Positions 1-64,000 of a stretch of DNA of 64,000 bases are shown in pieces (within the stretch, counting starts at the first letter, position 1; the number at the start of each line of letters is the position of its first letter). Both the position numbers and the translations under genes were made by a program. The notes beneath the pieces were generated by a model. It had not been told where the DNA came from. It saw only the letters and a program-made list of their open reading frames with translations, and made no database searches. The DNA lies in assembly GCA_030603635.1 (NCBI GenBank), contig JAUVXK010000002.1:21155-85154 (forward strand), in the 5' to 3' direction. This DNA is from Burkholderiales bacterium. GTDB taxonomy: Bacteria; Pseudomonadota; Gammaproteobacteria; Burkholderiales; Burkholderiaceae_C.

Positions 1-19
1 TCACGAGAAATCGATTTCA

Positions 20-2332
20 TCAGAAAGAAGTTCCAATCTGGAATTGAACGCTTTGGGGTTTGTCGTTGGCGAATTTGCGCACCGGCCGGGCATAGGCGAT
101 TCTAAGCGGGCCTACCGGCGAAATCCAGCTGATCCCAAAACCGACAGATGCCCGGAGGTCCGACAGTTTGGAGGTGTTCTGGAAATCATCGGACACGTTG
201 CCGATGTCGAAGAAGCCGAACATCCGCAGCGTGCGGTCGTTGCCGGCCCCGGGGAAGGGTGTGATGATTTCGGTGTTCAGCAGCACCATGCGCGACCCGC
301 CGATGTAGGCATCGGCCCCCCCGCCAGCCACCGGACTGATACCGCCCAGCGTTCCCTGCTCGAAGCCACGCACCGAGCCGAGCCCCCCACCGTAGAAGTT
401 CTTGAACAACGGGAAGGGCTTGCCGCCCAGCCCCTTGCCCCAGCCTGCCTCGGCATTGAAGGCCAGGGCGTACTGCTTGGATAAGGGGATGTACTGCTGG
501 AACTGCCCGCTGAACTTGGTGTAGCGGGTGTCTCCAGCAATGCCGAGCTCCCCATTCAAGCGTGTGAGACGACCCTGAGTGGGAGCGAGTGCGCTGTCGC
601 GAGTGTCACGGGACCATCCCACTGTCAAGGGCACCGAGGTGGGCGAACGACCAAAATCGTTGATGAACTGCTGGTATGCATTCGGCAGCCCATTGCCCGG
701 TTCGATACGGGTTTGCTCCACGCCAATCCCGAAGAACACGGTATCGGTCTCGGTAAAAGGTACACCAAAGCGGATGCTGGCTCCGGGTGTGACGAGGCGG
801 TAATCACCCTCCTGCTCCGACAAAGGTCGTGTCGTGCGGTAGTACAGGTCCAGCGAACGCGAAATGCCATCGGCCGTGAAATACGGATCGACCGTGCTGA
901 GCACGAACTGCTTGTTGAATTTGCTCGTGTTGACGTTGAAGCCCAGGTAGTTGCCGCTGCCAAAGACGTTCTCCTGCTGGATGCCAGCGATGAACGACAG
1001 CTTCTCAGACTGGGAGTACCCTGCACCGATCGACAGGTTGCCGGTTGGCTTCTCCTCCACCGACACGATCAGGTCCACCTGATCGGGAGCGTCGGGCACT
1101 TCCTGGGTGTTGATCGTGACCTGGGTGAAGAAGCCTAGCCGGTCCACACGGTCACGGGACAGGCGGATGCGGTCGCTGTCGTACCACGAGGCTTCGAGCT
1201 GCCGAAACTCGCGGCGGATCACCTCGTCACGCGTGCGGTTGTTGCCCTCGACATTGATCCGGCGAACATAGGCACGCCGCGAAGGCTGGGCACGCAAGAC
1301 AAGGGCGACCCGAGACTGCTCGCGATCGACTTCGGGCTGGACATCAACCCGAGCGAAGGCATAGCCGAAACCACCGAAATAATCGGTAAACGCGCGCACC
1401 GTCTCTGCCACATCCTCCGCGTTGTAGGCCTGGCCGGCACGAATGCGGATGAGGGACTGGAACTCCTCCTCCTTGCCGAGGTAGTCGCCATCCAGCCGCA
1501 CGCCCGACACCACGTAGCGTTTGCCTTCGGTGATGTTGATGGTGATCGTCATGTCTTCCTTGCCCGGGGTGATGGCCACCTGGGTGGAGTCGATGCTGAA
1601 CTCCAGGAAACCCCGGGTCAGGTAATAGGAGCGCAGCGTTTCGAGATCAGCGTTGAGCTTGGCGCGGGAATAACGGTCGGACCTGGTGTACCAACTCAGC
1701 CAGCCCCCGGTGTTGAGGTCGAACAGACCACGCAGGGTGGACTCGCTGAACGCCTCGTTGCCTACGATGCGGATCTCGCGGATCTTGGCGATGTCGCCTT
1801 CGCTCACGCTGAAGTTGATGTTGACCCGGTTGCGTTCGATCGGCGTCACCGTGGTCGTGACCGTTGCGGCGTACATGCTTCGATTGAGGTACTGACGTTT
1901 GAGCTCCTGCTCGGCGCGATCGGCCAGCGCCCTGTCGAACGGGCGCCCTTCGGTCAGGCCGACATCGCGCAGGGCACGCCGCAACACCTCGTTGTCGAAC
2001 TCGCGCACCCCGGAAAAGGTCACATCGGCCACCGTGGGACGCTCCTCGACGATCACCACCAGCACATCGCCATCGACCTGCAGGCGAACATCGGAAAACA
2101 GCCCTAGCCCAAACAGCGCACGGATCGCGGCCGAACCCTGTTCGTCTGAATAGTTGTCACCCACCCGGAATGGCAACGATGCGAACACCGTGCCGGGCTC
2201 CACCCTCTGCAGGCCCTCGACCCGGATGTCCCGCAGGGTGAAGGGATCGACAGCCCAGGCAGGCAGCGCCACCAAAGTCGAGACCAACACGCCCCAGGCG
2301 ACGCTGCGCAAGCGCGAATGCTTGTGTTTCAT
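20..2332 (-). CDS. bamA: Outer membrane protein assembly factor BamA (POTRA repeats + Omp85 barrel)
   Basis: 770-aa ORF; signal peptide, POTRA-like repeats, barrel ending in aromatic Phe (QIGTSF); next to rseP/dxr as in Proteobacteria. Confidence 0.97.
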   Translation of the reverse strand: MKHKHSRLRSVAWGVLVSTLVALPAWAVDPFTLRDIRVEGLQRVEPGTVFASLPFRVGDNYSDEQGSAAIRALFGLGLFSDVRLQVDGDVLVVIVEERPTVADVTFSGVREFDNEVLRRALRDVGLTEGRPFDRALADRAEQELKRQYLNRSMYAATVTTTVTPIERNRVNINFSVSEGDIAKIREIRIVGNEAFSESTLRGLFDLNTGGWLSWYTRSDRYSRAKLNADLETLRSYYLTRGFLEFSIDSTQVAITPGKEDMTITINITEGKRYVVSGVRLDGDYLGKEEEFQSLIRIRAGQAYNAEDVAETVRAFTDYFGGFGYAFARVDVQPEVDREQSRVALVLRAQPSRRAYVRRINVEGNNRTRDEVIRREFRQLEASWYDSDRIRLSRDRVDRLGFFTQVTINTQEVPDAPDQVDLIVSVEEKPTGNLSIGAGYSQSEKLSFIAGIQQENVFGSGNYLGFNVNTSKFNKQFVLSTVDPYFTADGISRSLDLYYRTTRPLSEQEGDYRLVTPGASIRFGVPFTETDTVFFGIGVEQTRIEPGNGLPNAYQQFINDFGRSPTSVPLTVGWSRDTRDSALAPTQGRLTRLNGELGIAGDTRYTKFSGQFQQYIPLSKQYALAFNAEAGWGKGLGGKPFPLFKNFYGGGLGSVRGFEQGTLGGISPVAGGGADAYIGGSRMVLLNTEIITPFPGAGNDRTLRMFGFFDIGNVSDDFQNTSKLSDLRASVGFGISWISPVGPLRIAYARPVRKFANDKPQSVQFQIGTSF

Positions 2333-2344
2333 GAAATCGGATTT

Positions 2345-3709
2345 TCAGCCCAGCAAACGGGCGACGTCATTGAACATGGCCAGTGACATGAGCCCCAGCA
2401 ACACGACCATACCTCCGCGTTGCAGGCGGTCCATCCACACGTCCGATACGGGACGCCCGGTCACGGCCTCCCACAGATAATACATCAGGTGCCCACCGTC
2501 CAGAACCGGTAGCGGCAGCAGGTTCAGCACGCCCAGGCTGACGCTGATCAGGGCAATGAACAGGATGTACGACGTCAAACCCATGCTGGCCGATTGGCCG
2601 GCATAGTCGGCGATCGTCAATGGCCCGCTGAGATTCTTTAGAGACGCCTCACCGACGAGCATCCGATACATCATCCGCAGCGACAGCACCGACACCTCCC
2701 AGGTGCGAACCGCGCCCTTCCAGACGCCTTCGAACAGGCCGGCAGAGACGGTCACCATCTCCGGTGGGGCACCGATGTAGGCCCCGACACGGCCCACCCA
2801 GACGTCGCCCAAGCGCTCCGGGCGAGGCATCACGTCCAGCACCAGCTGGCGTCCTTCACGCTCGACCTCCCAGCGTTGCGTCCGCGCCTCGCCCTGCGCC
2901 GAGACTGACTCCCGGATCAGGGTGCGCAGGTGCTGCCCGTCGCTCACCACCTGCTCATCGACCCGAATGATGACGTCACCCGCACGCAATCCGGCCGCTT
3001 CTGCCGCAGCCCCCGGCAGAATGTCGCCCACCACCGGTGCCGACCACGGGGCCACGATGCCGATGCGCTGCAACAGCGAGGCATCGGCGTCCCGCACGGA
3101 CAGCTCAGACAAGGCCAGTGTCACCTCCCGGCCCGGCTGGCCGGGCCCGTCCGCCAGCCACAGCCGCACATCCTGCTGCGACAAGGCGGATCGCGTCAGT
3201 TGCCAGCGCAAGGTTTCGAACGATTCGACGGTCTGGGGCGACTGCGCCTCCGGAGCCATTGCCACCACCCACTCCCCGCCCCGGATGCCAGCGCGTTCCG
3301 CGAGCGAGGCCATCGGCGGACTCGACAACACGGGGCGGGGTTCCTGAACGCCGACCCAGGACACGGCGGCATACAGCGCCACGGCCAGCAGCAGGTTGGC
3401 CAGCGGCCCGGCCACCACGATGGCCACACGGGAGCGCAAGGGCTGGGTATTGAAGGCCCGGTGCCGATCTTCAGCCGGGACCGGTGCTTCACGCTCGTCG
3501 AGCATGCGCACGTAACCCCCAAGCGGCAACGCGGCAATCACAAATTCGGTACCGCTCCGGGGCGACTGCCAGCGCCACAACGGTTTGCCAAACCCGATGG
3601 AAAAGCGCAACACCTTCACGCCACAAGCCACGGCCACCCGGTAATGTCCGTACTCGTGCACCGCGATCAGCAGCCCGAGGGCCACCACAAAGGCCAGCAC
3701 CGTCAACAT
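2345..3709 (-). CDS. rseP: RIP site-2 zinc metalloprotease RseP
   Basis: HEYGH motif, PDZ-like regions, NLLPLPVLDGGH motif; start placed at MLTVLAFVV rather than the upstream ORF-track start. Confidence 0.96.
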   Translation of the reverse strand: MLTVLAFVVALGLLIAVHEYGHYRVAVACGVKVLRFSIGFGKPLWRWQSPRSGTEFVIAALPLGGYVRMLDEREAPVPAEDRHRAFNTQPLRSRVAIVVAGPLANLLLAVALYAAVSWVGVQEPRPVLSSPPMASLAERAGIRGGEWVVAMAPEAQSPQTVESFETLRWQLTRSALSQQDVRLWLADGPGQPGREVTLALSELSVRDADASLLQRIGIVAPWSAPVVGDILPGAAAEAAGLRAGDVIIRVDEQVVSDGQHLRTLIRESVSAQGEARTQRWEVEREGRQLVLDVMPRPERLGDVWVGRVGAYIGAPPEMVTVSAGLFEGVWKGAVRTWEVSVLSLRMMYRMLVGEASLKNLSGPLTIADYAGQSASMGLTSYILFIALISVSLGVLNLLPLPVLDGGHLMYYLWEAVTGRPVSDVWMDRLQRGGMVVLLGLMSLAMFNDVARLLG

Positions 3710-3719
3710 GGAAACACAC

Positions 3720-4898
3720 TCACTCCTGCCATTGCCGGACCTGTTCGCGGGCCCGTACCCGGGCCTCAAGATCCAGGGCCATCAGGTCGTCCAGACCCTG
3801 TGGGCTTGGAGGCCGAAGCCGGCTCAAAGTTGCGTCGTTGACGGCATGAATCCGGTCAAAACGCAATCGACCTGCCAGGAATGCCTCCACCGCCACCTCA
3901 TTGGCGGCGTTCAGCACGGCGGTGGCACCAGGCACATCGTTGAGCGCCTCCCAGGCCAGGAACAGCCCAGGAAAGCGTTCCCGCGCCGGGGGCTCAAAGG
4001 TCAACGCTCCCATGGTCAGGAAATCCAGTGGCTCCGCACCAGAAGCGATGCGCTCCGGCCAGCTCAACCCATAAGCGATCGGCACGCGCATGTCGGGCGT
4101 TCCCAGCTGCGCCACCACCGAGCGGTCGCGATACTGCACCATGGAATGGATGACGCTCTGCGGATGGATCACCACCTCGATGCGCGCCGGCTCGAACCCG
4201 AACAGGTAGTGCGCCTCGATCACCTCCAGCGCCTTGTTCATCATGGTAGCGGAATCAACCGAAATCTTGCGTCCCATGACCCAGTTCGGATGGGCGCAGG
4301 CCTCGTCCGGCGTCACACGGGACAAGGTGTCAGGGTCACGCGTGCGGAACGGCCCGCCCGAAGCAGTGAGGATGATCTTCTCCACCCGTGTCGACCACGT
4401 CTGCTCGTTCTCCGGCAAAGACTGAAACACCGCCGAATGCTCGCTGTCGATGGGCAACAGACGGCCACCACCCTCGCGCACGGTCCGCATGAACCAGTCG
4501 CCCCCCACCACCAGCGCTTCCTTGTTGGCCAGGAGCAGCTTCTTGCCCGCACGGGCGGCAGCGGCACACGGGGCCAGGCCCGCAGCGCCGACGATGGCGG
4601 CCATCACGGCATCCACCTCCGGCGCGGCGGCCATGTCGCACAGGGCTTGCGGGCCGCTCAACACCTCGGTGTTCACCCCGAGTGCCAGCAGGGCATCACG
4701 CAGTTGCTGTTCGGAACCTTCCCCGATGACCGCATAGCGTGGCCGAAACCGCTGACACTGTCGGGCCAGCAGTTCCACCTGTCGAGCGGCGGTCAGGGCA
4801 TGGACACGGAATCGTTCGGGATGACGCGCCACGACGTCCAGCGTGTTGGCACCGATGGACCCCGTGGAACCCAGCACGGTCAGCGTTTGCACGGTCAT
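3720..4898 (-). CDS. dxr: 1-deoxy-D-xylulose 5-phosphate reductoisomerase
   Basis: [16 protein letters not shown]-terminus, [17 protein letters not shown] and [20 protein letters not shown] motifs. Confidence 0.97.
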
Positions 4899-4908
4899 GG
4901 ATTCAGCC

Positions 4909-5736
4909 TCACCACGTCACGACCCACATCGCCAGCGGGAGCACCGGCAGCAACGCATCCACTCGATCCAACACGCCCCCATGCCCCGGCAGCAACTGGC
5001 TGGAATCCTTCATGCCGGCACTGCGCTTGACCAGCGACTCGACCAGGTCGCCGGCGACGCTCATCGCCACCAGCACCAGCAACACGGGCACCGCGATAGC
5101 TGGCCCCCAGGACCAGAGCGTGCCGTACAGGCTGGACGGGACATTGGAGGAGCTCCACGCCACCCAGGCCAGCGCCAGCACCAGAACGCCCAACGCACCG
5201 CTGTATGCACCTGCCCAGCTTTTCCCGGGGCTGATCGACGGAGCCAGTTTGCGTTTGCCGAACGCCTTGCCTCCGAAATAAGCGGCGATGTCCGCCACCC
5301 ACACGAGCAGCAGGATGCTGAGCAGCATGGCCACACCGGCCACACGGGCCTGGGCCATCGCCCACCAGGCCAGCCCGATCAATCCCCAGCCCAGGATCAG
5401 CCGCAGCCCCCTGGGAACCTGGGACCAGCCTGCCACCCCCCGATGGAGAAGCCATGGCGTCATCAGCAGCCACAGTCCGCCGGCCCAGGGCCAGAGCCAG
5501 CGGCTGTCGGCATCGAGTCCGAATGCCGCCCAGATCAACAACAGGGCCAAACCGAGCAACCCACCTGCCCACCGGGACGCCACAGGACCGCAGCCGTTCA
5601 GACGGGCCCACTCCCATCCCGCGCCCACAATCAGCACGAGGGTGAGCGCGGAAAACGGCTCCGGAGATGGATAGAAGAGCGCAGGCAACAGCAGGGCCAG
5701 CAGGATCACTGCGGTGATGACGCGCTGCTTCAACAT
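4909..5736 (-). CDS. cdsA: Phosphatidate cytidylyltransferase
   Basis: Multi-TM protein with S-X27-PK...GD-type C-terminal signature ([16 protein letters not shown]...[32 protein letters not shown]); start at [10 protein letters not shown]. Confidence 0.95.
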
Positions 5737-5749
5737 GGCGCCCACCCCC

Positions 5750-6484
5750 TCACGCCGCTGCCTTGTCGCCGCGCCCGGCCTGCTCCGGGGTGCGTCCGAA
5801 ACGGCGCTGGCGACGCGCGAAATCTTCAAGCGCCTGCTGGAAGGTCTCCCGGGTGAAGGCGGGCCACAGCACGTCGGAGAAGAACAACTCGCTGTAGGCC
5901 ATCTGCCAGATCAGGAAGTTGCTGAGGCGTTGCTCGTTGCCTGTGCGGATGACCAGATCTGGATCCGGCACATGCGACAGGGCCAATGCATCCGACAGGG
6001 ATGCCTCGGTGATGGGTTCACTGCGCTGCGCCAGGGACCGCGCCGCCTGGACGATATCCCAGCGCCCTCCATAGTTGAAGCAGACATTGAGCACCAGCGT
6101 TCCATTCGAGGCCGTTTGCCTCTCGGCGGCCTCCAGGCTCCGGCGCAAGGCCGGGGCCAGCGCCTCCCGGTCGCCCGGGAAACACAAGCGCACCCCCGCC
6201 TGCGACAGTTCGGGCACCTCCCGATCAAGCGCCTTGGCGAGCAGGCCCATCAGGCCCGAGACCTCGTCGGCGGGACGGCGCCAGTTCTCGGAGGAAAACG
6301 CGAACACGGTGAGCACACCCACGCCCGCTTCAATGCTCCAGCGGACGACCTCGCGCAACTTCTCCAGCCCCTGGCGATGTCCGGCCAGTCGCGGCAACAT
6401 GCGCTGTTGTGCCCAACGGCCATTCCCATCCATGACGATGGCCACATGGTTCGGCACCGCATCGGTGCAGGAATCAACACTCAT
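5750..6484 (-). CDS. uppS: Isoprenyl transferase (undecaprenyl diphosphate synthase)
   Basis: VAIVMDGNGRWAQQR, FAFSSENWRRP, DLVIRTGNEQRLSNFLIWQMAYSEL motifs. Confidence 0.96.
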   Translation of the reverse strand: MSVDSCTDAVPNHVAIVMDGNGRWAQQRMLPRLAGHRQGLEKLREVVRWSIEAGVGVLTVFAFSSENWRRPADEVSGLMGLLAKALDREVPELSQAGVRLCFPGDREALAPALRRSLEAAERQTASNGTLVLNVCFNYGGRWDIVQAARSLAQRSEPITEASLSDALALSHVPDPDLVIRTGNEQRLSNFLIWQMAYSELFFSDVLWPAFTRETFQQALEDFARRQRRFGRTPEQAGRGDKAAA

Positions 6485-6509
6485 GAAAAAGACCACTCCG
6501 ACCTGGCGG

Positions 6510-7076
6510 TCAGATGGCCATGAGATCCTGTTCCTTGGATGCAACCACCTTGTCCACCTCGGCGATCATCCTGTCGGTCAGTTTCTGGATGTCGTCCTGG
6601 GCACGACGCTCATCGTCCTCAGAAGCGAGCTTGTCCTTGACCAGTTTCTTGACCTGCTCGTTGGCATCGCGGCGCAGATTTCGGATCGCAATCTTCGCCT
6701 GCTCGCCCTCTCCTTTGACCACTTTCGTCAGCTCACGGCGACGCTCTTCGGTCATGGGCGGGATGGGTACACGGATCAGGTCGCCCTGAGACGCGGGATT
6801 CAGGCCCAGATCGGATTCCCGGATGGCCTTTTCGATTTTCGCACCCATGCCCTTTTCCCATGGCGCAACCCCGATGGTTCGCGCGTCCAGCAGGGAGAGG
6901 TTGGCCACTTGCGACAGCGGCAGCATGGAACCGTAGTATTCGACATGAACCGTGTCCAGCAACGCAGGGTTGGCACGACCGGTACGGACCTTGGCCAGGT
7001 TGGCTTTGAGCGCCTCCAGCGAGGCATTCATCTTGTGTTCGGCGTTCTTCTTGATGTCTGGTATCTGCATGATCAA
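6510..7076 (-). CDS. frr: Ribosome recycling factor
   Basis: [19 protein letters not shown] and [20 protein letters not shown] motifs; ~186 aa; position after pyrH. Confidence 0.97.
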
Positions 7077-7149
7077 CCTCTATGGCGGGGTCTCTGACGG
7101 TCCTCGGACGGCTTTCGGGGACAGCCCTTGAGCATACACCGAGCCGCGT

Positions 7150-7860
7150 TCAGACGTGCACCAACGTGCCCTCGTCCTCTCCCATGACGACGCGACGCAG
7201 CGCCCCAGGCTTGAAGATGCTGAACACGCGCACCGGCAGGTTCTGGTCGCGGCACAGGGCGAACGCCGTGGCGTCCATCACTTGGAGTTGACGCGCCATG
7301 GCTTCGTCGAAACTGATCGACTGATAGCGCGTGGCCGACTCGTCCTTCTTGGGATCGGCGGTGTACACGCCGTCGACCTTGGTCGCCTTGAGCACGATTT
7401 CGGCGCCGATTTCGGCCCCACGCAACGCGGCAGCCGTGTCGGTGGTGAAAAAGGGGTTGCCGGTGCCGGCAGCAAAAATCACGACCTTGCCCTCTTCCAG
7501 GTACTGCAGCGCCTTGGGACGCACGTACGGCTCGACCACCTGTTCGATGGCGATCGCGGACATCACCCGGGCGGTCACGCCGGCCCGCTCCATCGCATCG
7601 CCTAGGGCCAGGGAGTTCATGACCGTCGCCAGCATGCCCATATAGTCGGCCGTGGCACGATCCATGCCCACCGAGCCACCTGCCACACCGCGGAAGATGT
7701 TGCCACCACCGATGACCACCGCCACCTGCACCCCGAGGCGCGTGACCTCTGCCACTTCCTCGACGATGCGGACGATGGTGGCACGGTTGATGCCAAAGGC
7801 GTCGTCACCCATGAGGGCTTCGCCGGAGAGTTTCAGGAGGATGCGCTGATGGGCTGGCAT
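7150..7860 (-). CDS. pyrH: UMP kinase
   Basis: [38 protein letters not shown]; start at [10 protein letters not shown]. Confidence 0.97.
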
Positions 7861-7910
7861 AGGCGGGCTGGAGCTATGTGGTGCAGTGATTTTAGGGGCT
7901 GGGTGTGACA

Positions 7911-7938
7911 ACGGCCGACCCCCGAAGGGATCGGCCGT
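7911..7938 (-). terminator. Stable UUCG-capped hairpin in the tsf-pyrH intergenic region (attenuator or mRNA-stability element; no U tract in the sense direction)
   Basis: Minus strand ACGGCCGATCCC-TTCG-GGGGTCGGCCGT; 8 bp + wobble + 3 bp arms read directly. Confidence 0.55.
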
Positions 7939-7986
7939 GTAAATTTTTGTGGCGTGCCTTGCGGTACGCCAGCAACAGGGAGCGTA

Positions 7987-8883
7987 TCAGGCGCCTTGGG
8001 CAGCGGCTTGAGCGGCGGCCACTTCGGCTGCGAAGTCTTCCACCTTCTTCTCGATACCCTCGCCCACCACGAACATGGTGAAGCCCTTGACGTGGGTGTT
8101 GGTGGATTTCAGATAGGCACCCACGGTCTGCTTGCCATCGGCGGCTTTCACGAACACCTGATCCAGCAGCGACACTTCCTTCAGGTACTTCTGCACGGAA
8201 CCTTCCACCATCTTGGCGACGATATCAGCGGGTTTGCCGGACTCGGCGGCCTTCTGCTCGGCCACGGAACGCTCCTTGGCGATCAGGTCGGCAGGCACAT
8301 CCGCACCGGACAGGGCCACAGGCTTCATGGCGGCAATGTGCATGGCAGAGTCCTTGGCGGCCACGGCATCACCTTCGAATTCCACCATCACGCCAATGCG
8401 CACGCCATGCAGGTAAGCTGCCAACTGGCCGCCACCGCTGTAGCGCTTGAAGCGGCGAATGGTCATGTTCTCGCCGATCTTGCCGATCAGCCCCTTGCGC
8501 ACTTCTTCCACGGTGGGGCCGAAACCTTCCATGGACAGGGGCAGTTCGGCCACCGCCGCCACATCGGCCGGGTTGTTCTTCACGACGAGCTGAGCCACAG
8601 CATTGCAGAACGCCAGGAACAGATCGTTCTTGGAGACGAAGTCGGTTTCGCAGTTGACTTCCACTAGGGCGCCGGTGTTGCCTTCGATGAATGAAGCGAC
8701 CACGCCTTCGGCGGTGATGCGGCTGGCGGCCTTGCCGGCCTTGTTGCCCAGCTTGACGCGCAGAATCTCTTCTGCCTTCTCCATGTTGCCGTCGGCCTCG
8801 GTCAGGGCCTTCTTGCATTCCATCATGGGAGCGTCGGTCTTGGCGCGCAGTTCAGCGACCATGCTTGCGGTGATTGCAGCCAT
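7987..8883 (-). CDS. tsf: Translation elongation factor Ts
   Basis: [31 protein letters not shown] motif. Confidence 0.98.
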
Positions 8884-8943
8884 TGTGTTCTCCGGTTCGG
8901 GGCTTGCGGCCCCAGATTGCTGTGTCTTGATGTAAATCCGGTG

Positions 8944-8969
8944 AAAAAAAGGGGCTCAGCGCCCCTTTT
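8944..8969 (-). terminator. Intrinsic terminator/attenuator between rpsB and tsf
   Basis: Minus strand AAAAGGGGC-GCTGA-GCCCCTTTTTTT: 9-bp stem followed by T tract. Confidence 0.75.
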
Positions 8970-8987
8970 CATACCGGGGGACGGCGA

Positions 8988-9737
8988 TCAGGCAGCGTCC
9001 TTGACCTCAACGAACTCGTCGGTACTGTCGGCCTGAACAGCCTGAACCACGTTGTTCACGGCGTTGGAGCGACCTTCCAGAATCGCGTCCGCAATGCCAC
9101 GGGCATACAGGGCCACAGCCTTGGCGGAGTCGTCGTTACCGGGAATGACGTAGTCGATGCCCTCGGGCGAGTGGTTGGTGTCGACCACGCCGATCAGGGG
9201 AATGCCCAGCTTCTGGGCTTCGGCCACGGCGATCTTGTGGTAACCCACGTCGATCACGAAGATGGCGTCGGGCAAGGCGTTCATGTCCTGAATGCCGCCG
9301 ATGTCCTTTTCCAGCTTTTCGATCTGGCGATTGAAGGTGAGCTGCTCTTTCTTGGACATGCTGTCCAGACCGGCTTCCTTCTGGGCCAGCATGTCTTTCA
9401 GGCGCTTGATGGAGGTCTTGACCGTCTTGAAGTTGGTCAGCATGCCGCCGAGCCAGCGCTGCTCCACGAAAGGCACGCCAGCTCGACGGGCTTCCTGGGC
9501 CACGATGTCGCGGGACTGACGCTTGGTACCCACCATGAGCACGGTGCCGCCGTTGGCGGTAAGCTGGCGCACGAACTTGGCAGCCTCTTCGAACATCGGC
9601 AACGTCTTTTCGAGGTTGACGATGTGGATCTTGTTGCGATGGCCGAAGATGAACGGGGCCATCTTGGGGTTCCAGAAGCGGGTCTGGTGACCGAAATGGA
9701 CACCGGCTTCCAGCATTTCACGCATGGAAATGGACAT
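8988..9737 (-). CDS. rpsB: 30S ribosomal protein S2
   Basis: [50 protein letters not shown]; start corrected to MSISMREM. Confidence 0.98.
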
Positions 9738-9863
9738 GATGATTTCTTTCCAGAGGTTGGGACTTAAATCCAGCCCCGATTGACGCCACAATGGCGCCAA
9801 CACCCGGTCGGGCTGGTTTGCGATTGCCTTGCCACCAGCGCATGCCAGCAGCAAAACCTAAAG

Positions 9864-9872
9864 ATTATAGCA
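9864..9872 (-). promoter_or_regulatory. Extended -10 promoter element upstream of rpsB
   Basis: Minus strand TGCTATAAT ~130 bp upstream of the rpsB start. Confidence 0.5.
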
Positions 9873-9876
9873 CTCC

Positions 9877-11430
9877 ATGGCCTTGCATCGCATCACACCC
9901 GGCCCGCCATCTCCTGGCTGGCCGTTGTACGACACCGACGCCACCCGCCTGCTGGAAACCCGGCTTCAATCCATTTTGCCGCCGCATACGCTCATGCAGC
10001 GAGCAGGCCAGGCCGTGTACCGACTCAGTGCCGCGCTGGCGCCCCATGCGCGGCGGGTGTGGGTCGCCTGTGGCGGAGGGAACAACGGAGGCGACGGCTT
10101 CCTCGCGGCGGCGGCTTGGCACCGGCGCCTGGCCCCCACCGGCGGCGAGGTCGTGATCACCTGGATAGGCACGGAAGACCGCCTGCCCGCCGACGCTCGA
10201 CAGGCCCTGTATGTAGCGCAACAGCACGGGGTCCAATTCACCCAGGAGCCGCCACACTCGGCAGATCTGGTGATCGACGCGATCTTCGGGATCGGGCTGC
10301 GCGAAGCCCCCCGGGGCGCGGCGGGCATCTGGATCGAACGCCTCCAGCACGCCAGCGGTCCGGTGCTGTGCGTGGATCTTCCCAGCGGGCTTGATGCCGA
10401 TTCTGGCCGCTGGATGAGTGCCACCTCCGCAACGCCCAGCCCCCAACGCCACACCCTCTCCCTCCTGACGCTCAAGCCCGGGCTGTTCACACACCAAGGG
10501 CGTGATGCCGCCGGAACCTGCTGGTTTGACGACCTGGGCATCGCCCACTCCACAGCCGATGACCTGCCTCCAACCGCATGGCTACATGGCGCCGGGGCTG
10601 GCAGCGGCGTGCTCCGACGCTGGAAGCACGAGACCCACAAGGGCAGACACGGAGATCTGCTCATCATCGGGGGACAGCTGCCCGATCGCGGGCAGCCCGG
10701 GATGACCGGTGCCGCCATCCTGGCGGCCCGAGCCGGTTTGCGCGCCGGTGCTGGACGGGTCTACGTCGGTCTGCTCCCTGCTGCCCAGGCCCCCTTGTCC
10801 ATGGCGTTCGACCCGCTGCAACCCGAATTGATGTTCCGCACCGCGGATGACCTGCTGGATCATGGGCTCGCCGCCCAGGCGGTAAGCGTGTGCGGCTGTG
10901 GCGGCGGTGAAAAGGTCGCTGAAATTCTGCCCCGCTTGCTGGCCATGAGCCCGACGCTGGTGTTGGACGCGGATGCGCTGAATGCCGTGGCCGCAGACTG
11001 GCGGCTGCAGCGAACGCTGCGGTCACGTGCAAGCGCCGGCCAGCACACCGTGCTGACCCCTCACCCCCTGGAAGCAGCACGGTTGCTCGGCACCGATGCG
11101 GCAACGGTCCAGAACCGACGACTGGAAGCCGCACAGGAACTGGCGCAAAGGCTGGGCTGCACCGTCGTGCTCAAAGGCTCCGGCACCGTCACCGCCAGCC
11201 CCGGCCTGATCCCGCGCATCAACCCCACGGGCAACGGCCTGCTGGCCTCCGCCGGCACCGGAGACGTACTAGCCGGTCTGATCGGCGCCCTGCTCTGCCA
11301 GGACACGACCCAGGCGCAGATCCCGCTCAGGGTCGCCGACGCGGTGTACCTGCATGGCCTGAGCGCCGACTGCTGGCCCGAAGACAGGCAGACGATGTGT
11401 GCCAGCGATGTGATCCGGTGCCTGCCCTGA
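9877..11430 (+). CDS. nnr: Bifunctional NAD(P)H-hydrate epimerase / ADP-dependent (S)-NAD(P)H-hydrate dehydratase
   Basis: N-terminal YjeF epimerase (CGGGNNGGDGFLAA), C-terminal carbohydrate kinase-like domain (VLTPHPLEAARLL, NPTGNGLLASAGTGDVLAG). Confidence 0.93.
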   Translation: MALHRITPGPPSPGWPLYDTDATRLLETRLQSILPPHTLMQRAGQAVYRLSAALAPHARRVWVACGGGNNGGDGFLAAAAWHRRLAPTGGEVVITWIGTEDRLPADARQALYVAQQHGVQFTQEPPHSADLVIDAIFGIGLREAPRGAAGIWIERLQHASGPVLCVDLPSGLDADSGRWMSATSATPSPQRHTLSLLTLKPGLFTHQGRDAAGTCWFDDLGIAHSTADDLPPTAWLHGAGAGSGVLRRWKHETHKGRHGDLLIIGGQLPDRGQPGMTGAAILAARAGLRAGAGRVYVGLLPAAQAPLSMAFDPLQPELMFRTADDLLDHGLAAQAVSVCGCGGGEKVAEILPRLLAMSPTLVLDADALNAVAADWRLQRTLRSRASAGQHTVLTPHPLEAARLLGTDAATVQNRRLEAAQELAQRLGCTVVLKGSGTVTASPGLIPRINPTGNGLLASAGTGDVLAGLIGALLCQDTTQAQIPLRVADAVYLHGLSADCWPEDRQTMCASDVIRCLP

Positions 11431-11448
11431 CTGCGGTTCAGCCGGACG

Positions 11449-11997
11449 TCAGGCGATGATCAGCAGCCCCACCTGCAGCAGGATGATCAGCACCAGGACG
11501 GAAAGATCCACCCCGCCCAGCGTGGGAATGATGCGGCGGATGGGCGCCAGAATGGGATCGATCAGCCGGGCCAGTACGCTCTGGATCGGCGAATGGGGCT
11601 GTATCCAGGACAGGACGGCATACACCAGCGCCAGCAGCATGAGTCCCTGCAACACCGTTCGAACCATGAAGGTGATGGCAACGAACGGCACCGTAACCAG
11701 AAAGCCCAGGTTCTGCACCCCCGGCACCCGCCCCCCCCACAAGGCATGCCACAGCGCCGAATACGTCAGCGCCAGGACAAAGGCGGCCAGGAAACTGCCC
11801 CAGTCGATGTTGGCATGCGCCCAGCCGCGCGGCAAGGTCTTGCGCAGTGGCTGAACGACCCAGTCGGTGATTGCCATCACGAAAATGCCCGGCTGCTGGG
11901 TCATGCGCATGCGGCGCGTGTTCATCCAGCCGCGCAGCAACGCCGCTCCGATGAGAAAAAAGAACAGCGTGTCCAACAGGAAGAAAAGAATGCGCAT
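11449..11997 (-). CDS. YggT family / conserved integral membrane protein
   Basis: Repeated PLR..P..GG.D.S-type segments (LIDPILAPIRRIIPTLGGVDLSVLVLIILLQ); start at MRILFFLLDT immediately after the rnr stop. Confidence 0.75.
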   Translation of the reverse strand: MRILFFLLDTLFFFLIGAALLRGWMNTRRMRMTQQPGIFVMAITDWVVQPLRKTLPRGWAHANIDWGSFLAAFVLALTYSALWHALWGGRVPGVQNLGFLVTVPFVAITFMVRTVLQGLMLLALVYAVLSWIQPHSPIQSVLARLIDPILAPIRRIIPTLGGVDLSVLVLIILLQVGLLIIA

Positions 11998-11998
11998 C

Positions 11999-14284
11999 TC
12001 AACGGTTGCCTTTTTTCGACTTGCCGCCTCCTCGGTTGGGGCGACCGGCATCTCCCCCCGTCGTACGGCGTGAGCCCGACTTGCCACCCGAGGCGCGTCT
12101 GTCCGGATATTGTGCCGCAGCCGACGCCGGGTTTTTCTTGCGTGTCGCACGCCCACGGCTGGCAACGTCCGCGGGGTCTCCATGCTTGTCGCGCAGGGCT
12201 CGCGCCATCAGGTCTTCATCGGGACGCACCAGCCGGAAATCGACCCGGCGCCCATCCAGATCGACCCGGCTGACCTGCACGTTCACCTTGGAACCCAGGG
12301 TGTAGCGGATACCGGTGCGCTCGCCCCGAAGTTCCTGCCGGGCCTCGTCGTAACGGAAGTATTCGCCGCCCAGTTCGGTGATGTGCACCAGTCCTTCCAC
12401 GTACAGGCTGTCGAGGGTGACAAACAGACCAAAGCTCGTGACCGCCGTCACGACACCCACGAACTCCTCGCCCAGGCGCTCGCGCATGTACTTGCACTTG
12501 AGCCAGGCCTCGACGTCCCGGCTGGCTTCGTCGGCGCGGCGCTCATTGGCACTGCAGTGCAGGCCAGCCGCCTGCCAGCCCAGCATTTCCGCACTGGTGC
12601 GGGAGGCATGCGCCTTTTGTCGGTGCGCCTGTTCGGCGGCCGACGGCCCTTTGGCCGCCAGGCGCTTGGAGAGCTTCGCATGTGCTTCGCCCGGGGTGGG
12701 CAAGGCAGGCAGGTGGTACTTGCGCTCCTGCAGGATGGCCTTGATCACCCGGTGCACCAGCAGATCCGGGTAGCGGCGTATGGGACTGGTGAAGTGGGTG
12801 TAAGCCTCGAAAGCCAAGCCAAAGTGGCCGCTGTTGTGCGGGGTGTAGATGGCCTGCTGCATCGAGCGCAGCAGCATCTGGTGGATCTGCGCGGCATCGG
12901 GGCGGTCTTCGGTGGCGTGCGCGAGCTGCTGGAAATCCCTGGGGTGGGGCTCGTCACCGACGGTTTGGGACACCCCCAGCGCCTTGAGGTACTGGCGCAG
13001 GGTTTCCAGCTTTTCAGGGGTGGGGCCCTCGTGCACACGGAACAGGCCGAAATGCCGGCTCTGCGCAATGAACTCGGCCGAGCAGACGTTGGCGGCCAGC
13101 ATGGCCTCCTCGATCAGCTTGTGGGCGTCGTTGCGGGTCCGGGGCACGATTTTCTCGATCCGACCGGACTCGTCGCAGACGATCTGGGTTTCCACCGTCT
13201 CGAAGTCCACCGCCCCACGTCGCTCACGGGCGGCCAGCAGGGCGCGGTAGACGTCGTGCAGGTTGAGCAGATGCGGCACCAGGGCCTTGCGCTGCTGGGC
13301 CTCCGGCCCGCGGGTGTTCTGCAGGATGGCCGCGACCTCGGTGTACGTCAGGCGGCCGTGACTGAACATCACCGCCGGGTAGAACTGGTAGGCGTGGATG
13401 TCGCCCTTGGCCGTGATAAGCATGTCACAGACCATGCACAGCCGCTCCACTTCGGGATTCAGCGAGCACAGACCGTTGGAGAGCTTTTCCGGCAGCATGG
13501 GAATCACGCGCCGGGGGAAATAGACACTGGTGGCCCGGTCGTAAGCGTCCACGTCCAGGGCATTGCCTGTTTCCACGTAATGGCTCACGTCAGCGATCGC
13601 GACCAGTAGGCGCCAGCCCTTGCCACGCCCCACGCGCGCGGGCTCGCAGTAGACCGCGTCGTCGAAGTCGCGCGCGTCCTCCCCGTCGATGGTGACCAAG
13701 GGGACGTCGGTCAGGTCGACCCGGCCCCGCTTGTCGATGGGGCGCACCTTGTCGGGCAGCCCGCGTGCCTGCGCCAGGGCGGCTTCGGAGAACTCGTGTG
13801 GCACGCCGTACTTGCGCACAGCGATCTCGATTTCCATGCCCGGATCGTCGATGTCGCCGAGCACTTCCTTGACCCGCCCCACGGGCTGGCCGTACAACGC
13901 AGGTGGCTCGGTCAGTTCGACCACCACCACTTGCCCCGGCTTGGCCGACCCCGTGGCGCCTTTGGGGATGAGCACGTCCTGGCCATAACGTTTGTCTTCC
14001 GGCGCCACCAGCCAGACACCGCTTTCCTGGAGCAGCCGGCCGATGATCGGGGCGCTCGAGCGCTCGATGATTTCTGTGACCCGACCTTCGGGCCGCCCCC
14101 GCCGGTCGTACCGCACCACACGGGCCTTGACGCGGTCCTTGTGCAGGACGGCGCGCATTTCGTTGGGCGGTAGGTAGAGGTCGGGCTGTCCGTCGTCGCG
14201 GACCACGAAGCCGTGACCGTCACGGTGGCCATTGACCACCCCTTCAAATTCGGACAGCAGCTGGTTCTGGTTTTTTTCTTTCAC
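11999..14284 (-). CDS. rnr: Ribonuclease R
   Basis: RNB domain (TIDGEDARDFDDAVY), S1 domain, basic low-complexity C-terminal tail; GTG start. Confidence 0.95.
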   Translation of the reverse strand: MKEKNQNQLLSEFEGVVNGHRDGHGFVVRDDGQPDLYLPPNEMRAVLHKDRVKARVVRYDRRGRPEGRVTEIIERSSAPIIGRLLQESGVWLVAPEDKRYGQDVLIPKGATGSAKPGQVVVVELTEPPALYGQPVGRVKEVLGDIDDPGMEIEIAVRKYGVPHEFSEAALAQARGLPDKVRPIDKRGRVDLTDVPLVTIDGEDARDFDDAVYCEPARVGRGKGWRLLVAIADVSHYVETGNALDVDAYDRATSVYFPRRVIPMLPEKLSNGLCSLNPEVERLCMVCDMLITAKGDIHAYQFYPAVMFSHGRLTYTEVAAILQNTRGPEAQQRKALVPHLLNLHDVYRALLAARERRGAVDFETVETQIVCDESGRIEKIVPRTRNDAHKLIEEAMLAANVCSAEFIAQSRHFGLFRVHEGPTPEKLETLRQYLKALGVSQTVGDEPHPRDFQQLAHATEDRPDAAQIHQMLLRSMQQAIYTPHNSGHFGLAFEAYTHFTSPIRRYPDLLVHRVIKAILQERKYHLPALPTPGEAHAKLSKRLAAKGPSAAEQAHRQKAHASRTSAEMLGWQAAGLHCSANERRADEASRDVEAWLKCKYMRERLGEEFVGVVTAVTSFGLFVTLDSLYVEGLVHITELGGEYFRYDEARQELRGERTGIRYTLGSKVNVQVSRVDLDGRRVDFRLVRPDEDLMARALRDKHGDPADVASRGRATRKKNPASAAAQYPDRRASGGKSGSRRTTGGDAGRPNRGGGKSKKGNR

Positions 14285-14320
14285 TCGGATCTTGTTGCAC
14301 TCACTGCAGGGGCTGACACA

Positions 14321-14329
14321 TGCTATACT
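14321..14329 (+). promoter_or_regulatory. Extended -10 promoter for tRNA-Leu copy 1
   Basis: TGCTATACT 17 bp upstream of the mature tRNA. Confidence 0.6.
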
Positions 14330-14345
14330 TCCAGCTTATCTGAAA

Positions 14346-14430
<85 letters not shown>

Positions 14431-14442
14431 ATCATAAAGAGT

Positions 14443-14477
14443 AAAGCCTGCAGATTTCATGTCTGCAGGCTTTTTTC
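14443..14477 (+). terminator. Intrinsic terminator after tRNA-Leu copy 1
   Basis: AAGCCTGCAGA-tttcatg-TCTGCAGGCTTTTTT. Confidence 0.85.
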
Positions 14478-14539
14478 TTGCCTTCGACAGGGATGGGGCT
14501 TCGATTTTGCGCGGGCCCATCAAAAGCGCGCCAGAACCG

Positions 14540-14548
14540 TGCTATAGT
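14540..14548 (+). promoter_or_regulatory. Extended -10 promoter for tRNA-Leu copy 2
   Basis: TGCTATAGT 17 bp upstream of the mature tRNA. Confidence 0.6.
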
Positions 14549-14565
14549 TGCAGTCTTCCTGAGAT

Positions 14566-14650
<85 letters not shown>

Positions 14651-14660
14651 AACATTCTCA

Positions 14661-14690
14661 AAAAAGGCCTGCATCTTGCAGGCCTTTTTC
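14661..14690. terminator. Bidirectional terminator between tRNA-Leu copy 2 and rimO
   Basis: AAAAAGGCCTGCA-tct-TGCAGGCCTTTTT. Confidence 0.85.
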
Positions 14691-14693
14691 ATT

Positions 14694-16079
14694 TCAGACC
14701 GGTATGCCCACCAGATCGTGACCTTGCGCCATCACGATGCGCGCCTTCACGAAATCCCCCACCTTGTACGTCTTGCTCGCCTTCTCGGGCGGCAACAGTC
14801 GCACCACGCCGTCGATCTCGGGCGCATCGGCGTAGCTGCGGCCCACGCCCCCTTTCTTGCCCAGACCACTGGACTGGTCCACCAGCACCTGCATGGTGGC
14901 CCCGACTCGGCGCGCCAGCCGCTGTGACGAAGCTTCTTCGGCCACGGCCATGAAACGGGCACGGCGCTCTTCGCGCAACGCGTCGGGCAGGGCCCCGGGC
15001 AGCGCATTCGCTGCAGCACCTTCCACGGGCGAGTAGGCAAAGCAACCGGCGCGGTCGATCTGCGCTTCGCCCACGAAGTCGAGCAGATGCTGGAATTCCG
15101 CTTCCGTCTCGCCCGGGAAACCAGCGATGAAGGTGCTGCGCACGACGATTTCCGGACACAGCTCGCGCCAGCGCTGGATACGCTCCAGGTTCTTTTCCCC
15201 GCTGGCCGGGCGCTTCATGCGGCGCAGCACATCGGGGTGGCTGTGCTGCAGGGGCACGTCCAAGTACGGCAACACCAGGCCTTCCGCCATCAACGGAACG
15301 ATCTCGTCCACATGCGGATACGGGTACACGTAGTGCAGACGCACCCAGGCACCATGCTGACGCGCCAGCTCGCCGAGGGCTTGAACCAGATCGAACATGC
15401 GGGTCTTGACCGGTTTGCCGTCCCAGAAACCGGTGCGGTACTTCACGTCCACGCCGTAGGCCGAGGTGTCCTGGCTGACCACCAGCAGTTCCTTGACACC
15501 GGCCTCGAACAGCTTGCGCGCTTCGGTCAGCACGTCGCCGATGGGGCGGCTGACCAGATCCCCACGCATGGACGGGATGATGCAGAAGGTGCAACGGTGA
15601 TTGCAGCCCTCGCTGATCTTGAGGTAGGCATAGTGGCGTGGCGTGAGCTTGACCCCTTGCGGCGGCACCAGGTCCACAAACGGGTCGTGCGGTTTGGGCA
15701 GATGCTGGTGCACCGCCTCCATCACCTCGTGGGTGGCGTGCGGGCCGGTGACGGCGAGCACCGACGGGTGGATGTGGCGGACCAGATTCTGCCCCTCTTC
15801 GTCCTGCCGCGCCCCGAGACAACCCGTGACGATCACCTTGCCGTTCTCGGCCAGCGCTTCGCCGATGGTGTCCAGGCTTTCCTTGACGGCGTCGTCTATG
15901 AAGCCGCAGGTGTTGACGATCACCAGATCGGCCCCTTGAAAGGTCTTGCTGGTCTGATAACCCTCGGCGCTGAGTTGCGTGAGGATGAGTTCGGAGTCGG
16001 TCAGGGCCTTGGGGCAGCCCAAGCTGACGAAGCCCACCTTGGGAGCAGTGGGCGTGGCGGGGGTGATGGTGTCGCTCAT
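14694..16079 (-). CDS. rimO: Ribosomal protein S12 methylthiotransferase RimO
   Basis: Radical [48 protein letters not shown]. Confidence 0.96.
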
Positions 16080-16129
16080 GGGCCCCGATTGTCTCAGGTC
16101 GGGGCAGCCACGTCAGCCGGCCGGGACGA

Positions 16130-16624
16130 TCAGCGCTTCACGCCCATCGCTTCCAGCATTTTCTCCTGCATTTGGGTGAACGCGTTGATGCCGGGCATGA
16201 CCGGCGCTTGCATGCCCATGTACTGTTGCCACAGCTCGGGCGTCCAACCCTTGGCGGGATCGGCCATGGATTTCTGGAAATCCATGAAGAGCTGCAGGTT
16301 CTTTTCCAGATACGACCCCATGTATCCCTGCATGGCATGACCATAGAACCGGATGATGTTGGCCAGCATGCTCTCCGAGAAGAGCGGGACACCCGCTGTC
16401 TCTTCTTCTAGGATGATCTGCAGCAGGATGCTGCGCGTCAGGTCGTCACCGCTTTTCGCGTCACGCACCACAAAGGGCTCGCCCCGCATGACCAGGGCCT
16501 TGACCTCGGCCAGCGTGATGTAGGAAGACGAATCGGTATCGTAAAGCCGACGGTTGGGATACTTTTTGATCACGCGAATGGACTTGCCGGGGGCGGCCGT
16601 CGCCTCGGCCTCTTGGTTCTGCAC
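16130..16624 (-). CDS. phaR: Polyhydroxyalkanoate synthesis repressor PhaR
   Basis: [29 protein letters not shown]-binding domain; GTG start at 16624 preceded by GGAGG Shine-Dalgarno. Confidence 0.93.
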
Positions 16625-16804
16625 GGGGCAACCTCCTGTGGATACGGGCAAGCGATACATGACCTGCCTCGGGAATGGGGAACAATGGTACACATTGTAG
16701 GAAGGATGTCTGGCTTCGCACAGCAGGAATTACCCTTTGTGTTGCACGGCAGCATGACCGGTCAGACCGGTAAGATCACCCTTCTTTCCACCCACACCAG
16801 CACG

Positions 16805-17560
16805 ATGAGCACTTCCATGAAACGACTCGAAGGAAAAATCAGCCTGATCACAGGCGCGGCGCAAGGCATCGGTGAAGCCACGGCCCTGAAATTCGCGGCT
16901 GAAGGCGCCACCGTGGTGGCCTGCGACGTGCGCCAGGACGCCGTCGATGCCGTGGTGCAGCGCTGCGCAGCCCTGGGCGCGCCAGCCATGGGCTGTGTGA
17001 TGGACGTGACGCAACGCCCCATGATCGATGCCGTCGTGAAGCAGGTGCTCGACCGCTTCGGCCGCATCGACGTGCTGGTGAACAACGCCGGCATCACCCA
17101 GGATGCGCGTCTCCAGAAAATGACGCAGGAGCAGTTTGACCGCGTCATCGACGTGAACCTTCGCGGTGTGTTCCATTGCAGCCAGGCGGTGGCAGACGCC
17201 ATGGTCGTCCAGGGCAGCGGTGTCATCCTCATCGCTTCCAGCGTGGTCGGCATCTATGGCAATTTCGGCCAGACCAACTACGCCGCCACCAAGTTCGGCG
17301 TCATCGGTTTCGCCAAGACCTGGAGCCGAGAACTGGGCCCCAAGGGCGTTCGCGTCAATGCCGTGGCCCCTGGTTTCGTGGAAACCCCGATCCTGCGGAC
17401 CATTCCCGAAAAGGTGCTCCGGGAAATGGAACACAAGGTGCCGCTGAAGCGATTGGGCAGGCCGGAAGAGATCGCCAACGTGTACGCCTTCCTGGCCAGT
17501 GACGAGGCCAGCTACGTCAACGGCGCTGTGATCGAGGTCTGTGGCGGCATGACGGTGTGA
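16805..17560 (+). CDS. SDR family oxidoreductase (FabG/PhaB-like 3-ketoacyl reductase)
   Basis: [20 protein letters not shown] catalytic YxxxK; ~251 aa; beside phaR. Confidence 0.85.
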
Positions 17561-17563
17561 ACC

Positions 17564-18175
17564 GTGGGCCACACCCCTGACCCCACCACCTCTCAACCGT
17601 TACCTGACGGTTCCCCCCGACAACCCACCTCGCGGCGCGACCTCTTCCTTTCCTTCTCCGCCATCGCGTTGCAGGGATTCGGTGGGGTCATCGCCATCAT
17701 TCAGCGTGAGCTGGTCGAGAAGAAACGCTGGCTGACCCGAGAGCAGTTCGTGGAAGACTGGGCCGTGGCCCAGATCCTGCCCGGACCGAACGTGGTGAAC
17801 CTGTCGCTCATGATCGGGGGCCGGCATTTCGGTCTGAGCGGTGCGCTCGCCGCCCTCGCCGGGATGCTGGTGGCCCCGCTGCTGGTGGTGTTGCTCATGG
17901 CCATCGCGTTTGCCACCGTGGCGGACACACCGACCGCCACCGGCGCGCTGCGTGGCATGGGCGCGGTGGCTGCCGGGCTGATCACCGCCACCGGCCTGAA
18001 GCTCGTCGGTGCCCTGCGTGGCAACGTGATGGGCATGACCGTCTGCATCGCGCTGGCCGCCGCCACCTTCGTGGCCATCGCCTGGCTGCGCATTCCGCTG
18101 GCGTGGGTGCTGCTGGTGCTCGGGGGACTCGGTTGGGCCTGGGCCTGGCATCGTCTCGGTCAGAAAGAAGCCTGA
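17564..18175 (+). CDS. Chromate transporter, N-terminal-half (short-chain CHR) subunit
   Basis: SAIALQGFGGVIAIIQRELVEKKRWLTREQFVEDWAVAQILPGPNVVNL, typical CHR motif; GTG start. Confidence 0.85.
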   Translation: MGHTPDPTTSQPLPDGSPRQPTSRRDLFLSFSAIALQGFGGVIAIIQRELVEKKRWLTREQFVEDWAVAQILPGPNVVNLSLMIGGRHFGLSGALAALAGMLVAPLLVVLLMAIAFATVADTPTATGALRGMGAVAAGLITATGLKLVGALRGNVMGMTVCIALAAATFVAIAWLRIPLAWVLLVLGGLGWAWAWHRLGQKEA

Positions 18176-18176
18176 G

Positions 18177-18773
18177 ATGGACATCGTCCTCACGCCAGGG
18201 GACTGGCTGAACCTGTTTCTGCACTTCACGGTGCTGTCGCTGCTGGCCGTTGGGGGAGCCATCACCACGGCGCCTGAGATGCACCGCTACCTGGTGGGCC
18301 AGCAGCAGTGGCTGACGGATGCCCAGTTCACGGCCTCCATCGCCCTGTCGCAGGCCGCCCCAGGCCCGAACCTCCTGTTTGTGGCGCTGTTGGGCTGGAG
18401 TGTCGGCTTGAACTCGGCGGGTGGTGCCGCCGCCGGGGCCTCGGCCTGGGGGTGGGGCGTGGCCGGTGTCGTCATCGCCATGACGGCCATCCTGATCCCT
18501 TCCTCGACGCTGACCTATGTCGTGACCCGCTGGGCCCACCGCAACCGGGAGCGCCGGGGCGTGAAGGCATTCAAGCAAGGCATGGCGCCCGTCGTGATTG
18601 CCCTGCTCATGGCCACCGGCTGGTTGCTGAGTGCCGCGCACAGCTCCCCGATGGAACACTGGCGGCTGTGGCTGCTCACGGCTATGGCCACCCTCATCGT
18701 GTGGAAAACCCGGGTGCACCTGCTGGCGCTGATCGTGATTGGCGGCCTGCTGGGGGCCTTCGGGCTGGTGTGA
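18177..18773 (+). CDS. Chromate transporter, C-terminal-half (short-chain CHR) subunit
   Basis: GGAITTAPEMHRYLVGQQQWLTDAQFTASIALSQAAPGPNLLFVALLGW; 1 bp after previous stop. Confidence 0.83.
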   Translation: MDIVLTPGDWLNLFLHFTVLSLLAVGGAITTAPEMHRYLVGQQQWLTDAQFTASIALSQAAPGPNLLFVALLGWSVGLNSAGGAAAGASAWGWGVAGVVIAMTAILIPSSTLTYVVTRWAHRNRERRGVKAFKQGMAPVVIALLMATGWLLSAAHSSPMEHWRLWLLTAMATLIVWKTRVHLLALIVIGGLLGAFGLV

Positions 18774-18779
18774 GGCCCC

Positions 18780-19523
18780 TCAGATGCGCTGGCGCAGGGC
18801 CTCGTACAGACACACCGCACTGGCGACCGACACGTTGAGGCTTTCCACCGCACCGCTCATGGGAATGCCGATGAGCTCGTCGCAGGTCTTGCGCGTGAGC
18901 TGTCGCATGCCTGGCCCCTCGGCCCCCAGCACGAGGGCCACGGGCCCCTTCAGATCGACCTGATAGAGGGTTTTGGGGGCGTCGTCACTGGTGCCGATCA
19001 CCCAGATGTGGCGCTCCTTCAGCTCGTTGAGGGTGCGCGCCAGATTGGTCACCATGAAATACGGCACGGTTTCGGCGGCACCGCTGGCCACCTTGGCCAC
19101 GGTGGCATTGATGCCGCAGGCATGGTCCTTGGGGGCGATCACCGCGTGGGCGCCCGCCCCATCGGCCACGCGCAGGCAGGCCCCCAGGTTGTGGGGATCG
19201 GTGACACCGTCGAGCACCAGCAGCAACGGCACCTCGCCGCCCTGCTCCAGTTGATCGAGCAGATCGTCCAGCGAGCGGGCCTGGGCCACGGGCTGCACCC
19301 GCGCTGCCACCCCCTGATGACCGTGACTGCCAGCCAGTTTGGCGATGCGCAGGCTGTCGGCTTCGATCAGCCGGGCACCGGCTTCCTTGGCGCGTTCGAC
19401 GAATTGCCGCATGCGCGCGTCGCGCCGGGTCGGGTCGATGTAGATTTCGATGATGGACGCAGGCGCCGTCTTGAGGCGCACGCCCACGGCATGAAAGCCG
19501 AACAGGACTTTGGGGGAGGACAT
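18780..19523 (-). CDS. rlmB: 23S rRNA (guanosine(2251)-2'-O)-methyltransferase RlmB
   Basis: SpoU fold: LVLDGVTDPHNLGACLRVADGAGAHAVI...LVLGAEGPGMRQLTRKTCDELIGIPMSGAVESLNVSVA; start corrected to MSSPKVLFG. Confidence 0.95.
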   Translation of the reverse strand: MSSPKVLFGFHAVGVRLKTAPASIIEIYIDPTRRDARMRQFVERAKEAGARLIEADSLRIAKLAGSHGHQGVAARVQPVAQARSLDDLLDQLEQGGEVPLLLVLDGVTDPHNLGACLRVADGAGAHAVIAPKDHACGINATVAKVASGAAETVPYFMVTNLARTLNELKERHIWVIGTSDDAPKTLYQVDLKGPVALVLGAEGPGMRQLTRKTCDELIGIPMSGAVESLNVSVASAVCLYEALRQRI

Positions 19524-19533
19524 CCCCGGATTA

Positions 19534-20223
19534 TCAGGCCTCGACCGCCTCGAACTCGCGGGCCCGGCCCGCCTCGATGGTGATGCGGCGTTCGCAGCGC
19601 TGGGCAATCGAGCGGTCATGGGTGACCAAGACCAGCGTGGTGCCCTGTTCGCGGTTGAGGTCGAACATGAGCTCCATGACCTTTTCGCCGGTGGCGAAAT
19701 CGAGGCTGCCGGTGGGCTCATCGGCCAGCAACACGGCAGGCCGCACCACAAAGGCACGTGCCAACGCCACGCGCTGCTGCTCCCCGCCCGACAGCACCTT
19801 GGGGTAATGCCCGAGCCGTTCGCCCAGGCCCACGCGTTGCAGCATCTGGGCCGCAGCCTCGCGCGCGTCGCGCCGACCGGCCAGTTCCAGGGGCAGCATC
19901 ACGTTCTCCAGGGCGGTGAGGTTTCCCAGCAACTGAAAGCTCTGGAACACGAATCCCACCTTCTGTGCCCGTACCGCAGCCCGCTGGTCCTCGTCCAATG
20001 CGAAAATGTCCTGCCCGTCGATGTGAACCGTTCCACGTGTCGGGGTATCCAACCCGGCAACGATCGACAGCAGCGTGCTCTTGCCCGAGCCCGAGGCTCC
20101 GACAATGGCCACCGTCTCGCCACGGCGCAACTCGACATCGATGTCGCGCAGAATGTCCAGCGTACCGGTGGCGTCGGTCACCGATTTGGACACGTGCCGC
20201 ACCGCAATCATCACATCCGACAT
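19534..20223 (-). CDS. ABC transporter ATP-binding protein (LolD/YbbA-like)
   Basis: Walker A GASGSGKST, signature LSGGEQQRVALARA, Walker B VLLADEPTG; start MSDVMIAVRHVSKSV. Confidence 0.92.
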   Translation of the reverse strand: MSDVMIAVRHVSKSVTDATGTLDILRDIDVELRRGETVAIVGASGSGKSTLLSIVAGLDTPTRGTVHIDGQDIFALDEDQRAAVRAQKVGFVFQSFQLLGNLTALENVMLPLELAGRRDAREAAAQMLQRVGLGERLGHYPKVLSGGEQQRVALARAFVVRPAVLLADEPTGSLDFATGEKVMELMFDLNREQGTTLVLVTHDRSIAQRCERRITIEAGRAREFEAVEA

Positions 20224-20881
20224 GAAAACGCCCATACAGTTGAACAGACGACACTTTAACGCGATCGCCCTGGCCGCTGCCGCGGCGGGGTCTTGGCCCG
20301 TGCTGGCACAGACTGACGCCACCGTGGTGCTGATCGTCGGCGACTCACTGAGCGCTGAGTACGGGTTGCGCCGGGGCAGCGGCTGGGTCGCCTTGCTGGA
20401 ACAACGCCTCAATGGCGAGAAAAAACCCTTCCGGGTGGTCAACGCGAGCATCAGCGGCGACACGACTTCGGGCGGTCGTTCGCGGCTACCCGCCTTGCTC
20501 CGCACCCACCAACCCGGCGTGGTGGTGATTGAGCTTGGCGGCAACGACGCCCTGCGTGGTCTGCCGCTGGACATGACCCGCGACAACCTGCGGGCGATGG
20601 TGCGGGCCAGCCAGCAGGGCGGCGCCCGCGTCCTCCTCGTGGGTATGGAGATGCCCCCGAACTACGGTGCCCGGTATGCCGAGGATTTCCGGCAAATCTT
20701 TGTCGATGTGGCCAGGAGCGAAAAGGTCCCGCTGGTGCCGTTTTTCCTGAAGGGCGTGGCCGACGGGCCCGATCCGGTGGCCCTGTTCCAGCCCGACCGC
20801 ATCCACCCCAACGAAGCGGCACAGCCCATCATGCTGGACAATGTCTGGCCGCGTCTGCGCGAACTCCTGCCCAAAGGCTGA
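20222..20881 (+). CDS. tesA: SGNH/GDSL arylesterase/acyl-CoA thioesterase I-like, exported
   Basis: GDSLSAEYGL, GGNDALRGLP, PDRIHPNEAAQ; N-terminal signal (NRRHFNAIALAAAAAGSWPVLAQ). Confidence 0.88.
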   Translation: MKTPIQLNRRHFNAIALAAAAAGSWPVLAQTDATVVLIVGDSLSAEYGLRRGSGWVALLEQRLNGEKKPFRVVNASISGDTTSGGRSRLPALLRTHQPGVVVIELGGNDALRGLPLDMTRDNLRAMVRASQQGGARVLLVGMEMPPNYGARYAEDFRQIFVDVARSEKVPLVPFFLKGVADGPDPVALFQPDRIHPNEAAQPIMLDNVWPRLRELLPKG

Positions 20882-20890
20882 ACCGACTCC

Positions 20891-21967
20891 ATGCCCGTTG
20901 CCACCCTGCCCGCCCACGCGGTTGCCGACCGCCTGCCCACTTTCGACGCCGTCATCGACGCCCGCACCGAAGCCGAATTCGCCGAAGACCACCTCCCTGG
21001 CGCGGTGAACTGGCCCACGCTGAACAACGAGGAGCGCATCCTCATCGGCACTATGTACAAGCAGGTCAACGCCTTCGAAGCCAAGAAGCGGGGAGCGGCG
21101 CTGTCGGCACGCAACATCGCGGCGCACATCGAGCGTGAAGTCATCGACCAACCCAAAGGCTGGAAGCCCCTGGTGTACTGCTGGCGCGGCGGCAACCGCA
21201 GCGGTGCGCTCGCCACCATCCTGGGCGCGATCGGTTTCCAGGTCACGCTGATCGAAGGCGGCTACAAGGCCTGGCGGAATGCCCTGCTCGCCGAGCTGCC
21301 CTCGCTGGCCCAGCGGCTGCAGTACCGGGTGGTGTGCGGACCCACCGGTTCAGGCAAGACACGGCTGCTGCAGGCGCTGTCACGGCAGGGCGAGCAGGTG
21401 CTGGACCTGGAAGCCCTGGCCTGCCACCGCAGCTCCGTACTGGGGCTGGTTCCTGGCCAGAGTCAGCCGAGCCAGAAGCATTTCGACTCACTGATCTGGC
21501 ACGCCCTGCGTGGGTTCGACCCGAAACGGGTGGTGTACGTGGAAAGCGAGAGCAAGAAGGTGGGCAACCTCCGTGTGCCCGACGCGCTCATGGACACCAT
21601 GCGGGCCAGCCCCTGCCTGGACCTCCAGCTTGCCGATGACGAGCGCGTGGCACTGCTCATGGAGGACTACGACCACTTTCTGCACGACGCCGAATTTTTC
21701 TGCGAGCGACTCGACACCCTGGTCACGCTGCGAGGCCGGGAAACCATCGAGTCCTGGAAGCACCAGGTTCGAGCAGGGGGATCAGCCGACGTGGTTCGCG
21801 CGCTGCTGCAGGTCCACTACGACCCGGTGTACGCTGCGTCCATCCGGCGCAATTTCGTGCAATACCCACAGGCCTTGCCATGCCGTCTGAGCAACCGTTC
21901 GCCGGCGGCGCTAGACGCGCTGGCGCAGGCCATCGTGGCCGCTCAACCCAAGACCTGCAACGCCTGA
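20891..21967 (+). CDS. selU: tRNA 2-selenouridine synthase
   Basis: Rhodanese domain with YCWRGGNRSGA active site, P-loop GPTGSGKTRLLQAL, FDSLIWHAL. Confidence 0.93.
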   Translation: MPVATLPAHAVADRLPTFDAVIDARTEAEFAEDHLPGAVNWPTLNNEERILIGTMYKQVNAFEAKKRGAALSARNIAAHIEREVIDQPKGWKPLVYCWRGGNRSGALATILGAIGFQVTLIEGGYKAWRNALLAELPSLAQRLQYRVVCGPTGSGKTRLLQALSRQGEQVLDLEALACHRSSVLGLVPGQSQPSQKHFDSLIWHALRGFDPKRVVYVESESKKVGNLRVPDALMDTMRASPCLDLQLADDERVALLMEDYDHFLHDAEFFCERLDTLVTLRGRETIESWKHQVRAGGSADVVRALLQVHYDPVYAASIRRNFVQYPQALPCRLSNRSPAALDALAQAIVAAQPKTCNA

Positions 21968-23136
21968 GCCAGGTCGGCCTGCAGGTCGTCCACAGCTTCC
22001 AGCCCCACGGCAAAGCGGACCAGGCGCGGCGCATGCGGCCAGGGATTGGTCCGCATGGACGGTATGTCGTACGGCACACACAGGCTGATCGGTCCTGCCC
22101 AGCTGTAACCCAGCCGGAAACGCTCCAACCGGTCACAGAAGGCGTCCACCCGTTCGGCAGGAATGTCTGACCGGAACACCACGCTGAACAGACAGGCTGC
22201 GGCCTGGGCATGTCGCTTCCAGTGTTCATGGCCAGGCGAACCGGGCAAAGCCGGGTGAAACACCTGCGCCACCACCGGCTGTTGCTGCATCCAGGTAGCC
22301 AGGGCGCGAGTGGCGGCGTCTTGCGCATGATAGCGCAATGCCACGCTCGGCAACCCACGCAGCACCAGCTCCGCGTCGTTCGCCCCCACACCCAGGCCCA
22401 GCCGCATGTGCGTGAGCAACAGACGGCGGTGCAGCGACTCGTCGCGCGTGACCACGGAACCCATCAGCACGTCCGCACCACCACTGGGGTATTTGGTGAG
22501 TGCCTGCATGGAGATGTCCACACCCGCCTCGAACGCGGGGAAGGCGATGCCGGCACCCCAGGTGTTGTCCAGTGCTGTCACGATGCGCTGGGGCCCATGG
22601 CCATGGCCGAACCGGTCGTTCGCCTGCCGCACCACCTCTACGAGAGCAGGCAGGTCGGGGTATTCGAGCGTCACGGAGCCGGGCACCTCCAGCCAGACGA
22701 GCCGGGTAGAGTCGGTCAGCTGGGCCGCCAGATCGGCCGGATCCATGGGATCGTAGAAACGGTGACGTATGCCCCAGGCCGCGAGTTCACCCTCGGCAAA
22801 CGTCTTGCCCGGTCCGTAGGCGTTGTCGGGCATGAGCAGTTCGTCGCCGGTGCGCAGCAGCGCCATGTCCACCAACGCAATGGCCGACAATCCGCTCGGC
22901 GCCAGCACACAATGCTGCCCATCCTCCAGGGAGGCGATGCGCTCTTCCAGTGTGAACGTGGTCGGCGTACCGTGCAATCCATAGGTGTAAGCCGACTTGT
23001 CCTTCCAGTCGCGCTCGCGCATCGCGGCCACACTGGGAAAGAGGACAGTGGATGCCTTGTGCACCCCGGGGGCCACGGCCTCGAAATCGACCGGTGGATG
23101 ATAGGGGTGGTGGATCAGCTCGGTCGGCAGGCTCAT
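21943..23136 (-). CDS. metC: Cystathionine beta-lyase (PLP-dependent Cys/Met metabolism enzyme)
   Basis: Cys/Met metabolism PLP fold; ALTKYPSGGADVLMG Lys site; GAGIAF, GVGANDAELVLRGL. Confidence 0.9.
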   Translation of the reverse strand: MSLPTELIHHPYHPPVDFEAVAPGVHKASTVLFPSVAAMRERDWKDKSAYTYGLHGTPTTFTLEERIASLEDGQHCVLAPSGLSAIALVDMALLRTGDELLMPDNAYGPGKTFAEGELAAWGIRHRFYDPMDPADLAAQLTDSTRLVWLEVPGSVTLEYPDLPALVEVVRQANDRFGHGHGPQRIVTALDNTWGAGIAFPAFEAGVDISMQALTKYPSGGADVLMGSVVTRDESLHRRLLLTHMRLGLGVGANDAELVLRGLPSVALRYHAQDAATRALATWMQQQPVVAQVFHPALPGSPGHEHWKRHAQAAACLFSVVFRSDIPAERVDAFCDRLERFRLGYSWAGPISLCVPYDIPSMRTNPWPHAPRLVRFAVGLEAVDDLQADLAQALQVLG

Positions 23137-23155
23137 GCGGGGGTGGCTTGAGGCG

Positions 23156-23680
23156 TCAGACTTTCCACTTGGCCAGCAACTGCGCCGGGCGCAGGTTGTC
23201 GTAGGCCTCGAAAGGTTGGTGGATCCACGGGTTGGTCGGCAGGTATTCGACCGAATAGTCCGGTGTGAACACCGACACCGCCTTGGTCCAGATCACTGCG
23301 CTGCGCAGTTCGGTGATCGGCGCGTAGTTGTTCTTCAACATGTCGATGACGGCCCGCAAGGTATGGCCGGAATCCGCCAGATCATCGACCAGCAGCACCC
23401 GACCCGCGATCTCCCCTTTGGGCGTGGTGATGTAGCGGGCAATGTCCAGCTTGCCCTGGACCGTGCCTGCCTCGGCACGGTAGGAACTGGTGGACATGAT
23501 GGCCAGCGGCTTGTCGAAGATGCGGCTCAGGATGTCGCCCGGGCGCATGCCACCCCGTGCGAGACAGAGAATGGTGTCGAACTCCCAACCGGACTGGTGC
23601 ACCTTGATGGCCAGCTTCTCGATCAGGTTGTGGTACTCGTCGTAGGACACGTAGAGGTGTTTGCCGTCTTCGGTCAGCAT
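23156..23680 (-). CDS. Phosphoribosyltransferase family protein
   Basis: PRPP-binding motif VLLVDDLADSGHTL; LCLARGGMRPGDIL. Confidence 0.85.
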   Translation of the reverse strand: MLTEDGKHLYVSYDEYHNLIEKLAIKVHQSGWEFDTILCLARGGMRPGDILSRIFDKPLAIMSTSSYRAEAGTVQGKLDIARYITTPKGEIAGRVLLVDDLADSGHTLRAVIDMLKNNYAPITELRSAVIWTKAVSVFTPDYSVEYLPTNPWIHQPFEAYDNLRPAQLLAKWKV

Positions 23681-23721
23681 CAGGGTCTCCTGGGTCGGGG
23701 GCTTGGTGGTGGGTTCGGCCT

Positions 23722-26318
<2,597 letters not shown>

Positions 26319-26358
26319 GGGGGAGGCAGGGCTGTTAAAAACCGGATTTTACCGGCAT

Positions 26359-26390
26359 AAAAAAAGCGACCCGCCAAACCGACGGGTCGC
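26359..26390 (-). terminator. Intrinsic terminator between hflC and hisZ
   Basis: Minus strand GCGACCCG-tcggtttgg-CGGGTCGC-TTTTTTT. Confidence 0.85.
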
Positions 26391-26406
26391 ACCGGTCGAT
26401 CACGCG

Positions 26407-27297
26407 TCAGCGGCCGGAAGGCGCGCTGCTGCGGATGCCCCGGAAGAACTCCGATGACGGGTCCATGACCAGCACATCGCTCTTGCCGGTGAAGCTGGCG
26501 CGATACGCCTCCAGGCTGCGGTAGAACTGGGCAAACGAAGGATCCCGGCCGAAGGCCTCGTTGTAGGCCCGCGCAGCCTCGGCATCGCCCTCACCCTTGA
26601 TCTTCTGCGCATCCCGGAAGGCATCGGAGACGATGATCTCACGCTGACGGTCAGCATCGGCGCGGATCTTTTCGCCCTCCGCAAAACCGGTGGAACGCAG
26701 CTCGTTGGCCACGCGTTTGCGCTCGGCCTCCATGCGCTCGAACACCGAGCGGGTGATGGTTTCGGCGTAGTCGATGCGGGTGATCCGCACATCCACCACG
26801 TCCATGCCCCAGGGCCGTTCGGCCCCTCGCACGGCGGCCAGCACTTCGCGCTTGACGTCGGCCATGAGTTCCTCGCGACGGGTGGAGAGCAGTTCGCGCA
26901 CGGTGCGCTTGTTGACCTCCTGCTGGAACGAGTTGCGCACCACCCGGTTGAGCTGGATCGCGCCCGCGCGCTCGTCCAGACCCACGTTTCGGATGTAGGC
27001 CGACGGATCGGAAATGCGCCAGCGCACGAACCAGTCGATCACGACGCGTTGCCGCTCGGCCGTGATCATCGGCTCGGTGTCGGAGCTTTCGAGGGTGAGC
27101 AATCGCTTGTCCACGTAGTTGACGTTCTGGAACGGCGGGGGCATCTTGAAATTGAGGCCCGGCTCGGTGACAACGCGCTGGATCTGACCCAGCTGGTAGA
27201 CCACGCCGAACTGCCGCTGGTCAACCACGAAGAGCATGGAGCTGCCAATGGCAAGCACCAGCAGCAGAGAGGAAATGACGAGTCCGATCTTGTTCAT
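26407..27297 (-). CDS. hflC: Protease modulator HflC (SPFH)
   Basis: SPFH domain, single N-terminal TM, adjacent to hflK. Confidence 0.95.
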   Translation of the reverse strand: MNKIGLVISSLLLVLAIGSSMLFVVDQRQFGVVYQLGQIQRVVTEPGLNFKMPPPFQNVNYVDKRLLTLESSDTEPMITAERQRVVIDWFVRWRISDPSAYIRNVGLDERAGAIQLNRVVRNSFQQEVNKRTVRELLSTRREELMADVKREVLAAVRGAERPWGMDVVDVRITRIDYAETITRSVFERMEAERKRVANELRSTGFAEGEKIRADADRQREIIVSDAFRDAQKIKGEGDAEAARAYNEAFGRDPSFAQFYRSLEAYRASFTGKSDVLVMDPSSEFFRGIRSSAPSGR

Positions 27298-27318
27298 GAT
27301 GTGTATGCCTCCCGGGGA

Positions 27319-28701
27319 TCAGCGCGTTTCGCGACCGCGAGAGCGCAGGTCGTCCCGGGCGCGGGGGTCGTTGGGCAGCAGCGGGGCGGTGGTCGAGCCG
27401 CTGACGGCACCGGCGGCAGGCGCAGCCACAGGGGCGCCGGCCGACTGCATGATCTTGTCCAGCGGCAGGTACAGGAGGTTGGAGTTCTGCCGGGTGTCGA
27501 TCAGCACCTTGGTCACGTTGCTGTAGACCTCCTGCATGGCTTCCAGGTACAGACGCTCGCGCATGATCTGGGGTGCCTTGGCATGCTCGGCCTGCACCAG
27601 ACGGAAACGTTGGGCATCACCCTGTGCCTGCGCCACCACCCTGGCCTTGTAACCTTCGGCTTCCTCGATCAGGCGCGACGCTGCGCCGCGCGCACGCGGG
27701 ATCACGTCGTTCGCGTAGGCCTCCGCCTCGTTCTTGGCACGCTCGCGTTCCTGACCGGCCTTGAGCACGTCATCAAAGGCAGCTTGCACCTGCTCAGGCG
27801 GGCGCACACCACCTTGCTGCAGGTTGATGCCCACCACCTCGATACCGACTTCATAGCGGTCCAGGATGTTCTGCATCAGGTTACGCACGCGCGGAGCGAT
27901 CTGATCCCGCTCGTCCACGAGGGCCGCGTCCATGCGCATGTTGCCAACGACCTCGCGTACCGCGGTCTCGGCGGCACGCAACACGGCCGAATCCGGATCG
28001 CGGCTGTTGAAGAGGTAGGCCCGTGCATCACTCAGGCGGTACTGGACGGCGAACTTGATTTCCACGATGTTCTCGTCCTGCGTCAGCATGGCCGAGTCAC
28101 GCAGACCGGTCGCCCGGATGACGGAGTCGCGGCCCACGTCGACCGAGCGGATCTGGGTCACGAACACCGCCTCATGGCGCTGGATCGGGTACGGCAGACG
28201 CCAGTTGAAACCCGCGCCCACCGTGCTGTGGTACTTGCCGAACTGGGTGATGACCGCCTGCTGGCCTTCCTGCACGATGAAGAAGCCGGTGCCCATCCAG
28301 ATCAGCACCGCGACGGCGCCGATCAGGCCAGCCCCGATACCGGTGCTCTTGGGATCAGGCTTGAAAGGGGGCAGACCGCCACCCGATCCATTGCCCATGC
28401 CGCCCCGGCCCCCACGCCCTCCCCCGCCGAACAGGCCGTTGAGCTTGCGGTTGAAGTCACGCCAGAGTTCGTCCAGATCGGGCGGCCCCTGGTTCGGGCC
28501 TTGCGGACGGTTGGGATAGGGACGCTGGTCGGGATCGTCGCGGCGATCCTGATCGTCCGGATCGGCGTCGCGGTCGCGGTCACGGGAACCGTTCGGCCGC
28601 GGGGCATCATCGTCCCGGCCCCAGCGAGGGTCGTTCAGGTTGAACATGCCTTTCACGCGGCTCCACAGGGGCGGGCGAAGAGGCGTCGGATTCATGTTCA
28701 T
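27319..28701 (-). CDS. hflK: FtsH protease activity modulator HflK (SPFH)
   Basis: Gly-rich N-terminus, TM, SPFH domain; RLPYPIQRHEAVFVTQIRSVDVG. Confidence 0.95.
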   Translation of the reverse strand: MNMNPTPLRPPLWSRVKGMFNLNDPRWGRDDDAPRPNGSRDRDRDADPDDQDRRDDPDQRPYPNRPQGPNQGPPDLDELWRDFNRKLNGLFGGGGRGGRGGMGNGSGGGLPPFKPDPKSTGIGAGLIGAVAVLIWMGTGFFIVQEGQQAVITQFGKYHSTVGAGFNWRLPYPIQRHEAVFVTQIRSVDVGRDSVIRATGLRDSAMLTQDENIVEIKFAVQYRLSDARAYLFNSRDPDSAVLRAAETAVREVVGNMRMDAALVDERDQIAPRVRNLMQNILDRYEVGIEVVGINLQQGGVRPPEQVQAAFDDVLKAGQERERAKNEAEAYANDVIPRARGAASRLIEEAEGYKARVVAQAQGDAQRFRLVQAEHAKAPQIMRERLYLEAMQEVYSNVTKVLIDTRQNSNLLYLPLDKIMQSAGAPVAAPAAGAVSGSTTAPLLPNDPRARDDLRSRGRETR

Positions 28702-28743
28702 GGGTGGGTGTCTTGAAGAGGTCAATGGGGGTATTGTGCCGAA

Positions 28744-29907
28744 TCAGACGGACGCATTTTCCGGATCGGTCTTTTCCGAGCCGGCAACGGCGGCCAAACG
28801 CTGCGCCAGCAGGCTGCGCAGGGCGTCCAGACCGTCGCCCGTGTGGGCACTCACGAAGATACGAGGCCACACCGTACCCTGGAGTTCCATGTGGTCTACG
28901 GCCAGCAGCGGTTTTTGACCGGGCGGCAAGGCATCGATCTTGTTGAACACCAGGATCTGGGGAATGTCGTCGGCACCAATTTCGTGCAGCACCTGCTGCA
29001 CGTTGTCGATCTGCTCGTGGTAGGCGGGGTTGGACACGTCCACCACGTGCAGCAGCAGGTCCGCGTCCCGGGCCTCCTGCAGCGTGGCTGCAAAGGCATC
29101 GACCAGGGTATGCGGCAGGTCGCGGATGAAACCGACGGTGTCGGACAGCGACACGCTGCGCCCCACTTCGCCGAGGTACATCTGGCGCGTGGTCGTGTCC
29201 AGCGTGGCAAAGAGCTGGTCAGCCGCGTAGGCACGCGCCTTGACCAAGGCATTGAACAGTGATGACTTGCCGGCGTTGGTGTAGCCCACCAGCGAGATGT
29301 TGAACGCGCCCCGCCGCTCGCGCTGGCGCCGCTGCGTGCTGCGCTGACGTTTGACCTTGTCCAGCCGTTCACGCGTGCGCTTGATCGCGTCACCGATCAT
29401 CCGGCGGTCGAGTTCGATCTGGGTTTCGCCCGGCCCGCCGCGCATGCCGATGCCTCCACTCTGCCGCTCGAGGTGCGACCAGCGACGGACCAGGCGCGTG
29501 GACAGGTATTGCAATCGAGCCAGCTCGACCTGCAGCTTGCCTTCGTGGCTGCGCGCCCGCTGGGCAAATATTTCGAGGATGAGCAGAATACGGTCGTTGA
29601 CCGGCATGCCCATGTGCCGCTCGAGGTTGCGCTGCTGCGCCGGACTCAGCGCCTGGTCGAACAGGATTTCGGTCGCGCCATGACCCAGCGCCAGTGCCTT
29701 GATTTCTTCGGCCTTGCCGCTGCCGATGTAGAGCGCCGCATCGGGTGCGCGGCGTTTGCAGGTGACGCGGTCCAACACCCGGTAACCGGCCGTCTCGGCC
29801 AGCTGTGCCAGTTCTTCGAGCGAGTCGTCGAAATGGGGCAGACCGAGGTCTACCCCGACCAGCACCACACCGGGCGCCTCCTGTGCGGATAAGGTGTCGG
29901 AACCCAA
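28744..29907 (-). CDS. hflX: GTPase HflX (TTG start proposed)
   Basis: GGIGMRGGPGETQIELDRRMI, GYTNAGKSSLFNAL, SDTVGFIRDLPHTLV; ORF-track start lies inside hfq, and TTG at 29907 fits the gene boundary. Confidence 0.9.
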   Translation of the reverse strand: MGSDTLSAQEAPGVVLVGVDLGLPHFDDSLEELAQLAETAGYRVLDRVTCKRRAPDAALYIGSGKAEEIKALALGHGATEILFDQALSPAQQRNLERHMGMPVNDRILLILEIFAQRARSHEGKLQVELARLQYLSTRLVRRWSHLERQSGGIGMRGGPGETQIELDRRMIGDAIKRTRERLDKVKRQRSTQRRQRERRGAFNISLVGYTNAGKSSLFNALVKARAYAADQLFATLDTTTRQMYLGEVGRSVSLSDTVGFIRDLPHTLVDAFAATLQEARDADLLLHVVDVSNPAYHEQIDNVQQVLHEIGADDIPQILVFNKIDALPPGQKPLLAVDHMELQGTVWPRIFVSAHTGDGLDALRSLLAQRLAAVAGSEKTDPENASV

Positions 29908-29914
29908 TGTGCGG

Positions 29915-30160
29915 TCAGGCCGCTTCGGCCGGCGGAGCGACCGCGAACTGCACCGGCCGGCCAGGCACGATGGTGGAGATGGCGTGCTTGTACACCATCT
30001 GAGTGACCGTGTTGCGCAGCAACACCACGTACTGGTCGAAGGACTCGATCTGGCCCTGCAGCTTGATCCCGTTGACGAGGTAGATGGACACCGGCACGTG
30101 CTCACGACGGAGCTGGTTCAGAAACGGGTCCTGGAGGAGTTGGCCGGGGTTGTTGCTCAC
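29915..30160 (-). CDS. hfq: RNA chaperone Hfq
   Basis: [39 protein letters not shown]...YKHAIST. Confidence 0.98.
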
Positions 30161-30242
30161 GATCTGTTCCGTGTTCCATGGAGTGGAGGGATCAAGACCC
30201 TACCACAGGCGGGCAGGGTTTGTGCGAATGGCCGAACCGGCC

Positions 30243-31574
30243 CTAGGTGTCGTAAGGGTTCGCCGAGGTCTTGAACTCAATGCGCAGAGGAGTGCCCACG
30301 AGGTCGAAGGCCTTGCGGAAACGGCCCTCCAGGAATCGCTTGTAGGCATCGGTGACGCCCTCCAGCGAGTTGCCGTGGATCACGATCACCGGTGGGTTCA
30401 TGCCCCCCTGGTGGGCGTAACGCATCTTGGGCCGGTACATGCCGCTGCGTTTCGGCGCTTGAAAGGCCACGGCCTCCTGCAGCAGCCGGGTCAGCACCGG
30501 GGTGGGCATCTTTTTCGTCGCCGACGCGTAGGCCTGGGCAATCGACTTCCACAACGGGGCGATGCCCTGTCGCTTGATGGCCGAGATGGTGTGCATCGGC
30601 GCGAACTTGAGGAATGCAAGACGGCTCTCGATCGAGCGCTGCAGTTGCTCGCGCTGGTAGCTGTCGATGGCGTCCCACTTGTTGATCGCGATCACCACCG
30701 CCCGCCCGCTGTCGAGGATGTAGCCGGCGATGTGCGCGTCCTGATCAGTGACGCCCTGGGTCGCGTCGAGCAAGAGCAGCACCACGTGGGCGTTTTCGAT
30801 GGCCTGCAATGTCTTGACAACGGAAAACTTCTCGATCGCCTCGAACACCTTGCCCTTGCGGCGCAGGCCGGCCGTGTCGATGAGCTCGAACTTCTGCCCA
30901 TTGCGCTCAAACGGCACCGAAATGGCGTCCCGGGTCGTGCCGGGGAGGTCAAAGGCCACCAGACGCTCTTCGCCCAGCCAGGCATTGATCAACGTGGATT
31001 TGCCCACGTTGGGGCGTCCGGCGACCGCCAGCCGGATCACGGCGTCTTCGGCCGCCTCGGTTTCGGGTATCTCATCGGGCCAGTGGATGCTGTCCAGCGC
31101 GGCCTCGATCATGGAGCGCACGCCCTGACCATGAGCAGCCGACACCGGGATCACCTCGCCCAGGCCCAGCTCATAGAACTCGGACAACTGGGCGCCCGCC
31201 TTCATGCCCTCGGCCTTGTTGGCCACCAGCAAGCAGGGTTTGTCCAGCTTGCGCAGGTAGTTGGCGATGTCGTGGTCCTGGGCGCTCAGGCCATCCCGTG
31301 CATCAAGCACGAAGATCACCACGTCGGATTCGGCCACGGCCTGGCGCGTCTGCCTGGCCATTTCCTTGTAGATGCCGCTGCCGGCATCGGGCTCGAAACC
31401 GCCGGTGTCGATGACGATGAACTCGCGCTTGCCCAGACGGGCATTGCCGTAATGCCGGTCACGCGTGAGGCCGGGAAAATCGGCAACGATCGCGTCACGC
31501 GTCTTGGTCAGGCGGTTGTAGAGCGTGGACTTGCCCACATTGGGCCGCCCCACCAAGGCAATGACAGGTTTCAT
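30243..31574 (-). CDS. der: Ribosome biogenesis GTPase Der
   Basis: Two tandem G domains ([14 protein letters not shown] and [14 protein letters not shown]) and KH-like C-terminus. Confidence 0.97.
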
Positions 31575-32737
31575 TCAGGACGCCAGCCGAAAACACCACC
31601 GTTGCGTGTGACCGCCACGAGCGTGTTGCCCGCGAGGAAAGGACCGCTCACGATGGCCGAACCATCGGTGTTCAGGCGGTTGAGCATGGCACCGTTGTCC
31701 CGTGACAGCAGGTGCAGGAAGCCTTGGGCATCGCCGACGATGATCGAGCGCCCTGCGGCCAGCGGCGCGGTGACGCCCCGATGCAGCAAGGCGTCGCTGG
31801 ACCAGGCTCGCTCGCCCGTGTCCCGACGCCAGGCGACCACGCGCCCGTTGCGCTCGGCGCCATAGACCCGATCCGCATCGGCGGCCACTCCCACAGCGCC
31901 ATCCGATGGCTGGGTCCACTGCACCGTGCCACGGCTGGCGTCGACACAACCGACAGCGGACTGGAAGGCGCGTGCACAGACCTGATCACCAACCCGGCCG
32001 ACGCGATCCACCAGATCCACCAGGCGCTCGATTTCATTGACCCCACGCGGCGTGGCGAGGGGAGCATCCCAGCGGATGCGGCCGTTCAGCGGATCAAACG
32101 CGACAAGGCGCCCTGAAACACCGGCCAGGAGGGTGTCACCGACCGCAGTGAGCACACCGGCCTGCTGCAGCACCAGCGGATCGGCGCCACGCGCGGCCTG
32201 CGTCCAGAGACGGGCACCCGAACGGGCATCGAAGGCGGTAACGCTGCGATCGGCACTGAGGACGAACACGCGCTGCCCCGCCACGAGGGGGGCGGTGAAC
32301 ACCCGTGCCGGCAGGCGGGCGCGCCATAGCTCGCCGGAAGACTGCACGACCACCAGTTCATTGGCACGCGTGACCACGGCCGCCAGCTGGCCGTCGGACC
32401 CCACCCCAGCGGACAGAGGTGCTCCCACCTCGACGCGCCAGACCATCTGGCCCGAAGCACCATCGATGGCGACCACGGAACCGGCCGCGTTGGCGAGAAA
32501 CACCTGCTGGCCGCGCACGGCAGGCGTCATCAGGGCATCGACCGGACCGATGGCAGCGTTCCAGACCCGGGAAGCCGGGACCAGAGCCGTCACGGGCACC
32601 AGGGGAGCCGGCTCGGGACGTTTGGGGCCGGACGAACAGGCCGACAACAGCGCAGCAAGCAGCAGGACAGCAGCCCCACAGCGGACCCGGGCAGTATCGG
32701 CGGAAAAATTCTGGCTCACGGCAGACGCTCCCTTCAT
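31571..32737 (-). CDS. bamB: Outer membrane protein assembly factor BamB
   Basis: Lipoprotein LLSACSS, PQQ-like beta-propeller repeats; 4-bp overlap with der. Confidence 0.93.
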
Positions 32738-33390
32738 TCAGACGCCCGCGCCGGGTCTACCCCCAGGGCGTTCAGCTTGGCTTCGACGATGCGACGATAG
32801 TCCACTTCGGGGCTCATGGCACGCCACGATGCCCGGTAGGCCTCACGGGCCGCCTCGGTCTGACCCTGGGCGAGCAGCGCGTCGCCACGCCGATCCGCCA
32901 CCAGCGCGGCATATTCTGCTGGCACGCTGCCGCTGAGCCAGTTCAGTGCCGCCGCGTAATCGCCGGCATCCATCTCGAGACCCGCCAATCTCAGACGCGC
33001 AGCCGCGACGATGCCGGGGTCAGACGCCTTGTCGACCACGGCCTTGAGCGCTTCCCGGGATTCGTCGGTTGCGCCTGTATCGTGCAACACGCGGGCGGCC
33101 AGCAGGCCCGCCTGTTGCGCCTGGGCGGAACGACCTGCCTGCTTCTGCATGTCGGACCAGACACGGCGCACGCGGTCCACGTCGTTCGCCCGCGCGGCGC
33201 GGTCCAGCTCGTCATACAGTGTCGCCGCTTCCAGTGCCGTCTTGCGCTGCCAGTACTGCCAGCCGTTCCAGGCAGCGTACCCTCCCAGCACGGCGATGAG
33301 CAGCCAGGTGATGAGATTGCCGTAACGGGCCCAGAAGTGCTTGATCTGGGCCAGTTGTTCCTGTTCTTGCAGGTCGTAGGGTGAGGCCAT
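32734..33390 (-). CDS. YfgM family TPR-like membrane protein
   Basis: MASPYDLQEQEQLAQIKHFWARYGNLI + TM + TPR; between hisS and bamB. Confidence 0.9.
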   Translation of the reverse strand: MASPYDLQEQEQLAQIKHFWARYGNLITWLLIAVLGGYAAWNGWQYWQRKTALEAATLYDELDRAARANDVDRVRRVWSDMQKQAGRSAQAQQAGLLAARVLHDTGATDESREALKAVVDKASDPGIVAAARLRLAGLEMDAGDYAAALNWLSGSVPAEYAALVADRRGDALLAQGQTEAAREAYRASWRAMSPEVDYRRIVEAKLNALGVDPARASE

Positions 33391-33459
33391 GGAATGCGTG
33401 TGTGGATGGGTACTGCGTGTGCAGGGATTGTAGGGGGTCGGCTGCGCAAGCCCGGGCGG

Positions 33460-34752
33460 TCAGCGCAGCCGCGTTGCCCAGACCGATGCATCGGTCAGCG
33501 GCAGCAACGTCTGTTCGGTGATCGCACCCGGGGCGTCGGCGCGTAGCGGTTTGACTGCCACCTGCCCGGCGGCCAGTTCGCTCTCGCCGAAGATGAGCGC
33601 GTAGCGCGCGCCGCTGGCGTCTGCCTTCTTGAACTGGGACTTCATGCTGCCCTGCCCGTCCGGGCCGCCGGCATGCATCAGCACCGAAACGCCGGCCTGG
33701 CGCAGCACACGCAGCGCCTGCATCACGGTGGCCTGGCCTTCTGCCTGCGGCACGATGGCGTAGCAATCTGGCGCTGGAGAGGCCGGCAGGCGGTTCTGTG
33801 CCTTGAGCAGCTCCAGAATGCGCTCCACCCCCAGCGCCCAGCCCACCGCCGGGGCAGGCTTGCCGCCGATCTGGGCGATCAGGCCGTCGTAACGCCCACC
33901 GGCGCAGACCGTACCCTGCGCACCGAGCGAGGTGGTCACGAACTCGAATACGCTGAGGTTGTAGTAGTCCATGCCCCGCACCAGGCGCGGGTTGATGCGG
34001 TAGGCAATGCCCTGGGCATCCAGCAGGCCGCGCAGGGCGTTGAAATGCACCAGCGACTCGGCCCCGAGGTGGTCCATCAGCTTCGGGGCTGCCTCCACCA
34101 GGGCCTGCATGGCCGGGTTCTTGGTGTCGAGGATACGCAGTGGGTTGCTGTGCAGGCGGCGCCTGGCGTCTTCATCGAGCTGATCGGCGTGCTGCTCCAG
34201 GTAAGCGATGAGCGCCTGCCGGTGCGCCTGCCGTTCTGCGGGCTGACCCAGGCTGTTGATTTCCAGGGTGATGTCGGTCAGGCCCAGTTCGGCCCACAGG
34301 TCGGCGGCCATGACGATAAGTTCCGCGTCCACGTCGGGCCCGGTGAAGCCCAGCGCCTCGGCCCCCACCTGATGGAACTGGCGGTAGCGGCCACGCTGCG
34401 GGCGCTCATGGCGGAACATCGGGCCCATGTAGTACAGGCGCTTGGGGCCATCGTAGAGCTGGTTGTGCTCGATCACCGCGCGCACCACGCCGGCCGTGGC
34501 CTCGGGGCGCAGAGTGAGCTGCTCGCCATTGAGGCGGTCCTCGAAGGAGTACATCTCCTTCTCGACGATGTCGGTCACCTCGCCGAGGCCGCGAACGAAC
34601 AGACCCGTGGGCTCCACGATGGGCGTGCGCACGTTGCGGTAGGCGTAGCGCGCCATCAGGTCGCGGATCTTGCCTTCCAGCCATTCCCAGTGCGCCGACT
34701 CCGGCGCAAAAATATCGTTCATGCCTTTGACGGCACTCAGTTTCTCTGCCAT
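33460..34752 (-). CDS. hisS: Histidyl-tRNA synthetase
   Basis: [15 protein letters not shown], class II aaRS motifs, [16 protein letters not shown]; start corrected to [10 protein letters not shown]. Confidence 0.97.
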
Positions 34753-34781
34753 GTGTTTTGCTTGTCTGTGTTCAACCACGC

Positions 34782-36059
34782 CTATGCGGACGCACTGAAC
34801 TTCTGGTGGATGTAGTCCTGGACGATCTGCTGGAACTCGGTGGCAATGGCCTCGCCCCTCAGTGTCAGGCGCTTCTCGCCATCGATGAACACCGGGGCGG
34901 CAGGCGCCTCGCCGGTACCCGGCAGGCTGATGCCGATGTCGGCGTGCTTGCTTTCGCCGGGTCCATTGACAATGCAGCCCATCACCGCGACCTTGAGGTT
35001 TTCCACGCCGGGGTAGCGCTCGCGCCACTGCGGCATGGAGGCGCGCAGGAAGTCGTCGATCTGCTTGGCCAGTTCCTGGAAGGTGGTGCTGGTGGTTCGG
35101 CCGCAACCGGGGCAGGCCGTGACGCTGGGAACGAAGCTGCGCAGCCCCAGGGCCTGCAGAATCTCCATCGCCACCACCACCTCCTGAGTGCGGGGCTCGC
35201 CCGGCTGCGGCGTGAGCGAGACGCGAATCGTGTCGCCAATGCCCTGCTGCAGCAGCACCGACAGTGCCGCCGCTGAAGCCACCGTGCCCTTGGTGCCCAT
35301 GCCCGCCTCGGTCAAGCCCAGGTGCAGAGGGTAATCGCAACGCTCGTGCAACCGCTGGTACACGGCAATCAGATCCTGCACCCCACTGACCTTGCACGAC
35401 AGCACGATGTCCTCGGGCTTCATGCCGATCTGCTCGGCTTGTGCAGCGGACTGCAGTGCAGAGGTGATCAGGGCCTCATACATCACCTGTTTGGCGTCCC
35501 AGGGCTGGGCGCGCCGGGCGTTCTCGTCCATCATGGACGCGAGCAGGTCCTGATCCAGGCTGCCCCAGTTCACACCAATGCGGATGTGCTTGTTCCAGCG
35601 CAGCGCGGCTTCAACCATCTGGCCGAACTGCCGATCTTTCTTCTCACCTCGCCCCACGTTGCCGGGGTTGATGCGGTACTTGGACAAGGCCTGGGCCATG
35701 TCGGGGTAATCGGTGAGCAGGCGGTGGCCGTTGTAGTGGAAGTCGCCGATCAGCGGCACCGCAATGCCCATGCGGTCGAGCTGCTCACGAATGTAAGGCA
35801 CCGCCTTGGCCGCGTCGTCATTGTTGACGGTGATGCGCACCAGTTCTGAACCCGCCTGCGCCAGTTCCTTGACTTGAATGGCCGTGGCCACCGCATCGGC
35901 GGTGTCGGTGTTGGTCATGGACTGCACGCGCACCGGCGCGCTGCCCCCCAGGGTGACCCGGTGATCTCCCCAGGCCACCACACCCATGCGCGATTTGCGG
36001 GATGCGAACGGGCTGGACACAGGCATGCCCGGCTCACGCTCGGATGAAAGGACATTCAT
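34782..36059 (-). CDS. ispG: 4-hydroxy-3-methylbut-2-en-1-yl diphosphate synthase (flavodoxin)
   Basis: [23 protein letters not shown]; Fe-[21 protein letters not shown]; start corrected to [10 protein letters not shown]. Confidence 0.97.
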
Positions 36060-36063
36060 GGTG

Positions 36064-36951
36064 TCAGCGCACCTCGAAACGGGCCACGTTGTTGCGGACA
36101 TGGGGCGCCAAGGCAAAGGACTCACCACGCAAGGTTGCCTCGACTTCATCCGCCCGCCCAACCACGACGGCCAGTGGGAAATCGGCAGAAAATGCCACGG
36201 CCTCACCCGCCTGCAGGCTGCGCTGGAGCAACACACGCCCCGATGCCCCGCTGACCTGCACCCATGAGGTCTCGCGAGCACGCAGACGGAACACCCCTTC
36301 CGGCGAGAGGGCATCATCGGCCGCTGCCGGGGCGACTTCTGCAAAGGAGGGCGCGGGCATGGTCTCAGGCTCGGCAGGGGCCACATCGGTCGAGGTTCCG
36401 ACGCCGACCGCATCGCCCTCGGCCGTCAGGGGTTCGACAGCCACAGCCACCGGAGACAGAGTCGTGCGCTGCGGAGGCGGCGTTGAGGCCGAAGGCAGCA
36501 GGAACCACAGGACCACCGCCACCACCAGGACCAGCAACGCGAATGCTATGGGCCACGACAGCCGGCGCCCCACCAGCGGGGTCGGCCCCGCTGTCTTGAG
36601 CGAGGCTTGTCGCACTGGCATGGGCGCATTGATGGAGCGCTCGATATCACCTAGCCGCACTTCCGCCGATGCGGGCAGGCTCGCCAGAATCGGTCCCGGG
36701 TCCACCTTCAGCACTCGGCACACGCTCAAGGCGAGCGCCCGGGCAAACGTCATATCGGGCAATTCGTCGTAGCGCCCAGCCTCCAGGGCCTCCAACCGCC
36801 GCACGGGGACCTTGAGCATGGCGGCCAGGGCCACCAGGTGCAGACCGGCGCGCTCACGGGCCTGTCGCAAGGTCAGCACCGCAACCGCGGGCGCACCGGA
36901 CTCTTCTGGATGTTCCTGCGGCTGCACTCGATCGTTCACGTTCTCACTCAT
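36064..36951 (-). CDS. rodZ: RodZ-like helix-turn-helix membrane protein (DUF4115)
   Basis: N-terminal HTH ([30 protein letters not shown]), single TM, C-terminal periplasmic domain; beside pilW/ispG. Confidence 0.82.
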
Positions 36952-37747
36952 TGAATGCTCCCCGCTCGTAGGCGTTAGCCTCGCGCGACTCGGGGAATCG
37001 GCGCAGCAACTGGGTGGCCAGCTGCCGGGCGGCCTCCCGGTTCTGGAGCCGGTTTTCGATCTTGATGCCGAGCCAGAGCGACTCGGCGTTTGCGAATTCG
37101 GAATTGTTCAGCCGCCTGAGATAGAAACGGGCACGTTCGCTGTCACCCCGCTGGTGCAACAGCAACGCCAGGTTGTACACCGTGATCGGATTGGCTGAAT
37201 CCAGCTCGAAGGAACGCATCAGGCTCTGCTCGGCCTCGGTACGCTGTCCAGCCCTCGCCTGGCATATCCCCTGCACCATCCACGTACGAGCAGCGGAGCG
37301 GTAGCCAGGCGACTGCAGCGCACGGGCGAACGCCTGTGTGGCGTCGGCCTGACGATCGGCCTGACAGTAGAACCAGCCCAGGTTGTGCCAGGTGTCGCCG
37401 TCGCGTGGCGCCAGGCGCAATGCCTGCTGAAAGCTGTCTTCGGCCAGACGGGGTTCGTCCAGCCGCATGAAGATCAACCCGCGCAGGTTGTAGGCCGCCG
37501 CAAAGGTGGGGTCGGCATTCAGCGACTGCTTGACCTCGTCCAGTGCCACGGTGGCCTGGCCCTGCTCGAAGTAACCCGCAGCAAGCTCAAGACGGATTCG
37601 CGCACGGCGGCGGGCTTCCGGTTCGTCCGACTCGGTGACCCAGACCCGATCCCCTTCGATGCGGGGCACGTTAGAAGCGCACCCGGCCTGCAGGGCCAGG
37701 AGCGCCACACCCATCCACAGCGCACACCATCGCCACGCCCAAGTCAT
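36944..37747 (-). CDS. pilW: Type IV pilus biogenesis/stability lipoprotein PilW/PilF
   Basis: Lipobox LQAGCAS, TPR repeats; between rlmN and rodZ; start corrected. Confidence 0.88.
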
Positions 37748-38895
37748 GCAGAGGTCTCCTTGATTGATGGCTTCCACACCACCGGCTGGCCTTCCTCCCG
37801 GCGACGTTGCGCCAGCCGCTGCGCCGCGTTGGTCCTGTCCAGCACATCGCCGGCGAGTTGCCCACAGGCGGCATCGATGTCGTCGCCACGGGTCTTGCGC
37901 ACCGTCGTCACGATGCCGGCCGCATTCAATCGCTCGGCAAAGGCCTTGACTGCGGCCTTGGTCGAGCAGCGCAATCCCGAATCGGGGAAGGGATTGAAGG
38001 GAATGAGGTTGAGCTTGCACGGCACGCCGCGCCCGCCGTGGCTCTTGAGCAGTTGGATCAGTTGCTCGGCATGCTCGGCGCGGTCATTGACGCCGTCGAG
38101 CATGCAGTATTCGAACGTGATGAAATCCCTTGGGGCAGCCGGGAGGTAGCGCAGGCAGGCATCGAGCAGTTCGGCAATGGGGTATTTGCGGTTGAGCGGA
38201 ACCAGGTCGTTGCGCAACGCGTCGTTGGGCGCATGCAGCGACACCGCCAATGCCACTGGACAGTCTTCGGCCAACCGATCCATCATCGGCACCACCCCGG
38301 AGGTGGAAACCGTGAGGCGCCGCCGCGACAGGCCATAGCCGTGATCGTCCAGCATCACGCGCAAGGCCGGCACGAGGGCATGGTAATTCTGCAGCGGCTC
38401 ACCCATACCCATCATGACCACATTGGAGATCACGCGTTCCCGGGTGTTGAAGCGCTGGCGCAGGGCATGTTCGGCAAACCACAGTTGGGCGACGATCTCA
38501 CCGGTGGTGAGGTTGCGGCTGAAGCCCTGGTGACCGGTTGAGCAGAAGCGACAGCCCACGGCACACCCGGCTTGAGAGGAGACGCACAGCGTGCCGCGAT
38601 CGTCTTCAGGGATGAACACCGACTCGACGGCGTTGCCGTCGCCCACGTCAAACAGCCATTTGACGGTACCGTCGGAGGAGGCCTGCTCGGTCAGGACGGG
38701 CAGGCCTCGCACCTCGCAGACACCGGGCAGCTTCTCACGAAGCGAGCGCGCCAGATCGGTCATGTCCTCGAAGCGGGCCACGCCTTTCTGATGGATCCAG
38801 CGGAAGAGCTGGGTGGCTCGGAAGCGCTTTTCTCCGAGCCGCTCACAGAAGGCGGCCAACCCGTCGAGGTCGAAATCGAGCAAATTGGCCGTCAT
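37744..38895 (-). CDS. rlmN: 23S rRNA (adenine(2503)-C(2))-methyltransferase RlmN
   Basis: Radical [31 protein letters not shown]. Confidence 0.96.
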
Positions 38896-38902
38896 CGCAT
38901 GA

Positions 38903-39328
38903 TCAGCGTGCGTACACGTTCATGCCGGGGAAGAAGAAGGACACTTCCACCGCAGCGGTTTCGGGGGCGTCGGAGCCGTGCACGGCGTTGGCGTCGATGC
39001 TATCGGCGAAATCGGCGCGGATGGTGCCGGGAGCGGCCTTCTTGGGGTCGGTGGCGCCCATCAGCTCACGGTTCTTGGCAATGGCGTTCTCGCCTTCGAG
39101 CACCTGGATCATCACCGGACCGGACACCATGAAATCCACCAGATCCTTGAAGAAGGGACGCTCCTTGTGCACGGCATAGAACTGCTCGGCTTCCGCACGG
39201 GAGAGGTGAACCAGCTTGGCTGCGGCGATCTTCAGGCCGGCGGCTTCAAAGCGGCTGTAGATCTGACCGATCACGTTCTTGGCGACGGCGTCGGGTTTGA
39301 TGATGGAAAGGGTGCGTTCGATGGCCAT
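38903..39328 (-). CDS. ndk: Nucleoside diphosphate kinase
   Basis: [49 protein letters not shown]. Confidence 0.98.
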
Positions 39329-39410
39329 GGATAGTCCTGGTTTGTTGGAAAGTCAAAGGTTCAGCAAAGTTTTTGATTTTAACCCGTGACGGGGCCTGCC
39401 TGCCAGGAGC

Positions 39411-40598
39411 TCAACGCCCACCGCGCCCCCGTTTACCGGTCCCCGAGCGAGCCGGGCCGCCTCGAGGAGCGGGACGCGCATCTGCGCCAATGTAGCCATA
39501 GCTCGTCTTCATCGGGTCGGGCTGACCTGAGGCACCGGAACCCGGCCCGCGCTGCCGCCGGTCTTCACGGGCAGCCCCGGGCCCACGGGGCTTGGGAGGA
39601 CCGTCCACCAACTTCGGCGCACCGGGGCGCGGCCCCTGCCCCTTGCGCCGCGACGGGTTGCGATGGGTGCTGGCCTGCCGAAATTCCCGGGCCTGAGACT
39701 CCAGGGAGCGGTCCATGCCGGTGGCTTCGGTGAGACGGGCCACGTCACGGCTGTCGAGCTCCATCCAGACGCCACGGCGCAGCCCACGTGGCAGCACCAC
39801 GGCACCGTAACGGATGCGGATCAGGCGGCTGACGGCATGACCGACCGCCTCGAACATGCGGCGCACCTCGCGGTTACGTCCTTCGGCGATCGTGACCCGG
39901 TACCAGCAGTTGGCTCCGTCGCCGCCACCGTCTTCCAGGGTGATGAATTGAGCCAAACCATCGTCAAGGGGGACTCCGTCGAGCAGACGCTGCTTTTCCT
40001 CGTTGCTCAGGGCACCGAGCACTCGAACCGCATATTCACGCTGCAGGCCGAAACGGGGATGCATCAGCTTGTTGGCCAGCTCGCCTGAATTGGTGAAGAG
40101 GAGCAGCCCTTCCGTGTTCAGGTCCAGCCGCCCCACCGACTGCCACTTGCCCGTGTGCAGGCGGGGCAGGCGCCGGAACACCGTGGGCCGATTCTGCGGG
40201 TCGTCGTGGGTGACCACCTCCCCCGCCGGTTTGTGGTAGGCCAGGACCCTGGGAGGGGGCGGTGCGATACGGACCTTGATCGGCTTGCCGTTGATCTTGA
40301 TCGAGTCGCCGTACTGGATCCGCTGACCCACGTGCGCCGGCTCGCCGTTCACCGAAATGCGCCCCTCCAGGATCATCTGCTCCATCTCGAGGCGCGAGCC
40401 CAGGCCCGCCTGCGCCAGCACCTTGTGCAGTTTCGGGGCATCGGCCTGGGGACGCAGCACCCGCTTGCCCGGTATCGGGGCTTCGACGGCCTGCACCTCG
40501 TCGAAATCGCCGGACACCACCGCCTCGAAGCGGACGTCATCTTCCGCCTCTGCGGAGGGCGTTACGGGACGGGAAGGAGCTGAATCGGGCGTGGTCAT
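39411..40598 (-). CDS. rluB: 23S rRNA pseudouridine synthase RluB with basic low-complexity tail
   Basis: S4 domain ([14 protein letters not shown]), [39 protein letters not shown]. Confidence 0.93.
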
Positions 40599-41194
40599 GT
40601 CGGGGCAGTGCTCTGGTTCGGGTGGGTCGGCGGGGTATCGGGGTCGGACAGGTCGAGACCCGGCAGGAGGTCTTCTCCGGTCGATCGGTCCTCAAGGGGC
40701 GGCAACGCATCCAGTGAACCCAAACCCAGATCGTCCAGAAACTGGCGGGTGGTAGCGTAAAGGGCCGGACGGCCCACCGTTTCCCGATGACCGATCACTT
40801 CGATCCAGCCCCGGTCTTCCAGCTGTTTGAGGATGGCCGAGTTGATGGTCACGCCACGGATGTCTTCCATGTCGCCTCGGGTGACCGGCTGCCGGTAGGC
40901 GATGATGGCCAGGGTTTCGAGAACGGCCCGGCTGTATTTCGGCGGTTTTTCGGGATGCAGCCGGTCCAGGAACGGGCGCATCTCGGGCCGGCTCTGGAAG
41001 CGCCAGCCACTGGCCAGGCAGACCAGCTCCACGCCCCTACCCGACCAGGCCAACTGCAGGTCGGCAAGGAGGCGTCGCAGGGTGTCTGGGGACAACGCCC
41101 CCTCGAACAGGGCCGCCATGTCGCGCAGCGACAGCGGCTCAGGCGCGCAGATGAGCGCGGTTTCGAGGATGCGCCGGGCATCCGCCGTGTTCAT
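40595..41194 (-). CDS. scpB: Segregation and condensation protein ScpB
   Basis: [29 protein letters not shown]; start corrected to [11 protein letters not shown]; 4-bp overlap with rluB. Confidence 0.93.
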
Positions 41195-41282
41195 GTTCCG
41201 AGGGTCCGTGCTAAGAGGGATGGTGATCCCGAGGCCCGTGCTGGGCGTCACCGCTTCACCGGTGCACCGGCGCCAGGGTCGA

Positions 41283-42344
41283 TCAGAAAAGGGAGGCAGG
41301 CTCGTCCACGTCGACCTGCCACAGATGCTCCAGATTGTAGCGCAGACCCGCTGACTCCACCGCTGACGCGATGTCGGCCGGAACCGGGCTGACGCACTGG
41401 AGCACATCGCCTGTCATGGGGTGCCGGAACGCCAGCACGTGGGCATGCAGCGCCTGCCGCTCCAACCCCCATTGCAGCCGGCCACCGTACAGCGTGTCGC
41501 CCACCAGCGGGTGACCGAGCCAGGCCATGTGCACACGGATCTGGTGGGTGCGGCCGGTGTGGAGCTTGCAGCCGACCCAACACACGGCGCGCTGGGCATC
41601 GAGCAGGCGGACTCGGGTCAGCGCCGGCTTCGCGCCCGTGGCATGGGCTGGCAGCACCGACATCCGCAAACGCTGCCGGGGATCGCGACCGATCGCCTCC
41701 CGCACCTCCCGATCGACTTCACCCGACCAGGGGCCGTGAGCCAGCGCCACATACACGCGGTGCATCCGGCGCTCGCCGATCATGCGCACCAGGGCCTCAC
41801 AGCAGGCAGAGGTTTTGGCCACCACCACGAGACCGCTGGTGTCCTTATCGAGACGGTGCACTATCCCCGCCCGTGGCAGACGGGCCGCGCCCTCGTGATG
41901 GGCCAGCAGGCCGTTGAGCAAGGTCCCGCGCCAATTGCCGGCCGCGGGATGGACCACCAGCCCCGCCGGCTTGTCCACCACCAGCAGGTGCTCGTCCTCG
42001 TACACCACGGCCAGCGCCATAGGCTCCGCCACGAAGGCGCTGGCCTGAGCGGTCGGGCGCAGCTCGACCGCGATGTCGTCCGCGACCCGGGTCTTGGCAG
42101 CGGGTTTGGATGCGGGCTGGCCATTGACACGCACCGCCCCCAGGGCCAGCAGCTGCTGTAGCCACGAGCGCGAAAACTCCGGCAACAGAACTGCCAACAC
42201 CTTGTCCAGTCGCACCCCGTGGTGATGGACCTCGGCGATGAAACGCCGGATTTCGACCGGATGCCCCGACTCCCCTTCGGCAGTCTCTGCCTCTGTTGAG
42301 AAATCCTCGTCCGCCGGGGCGCCGCCGTCGGCCGCCAGCACCAT
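41283..42344 (-). CDS. rluD: 23S rRNA pseudouridine synthase RluD
   Basis: S4 domain, [45 protein letters not shown]. Confidence 0.93.
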
Positions 42345-42405
42345 GGCCGTCGATATAATGGGTTTCGTCAATTCCTGATCCCGCTGTCGCAAAGGTGTGC
42401 ACTTG

Positions 42406-43227
42406 ATGTTTCTGCGCCGATTATCCGATGTCACTCCTGCGCCTCGATGGTGGGCGGCGGTCAGCGTTGCCGTGCTGCTCACCGCTTGCGCCAGCAAGAC
42501 GCCCGACGACCCGACCGTCAACTGGAGCCCGAACCGGATTTACGCCGAAGCCATTGACGAACGCAACAGCGGGAACTTCGAGCGCGCCGTCACTCTGTTC
42601 GAGAAACTCGAAGGGCGCGCCGCCGGAACCCCCCTCGCCCAGCAGGCACAGCTTGAAAAAGCGTATGCCCACTACAAGGCTGGGGAGCAGGCACAGGCTA
42701 TCGGCACGCTGGACCGCTTCATCCGCCTGCATCCGGCCAGCCCGGCACTGGACTATGCCTTGTACCTCAAGGGCATCGTGAACTTCAACGACAACCTCGG
42801 ATTGTTCGGCTTCATCTCGCGGCAGGACCTCTCCGAACGCGACCAGAAGGCGGCCAGGGTGTCCTTCGAGGCGTTCCGGGAACTCGTCGAACGCTTCCCC
42901 GACTCCCGCTACGCGCCCGACGCCCGGCTGCGGATGACCTACATCATCAACTCGCTGGCGCAATCCGAGGTGCACGTGGCACGGTACTACTTCAACCGGG
43001 GCGCCTATGTCGCGGCACTCGGTCGCGCGCAGTCGGCTGTGACCGACTATCAGGGGGTACCTGCCGCCGAGGAAGCGCTCTACATCATGCTGCGCTCCTA
43101 TGAGGCACTGGGCATGAACGACCTGGCTGCCGACACCCGCCGCATCCTGGAAAGCAACTTCCCGCAAAGCCCTTTCCTCACCCGGGGGTTCCAGCGCGAT
43201 CGTGGCCCCTGGTGGAAACTGTGGTGA
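42406..43227 (+). CDS. bamD: Outer membrane protein assembly factor BamD
   Basis: Lipobox LLTACAS, TPR-containing BamD-like sequence ERFPDSRYAPDARLRM; divergent from rluD. Confidence 0.93.
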   Translation: MFLRRLSDVTPAPRWWAAVSVAVLLTACASKTPDDPTVNWSPNRIYAEAIDERNSGNFERAVTLFEKLEGRAAGTPLAQQAQLEKAYAHYKAGEQAQAIGTLDRFIRLHPASPALDYALYLKGIVNFNDNLGLFGFISRQDLSERDQKAARVSFEAFRELVERFPDSRYAPDARLRMTYIINSLAQSEVHVARYYFNRGAYVAALGRAQSAVTDYQGVPAAEEALYIMLRSYEALGMNDLAADTRRILESNFPQSPFLTRGFQRDRGPWWKLW

Positions 43228-43251
43228 CACGGTCCTGAAGCACGCGACACC

Positions 43252-43290
43252 CCCATGAAAAAACCGGCACAAGGCCGGTTTTTTCATGGG
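43252..43290. terminator. Bidirectional intrinsic terminator between bamD and rplI
   Basis: CCCATGAAAAAACCGGC-acaag-GCCGGTTTTTTCATGGG, 17-bp perfect arms. Confidence 0.92.
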
Positions 43291-43332
43291 TACCACCAGC
43301 CAACCGAAAGGCCGGCGGTGACCTGTGGGGCA

Positions 43333-43785
43333 TCAGGCGGATTCGCCGAGCACCGAGACGTTCACGTCCACCACCACGTCGGTATGCAGACCGACCTGGA
43401 CGGTGTAGTCACCCACGTTCTTGAGCAGACCGTTGGGCATGCGAACCTGGGCCTTGGTCACGGCAAAACCCTGTTTCACCAGTTCGTCGGCGATGTCGTG
43501 GTTGGTCACGGAGCCGAACAGGCGGCCGTCCACGCCCGCCTTCTGGCTGAGCTTAATGGTGTAGCCGTTGAGCTTCTCGCCCAGGGCCTGGGCTTCGGCC
43601 AGCTTGGCGGCGGCGGCTTTTTCGAGCTCGGCGCGGCGAGCCTCGAATTCGGCCACGGCGGTCTGTGTGGCGCGACGGGCACGGCCGGTCGGAATCAGGA
43701 AGTTGCGGGCGTAGCCGTCCTTGACCTTGACGACATCGCCGAGGTTACCGAGGTTGACAACTTTGTCGAGCAGAATGATTTGCAT
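43333..43785 (-). CDS. rplI: 50S ribosomal protein L9
   Basis: [32 protein letters not shown]. Confidence 0.98.
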
Positions 43786-43803
43786 GGTATGTGCTCCTTC
43801 CGA

Positions 43804-44085
43804 TCAGACGCGGTGCTGGTCGGTGTAAGGCAACAGCGCCAGGAAGCGGGCACGCTTGATAGCGGTGGTCACCTGACGCTGATAGATGGCGCGGGTGCCG
43901 GTCAGGCGGGCGGGAATGATCTTGCCGTTTTCGGCGATGAAGTCGCGCAGGACGTCCACGTCCTTGTAGTCCACTTCTTCGACGCCTGCCACGGTGAAGC
44001 GGCAGAACTTCTTGCGCTTGAACAGCAGGGACTGGGTGTTGCGCTTGGGGCGCTTGTCTTTGTTGGTACGCTTGGGGGGAGCCAT
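43804..44085 (-). CDS. rpsR: 30S ribosomal protein S18
   Basis: [26 protein letters not shown]...[23 protein letters not shown]. Confidence 0.98.
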
Positions 44086-44097
44086 GGTGATGCTTCC

Positions 44098-44406
44098 TTA
44101 AATCGGCTTGAAATCTTGAATGTGGAACACGACGCCTTTTCCGTTCCGGGTGTTGGTGAGAAACCCTTGTGCTTCGAGATCGACTCCGAGCGGCTGACGG
44201 CCCAATGATTCGGCAATGGCGCCAAACCCGATGGCCTTGAGCTGCAGAGTGACCAGGCGAACCTGACCTGCCTCTTGCTGTGGGGACTGATGCCCCAGAA
44301 GCAGATCCATCACAGGTACCCCGGCCGGGGTATAACGCAGGGCCGCCCTTTCGAGCAACGATGCGGTGATGGTCAGGCGATTCGCCGAAGCGGTTTCCAC
44401 ACCCAC
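44098..44406 (-). CDS. priB: Primosomal replication protein PriB
   Basis: OB fold ANRLTITASLLERAALRYTPAGVPVMDLLLGHQS; GTG start; between rpsF and rpsR. Confidence 0.92.
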   Translation of the reverse strand: MGVETASANRLTITASLLERAALRYTPAGVPVMDLLLGHQSPQQEAGQVRLVTLQLKAIGFGAIAESLGRQPLGVDLEAQGFLTNTRNGKGVVFHIQDFKPI

Positions 44407-44414
44407 GGGAACGC

Positions 44415-44780
44415 TTACGCCGTGGCCTCCTGCTGCTGGGCCTTGCGAGCTTCTTCGCGCTCGACGGCCTTCATCATCGAGGAAGGCGCGGTTTCGGCCT
44501 TCTTCTTCTGGATGGCCAGGTGGCGCAGCACGGCATCGTTGAAGCGGAAAGCGTGCTCAAGCTCGGCCATCACGGCCTGATCGGCCTCGATATTCAGGCA
44601 GAGGTAATGGGCCTTGGACAGCTTGTTGATCTGGTAGGCCAGCGGACGACGGCCCCAGTCTTCGACACGATGGATCTGACCGTTGCCGGCCGTGATCATG
44701 CCCTTGTAGCGTTCCAGCATGGCTGGAACCTGTTCACTCTGATCCGGATGGATCAGCATCACGATTTCGTAATGACGCAT
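44415..44780 (-). CDS. rpsF: 30S ribosomal protein S6
   Basis: [25 protein letters not shown]...[20 protein letters not shown]. Confidence 0.98.
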
Positions 44781-44844
44781 GCAGACTCCTTGTGGATGAA
44801 AGCCGCCCCCGGCGTCAACTGGGGTGCGGCAAGGTAAGCCAATC

Positions 44845-44874
44845 ATTATAGCCCTGCGCTCACTCCCTGGTCAA
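44845..44874 (-). promoter_or_regulatory. Sigma70-type promoter for rpsF-priB-rpsR-rplI
   Basis: Minus strand TTGACC-N18-TATAAT upstream of rpsF. Confidence 0.7.
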
Positions 44875-47012
44875 GAGCGATCCCCGCCCGTCGCACTTGG
44901 GGCTGCCTCCCTCCGCCCGGACGAGGTACGGCTGCCACCACGAACGTACTCGACAAGCGCCTGTACATGAGCCGGGGGGCGTGGGGTGAGCAGACTGACC
45001 AGCACCATCACGGCAAACCCCACGGGCACCCCGAACACGCCGGCCGAAACCGGCTGTATGCCCCACCACAGATCGACCGGGGCAGTGACCCCGAATGCCG
45101 AGCGCAGCCAGGGCTGGTTGACAACCATGTAGTAGAACGTGACGCCAAGACCACTGACCATGCCCGCGACGGCCGCCACTCCAGTGGTTCGCTTCCAGAA
45201 GATGCCCAATACCAGGGCCGGGAAGAATGCAGCCGCCGCGATGGAAAAAGCCGATGAGACCAGGAAAAGGATGTCCGCAGGCTTCTGAGCGGCCACGTAG
45301 GCGGCGGCCAGAGCCACCACGAGCAAAAGCACCTTCGAGATCGTGACCCGTCTCGCCGTGGCGGCATGGGGATCGATCATCTTGTAGTACAGGTCATGGC
45401 TGAGCGCATTGGCGATCGTCAACAGCAGTCCATCGGCCGTGGACAAGGCCGCAGCGAGCCCGCCTGCCGCGACCAAGCCGGCAATCACGTAGGGCAGCCC
45501 GGCAATCTCGGCGGTGGCCAGAACGATGATGTCCGCACCGATGGAGATCTCGTTGAGCTGCAGAATGCCGTCTCGGTTGACATCCTGCACCCGCAGCAGG
45601 TCGGCATCGACACGGCTCCAGGCCGCCACCCAGGCCGGCAACTGGTCGAAAGGGGTGCCGACGAGCACGTTGAAGACTTCGAACTTGACCAGCACCGCCA
45701 GGGCCGGTGCGGTGAAGTAGAGCAGGCTGATGAACAGGAGCGACCAGGTCACCGACTGCCTCGCCTGGCGCACATCGGGCACGGTGTAGTACCGCATCAG
45801 GATATGGGGCAGTGCAGCAGTGCCCAGCATGAGGCAGAACACCAATGCCAGGAAGTTGCGCCGGGATTCGGTGAAGACCTGGCGCTCATCCGGACTGCCA
45901 CCGGGATCTCCCGCGAAGGGCTGGGCATGGGGCAGCATCCCATTGAGCGGTTTCGATTTGGCCTGGGCCTCCGCGAGCTGACGCGTCCAGAGCTCGCGTG
46001 CACTGCCCTCGTCGCGCGGCATGCGCGACAGTGCCTTTTCCGCTTCGGCAATCTCGGAGGCCATGCCGTTGAAGTCGCGCAAGGTGTCGAGATGCTGTTC
46101 GGCCATTTGGCGGTCGTGCAACAGCGCAGTGCCGGGATCCTGCAACTTGTCCTCCAGGATGCCTGCCTGGTGCAGGTAGATCATGCGCACCTGAATCTCG
46201 GCCTCGTCCTCAGTCAGTTCGCGCTCGCGCTCGGTGATTTTCTGGAGTTGCTGGCCGTAGATCAGTTGCGGAATGGGAAAGTCGGTCTGCTTGATCGACA
46301 ACCAGACCACCGGCAGCATGTAGGCGATGATGAGGACGATGTACTGCGCCACCTGGGTCCACGTCACGGCACGCATGCCCCCGAGGAAGGAACACACCAG
46401 GATGCCGCCCAGCCCCAGGAACACGCCGACTTCGAACGCCACGCCAGTGAGCCGGGAGGTGATCAGCCCCACCCCATAGATCTGGGCGACCACGTAGATG
46501 AACGAGCACAGGATGGCAGCACCGATGCCCAGCAGCCGTGGCCAGTGCCCGCCGTAACGCTCGCCCAGGAAGTCGGGGATGGTGAACTGGCCGAAACGCC
46601 GCAGATACGGTGCGAGCAGCAGCGCGACCAGGCAATAGCCGCCGGTCCAGCCCAGCACGTAAGCCAGCCCGCTGTAGCCCTGTACATAGAGCGTACCCGC
46701 CAACCCGATGAACGAGGCGGCCGACATCCAGTCGGCCCCGGTGGCCATGCCGTTGTACACCGCCGGCACCCGCCGCCCTGCCACGTAGTACTCGACCGGG
46801 TCGATGGTGCGGCTCATGATGCCGATCGCGGCATAGACCCCGATGGTGGCGAGCAGGAAGATCATCCCGATCCACTCGCGTGGCAGGCCGAGCTGCTCCA
46901 GCAGGGCCAGCACACCGACGAACAGGAAAAACGCACCGGTGAACCAGAAGTACACCCGGTCCAGCTGGCGCCGGAAGACCTGCTGGGTGCGCGGGGTCAT
47001 GTCATGGGCCAT
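44871..47012 (-). CDS. SSS-family sodium:solute symporter (VC_2705-like), long form with extra loop insertion
   Basis: GMATGADWMSAASFIGLAGTLY, GGLAAALSTADGLLLTIANALSHDLYYK; 713 aa; preceded by DUF4212 gene. Confidence 0.9.
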   Translation of the reverse strand: MAHDMTPRTQQVFRRQLDRVYFWFTGAFFLFVGVLALLEQLGLPREWIGMIFLLATIGVYAAIGIMSRTIDPVEYYVAGRRVPAVYNGMATGADWMSAASFIGLAGTLYVQGYSGLAYVLGWTGGYCLVALLLAPYLRRFGQFTIPDFLGERYGGHWPRLLGIGAAILCSFIYVVAQIYGVGLITSRLTGVAFEVGVFLGLGGILVCSFLGGMRAVTWTQVAQYIVLIIAYMLPVVWLSIKQTDFPIPQLIYGQQLQKITERERELTEDEAEIQVRMIYLHQAGILEDKLQDPGTALLHDRQMAEQHLDTLRDFNGMASEIAEAEKALSRMPRDEGSARELWTRQLAEAQAKSKPLNGMLPHAQPFAGDPGGSPDERQVFTESRRNFLALVFCLMLGTAALPHILMRYYTVPDVRQARQSVTWSLLFISLLYFTAPALAVLVKFEVFNVLVGTPFDQLPAWVAAWSRVDADLLRVQDVNRDGILQLNEISIGADIIVLATAEIAGLPYVIAGLVAAGGLAAALSTADGLLLTIANALSHDLYYKMIDPHAATARRVTISKVLLLVVALAAAYVAAQKPADILFLVSSAFSIAAAAFFPALVLGIFWKRTTGVAAVAGMVSGLGVTFYYMVVNQPWLRSAFGVTAPVDLWWGIQPVSAGVFGVPVGFAVMVLVSLLTPRPPAHVQALVEYVRGGSRTSSGRREAAPSATGGDRS

Positions 47013-47277
47013 GGTGCTCCTCGGTGTCCGGGGGGTCGACCACGCCGTAGCGCGCGTCCAGCCGGTTCACGTACCAGGCGTAGACCGCGATGATGAGCCC
47101 GTACACGATCAGGCCGCCCTGTGCCGCGACCCAGTAGCTGAAGGGCCAGCCGAAGAAGGCGAAATCGAGGTCGCGGGCGAAATAACTGATCACGAAGGAC
47201 ACCACGAACCAGACCAGCAGCAAGCCTGCCGTGATCGTCTGGACCCGGCGCCAGTACCTGCGTGGGTCGCCCTTCAT
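47002..47277 (-). CDS. DUF4212 small membrane subunit of solute symporter
   Basis: 91 aa, two TM, FFGWPFSYWVAAQGGLIVYGLIIAVYAWYVNRLD; overlaps symporter start by 11 bp. Confidence 0.85.
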   Translation of the reverse strand: MKGDPRRYWRRVQTITAGLLLVWFVVSFVISYFARDLDFAFFGWPFSYWVAAQGGLIVYGLIIAVYAWYVNRLDARYGVVDPPDTEEHHGP

Positions 47278-47867
47278 GCGCCCTCCTCTGGGGCGTGGGT
47301 ACCCAGGTAGGTGGCAGAGAGCCGGGCTGCAACGCGGGGTTCGAATCCCTGCAAATGCCGCACCAGTTCATGCAGCCGGTCCGTTTGGCCGAGGGCGGCA
47401 TGGATGTGCGCCATTTCCACATAGGCGTCCGGGCTCCAGGGCTGGAGTTCGGTGTTGTGCTTCAGGGCCACCAAGGCTTCGTCGGGACGACCCAGCCGCC
47501 ACAGGCAGCGCCCCATGCCATACCAGGCCCGATCCAACCCCGGGGATCGCGCCACGGCGGCCTGGAACGCTTGCAAGGCATCGCCATGGCACTGCTGTGC
47601 CTCCAGCAGGAAGCCGAGGTTGTACAGGGCATCGGCCCGCTCCGGCATGAGGGCGACGAGCCGGCGTTGCCAGGCCAGGGCACCGAGCTTGCGGCCCGAC
47701 TGGGCTCGCAGAAAGGCCAGGGCACCCAGGACACGGGCATCATGGGGAGACAGACGTGCCAGACGCCACCAGCAACCCACACTGGACGCCCTCATTCCCA
47801 ACAGCGTGGAAGCCTGGGCCAGCAGGAGCCAGCCCATGCGCCGTCCTCTCAGGGACCAGGCCGTCAT
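47274..47867 (-). CDS. TPR-repeat protein
   Basis: TPR-like repeats (ADALYNLGFLLEAQQCHGDALQAFQAAVARSPGLDRAWYGMGRCLWRLGRPDEALVAL); 4-bp overlaps on both sides. Confidence 0.75.
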   Translation of the reverse strand: MTAWSLRGRRMGWLLLAQASTLLGMRASSVGCWWRLARLSPHDARVLGALAFLRAQSGRKLGALAWQRRLVALMPERADALYNLGFLLEAQQCHGDALQAFQAAVARSPGLDRAWYGMGRCLWRLGRPDEALVALKHNTELQPWSPDAYVEMAHIHAALGQTDRLHELVRHLQGFEPRVAARLSATYLGTHAPEEGA

Positions 47868-48172
47868 CGGCACGACTCCATGCCCAGATCGAGGCACAAG
47901 CCGATTTTGCCGAACAGTGCGGCCAGCCACACCAGCAGCAGCAGGCAGAACGCGACCAGCGGCCAATGCGCTCGCGGCACCCTACGCGGCGTGACCCACG
48001 AGGCCACCACGACGAAGGGGCGCACCAGCGTGTCGAGCAACCACATAAAGGGGTTGCCCTGCCCGGCATTCGGTGCCAGACGCCGCAACCATGCGGACAG
48101 CACCCAGCGGCCCAGCAAGGCAAGCAGCGCGATCTCAGCGATCAGTTTGGTGGCGGTGACGAACAAGAACAT
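47864..48172 (-). CDS. Small integral membrane protein, possibly YggT-like
   Basis: 102 aa, two to three hydrophobic segments, NPFMWLLDTLVRPFVVVASWVTPRRVP; start at MFLFVTATKL. Confidence 0.6.
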   Translation of the reverse strand: MFLFVTATKLIAEIALLALLGRWVLSAWLRRLAPNAGQGNPFMWLLDTLVRPFVVVASWVTPRRVPRAHWPLVAFCLLLLVWLAALFGKIGLCLDLGMESCR

Positions 48173-48258
48173 GACAGACCTGTACCCGTAGCTTAACAAG
48201 CACGATGCCGTTGCCGCGTGCGTGTACCATGTCCCCATCCAGGGCCCCCACCACGACC

Positions 48259-49716
48259 ATGCCTGACCAGCCGCAACCCCGCAGTGCCGACAACTACGTC
48301 AACCTGATCACGACCCCCGTGAAGGCCTTGCTCAAGCGGCCTGCGGTGTCCCTGCCCCCCAGCACGCCGATCATCGAGGCGGCACAGATCATGCGGGACC
48401 AGCGCGTCTCCTCGGTGCTCATCGTGCAGGATGGCGTGCTGTTCGGCCTCATCACGGACCGCGACCTGCGCAACCGGGTGGTTGCGGCAGGCATGGACAC
48501 GCAGCGGCCGATCATGGAGATCGCCACGTTGGCGCCCATGACCATCGACATCCACCGCCACGCATTCGACGCCCTCCTGATGATGGCCCGGCACAACATC
48601 CACCACGTGCCCGTCATGCAGGGAACCGATGTGGCCGGCATGATCACCAGCACCGACCTGACCGAGCAGCAAAGCAACTCGGCGGTGTACCTGGCCGGCG
48701 CGATCTACAAACAGACTTCCGTGGCCGGACTGGTCGAAGCCAGCACCCGCATCAAGCGGTTGCAGCAGAACCTTGCCGCTGCCGAAGCCAGCGCCTACAG
48801 CACCGGGCATATCGTGTCCGCCATCACCGACGCCCTGACGTCGCGCCTGCTGCAGCTCGGAGAACTGGAGTTCGGTCCGCCACCGGTGGACTACGCCTGG
48901 GTGGCTGCTGGCTCGCAAGGGCGCAACGAGCAGACCGCGAAGTCCGATCAGGACAACTGCATGATCATCGACGATGCCTATGACGAGCAGGCCCATGGTG
49001 ACTACTTCCGGCAGCTCTCGCGCTTCGTGTGTGACGGCCTCAACGAATGCGGCTATGTGTACTGCCCCGGTGAAATGATGGCCATGACGGACGAGTGGCG
49101 CCAGCCGCTGCGCAAATGGCGTCAGTACTTTCACCGCTGGATCGATCAGCCCGAGCCCAAGTCGCTGATGCTGACCTGCGTGTTTTTCGACCAACGCTTC
49201 GTGTACGGCAAGCAGGAACTGCTCGACAGCCTGCGTGCCGAGGTACTGGAACGCACCCGCACGCAGCGTCTGTTCCTCGCCTTCATGGTGGGCAATGCCC
49301 TGACCCACCAGCCGCCACTGAACTGGTGGGGCAGCCTCTCGCTCATCCGGGGAGGCGAACACACCGGCACCATCGACCTCAAGCACACGGGCATCGTCCC
49401 CATCATCGATCTGGCGCGGGTGTACGCCCTGGCTGGAGGCTGCGCGGCGGTCAACACGCGGGAACGACTGGAAAATGCGGCCGCCAGCGGGGAGATCACC
49501 GAACAGCGCGTGCGCGACCTGCTCGACGCGCTGGAATACCTGAGCACGCTGCGCATACAGCACCAGGCCCGGCGGATGTCGGATGGTCACGCCGCCGACA
49601 ACTACCTGCGGCCCAGCGAGCTGTCGAATTTCGAGCGCGGACACCTTAAGGAAGCGTTCGCGGTGGTCAAGAGCCTGCAAGGGGTTCTGGCCAACCGCTA
49701 CCCGATGAGTCGCTGA
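48259..49716 (+). CDS. CBS-pair / DUF294 nucleotidyltransferase-like protein
   Basis: Two CBS motifs (VSSVLIVQDGVLFGLITDRDLRNRV; HHVPVMQGTDVAGMITSTDL), NTase motif AAGSQGRNEQTAKSDQDN. Confidence 0.85.
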   Translation: MPDQPQPRSADNYVNLITTPVKALLKRPAVSLPPSTPIIEAAQIMRDQRVSSVLIVQDGVLFGLITDRDLRNRVVAAGMDTQRPIMEIATLAPMTIDIHRHAFDALLMMARHNIHHVPVMQGTDVAGMITSTDLTEQQSNSAVYLAGAIYKQTSVAGLVEASTRIKRLQQNLAAAEASAYSTGHIVSAITDALTSRLLQLGELEFGPPPVDYAWVAAGSQGRNEQTAKSDQDNCMIIDDAYDEQAHGDYFRQLSRFVCDGLNECGYVYCPGEMMAMTDEWRQPLRKWRQYFHRWIDQPEPKSLMLTCVFFDQRFVYGKQELLDSLRAEVLERTRTQRLFLAFMVGNALTHQPPLNWWGSLSLIRGGEHTGTIDLKHTGIVPIIDLARVYALAGGCAAVNTRERLENAAASGEITEQRVRDLLDALEYLSTLRIQHQARRMSDGHAADNYLRPSELSNFERGHLKEAFAVVKSLQGVLANRYPMSR

Positions 49717-49733
49717 AGCGGCAGACACGACCA

Positions 49734-51929
49734 TCAGTACTTGATGCGGGCGTAGAAAGTCTGCTGGGCGGCATGCATGGCCTGGCCAAGCGTGTGGATC
49801 CCTTTTTCCGCCAGCAGCGGGATCAGCTTCAGGAACACCTCGGCCGTGACCATGGCGTCCCCCATCGCCGTGTGGCGCCCGATGACCGTGACGTTGAAGC
49901 GCTCGGCAATCGCTTCCAGACGGTGCGAATCCTGGTTCGGGTGGATCAGCGCGGACAACAGGAGCGTATCGAGCACGGGCTGGTCGAAGACGACGCCGGT
50001 GCGCTTTTCCTTGAGCTGCAGGAAGCGCATGTCGAACGCGGCGTTGTGGGCCACCAGCACGGTGTCCTGGGCGAAAGCGTGGAACGCCGGAAGCACATCG
50101 GTGATGCGGGGTTGCCCCGCGACCATTTCGGGGGTGATGCCGTGGATGGGAATGGACGCGGGCGGAATCGGGCGCTGCGGATCCACCAGTTGCTCGAAGC
50201 ACTCTTGCCGCAGCAACTTGCCGTTCACGATGCGGGTGGCGCCGATCTGGATGATCTCGTCACCCTGGGCCGGGTTGAGACCGGTGGTCTCGGTGTCGAA
50301 CACGGTATACGACAGTTCGGCCAACGGCATGTCTTCCAGGGCTCGGCTGCGGGCGGTGGTGCGGAAGAGGTCGAAATCGTAGTACTCGGGGCGGCTTTCG
50401 CTGCGCACGAAGGCGGCGCTGTCGAGCTGCTCCTGAGGAACCGCCGAGGGCAGCAGGAAACGGAAGAAGGCTTGGTGGCTGGCCCGGTCCCGCTCGAACC
50501 AGAAGGCACCACCGTGCCGCTCCACCACGTCGCGCACCGACAGCGCCGACACCTCCTGCCCGAACCGCATGGAATCCATCTCCCAGCCCATGACCGTTTC
50601 CGTGCTGATGGCCGGACCGTTCCAGAGCAGATCGAGCTCGACCTTCTGCCGCCCCTTCGACGACGGGCGCAGGCGCAACCCGACGAAACGGATGTCGAAC
50701 GCCTCACGCAGTCGGGCACTGAGATAGACCAGCACCTGCAGGATGGAAAAGCTCTCGATGCGCAGCCACAGGTGGCCGTCAACACCCATTTCGGACACGG
50801 GAATGTCCAGGGCTTCCTCGATGCGCCGGCTCGCCGCCGCGACCAGGTCGGCTCCCAGCATGTCCTCCATGGGCCAGCGCGTCTTGAGCCCGTCTGCCGA
50901 CTCGTGCATCAGCCGCTGCACCCGCTCCGACATGCCCAGAACCTCCTCTCGGACCACAGCGAGAAAGCGTTCGCGCATGGCGGGGTCCAGGTCGGGGTAG
51001 TCGAGCATTTCCAGCGCGGCCTTGATGTTGGCCAGCGAGGCCCGGCTGCCTTCCGTCAGCCCGAGCAGCAGCTGCTCTCGGGCGGATTCGTCTTCGAACT
51101 CCCGGGTGATGTTTTCCAGCATCAGCACGAAGCCGGCAAGACGGGCGGTGGCGTCGCCCTCCTCGCTCCCCCCTGCCGCGCGCACGGGCGCCATCTGCAC
51201 CCGCAACAACTGTCCGGATCGCGTGGTGGTGACGAACTGAGCCGTGGGGTGAGCGGCGCCTCGTAGCAACCGCTGTTGCACGCTTTCCAGCGCATGGGCC
51301 ACGAGCCGGCGTTCAAACACGGTGTAGATGGATCGGCCCAGGCCGATCAGCTCGGCACCGTCGGCCAGCCGCGGGGCCTGGGACATGGCGCGAAACTGCA
51401 TGCGGGCCCGGTTGTTGTACAGGAGAATCCGCCCGTCAAGGTTGCAGACCACCACACTTTGCGTCAGTTCCGACATCAGCGCTGCCAGACGCGATTTTTC
51501 CTGTTCGATGTTCTCGGCCGCCTCCCGGACCTTGGCATCCATCTGCCGGCGCAACTCCTCGCGCTGACCCACGAGCTGGTTGAACAGCTTGGCCAGCTCA
51601 CGGGTCTCGACGTTGCCCTTGGGCCGCAGTTCCCGCACCACGTCGGTCCGCAACAGAACGCGCGCCTCCTCGGCCAGCTGGACCGACGGCGTGACCCAGT
51701 GGTCGAACCAACGCTTCAGCCCCCAGGCGATCGCGCCCATGCCCATGCCCCAGGTCAGGGAAACCAGCACCAGGCGATCCCCGAGCAAGATCCAGGCGGC
51801 ATCGCGGGCCTCGGCGTCGAGGGTCGAGCCGATCAGCCAGAAAGTCAGCAGCAGCCAGACCACCGACACGGCGGCTGCCACCCCGAGCAACCACCACAGA
51901 CGCCGGTCCGTACGACGGGGGACTGCCAT
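49734..51929 (-). CDS. Membrane-anchored PAS / degenerate histidine-kinase-like protein fused to DEDDh (DnaQ/PolIII epsilon-like) 3'-5' exonuclease
   Basis: Two N-terminal TM, PAS-like VVVCNLDGRILLYNNRARMQF, DHp-like region lacking canonical His, C-terminal exonuclease with FDTETTGL / AHNAAFDMRFL / HTAMGDAMVTAE. Confidence 0.83.
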   Translation of the reverse strand: MAVPRRTDRRLWWLLGVAAAVSVVWLLLTFWLIGSTLDAEARDAAWILLGDRLVLVSLTWGMGMGAIAWGLKRWFDHWVTPSVQLAEEARVLLRTDVVRELRPKGNVETRELAKLFNQLVGQREELRRQMDAKVREAAENIEQEKSRLAALMSELTQSVVVCNLDGRILLYNNRARMQFRAMSQAPRLADGAELIGLGRSIYTVFERRLVAHALESVQQRLLRGAAHPTAQFVTTTRSGQLLRVQMAPVRAAGGSEEGDATARLAGFVLMLENITREFEDESAREQLLLGLTEGSRASLANIKAALEMLDYPDLDPAMRERFLAVVREEVLGMSERVQRLMHESADGLKTRWPMEDMLGADLVAAASRRIEEALDIPVSEMGVDGHLWLRIESFSILQVLVYLSARLREAFDIRFVGLRLRPSSKGRQKVELDLLWNGPAISTETVMGWEMDSMRFGQEVSALSVRDVVERHGGAFWFERDRASHQAFFRFLLPSAVPQEQLDSAAFVRSESRPEYYDFDLFRTTARSRALEDMPLAELSYTVFDTETTGLNPAQGDEIIQIGATRIVNGKLLRQECFEQLVDPQRPIPPASIPIHGITPEMVAGQPRITDVLPAFHAFAQDTVLVAHNAAFDMRFLQLKEKRTGVVFDQPVLDTLLLSALIHPNQDSHRLEAIAERFNVTVIGRHTAMGDAMVTAEVFLKLIPLLAEKGIHTLGQAMHAAQQTFYARIKY

Positions 51930-51930
51930 T

Positions 51931-52299
51931 TCAGTTTTCCAGCATCTCGCGCACCTTTTCCACCAGCTCTCGAGTGGAAAAGGGCTTGGTCATGTAAGCG
52001 TTGGCGCCGAGGGCCAGCCCCTTGGCGACATCGGTATCCCGACCCTTGGCGGTGAGCATCAGAATGCGTGTGTCCTTCACTTGCTCGTGGGAACGGATCT
52101 CCTGGCAGACATCAAAGCCGGACTTGCGCGGCATCATCACGTCGAGCAGGACCAGGTCGGGGCGGTGGGCCAGGATGGCCTCGACAGCCTCCTGGCCGTC
52201 CCGGGCCAGCTTGACCTCGTAGCCCTCGCGCTTCATGAGAAATTCAAGCGAGATGAGGATGTTGGGCTCGTCGTCGGCAATCAGTATCGTGGCGCTCAT
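51931..52299 (-). CDS. Receiver-only (CheY-like) response regulator
   Basis: ILIADDEPN...[17 protein letters not shown]...LMLTAKGRD...YMTKPFS; 122 aa with no output domain. Confidence 0.92.
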
Positions 52300-55058
52300 G
52301 CGCGGTCTCCCGTGGCGTGGTCGGCCGACCCGTCGGCCGGCTCATGATTCAAAGGCAGATCGAAGCCGAAACAGGCCCCCCGATCGTCGGTGCTGCGCAA
52401 CCACATGCGACCGCCGAAGTGCTCGACGATCTGGCGGCTGATGGGCAGGCCAAGGCCAGTCCCCTGCGGACGGCTCAGGCCGTCGCCCCCCTGACGGAAC
52501 TTCTCGAAAACCAGTTCCTGCTCCTCTTGGGGCACCCCGGGACCATTGTCCCGCACCTCCACCACCACCCGACCGGTCTGAACGTACATCCGGACCTGCA
52601 CCACCCCGGTCTGCCGGGGCACGAACTTCGCGGCGTTGGAAATCAGGTTCAGCATGACCTGGGTCAGGCGGTCGGCATCGGCACGGATCGGCACCGGGTC
52701 ACCGGGCAGGTCCAGCTGCAGGCGGGCCTCTTTCTCGCGCAGCAATTCCGCCACTGTCTGCGCCGATTGCCGGACCAGCGCCACGAGGTCGAGCTCGGCG
52801 TTGTGCCATTCCGCATGACCGGACTCGATCTTCGCCATGTCGAGCACCTGATTGACGAGCCGGCTGAGTCGCTCGGATTCGGAAACGATGATGCCCAGGA
52901 AGCGCTTGCGATCCTCCAGCCGGATCTTAGGGTCTTCAAGGATCATTTCGGACAGGGCACGGATCGCCGTCAGCGGCGTGCGCAGCTCGTGCGTGACGGA
53001 GGACATGAAATCGTCTTTGAGCTTGTCCAGGCTCTTGAGCTGCTCGTTGGCGGCGCGCAGCTCCGCCGTGGCCAGTTCAAGCGAGCGCGACTTCTCTTCC
53101 AGCTCCTGGGAGTGGATGCGCAGCCGGGTGGCTTCTTCGAGGATTCCCATGACGTCATCGATATCGAGGGATTCTTCCTTTACCACCGAAGCCACCATGA
53201 CACGCGCCGACGCGCTGCCGATGGCACCCGCCAATTGCGTCTCGATGAACTGCACCAGCTGGGCATCGGCCTGGACCTGCTCCACGCGCTCGAGGCCTTG
53301 CCGGCGGGCATAGGCCTCGAGTTCGGACCGTGCCCGCTCCGGACCGAGGAAGCGCTCGGCCAGAGGCAGAAGATCGGCCAGGTGCGCCTGCCCACGCCAG
53401 AACACCGGGCGAGCCGAGCTGGTCCGGCCAAACACGTCGACAAACAGCAGCGCCTGGCTGGTTTCACGGGCCGACGGCGTCCGCCACAGCGACACCGCCA
53501 CATAGGCTCCGACGTTCAGCAGCATGCTCCAGAACAGCGAATGGGTGAGGTTGTCGAGACCGCCCAAGCCCAGGAATGCCTCGGGCCGAAGCCAGGGATT
53601 CCCGAACAGCCCATCGACCAGAAAGGCATCCGACATCCAACCCGACTTGGCGAGCGAAGGCAGCATGAGGGTGTAGGCCCACATGGCAAAACCGAGCACC
53701 AGTCCGGCCATCGCCCCTTGGCGGGTGCCGCCTTTCCAGTACATGCCGCCAAACAGCGCCGGGGCAAACTGAGCGACCGCCGCGAAACTGATGAGCCCGA
53801 TGCTGACCAGGGCGTAGGCCTCGCCAGCCAGGTGGTAGTAGGCATAGCCGAGCAACAGGATCAGCACGATGGCGGCACGCCGGATGTTGAGCAGCAGCCT
53901 CGTCAGATCCCGACCCTGCGCATGCATCCAGCGCTGCGTCCGCAGCAACACGGGCATGACCAGATCGTTGCACACCATGGTCGATACAGCGATCGCCTCC
54001 ACGATCACCATGCCCGTGGCCGCGGACAGTCCGCCTATGAAAGCCAGTAGGGCCAGTCCGTGCCAACCCTCGGCCAGGGGCAGCGACAGCACGAAAGTTT
54101 CGGGGTTCATCTGCCCGTCGCCAAAATAAAGTACCCCACCGAGCGCGATCGGCAACACGAACAGGTTGATCAGCAGCAGGTAAAGCGGAAACACCCAGGC
54201 CGCACGCTTGAGATGGCGCTCGTCCACGTTTTCCACCACCATCACCTGGAACTGCCGCGGCAGCAGGATCACCGAGAACATGGCCAGCAGGGTCAGTGTG
54301 AACCATTGGGCGTAGGCGAATGTGCGTCCCTCGCCCAGCTTGAGCAGGTTCGCCAGCTCCGGCACTTGCGCTGCCCGCTGGAAAATGTCGCCGACGCCGT
54401 TGAACAGGACATAAGACACAAACAGCCCCACCGCGAGGAAGGCCACCAGCTTGACCACCGACTCGAAGGCTATTGCCGCCACCATGCCCTCATGACGTTC
54501 GGTGCTGTCAAGGTGACGGGCACCGAACACCATGGTGAAGCCCGCCAGGGCCAGGGCCAGATAGAACGTGCTTTCCTGCCACCACGGCCGCGAGGACGCA
54601 AGCGGCTCGCCCAGCGGTGTGGTCAGCACGGCAAATCCCACCGAAATGCCCTTGAGCTGCAAAGCGATGTAGGGCACGATGCCGACGACCGTGATGAGTG
54701 TGACCAGTCCGGCCAGCAGGGGGCTTTTGCCGTACCGGCTGGAGATGAAGTCGGCGATCGAGGTGATGCGGTACGTTTTGGCAATGCGGATCATCTTGCG
54801 CAGCACCAGCCACGCCAGAATCATCGCCAGCATCGGCCCAAGGTAGATCGGCAGGAACCAGACACCGGAACTGGCCGCCCGCCCCACACTGCCGAAATAG
54901 GTCCACGCCGTGCAATAGACCGCCATGGACAGTGCATACACCCAGGGACTGCCGATGATCGATCGGCCCTGGCCGGCTCGCCAGTCGCCGTAATAGGCCA
55001 CGGCGAACAGCAGCAGCAGGTAAGCAAAGGAAACCGCTACGACAAGCAGGGGTGACAT
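52296..55058 (-). CDS. SSS-transporter-like sensor histidine kinase (CbrA/CrbS type)
   Basis: N-terminal SSS multi-TM domain, [18 protein letters not shown]-box, [10 protein letters not shown]-box, DNGPGVP / [10 protein letters not shown]-boxes; 4-bp overlap with the regulator. Confidence 0.9.
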
Positions 55059-55082
55059 GCAGACTCCGGTCCCTGAACCCGA

Positions 55083-55280
55083 TCAGTCGGGTGCCCGCTC
55101 CATGATCCAGGCCAGGGCCCCGATCAGGGCTGCCCAGAGCAAGAACAGGGCAAGGGGAAACAGCGGAATGCCCAGCCAGGTGACCTCCTGATCCCACAGG
55201 GCGATCAACGGAAAGTTGAACACCACGCCCGCTGCAAAGAACAGGGCCACCAGACGCTGGGACACCAGGGTTTCGTGCAT
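55083..55280 (-). CDS. Small (65 aa) membrane protein upstream of the sensor kinase
   Basis: METLVSQRLVALFFAAGVVFNFPLIALWDQEVTWLG-like two-TM peptide (MHETLVSQ start); same strand, 24 bp before the kinase start. Confidence 0.6.
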   Translation of the reverse strand: MHETLVSQRLVALFFAAGVVFNFPLIALWDQEVTWLGIPLFPLALFLLWAALIGALAWIMERAPD

Positions 55281-55399
55281 GGTTGTCTCCTTGATCACGA
55301 AGCGAGCCGGCCGGCTCCACGCCACGTCTGCAGCTATTGTGCACCGAACGGGCTTACCCCCCACTTACCGCCACCCCCTGCCAGACGGCATCGGCCAGC

Positions 55400-55422
55400 A
55401 AAAAGGGGCCACGAGGGCCCCT
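55400..55422 (-). terminator. Intrinsic terminator downstream of ppsA
   Basis: Minus strand AGGGGCC-ctcgt-GGCCCCTTTTTG. Confidence 0.75.
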
Positions 55423-55447
55423 GGAGATGCATCACAGGCGTGGTGCC

Positions 55448-57841
55448 TCAGGCACCGGCCAGCTTCTGCCAGGTGTCCACCACGCTGTCGGGGTTCAGGG
55501 AGATGGAGCTGATGCCCTCGTCCTTGAGCCACTGGGCGAAGTCGGGATGATCGCTGGGCCCCTGGCCGCAGATGCCGATGTACTTGCCCTGCGCACGGCA
55601 GGCCTGGATGGCCTGGCTGATGAGCGCCGTGACGGCCGGATCGCGCTCGTCGAAGTCGTGCGCCAGCAACTCCAGGCCGGAATCGCGGTCCAGGCCCAGG
55701 GTAAGCTGGGTCAGGTCGTTGGAGCCGATGGAGAAGCCGTCGAAGAACTGCAGGTACTGGGTGGCCAGGATGGCGTTGCTGGGGATCTCGCACATCATGA
55801 TGAGCTTGAGATCGTTCTCGCCCCGCTTGAGGCCGAACTTGCCCAGCAGATCGACCACGCGCTCGGCCTGCTTGAGGGTGCGCACGAAGGGCACCATGAC
55901 CTGCACGTTGGTCAGGCCCATGTCCTCGCGCACGCGCTTGAGCGCCTCGCACTCCATGGCAAAGGCTTCGCCGAACTCGTCGCTGATGTAGCGGGCTGCG
56001 CCCCGGAAGCCCAGCATCGGGTTTTCCTCGTCCGGCTCGTAGCGGCTGCCGCCGACCAGCTTGCGGTATTCGTTGCTCTTGAAGTCGGACAGACGCACGA
56101 TCACGGGCTTGGGCCAGAAGGCGGCGGCGATGGTGGCCACGCCTTCGGCCACCTTGTCCACGTAGAAGGCGCGCGGGCTGGCGTGGCCACGGGCCACGGA
56201 TTCCACGGCCTTCTTCAGGTCGGCGTCCACCTGGGGGTAGTCCAGGATGGCCTTGGGGTGCACACCGATGTTGTTGTTGATGATGAATTCCAACCGCGCC
56301 AGGCCAACGCCGCCATTCGGGATCTGGGCGAAGTCGAAGGCCAGTTGCGGGTTGCCCACGTTCATCATGATCTTCACGTCCAGTGCGGGCATCTCGCCGC
56401 GCTTGACTTCGGTGACCTCGGTTTCCAGCAGGCCGTCGTAGATGTGGCCGGTGTCGCCCTCGGCGCAGCTGACCGTGACCAGCGTGCCGTCCTTCAGGGC
56501 TTCGGTGGCGTCACCACAGCCCACCACGGCCGGGATGCCCAGTTCGCGCGCGATGATGGCGGCGTGGCAGGTGCGACCGCCCCGGTTGGTGACGATGGCG
56601 CTGGCGCGCTTCATCACGGGCTCCCAGTTGGGGTCGGTCATGTCGGTCACGAGCACGTCGCCAGGCTGGACCTTGTCCATTTCCGAGATGTTGTGCACCA
56701 GACGCACCGGACCGGTACCGATCTTCTGGCCGATGGCGCGGCCGGAAGCCAGCACAGCGCCCTTGCCCTTGAGCTTGTAGCGCATTTCCACCTGGCCAGC
56801 GGCCTGGCTCTTCACCGTTTCCGGGCGGGCCTGCAGGATGTAGAGCTGGCCGTCGTTGCCGTCCTTGCCCCACTCGATGTCCATGGGGCGGCCGTAGTGC
56901 TGCTCGATCACCAGCGCGTACTGGGCCAGCTGAAGCACATCGGTGTCGGTCAGGGAATAGCGGTTGCGCTGCTCCACCGGCACGTCCACGGTCTTCACCA
57001 GTTTCTTGCTGGCGGCCTTTTCTTCCGGGGTGCTGAACACCATCTGGATCAGCTTGCTGCCCAGATTGCGACGGATCAGCGCCTGCTTGCCCGCCTTGAG
57101 CATGGGCTTGTGCACGTAGAACTCGTCCGGGTTGACAGCACCCTGCACCACGGTTTCGCCAAGGCCGTAGCTGGAGGTGATGAACACCACGTCCTCGAAG
57201 CCACTTTCGGTGTCGATGGTGAACATCACCCCGGCCGCCCCCAGGTCAGAGCGCACCATGCGCTGAATACCGGCAGACAGGGCCACCTCGGCGTGGGTGA
57301 AGCCTTTGTGCACGCGGTAGCTGATGGCGCGGTCGTTGTACAGGCTGGCGAACACTTCCTTGATTTTGTGCAGGATTTCCTCGATGCCGTGCACGTTGAG
57401 GAAGGTCTCTTGCTGACCAGCGAAGGAGGCGTCTGGCAGGTCTTCGGCCGTGGCGGAGGAACGCACGGCGTAGGTGGCGGTGGTGCTACCGGCATTGAGC
57501 GTGTCGTAGGCCTCGTGGATGGCTTTTTCCAGATCGGCCGGGAACGGCTGGGCCTCGACCATGGCACGGATTTCGGCACCCACTTCGGCCAGAGCACGCA
57601 CGTCCTCGGTATCGAGCGCTTCGAGCTTGGCATGGATGCGTTCGTCCAGCCCATCGGCCTTGAGGAATTCGCGGAAGGCATGCGCCGTGGTGGCGAAACC
57701 GGTGGGCACGCGCACACCTTGCGGCAACTGCGAGATCATTTCGCCGAGGCTGGCGTTCTTGCCGCCGACGACCTCGACGTCGCTCATTCTGAGTTGTTCG
57801 AAGGGCACGACCAAGGCGGTCGGGCTGAACAGTTGGGACAT
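55448..57841 (-). CDS. ppsA: Phosphoenolpyruvate synthase
   Basis: [63 protein letters not shown]. Confidence 0.97.
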
Positions 57842-57999
57842 GGTAGGACTCCAAAGTTAAAAAACCGGGAGCCACCCCGCCACCACCACCCCGGTCGTTG
57901 TTCTGTTGTGGGAGGTGCCGGAAGCCAGGCGACAAATCAGGATAATGGGCGTGATTGTAGGTCCTGGCCTCCTCAAAGCCGCATTTGACGCCTCCCACC

Positions 58000-58809
58000 A
58001 TGCCCCATCGCACCGCTTTCTTCATCTCCGACGGCACCGGCATCACAGCCGAAACCTTTGCCAAGGCCATCCTGGCCCAGTTCGAGATCGACCCGAAACG
58101 CGTGCGGCTGCCCTTCATCGACGATCCCGACAAGGCTTACCAGGCGGTGCGCCAGATCAACCACGCCGCCGAGGTGGACGGCCGGCGACCGCTGGTGTTC
58201 ACCACGGTGGTGAACATGGACGTGCTGGCCGTGCTGCGCGCGGAATGCAAAGGCATGCTGATCGACATGTTCGGCACCTTCATCTCGCCGCTGGAACAGG
58301 AGCTGGGGATCAAGTCGAACCACCGGGTCGGCCGGTTTTCCGACGTGTCCAAGAGTCAGGAGTACCACGACCGGATCGAGGCCATCAACTTCACGCTCGA
58401 CCACGACGACGGGCAGACGAACGAAGACCTGGAAAAGTCGGACGTGATCCTGGTGGGGGTGAGCCGCAGTGGCAAGACGCCCACATCGCTCTACCTGGCC
58501 ATGCAGTTCGGTCTGAAGGCGTCGAACTACCCGCTGATCCCCGAGGATTTCGAGCGGCGCGCCCTGCCGCCTGCGCTCGTACCGTTCAAGAAGAAGCTGT
58601 TCGGGCTGACCATCGACCCCTCACGCCTGAGCGAAATCCGCAACGAGCGGCGCCCCAACTCCCGATATGCCAGTCTGCAGAACTGCCGCTACGAGGTGTC
58701 GGAAGCCGAAGCCATGATGCGGCGTGCGGGCATACGCACCCTCTCCACGACCACCAAGTCGATCGAGGAGATCGCCACCATCATCCGCCAGGACCTGCAC
58801 CTGGAGTGA
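58000..58809 (+). CDS. ppsR: PEP synthetase regulatory protein (bifunctional kinase/pyrophosphorylase, DUF299)
   Basis: RTAFFISDGTGITAETFAKAIL, GVSRSGKTPTSLYLA; divergent from ppsA. Confidence 0.95.
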   Translation: MPHRTAFFISDGTGITAETFAKAILAQFEIDPKRVRLPFIDDPDKAYQAVRQINHAAEVDGRRPLVFTTVVNMDVLAVLRAECKGMLIDMFGTFISPLEQELGIKSNHRVGRFSDVSKSQEYHDRIEAINFTLDHDDGQTNEDLEKSDVILVGVSRSGKTPTSLYLAMQFGLKASNYPLIPEDFERRALPPALVPFKKKLFGLTIDPSRLSEIRNERRPNSRYASLQNCRYEVSEAEAMMRRAGIRTLSTTTKSIEEIATIIRQDLHLE

Positions 58810-58827
58810 GGCAGCGACGCCGACCCG

Positions 58828-59721
58828 TCACATCGGACTGGGCCGCGCGTGCACCGGCGATCGGTAGAAGTGCAGGATGCGCTGCACGTATTGCCGGGTT
58901 TCCTGGTATGGGGGCACCCCGCCGTGGCGGTCCACCGCCCCCTCCCCTGCGTTGTAGGCCGCAGACGCCAGTGCCACGTCGCCATTGAAACGGGCCAGCA
59001 ACCAGCGCAGATAGGCCAGACCTCCGCGCACGTTCTGCTCCGGATCGAACGCGTTGCGCACGCCAAACCGTGCTGCCGTATCGGGAATCAGCTGCATCAG
59101 GCCCTGGGCGTTCTTTGGCGAAACGGCATTGGGATCGAAGTTCGACTCGGCACGGGCGATGGCCAGGGCGAGCCGGTAGTCCACATCGAAACGGGGCGCG
59201 AGATGGCGAATCAGCCGCGCATGGCGCTGCTTGTCGCGCGGCAACGCCAGGATATAGCGTTCCACCACCTCTTCCGGCACGGCAGGCTCGACCTGCGGCT
59301 CCGGCGGCCGGGGAACGTCGAACACCGGAGCACGCCCGGTCAGCAGACAGTCGGGGAGCGCGTCGGCGAAGCCGGTCTGGGCCACCACCGCGGCCGCCCG
59401 CTCGTGGCCACGCTGGGCAGCCAGGGCCAGCAGGGAACGGGCCTCCAGGCGCCCCTGGGTGTCGTTCCGGTCCAGATAGAGACGGCCGAGCCGGTACTGG
59501 GCCTCGACGCTGCCAAACCGCGCAGCCGCACAGTAACGATCGGCGGCAACCAACGGTTCGTGACGAAGCTGAGCCTCGTAGCCTTCCTCGATCCAGCGTG
59601 ACAGCCGGGGCGGCTCATCGGTCCATTCGGGCGGACCGTCTGTGGGCAGTGTCATGGCCAAGGCCATGCACGACAGCCCGAGGCCGCCTGCAAAAACCCA
59701 CCATGATCGCCACATGTTCAT
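58828..59721 (-). CDS. Lytic transglycosylase (SLT domain) with Sel1-like repeats
   Basis: IARAESNFDPNAVSPKNAQGLMQLIPDTAARFGV...YNAGEGAVDRHGGVPPYQETRQYVQRIL. Confidence 0.9.
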   Translation of the reverse strand: MNMWRSWWVFAGGLGLSCMALAMTLPTDGPPEWTDEPPRLSRWIEEGYEAQLRHEPLVAADRYCAAARFGSVEAQYRLGRLYLDRNDTQGRLEARSLLALAAQRGHERAAAVVAQTGFADALPDCLLTGRAPVFDVPRPPEPQVEPAVPEEVVERYILALPRDKQRHARLIRHLAPRFDVDYRLALAIARAESNFDPNAVSPKNAQGLMQLIPDTAARFGVRNAFDPEQNVRGGLAYLRWLLARFNGDVALASAAYNAGEGAVDRHGGVPPYQETRQYVQRILHFYRSPVHARPSPM

Positions 59722-60092
59722 GCCTTCTTCTCGCGTTCCTTTTTCTTGAGGTCGATGCCGTGGGCATGGCGGCTGAGCGCAAAGGACGCGAAGATCTTCA
59801 TCCAGAGCGTAACGCCGGCCACCGCCATCCAGTCCTCACGGGACAGCGCCTGGAAGCCGAGCACCGCCACCAGCACCCCGACCATCACGATACCGCCGAC
59901 GAAATTGATCGCCATTTCGTACGGCGCATACCGCGCCGCGTTGGGAGGCGGAACGCCTTTCTTGAGGGCCACCTCGGAAAAATCGCGTCGAACCAGGATG
60001 CGCCACGCCCGGCGCAACCAGAAAAAAGCCACGGGAAACAGGGCCAGCAGGAACAGCCAGTCCAGGATGGGAATGCTCACGCCCCAGTTCAT
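59718..60092 (-). CDS. Conserved small membrane protein
   Basis: MNWGVSIPILDWLFLLALFPVAFFWLRRAWRILV, Lys-rich C-terminus; 4-bp overlap with transglycosylase. Confidence 0.65.
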   Translation of the reverse strand: MNWGVSIPILDWLFLLALFPVAFFWLRRAWRILVRRDFSEVALKKGVPPPNAARYAPYEMAINFVGGIVMVGVLVAVLGFQALSREDWMAVAGVTLWMKIFASFALSRHAHGIDLKKKEREKKA

Positions 60093-60191
60093 GTCGTTCG
60101 TCTTTCGTTGCAAAGGTCTCGGGATGAATTCTCCCCCAAAGCGCGTATGCGGCCAAGGGAGCCGGGCTCGGGGTCATTCGGAATCGCCATG

Positions 60192-60224
60192 AAAAAACCC
60201 CATCAGCCGCAAGGGCCGATGGGG
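60192..60224 (-). terminator. Intrinsic terminator downstream of the second symporter
   Basis: Minus strand CCCCATCGGCC-cttgc-GGCTGATGGGGTTTTTT. Confidence 0.85.
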
Positions 60225-60271
60225 CCAGGCCAGGGTCCACACGGGGTCACCGTGTGGACTGGACACACCAA

Positions 60272-62125
60272 TCAGTGACCGGTTGCAGCGCCAGCACCCT
60301 TGGGAGTACGGACGGCATCCACCATGGCAGCGATGTGCGACGGCACGGGGGCGGTCATCTTGCTGACCAGGAAGGCCACTGTGAAGTTCACGATCGCACC
60401 CACGGTACCGAAGGCTTCAGGGGTGATGGTGAAGAAGCTGTTGGCCCCACCGATCAGCTCCAGGTATTCGGTGCCACGGATGAAGAAGATCCCCTTGTGG
60501 GCGAACACATAGAACAGCGTGACCGACAGACCCGCCAGCATGCCGGCGGCAGCACCCTTGTCGGTGATGGTCTTGCTGAAGATACCCATCATCAGCGCCG
60601 GGAAGATCGTGGAGGCAGCAATACCGAAGGCCAACGCCACGGTACCGGCGGCGAAGCCCGGCGGGTTCAGACCGAGGTAGCCCGCCACGAAGATGGCGGC
60701 GGCCATGGAGATCTTGCCGGCCAGCAATTCGCCTTTCTCGCTGATGTCGGGCTTGATGGCACCCTTGATCAGGTCGTGCGAAATGGCGGAAGAGATCGCC
60801 AGCAGCAGGCCGGCAGCGGTGGAGAGCGCGGCAGCCAGACCACCGGCGGCGACCAGGGCAATCACCCAGTTCGGCAACTGTGCGATTTCCGGGTTCGCCA
60901 GCACGATGATGTCAGCGTTCACGGTCAGCTCGTTGCCTTTCCAGCCGGCGGCCTCGGCCTTGGCCAGGACGTCGGGGTTCTTGGTGGCGCTGTTGTAGAA
61001 CTGGATGCGGCCATCGCCGTTCTTGTCTTCCCAACGCAGCAGACCGGTGCGCTCCCAGCGCTTCTTCCACTCGGGGCGCTCTTCGTACACCAGGCTGGCT
61101 TCAGGGGCGAACAGGTCACCGCGCTGCTTGGCCACATCGGCGTTGATGATCAATTGCCCGGATGCGTCCTGGGTGATGCCGACGGCGGTGTTGGTGGTGC
61201 CGATCAGGTTCAGACGAGCCATGGCACCGACGGCCGGAGCGGTCGTGTACAGCAGGGCGATGAACACCAGGGCCCAGCCAGCGGAAGAACGGGCGTCGGC
61301 CACCTTGGGCACGGTGAAGAAGCGCACGATCACGTGAGGCAGACCGGCGGTACCGATCATCAGGGAGATCGTGTAGAACAGCATGTTGATGGTCGAACCG
61401 GCGGCCGTCGTGGTGTACTGGCCGAAACCGAGGTCGGTCACCACCTGGTCGAGCTTGGCCAGCAGCGACACGTCGGTACCGGCAAGGGTAGAGCCCAGGC
61501 CCAGCTGCGGCAGGAAGTTGCCAGTCAGGTTCAACGAGATGAAGAAGGCCGGCACCAGGTACGCCAGGATCAGCACGATGTACTGGGCCACCTGGGTGTA
61601 GGTGATGCCTTTCATGCCACCGAACACGGCGTAGGCGAACACGATGGCCATGCCGAGGTAGATACCGGTGTCGCTGGAGACGCCCAGGAAGCGGGCGAAG
61701 GTCACGCCCACACCGGTCATCTGGCCGATGATGTACACGACGGATGCCACCAGCAGACAGATCACGGCGACGTTGCGAGCGAACTGGGAGTAGTAGCGAT
61801 CACCGATGAACTCGGGCACGGTGAACTTGCCGAACTTGCGCAGGTACGGTGCCAGCAGGCAGGCCAGCAGCACGTAGCCACCGGTCCAGCCCATCAGGAA
61901 CACGGCGCCGCCGTAGCCCATGTTGGAGATCAGGCCAGCCATCGAGATGAAGGACGCAGCCGACATCCAGTCGGCGGCCGTGGCCATGCCGTTGGTGACC
62001 GGGTGCACGCCACCGCCGGCAACATAGAAGTCGGAGGTGCTGCCGGCACGCGCCCACACGGCAATGCCGATGTACAGCGCGAAGGTGGCACCCACCACGA
62101 GGTAGGTCAGGGTTTGGAGATCCAT
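60272..62125 (-). CDS. SSS-family sodium:solute symporter (ActP/VC_2705-like), short form
   Basis: 617 aa; GMATAADWMSAASFISMAGLI, GGLAAALSTAAGLLLAISSAISHDLIK. Confidence 0.92.
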   Translation of the reverse strand: MDLQTLTYLVVGATFALYIGIAVWARAGSTSDFYVAGGGVHPVTNGMATAADWMSAASFISMAGLISNMGYGGAVFLMGWTGGYVLLACLLAPYLRKFGKFTVPEFIGDRYYSQFARNVAVICLLVASVVYIIGQMTGVGVTFARFLGVSSDTGIYLGMAIVFAYAVFGGMKGITYTQVAQYIVLILAYLVPAFFISLNLTGNFLPQLGLGSTLAGTDVSLLAKLDQVVTDLGFGQYTTTAAGSTINMLFYTISLMIGTAGLPHVIVRFFTVPKVADARSSAGWALVFIALLYTTAPAVGAMARLNLIGTTNTAVGITQDASGQLIINADVAKQRGDLFAPEASLVYEERPEWKKRWERTGLLRWEDKNGDGRIQFYNSATKNPDVLAKAEAAGWKGNELTVNADIIVLANPEIAQLPNWVIALVAAGGLAAALSTAAGLLLAISSAISHDLIKGAIKPDISEKGELLAGKISMAAAIFVAGYLGLNPPGFAAGTVALAFGIAASTIFPALMMGIFSKTITDKGAAAGMLAGLSVTLFYVFAHKGIFFIRGTEYLELIGGANSFFTITPEAFGTVGAIVNFTVAFLVSKMTAPVPSHIAAMVDAVRTPKGAGAATGH

Positions 62126-62143
62126 TTTGTCAGGTCCTCTTGA

Positions 62144-62413
<270 letters not shown>

Positions 62414-62550
62414 CTCCTCGGAGTGATGCTTTGGTTGGGCGGCTTGGGGCCGCCACGCTTGAACACCGCAAAGGACTGCGATATTTCAGGACCCACTGTC
62501 GAGGGGCAGCCTTACAGCGAACTTATGGTTTGTAAGATTTGGCGACAAAA

Positions 62551-62566
62551 CTAGGGTAAGTCCTAG
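62551..62566. promoter_or_regulatory. Putative operator (inverted repeat) upstream of the DUF4212-symporter operon, overlapping the cobT stop
   Basis: CTAGG-gtaagt-CCTAG. Confidence 0.3.
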
Positions 62567-63615
62567 GCGTTTTCTGCAACATCCGCCCCACGTTGGGACA
62601 CCCCGGCCGACTCGAAGCTGGCCATGTCGTTGAGGACGGCGCAGGCCGACACCAGCAGCGGCCAGGCCAAGGCGGCACCAGAGCCTTCGCCCAGGCGCAA
62701 ACCCAGGTCCAGCAGGGGCTCCGCTTTCAGCTGGGCCAGCAGCAGCGCATGGCCCCGCTCCCCCGAGCGGTGGCTGAACACGCAACGCTGCAACACGGCC
62801 GGCGCCAGGCGGCTGGCCACCAGCACGGCGGCGGTGGTGATGAAACCGTCCACCACCACCACCCGGCGTTCGCTGGCCGCTTGCAGCACCGCGCCCACCA
62901 TGGCCGCGATCTCGAAGCCGCCAACCGCTGCCAGCACCTCCAGTGGTGCCTGGGCCTTGGCGTGCCGGGCGAGCACCTGCCGCAGCACGGCGATCTTGCG
63001 CTGCACTGCCTCGGCGTCCAGCCCGGTACCGGCGCCGGTGCAATCGGCAATGTCGAGCCCAGTGAGGCGGGCCATCAGCATGGACGCGGCCGAGGTGTTG
63101 CCAATGCCCATTTCGCCCAGCAAGAGCGCGTTGCCGGGCAGGCCTTGCACCACCGCGCGGCCGTCCGCCAGCGCCTGCTCGCACTGCTCGGCGGTCATGG
63201 CCGGGCCTTCGCTGGCGTCTGCGGTGCCGTGCGCCACCTTCCGGATCTGCAGGCCCGGTCGGGGAGAGAAGTCGTGGCGCACACCGCAGTCCACCACGGT
63301 CAGGCCCAGGCCATGCTGGCGCGCCAGCACACTCACCGCCGCCCCGCCGGCCAGGAAGTTTTCCACCATCTGCCAGGTCACATCGCTGGGGTAGGCCGAC
63401 ACGCCCTTGGCAGTGAGGCCGTGGTCGGCGGCGAACACCACCATTTGCGGTTGCTGCAGCTGCGGGGTGGTACTGCCCAGAACCTGGCCGATGGCATGCG
63501 CCAGGGATTCGAGCCGGCCCAACGAGCCCACGGGCTTGGTTTTCTGGTCGAGGATCTGCTGCAGACGGGCCTGCAACATGGCATCTGAAAGGTCGTGTAC
63601 GGCTGGCAGGGGCAT
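62563..63615 (-). CDS. cobT: Nicotinate-nucleotide--dimethylbenzimidazole phosphoribosyltransferase
   Basis: QTKPVGSLGRLE-like DQKTKPVGSLGRLESLA, FAADHGLTAKGVSAYP, GEMGIGNTSAASML, GTGLD. Confidence 0.96.
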   Translation of the reverse strand: MPLPAVHDLSDAMLQARLQQILDQKTKPVGSLGRLESLAHAIGQVLGSTTPQLQQPQMVVFAADHGLTAKGVSAYPSDVTWQMVENFLAGGAAVSVLARQHGLGLTVVDCGVRHDFSPRPGLQIRKVAHGTADASEGPAMTAEQCEQALADGRAVVQGLPGNALLLGEMGIGNTSAASMLMARLTGLDIADCTGAGTGLDAEAVQRKIAVLRQVLARHAKAQAPLEVLAAVGGFEIAAMVGAVLQAASERRVVVVDGFITTAAVLVASRLAPAVLQRCVFSHRSGERGHALLLAQLKAEPLLDLGLRLGEGSGAALAWPLLVSACAVLNDMASFESAGVSQRGADVAENA

Positions 63616-63652
63616 GGTGTCGGGTCCTTATCAAAGGGCGGATTCAGTGGGG

Positions 63653-64000
63653 TCAGGGCTGGATCAAGCGGTCCAGCACACCGGGCTCGAAATGGTCGCG
63701 CACGAAATCGGCCAAGCCGTCGAACACGTGTTCCAACGTAGGGGCAGCGTGGCCGAACAGCGCCGCCAGCGCGGCCGGGTCTTCGAACAGGCCGTGCAGG
63801 TACAGACCCAGCACGTTGCCCGCCGCGTTTTGCCAGCCGATGGTCTGGCCCGCGCCCAGCACGGGCCGCGCCAGCGCACCGGCGGCCACCATGGCAGGGT
63901 GAGGTGCCGTCTGGCCATGGTGGATTTCGTAGCCCCCCACGGTCACGCCGTCGAGCGCTTCCCAGGGGCCTTGCAAGCCACTGAAGCGGGCGCGGGTGGG
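63653..64000 (-). CDS. cobQ: Cobyric acid synthase CobQ, C-terminal GATase part, truncated by the window edge
   Basis: RARFSGLQGPWEALDGVTVGGYEIHHGQT...GNVLGLYLHGLFED; reading frame continues through base 64000. Confidence 0.85.
   Translation of the reverse strand, partial: PTRARFSGLQGPWEALDGVTVGGYEIHHGQTAPHPAMVAAGALARPVLGAGQTIGWQNAAGNVLGLYLHGLFEDPAALAALFGHAAPTLEHVFDGLADFVRDHFEPGVLDRLIQP

Follow-up and report, generated by a model that had tools for sequence, protein, structure and literature searches.

A putative membrane pseudo-histidine kinase joined to a DEDDh exonuclease, and its possible role as the output of a two-component system

Only a few pseudo-histidine kinases of bacteria have been investigated, and DivL of Caulobacter serves as the model. 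DivL was found to bind DivK~P although it has no kinase activity, the signal running from the receiver to the pseudokinase, and the authors asked whether other systems use such reversed signal flow (PMC5361649). A second described system, CrbS/CrbR (MxtR/ErdR), brings together an SSS-type kinase and an ActP-type symporter, with a CBS-nucleotidyltransferase and an exonuclease in its regulon (PMC9927547, PMC5715377). In P. putida the operon of a soluble exonuclease and a CBS protein is a target of MxtR/ErdR, and deletion of the exonuclease slows growth on pyruvate, in connection with which mRNA decay was speculated on by the authors (PMC9927547).

The locus described here shares traits with both systems. 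Its central gene encodes a 731-aa protein, given the working name EXO, that comprises a membrane part, a PAS domain, a pseudo-histidine kinase (pseudo-HK) and a DEDDh exonuclease; no description of this architecture was found in a literature search that covered few subscription journals. EXO resembles DivL in having a histidine kinase fold with the His replaced and a PAS domain upstream of the DHp (PMC5361649), as well as in its proposed ligand, a single-domain receiver; this would be a likeness of function, and orthology is not claimed. However, DivL has Tyr at the His position, while the EXO family has Glu or Asp, and DivL is without an enzyme and acts on another kinase, whereas EXO carries an exonuclease. 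The elements named above for CrbS/CrbR all have counterparts here, but there the regulator CrbR/ErdR is a transcription factor of LuxR type and the kinase CrbS is a hybrid, whereas the EXO-linked receiver lacks an output domain and the EXO-linked kinase lacks a receiver domain. The soluble 3′–5′ exonuclease of the PP_0353 type is likewise of DEDDh type and paired with a CBS-DUF294 protein, yet PP_0353, a putative PRK09146 relative, has neither PAS nor pseudokinase. Finally, the exonucleases of PolC, DinG and DnaQ (epsilon) have the same DEDDh fold (in the structural match EXO is 40% identical to the exonuclease of Thermotoga PolC), but EXO has no polymerase, helicase or replisome link and its exonuclease is joined to a membrane part, a PAS domain and a pseudo-HK.

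Domain layout and genetic surroundings of EXO

The coordinates in Table 1 refer to the window, that is the whole stretch of 64,000 nucleotides that was analysed. A sequence-only reading had proposed a 731-aa protein with two N-terminal transmembrane segments, a coiled-coil/HAMP-like linker and a PAS-like domain. Its position and length were borne out by an ORF running from 51929 to 49734 on the minus strand; read on the plus strand, the same interval contains no gene. As to the membrane segments, the first is clear and the second marginal by hydropathy, and the AF2 model places helices at residues 9-36 and 53-94. The linker corresponds to a long helix (coiled coil, residues 107-153) in the model, while HAMP was a visual resemblance that Pfam does not report. 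The PAS domain proved sound: it is modelled at residues 158-273 and matched weakly, below threshold, by PAS_4 (residues 155-256), and in homologues PAS_4 (L126) and PAS_9 (L114) exceed the Pfam cut-off. It is followed in the model by the DHp hairpin (275-309/316-348), the CA domain (355-495) and the exonuclease (541-722). Pfam finds a single strong domain, RNase_T (PF00929, residues 543-699, E 1.3e-37), and a HisKA trace at residues 295-341 that is far under the cut-off. The model was built on 56 relatives (mean pLDDT 79.7), and since its pTM is 0.37 the arrangement of the domains in it is unreliable. Compared with the PDB by Foldseek, EXO matched best the PAS-kinases WalK (model 9a5d) and 4i5s (E 2.5e-20 and 3.7e-17), and after these the exonucleases of PolC, DinG and DnaQ (epsilon).

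Table 1. Features of EXO and of the neighbouring genes, with positions in the window.
Feature	Coordinates	Strand	Basis
VC_2705-family sodium/solute (acetate-type, ActP-like) symporter	44871..47012	-	TIGR03648, 785.6 bits, cut-off 320.75
DUF4212 symporter small subunit	47002..47277	-	PF13937 above cut-off
CBS-domain/DUF294 nucleotidyltransferase, convergent with EXO, 17 bp apart	48205..49716	+	CBS, DUF294, DUF294_C (Pfam)
EXO, 731 aa, ATG start	49734..51929	-	ORF, Pfam, AF2, Foldseek
EXO DEDDh exonuclease, residues 541-722: D545, E547, D633, H686, D691	49764..50309	-	RNase_T, invariance
EXO conserved linker SRPEYYDFDLF, residues 512-522, ahead of exonuclease	50364..50396	-	alignment
EXO degenerate CA (HATPase-like), residues 355-495, W436 replacing the ATP-binding Asp	50445..50867	-	hhalign; W in 141/142
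EXO pseudo-DHp hairpin, residues 275-348, proposed receiver docking site	50886..51107	-	hhalign to neighbouring histidine kinase, AF2
EXO E293 at the phospho-acceptor His position	51051..51053	-	never His in 142 homologues
EXO PAS domain, residues 155-273	51111..51467	-	sub-threshold PAS_4, homologues, AF2
EXO N-terminal membrane helices, residues 9-94	51648..51905	-	hydropathy, AF2 helices 9-36 and 53-94
Receiver-only response regulator of 122 aa with Asp53, upstream of EXO and separated from it by 1 base	51931..52299	-	Response_reg over whole protein
SSS-type sensor histidine kinase, 920 aa, 4-bp overlap with receiver gene	52296..55058	-	Pfam
Small membrane protein upstream of sensor kinase	55083..55364	-	in 54/58 beta/gamma loci with enough flank
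PEP synthase	55448..57841	-	named by eye
PSRP-like regulator	57985..58809	+	named by eye

The linker ahead of the exonuclease is strongly conserved as RPE-[YH]DF-[DS]L[FM]. It includes residues that are invariant in the 56-sequence alignment, 198 of the 200 ORFs of the family have a [YHF]DF core near this place, and the YDF core outlasts the deletion of the pseudo-kinase. A β-clamp-like reading of this segment (DFDLF against QL[SD]LF) was dropped because the first position is not Gln.

The sequence-only reading had overlooked the receiver, the sensor kinase and the nucleotidyltransferase next door. The receiver is acidic, with Asp53 and the T/K residues conserved in 103 homologues, and its C-terminal tail does not exceed 14 residues across 102 homologous loci. 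In the sensor kinase His690 and the ATP boxes are intact, with motifs conserved in 70 homologues; HisKA and HATPase_c pass their Pfam cut-offs and SSF is borderline (21.1 bits, cut-off 22.8). The small membrane protein upstream is possibly a small subunit of this kinase. On the other side of EXO, the CBS-DUF294 nucleotidyltransferase contains the GSxGRxE...DxD motif. Together with the symporter, the DUF4212 protein, and the PEP synthase and its regulator beside the operon, it makes up a setting that fits the use of acetate or pyruvate. Over 48100-55600 a scan for sigma-70 promoters found none and terminators were at chance level; a CrbR/ACTU-like promoter motif had two matches in the window, neither near the EXO operon, and a general Pfam scan gave no match to a STAC domain between symporter and kinase.

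Two further observations concern the neighbours. At 713 aa the symporter is longer than the family model (about 550); residue 250 is followed by a long hydrophilic insert, and at about residues 477-488 there is an EF-hand-like loop, DVNRDGILQLNE, possibly a calcium-binding symporter loop. The PEP synthase gene adjoins the operon in several Hydrogenophaga relatives too.

The kinase-like part

The histidine kinase fold of EXO, DHp followed by CA, was recovered by hhalign, AF2 and Foldseek alike. A profile of residues 265-500 aligns with the neighbouring true kinase with a probability of 98.8% (E 4.6e-17), pairing the HELRTPL of that kinase with EGSRASL of EXO, and the CA part alone aligns with a probability of 95 (E 3.8e-8). 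Among the 142 relatives whose DHp is intact, the phospho-acceptor position is occupied by E in 107, by D in 19, by Q in 5, by A in 4, by P in 4, by T in 2 and by M in 1, thus by an acidic residue in 126 and by His in none; the absence of the acceptor His, first remarked in EXO itself, extends to the whole family. The CA domain had been credited with weak N and G boxes, which was right as to degeneracy but understated it, for the N box lacks its consensus Asn, GxGLG is absent, and the Asp of DxGxG is Trp in 141 of the 142 relatives. The family (n = 142) has neither a conserved acceptor His nor a functional ATPase, the two features whose presence was to speak against a lost kinase. A phosphatase-type HExxT/N motif is lost as well, to judge by the sequence. 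With no acceptor His and no ATP boxes, the kinase part is, on its residues, dead. What remains conserved in the intact pseudo-DHp is an acidic residue at 293 and a near-invariant R296. A His one helical turn upstream (position 289) occurs in 66 of 142 relatives and was considered as a displaced phospho-acceptor; this candidate was rejected, as the residue is Leu in EXO, varies in the family and is not at the HisKA position.

Receiver and pseudo-DHp hairpin among relatives

In 102 of the 108 homologous loci of the first round the receiver gene adjoins that of the exonuclease. It lies directly upstream, the two genes overlapping or almost touching. Paracoccus denitrificans has the genes for the nucleotidyltransferase, a small protein, the kinase, the receiver and the exonuclease in succession on one strand. 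More distant families have the kinase on the downstream side, with the receiver still directly upstream of the exonuclease gene. No natural fusion of receiver and exonuclease in a single ORF was found among the family ORFs. Apart from this, the exonuclease genes of Rhodoferax antarcticus (L057) and Piscinibacter aquaticus (L077) look frameshifted; in the latter a sequencing error is possible, since its kinase gene is also in pieces.

Informative variation occurs in one alphaproteobacterial family (f55), apparently Rhodobacteraceae-like, where some EXO homologues retain the whole pseudo-kinase, others have a shortened DHp hairpin, and a third form has lost both DHp and CA; this last is a 2TM-PAS-exonuclease protein of about 470 aa found in 43 loci. 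When duplicate, frameshifted and contig-edge loci are left out, a receiver gene stands next to the exonuclease gene in 138 of the 142 loci whose hairpin is intact, in none of the 8 with a shortened one and in none of the 43 without DHp and CA, that is in 0/51 loci with truncated or deleted DHp. The shortened hairpins lose their loop-side end, and in every one of them R296 is absent or substituted. In four loci (L045, L049, L068, L087) the pseudo-DHp is intact but the neighbouring receiver is absent, and a search of these genomes for a close receiver elsewhere found none. The sampling was biased, both by the nearest relatives that make up the first 80 loci and by the DHp-less query with which f55 was sampled, so the frequencies of the forms in nature cannot be read from these counts. 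On trees of the exonuclease domain from two programs, FastTree and IQ-TREE, the hairpin state changes six times and the receiver nine times. The receiver goes with the hairpin in all four independent pairs on strongly supported branches (six pairs, best tree); the sign test on the supported pairs gives p = 0.125 at best, as four pairs are too few to reach significance. For 138 receiver/DHp pairs (effective number 91), too few sequences for this purpose, direct-coupling analysis showed no enrichment at the known receiver interface, with 3 of the top 20 pairs there against 3.3 expected.

Could the hairpin be a dimerising scaffold only, with the PAS and membrane part sensing and the receiver acting on another product of the operon? 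The 2TM-PAS-exonuclease form, which does without DHp and CA, accords with this, and receiver and exonuclease could share an operon for regulatory reasons only. Such a scaffold leaves the distribution of the receiver over intact and damaged hairpins unexplained, however, and it does not account for the conservation of R296 and of the acidic residue at 293, so we consider it unlikely.

It is also conceivable that the pseudo-kinase binds the receiver but that the output of importance runs backwards: EXO would tune the sensor kinase, either by sequestering receiver~P or by forming a heterodimer with that kinase, the exonuclease being constitutive or separately controlled. Pseudokinases often modulate real kinases, as DivL acts on CckA (PMC5361649); DHp domains dimerise, and the sensor kinase gene is next door in most beta- and gammaproteobacterial loci. 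This seems improbable nevertheless, as the exonuclease is the constant part of the family, with invariant residues, and persists after the loss of DHp, CA and receiver, and as the f55 loci that have the receiver have no sensor kinase nearby. The f55 sensor kinase is encoded away from the exonuclease and, where coordinates were compared, has another receiver near it, also where the DHp is gone; for this reason the link from kinase to receiver is weaker in f55.

The reading we prefer, to which we assign a probability of about one half, is a two-component system with an enzyme as its output, in which the phosphorylated receiver would dock on the pseudo-DHp of EXO and gate the exonuclease in the setting of acetate/pyruvate use. 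The SSS-type sensor kinase would respond to a carboxylate or cell-energy cue and phosphorylate the receiver-only regulator at Asp53, a step supported in beta- and gammaproteobacteria by the shared operon. Receiver~P would then bind the pseudo-DHp hairpin as DivK~P binds DivL, and the hairpin, unable to take or give phosphate, would serve as its receptor; the co-loss of receiver and pseudo-DHp lends support to this docking step. Docking, together with input from the PAS domain, may alter the arrangement of coiled coil, DHp and CA and so switch the C-terminal exonuclease, which would act near the membrane, trimming single-stranded nucleic acid from its 3′ ends. The physiological setting would be the uptake and use of acetate/pyruvate-type acids. 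EXO had earlier been suggested to be a signal-gated nuclease; this gained indirect support, as a receiver-only regulator tracks the pseudo-DHp, and the gating itself stays putative. In f55, where the exonuclease persists without DHp or receiver, gating by the receiver appears dispensable.

Should the preferred reading hold, a nutrient signal would act on a nuclease directly and not through gene transcription, and the EXO family would add a second, broadly distributed case of reversed signal flow with an enzymatic output of its own, for which it also offers natural variants without the docking part. More tentative, at somewhat less than even odds, is the broader proposal of a widespread proteobacterial class of two-component systems in which a membrane nuclease is the direct output, a single-domain receiver is read by a dead histidine kinase joined to the DEDDh exonuclease, and nutrient signalling edits or degrades nucleic acid with transcription bypassed.

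The exonuclease, its relatives and its partner gene

The five catalytic residues of the exonuclease, all of which had been recognised at first reading, are invariant in 195 relatives, including those without the kinase-like part, and from this invariance the nuclease is predicted to be active. EXO is not Pol III epsilon, as far as family models and gene content can tell: it scores 111 bits against the epsilon equivalogs (cut-offs 196 for PRK05711 and 222.7 for TIGR01406), and the same genome has its own dnaQ (L003), which passes both with 334 and 303 bits. The view that EXO is not a replication proofreader agrees with these scores and with the lack of any tie to Pol III. The accompanying warning against the annotation was justified too, for the Paracoccus ferrooxidans homologue is labelled 'DNA polymerase III subunit epsilon', a misleading name that the present analysis corrects. 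A cyclic or dinucleotide substrate found no specific support, the nearest solved relatives being the exonucleases of PolC and DinG. If EXO acts as proposed, it would offer a mechanism for the link between exonuclease and growth on pyruvate in the MxtR/ErdR regulon (PMC9927547).

The CBS-nucleotidyltransferase gene lies by the exonuclease gene in 36 of 58 beta/gamma loci and in 44 of 45 f55 loci. This pairing would suit a writer and an eraser that share a substrate (the 3′ end of an RNA, or a protein that has been nucleotidylated), with the kinase-like part tuning the eraser. The genome has a second pairing with a CBS-nucleotidyltransferase, that of a soluble exonuclease from another subfamily, and P. 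putida has the pairing as an operon. Yet in P. putida only deletion of the exonuclease gave the pyruvate phenotype, and 22 of the 58 beta/gamma loci have no nucleotidyltransferase within the stretch examined; we therefore regard a writer/eraser pair as very unlikely. In f55 the CBS-DUF294 pairing holds with or without the pseudo-kinase.

EXO scores 70.7 bits against PRK09146 (cut-off 266) and fails it, whereas the soluble exonuclease of the same genome (L004) passes with 312 bits; the presence of this soluble pair implies that the membrane form, EXO, belongs to a different subfamily, perhaps with a related job. The pair itself (contig C143, 1297-3390), a PRK09146-type exonuclease and a CBS-DUF294 protein, resembles PP_0353/PP_0354, and inspected by eye its exonuclease has Glu at the third acidic residue, usually Asp.
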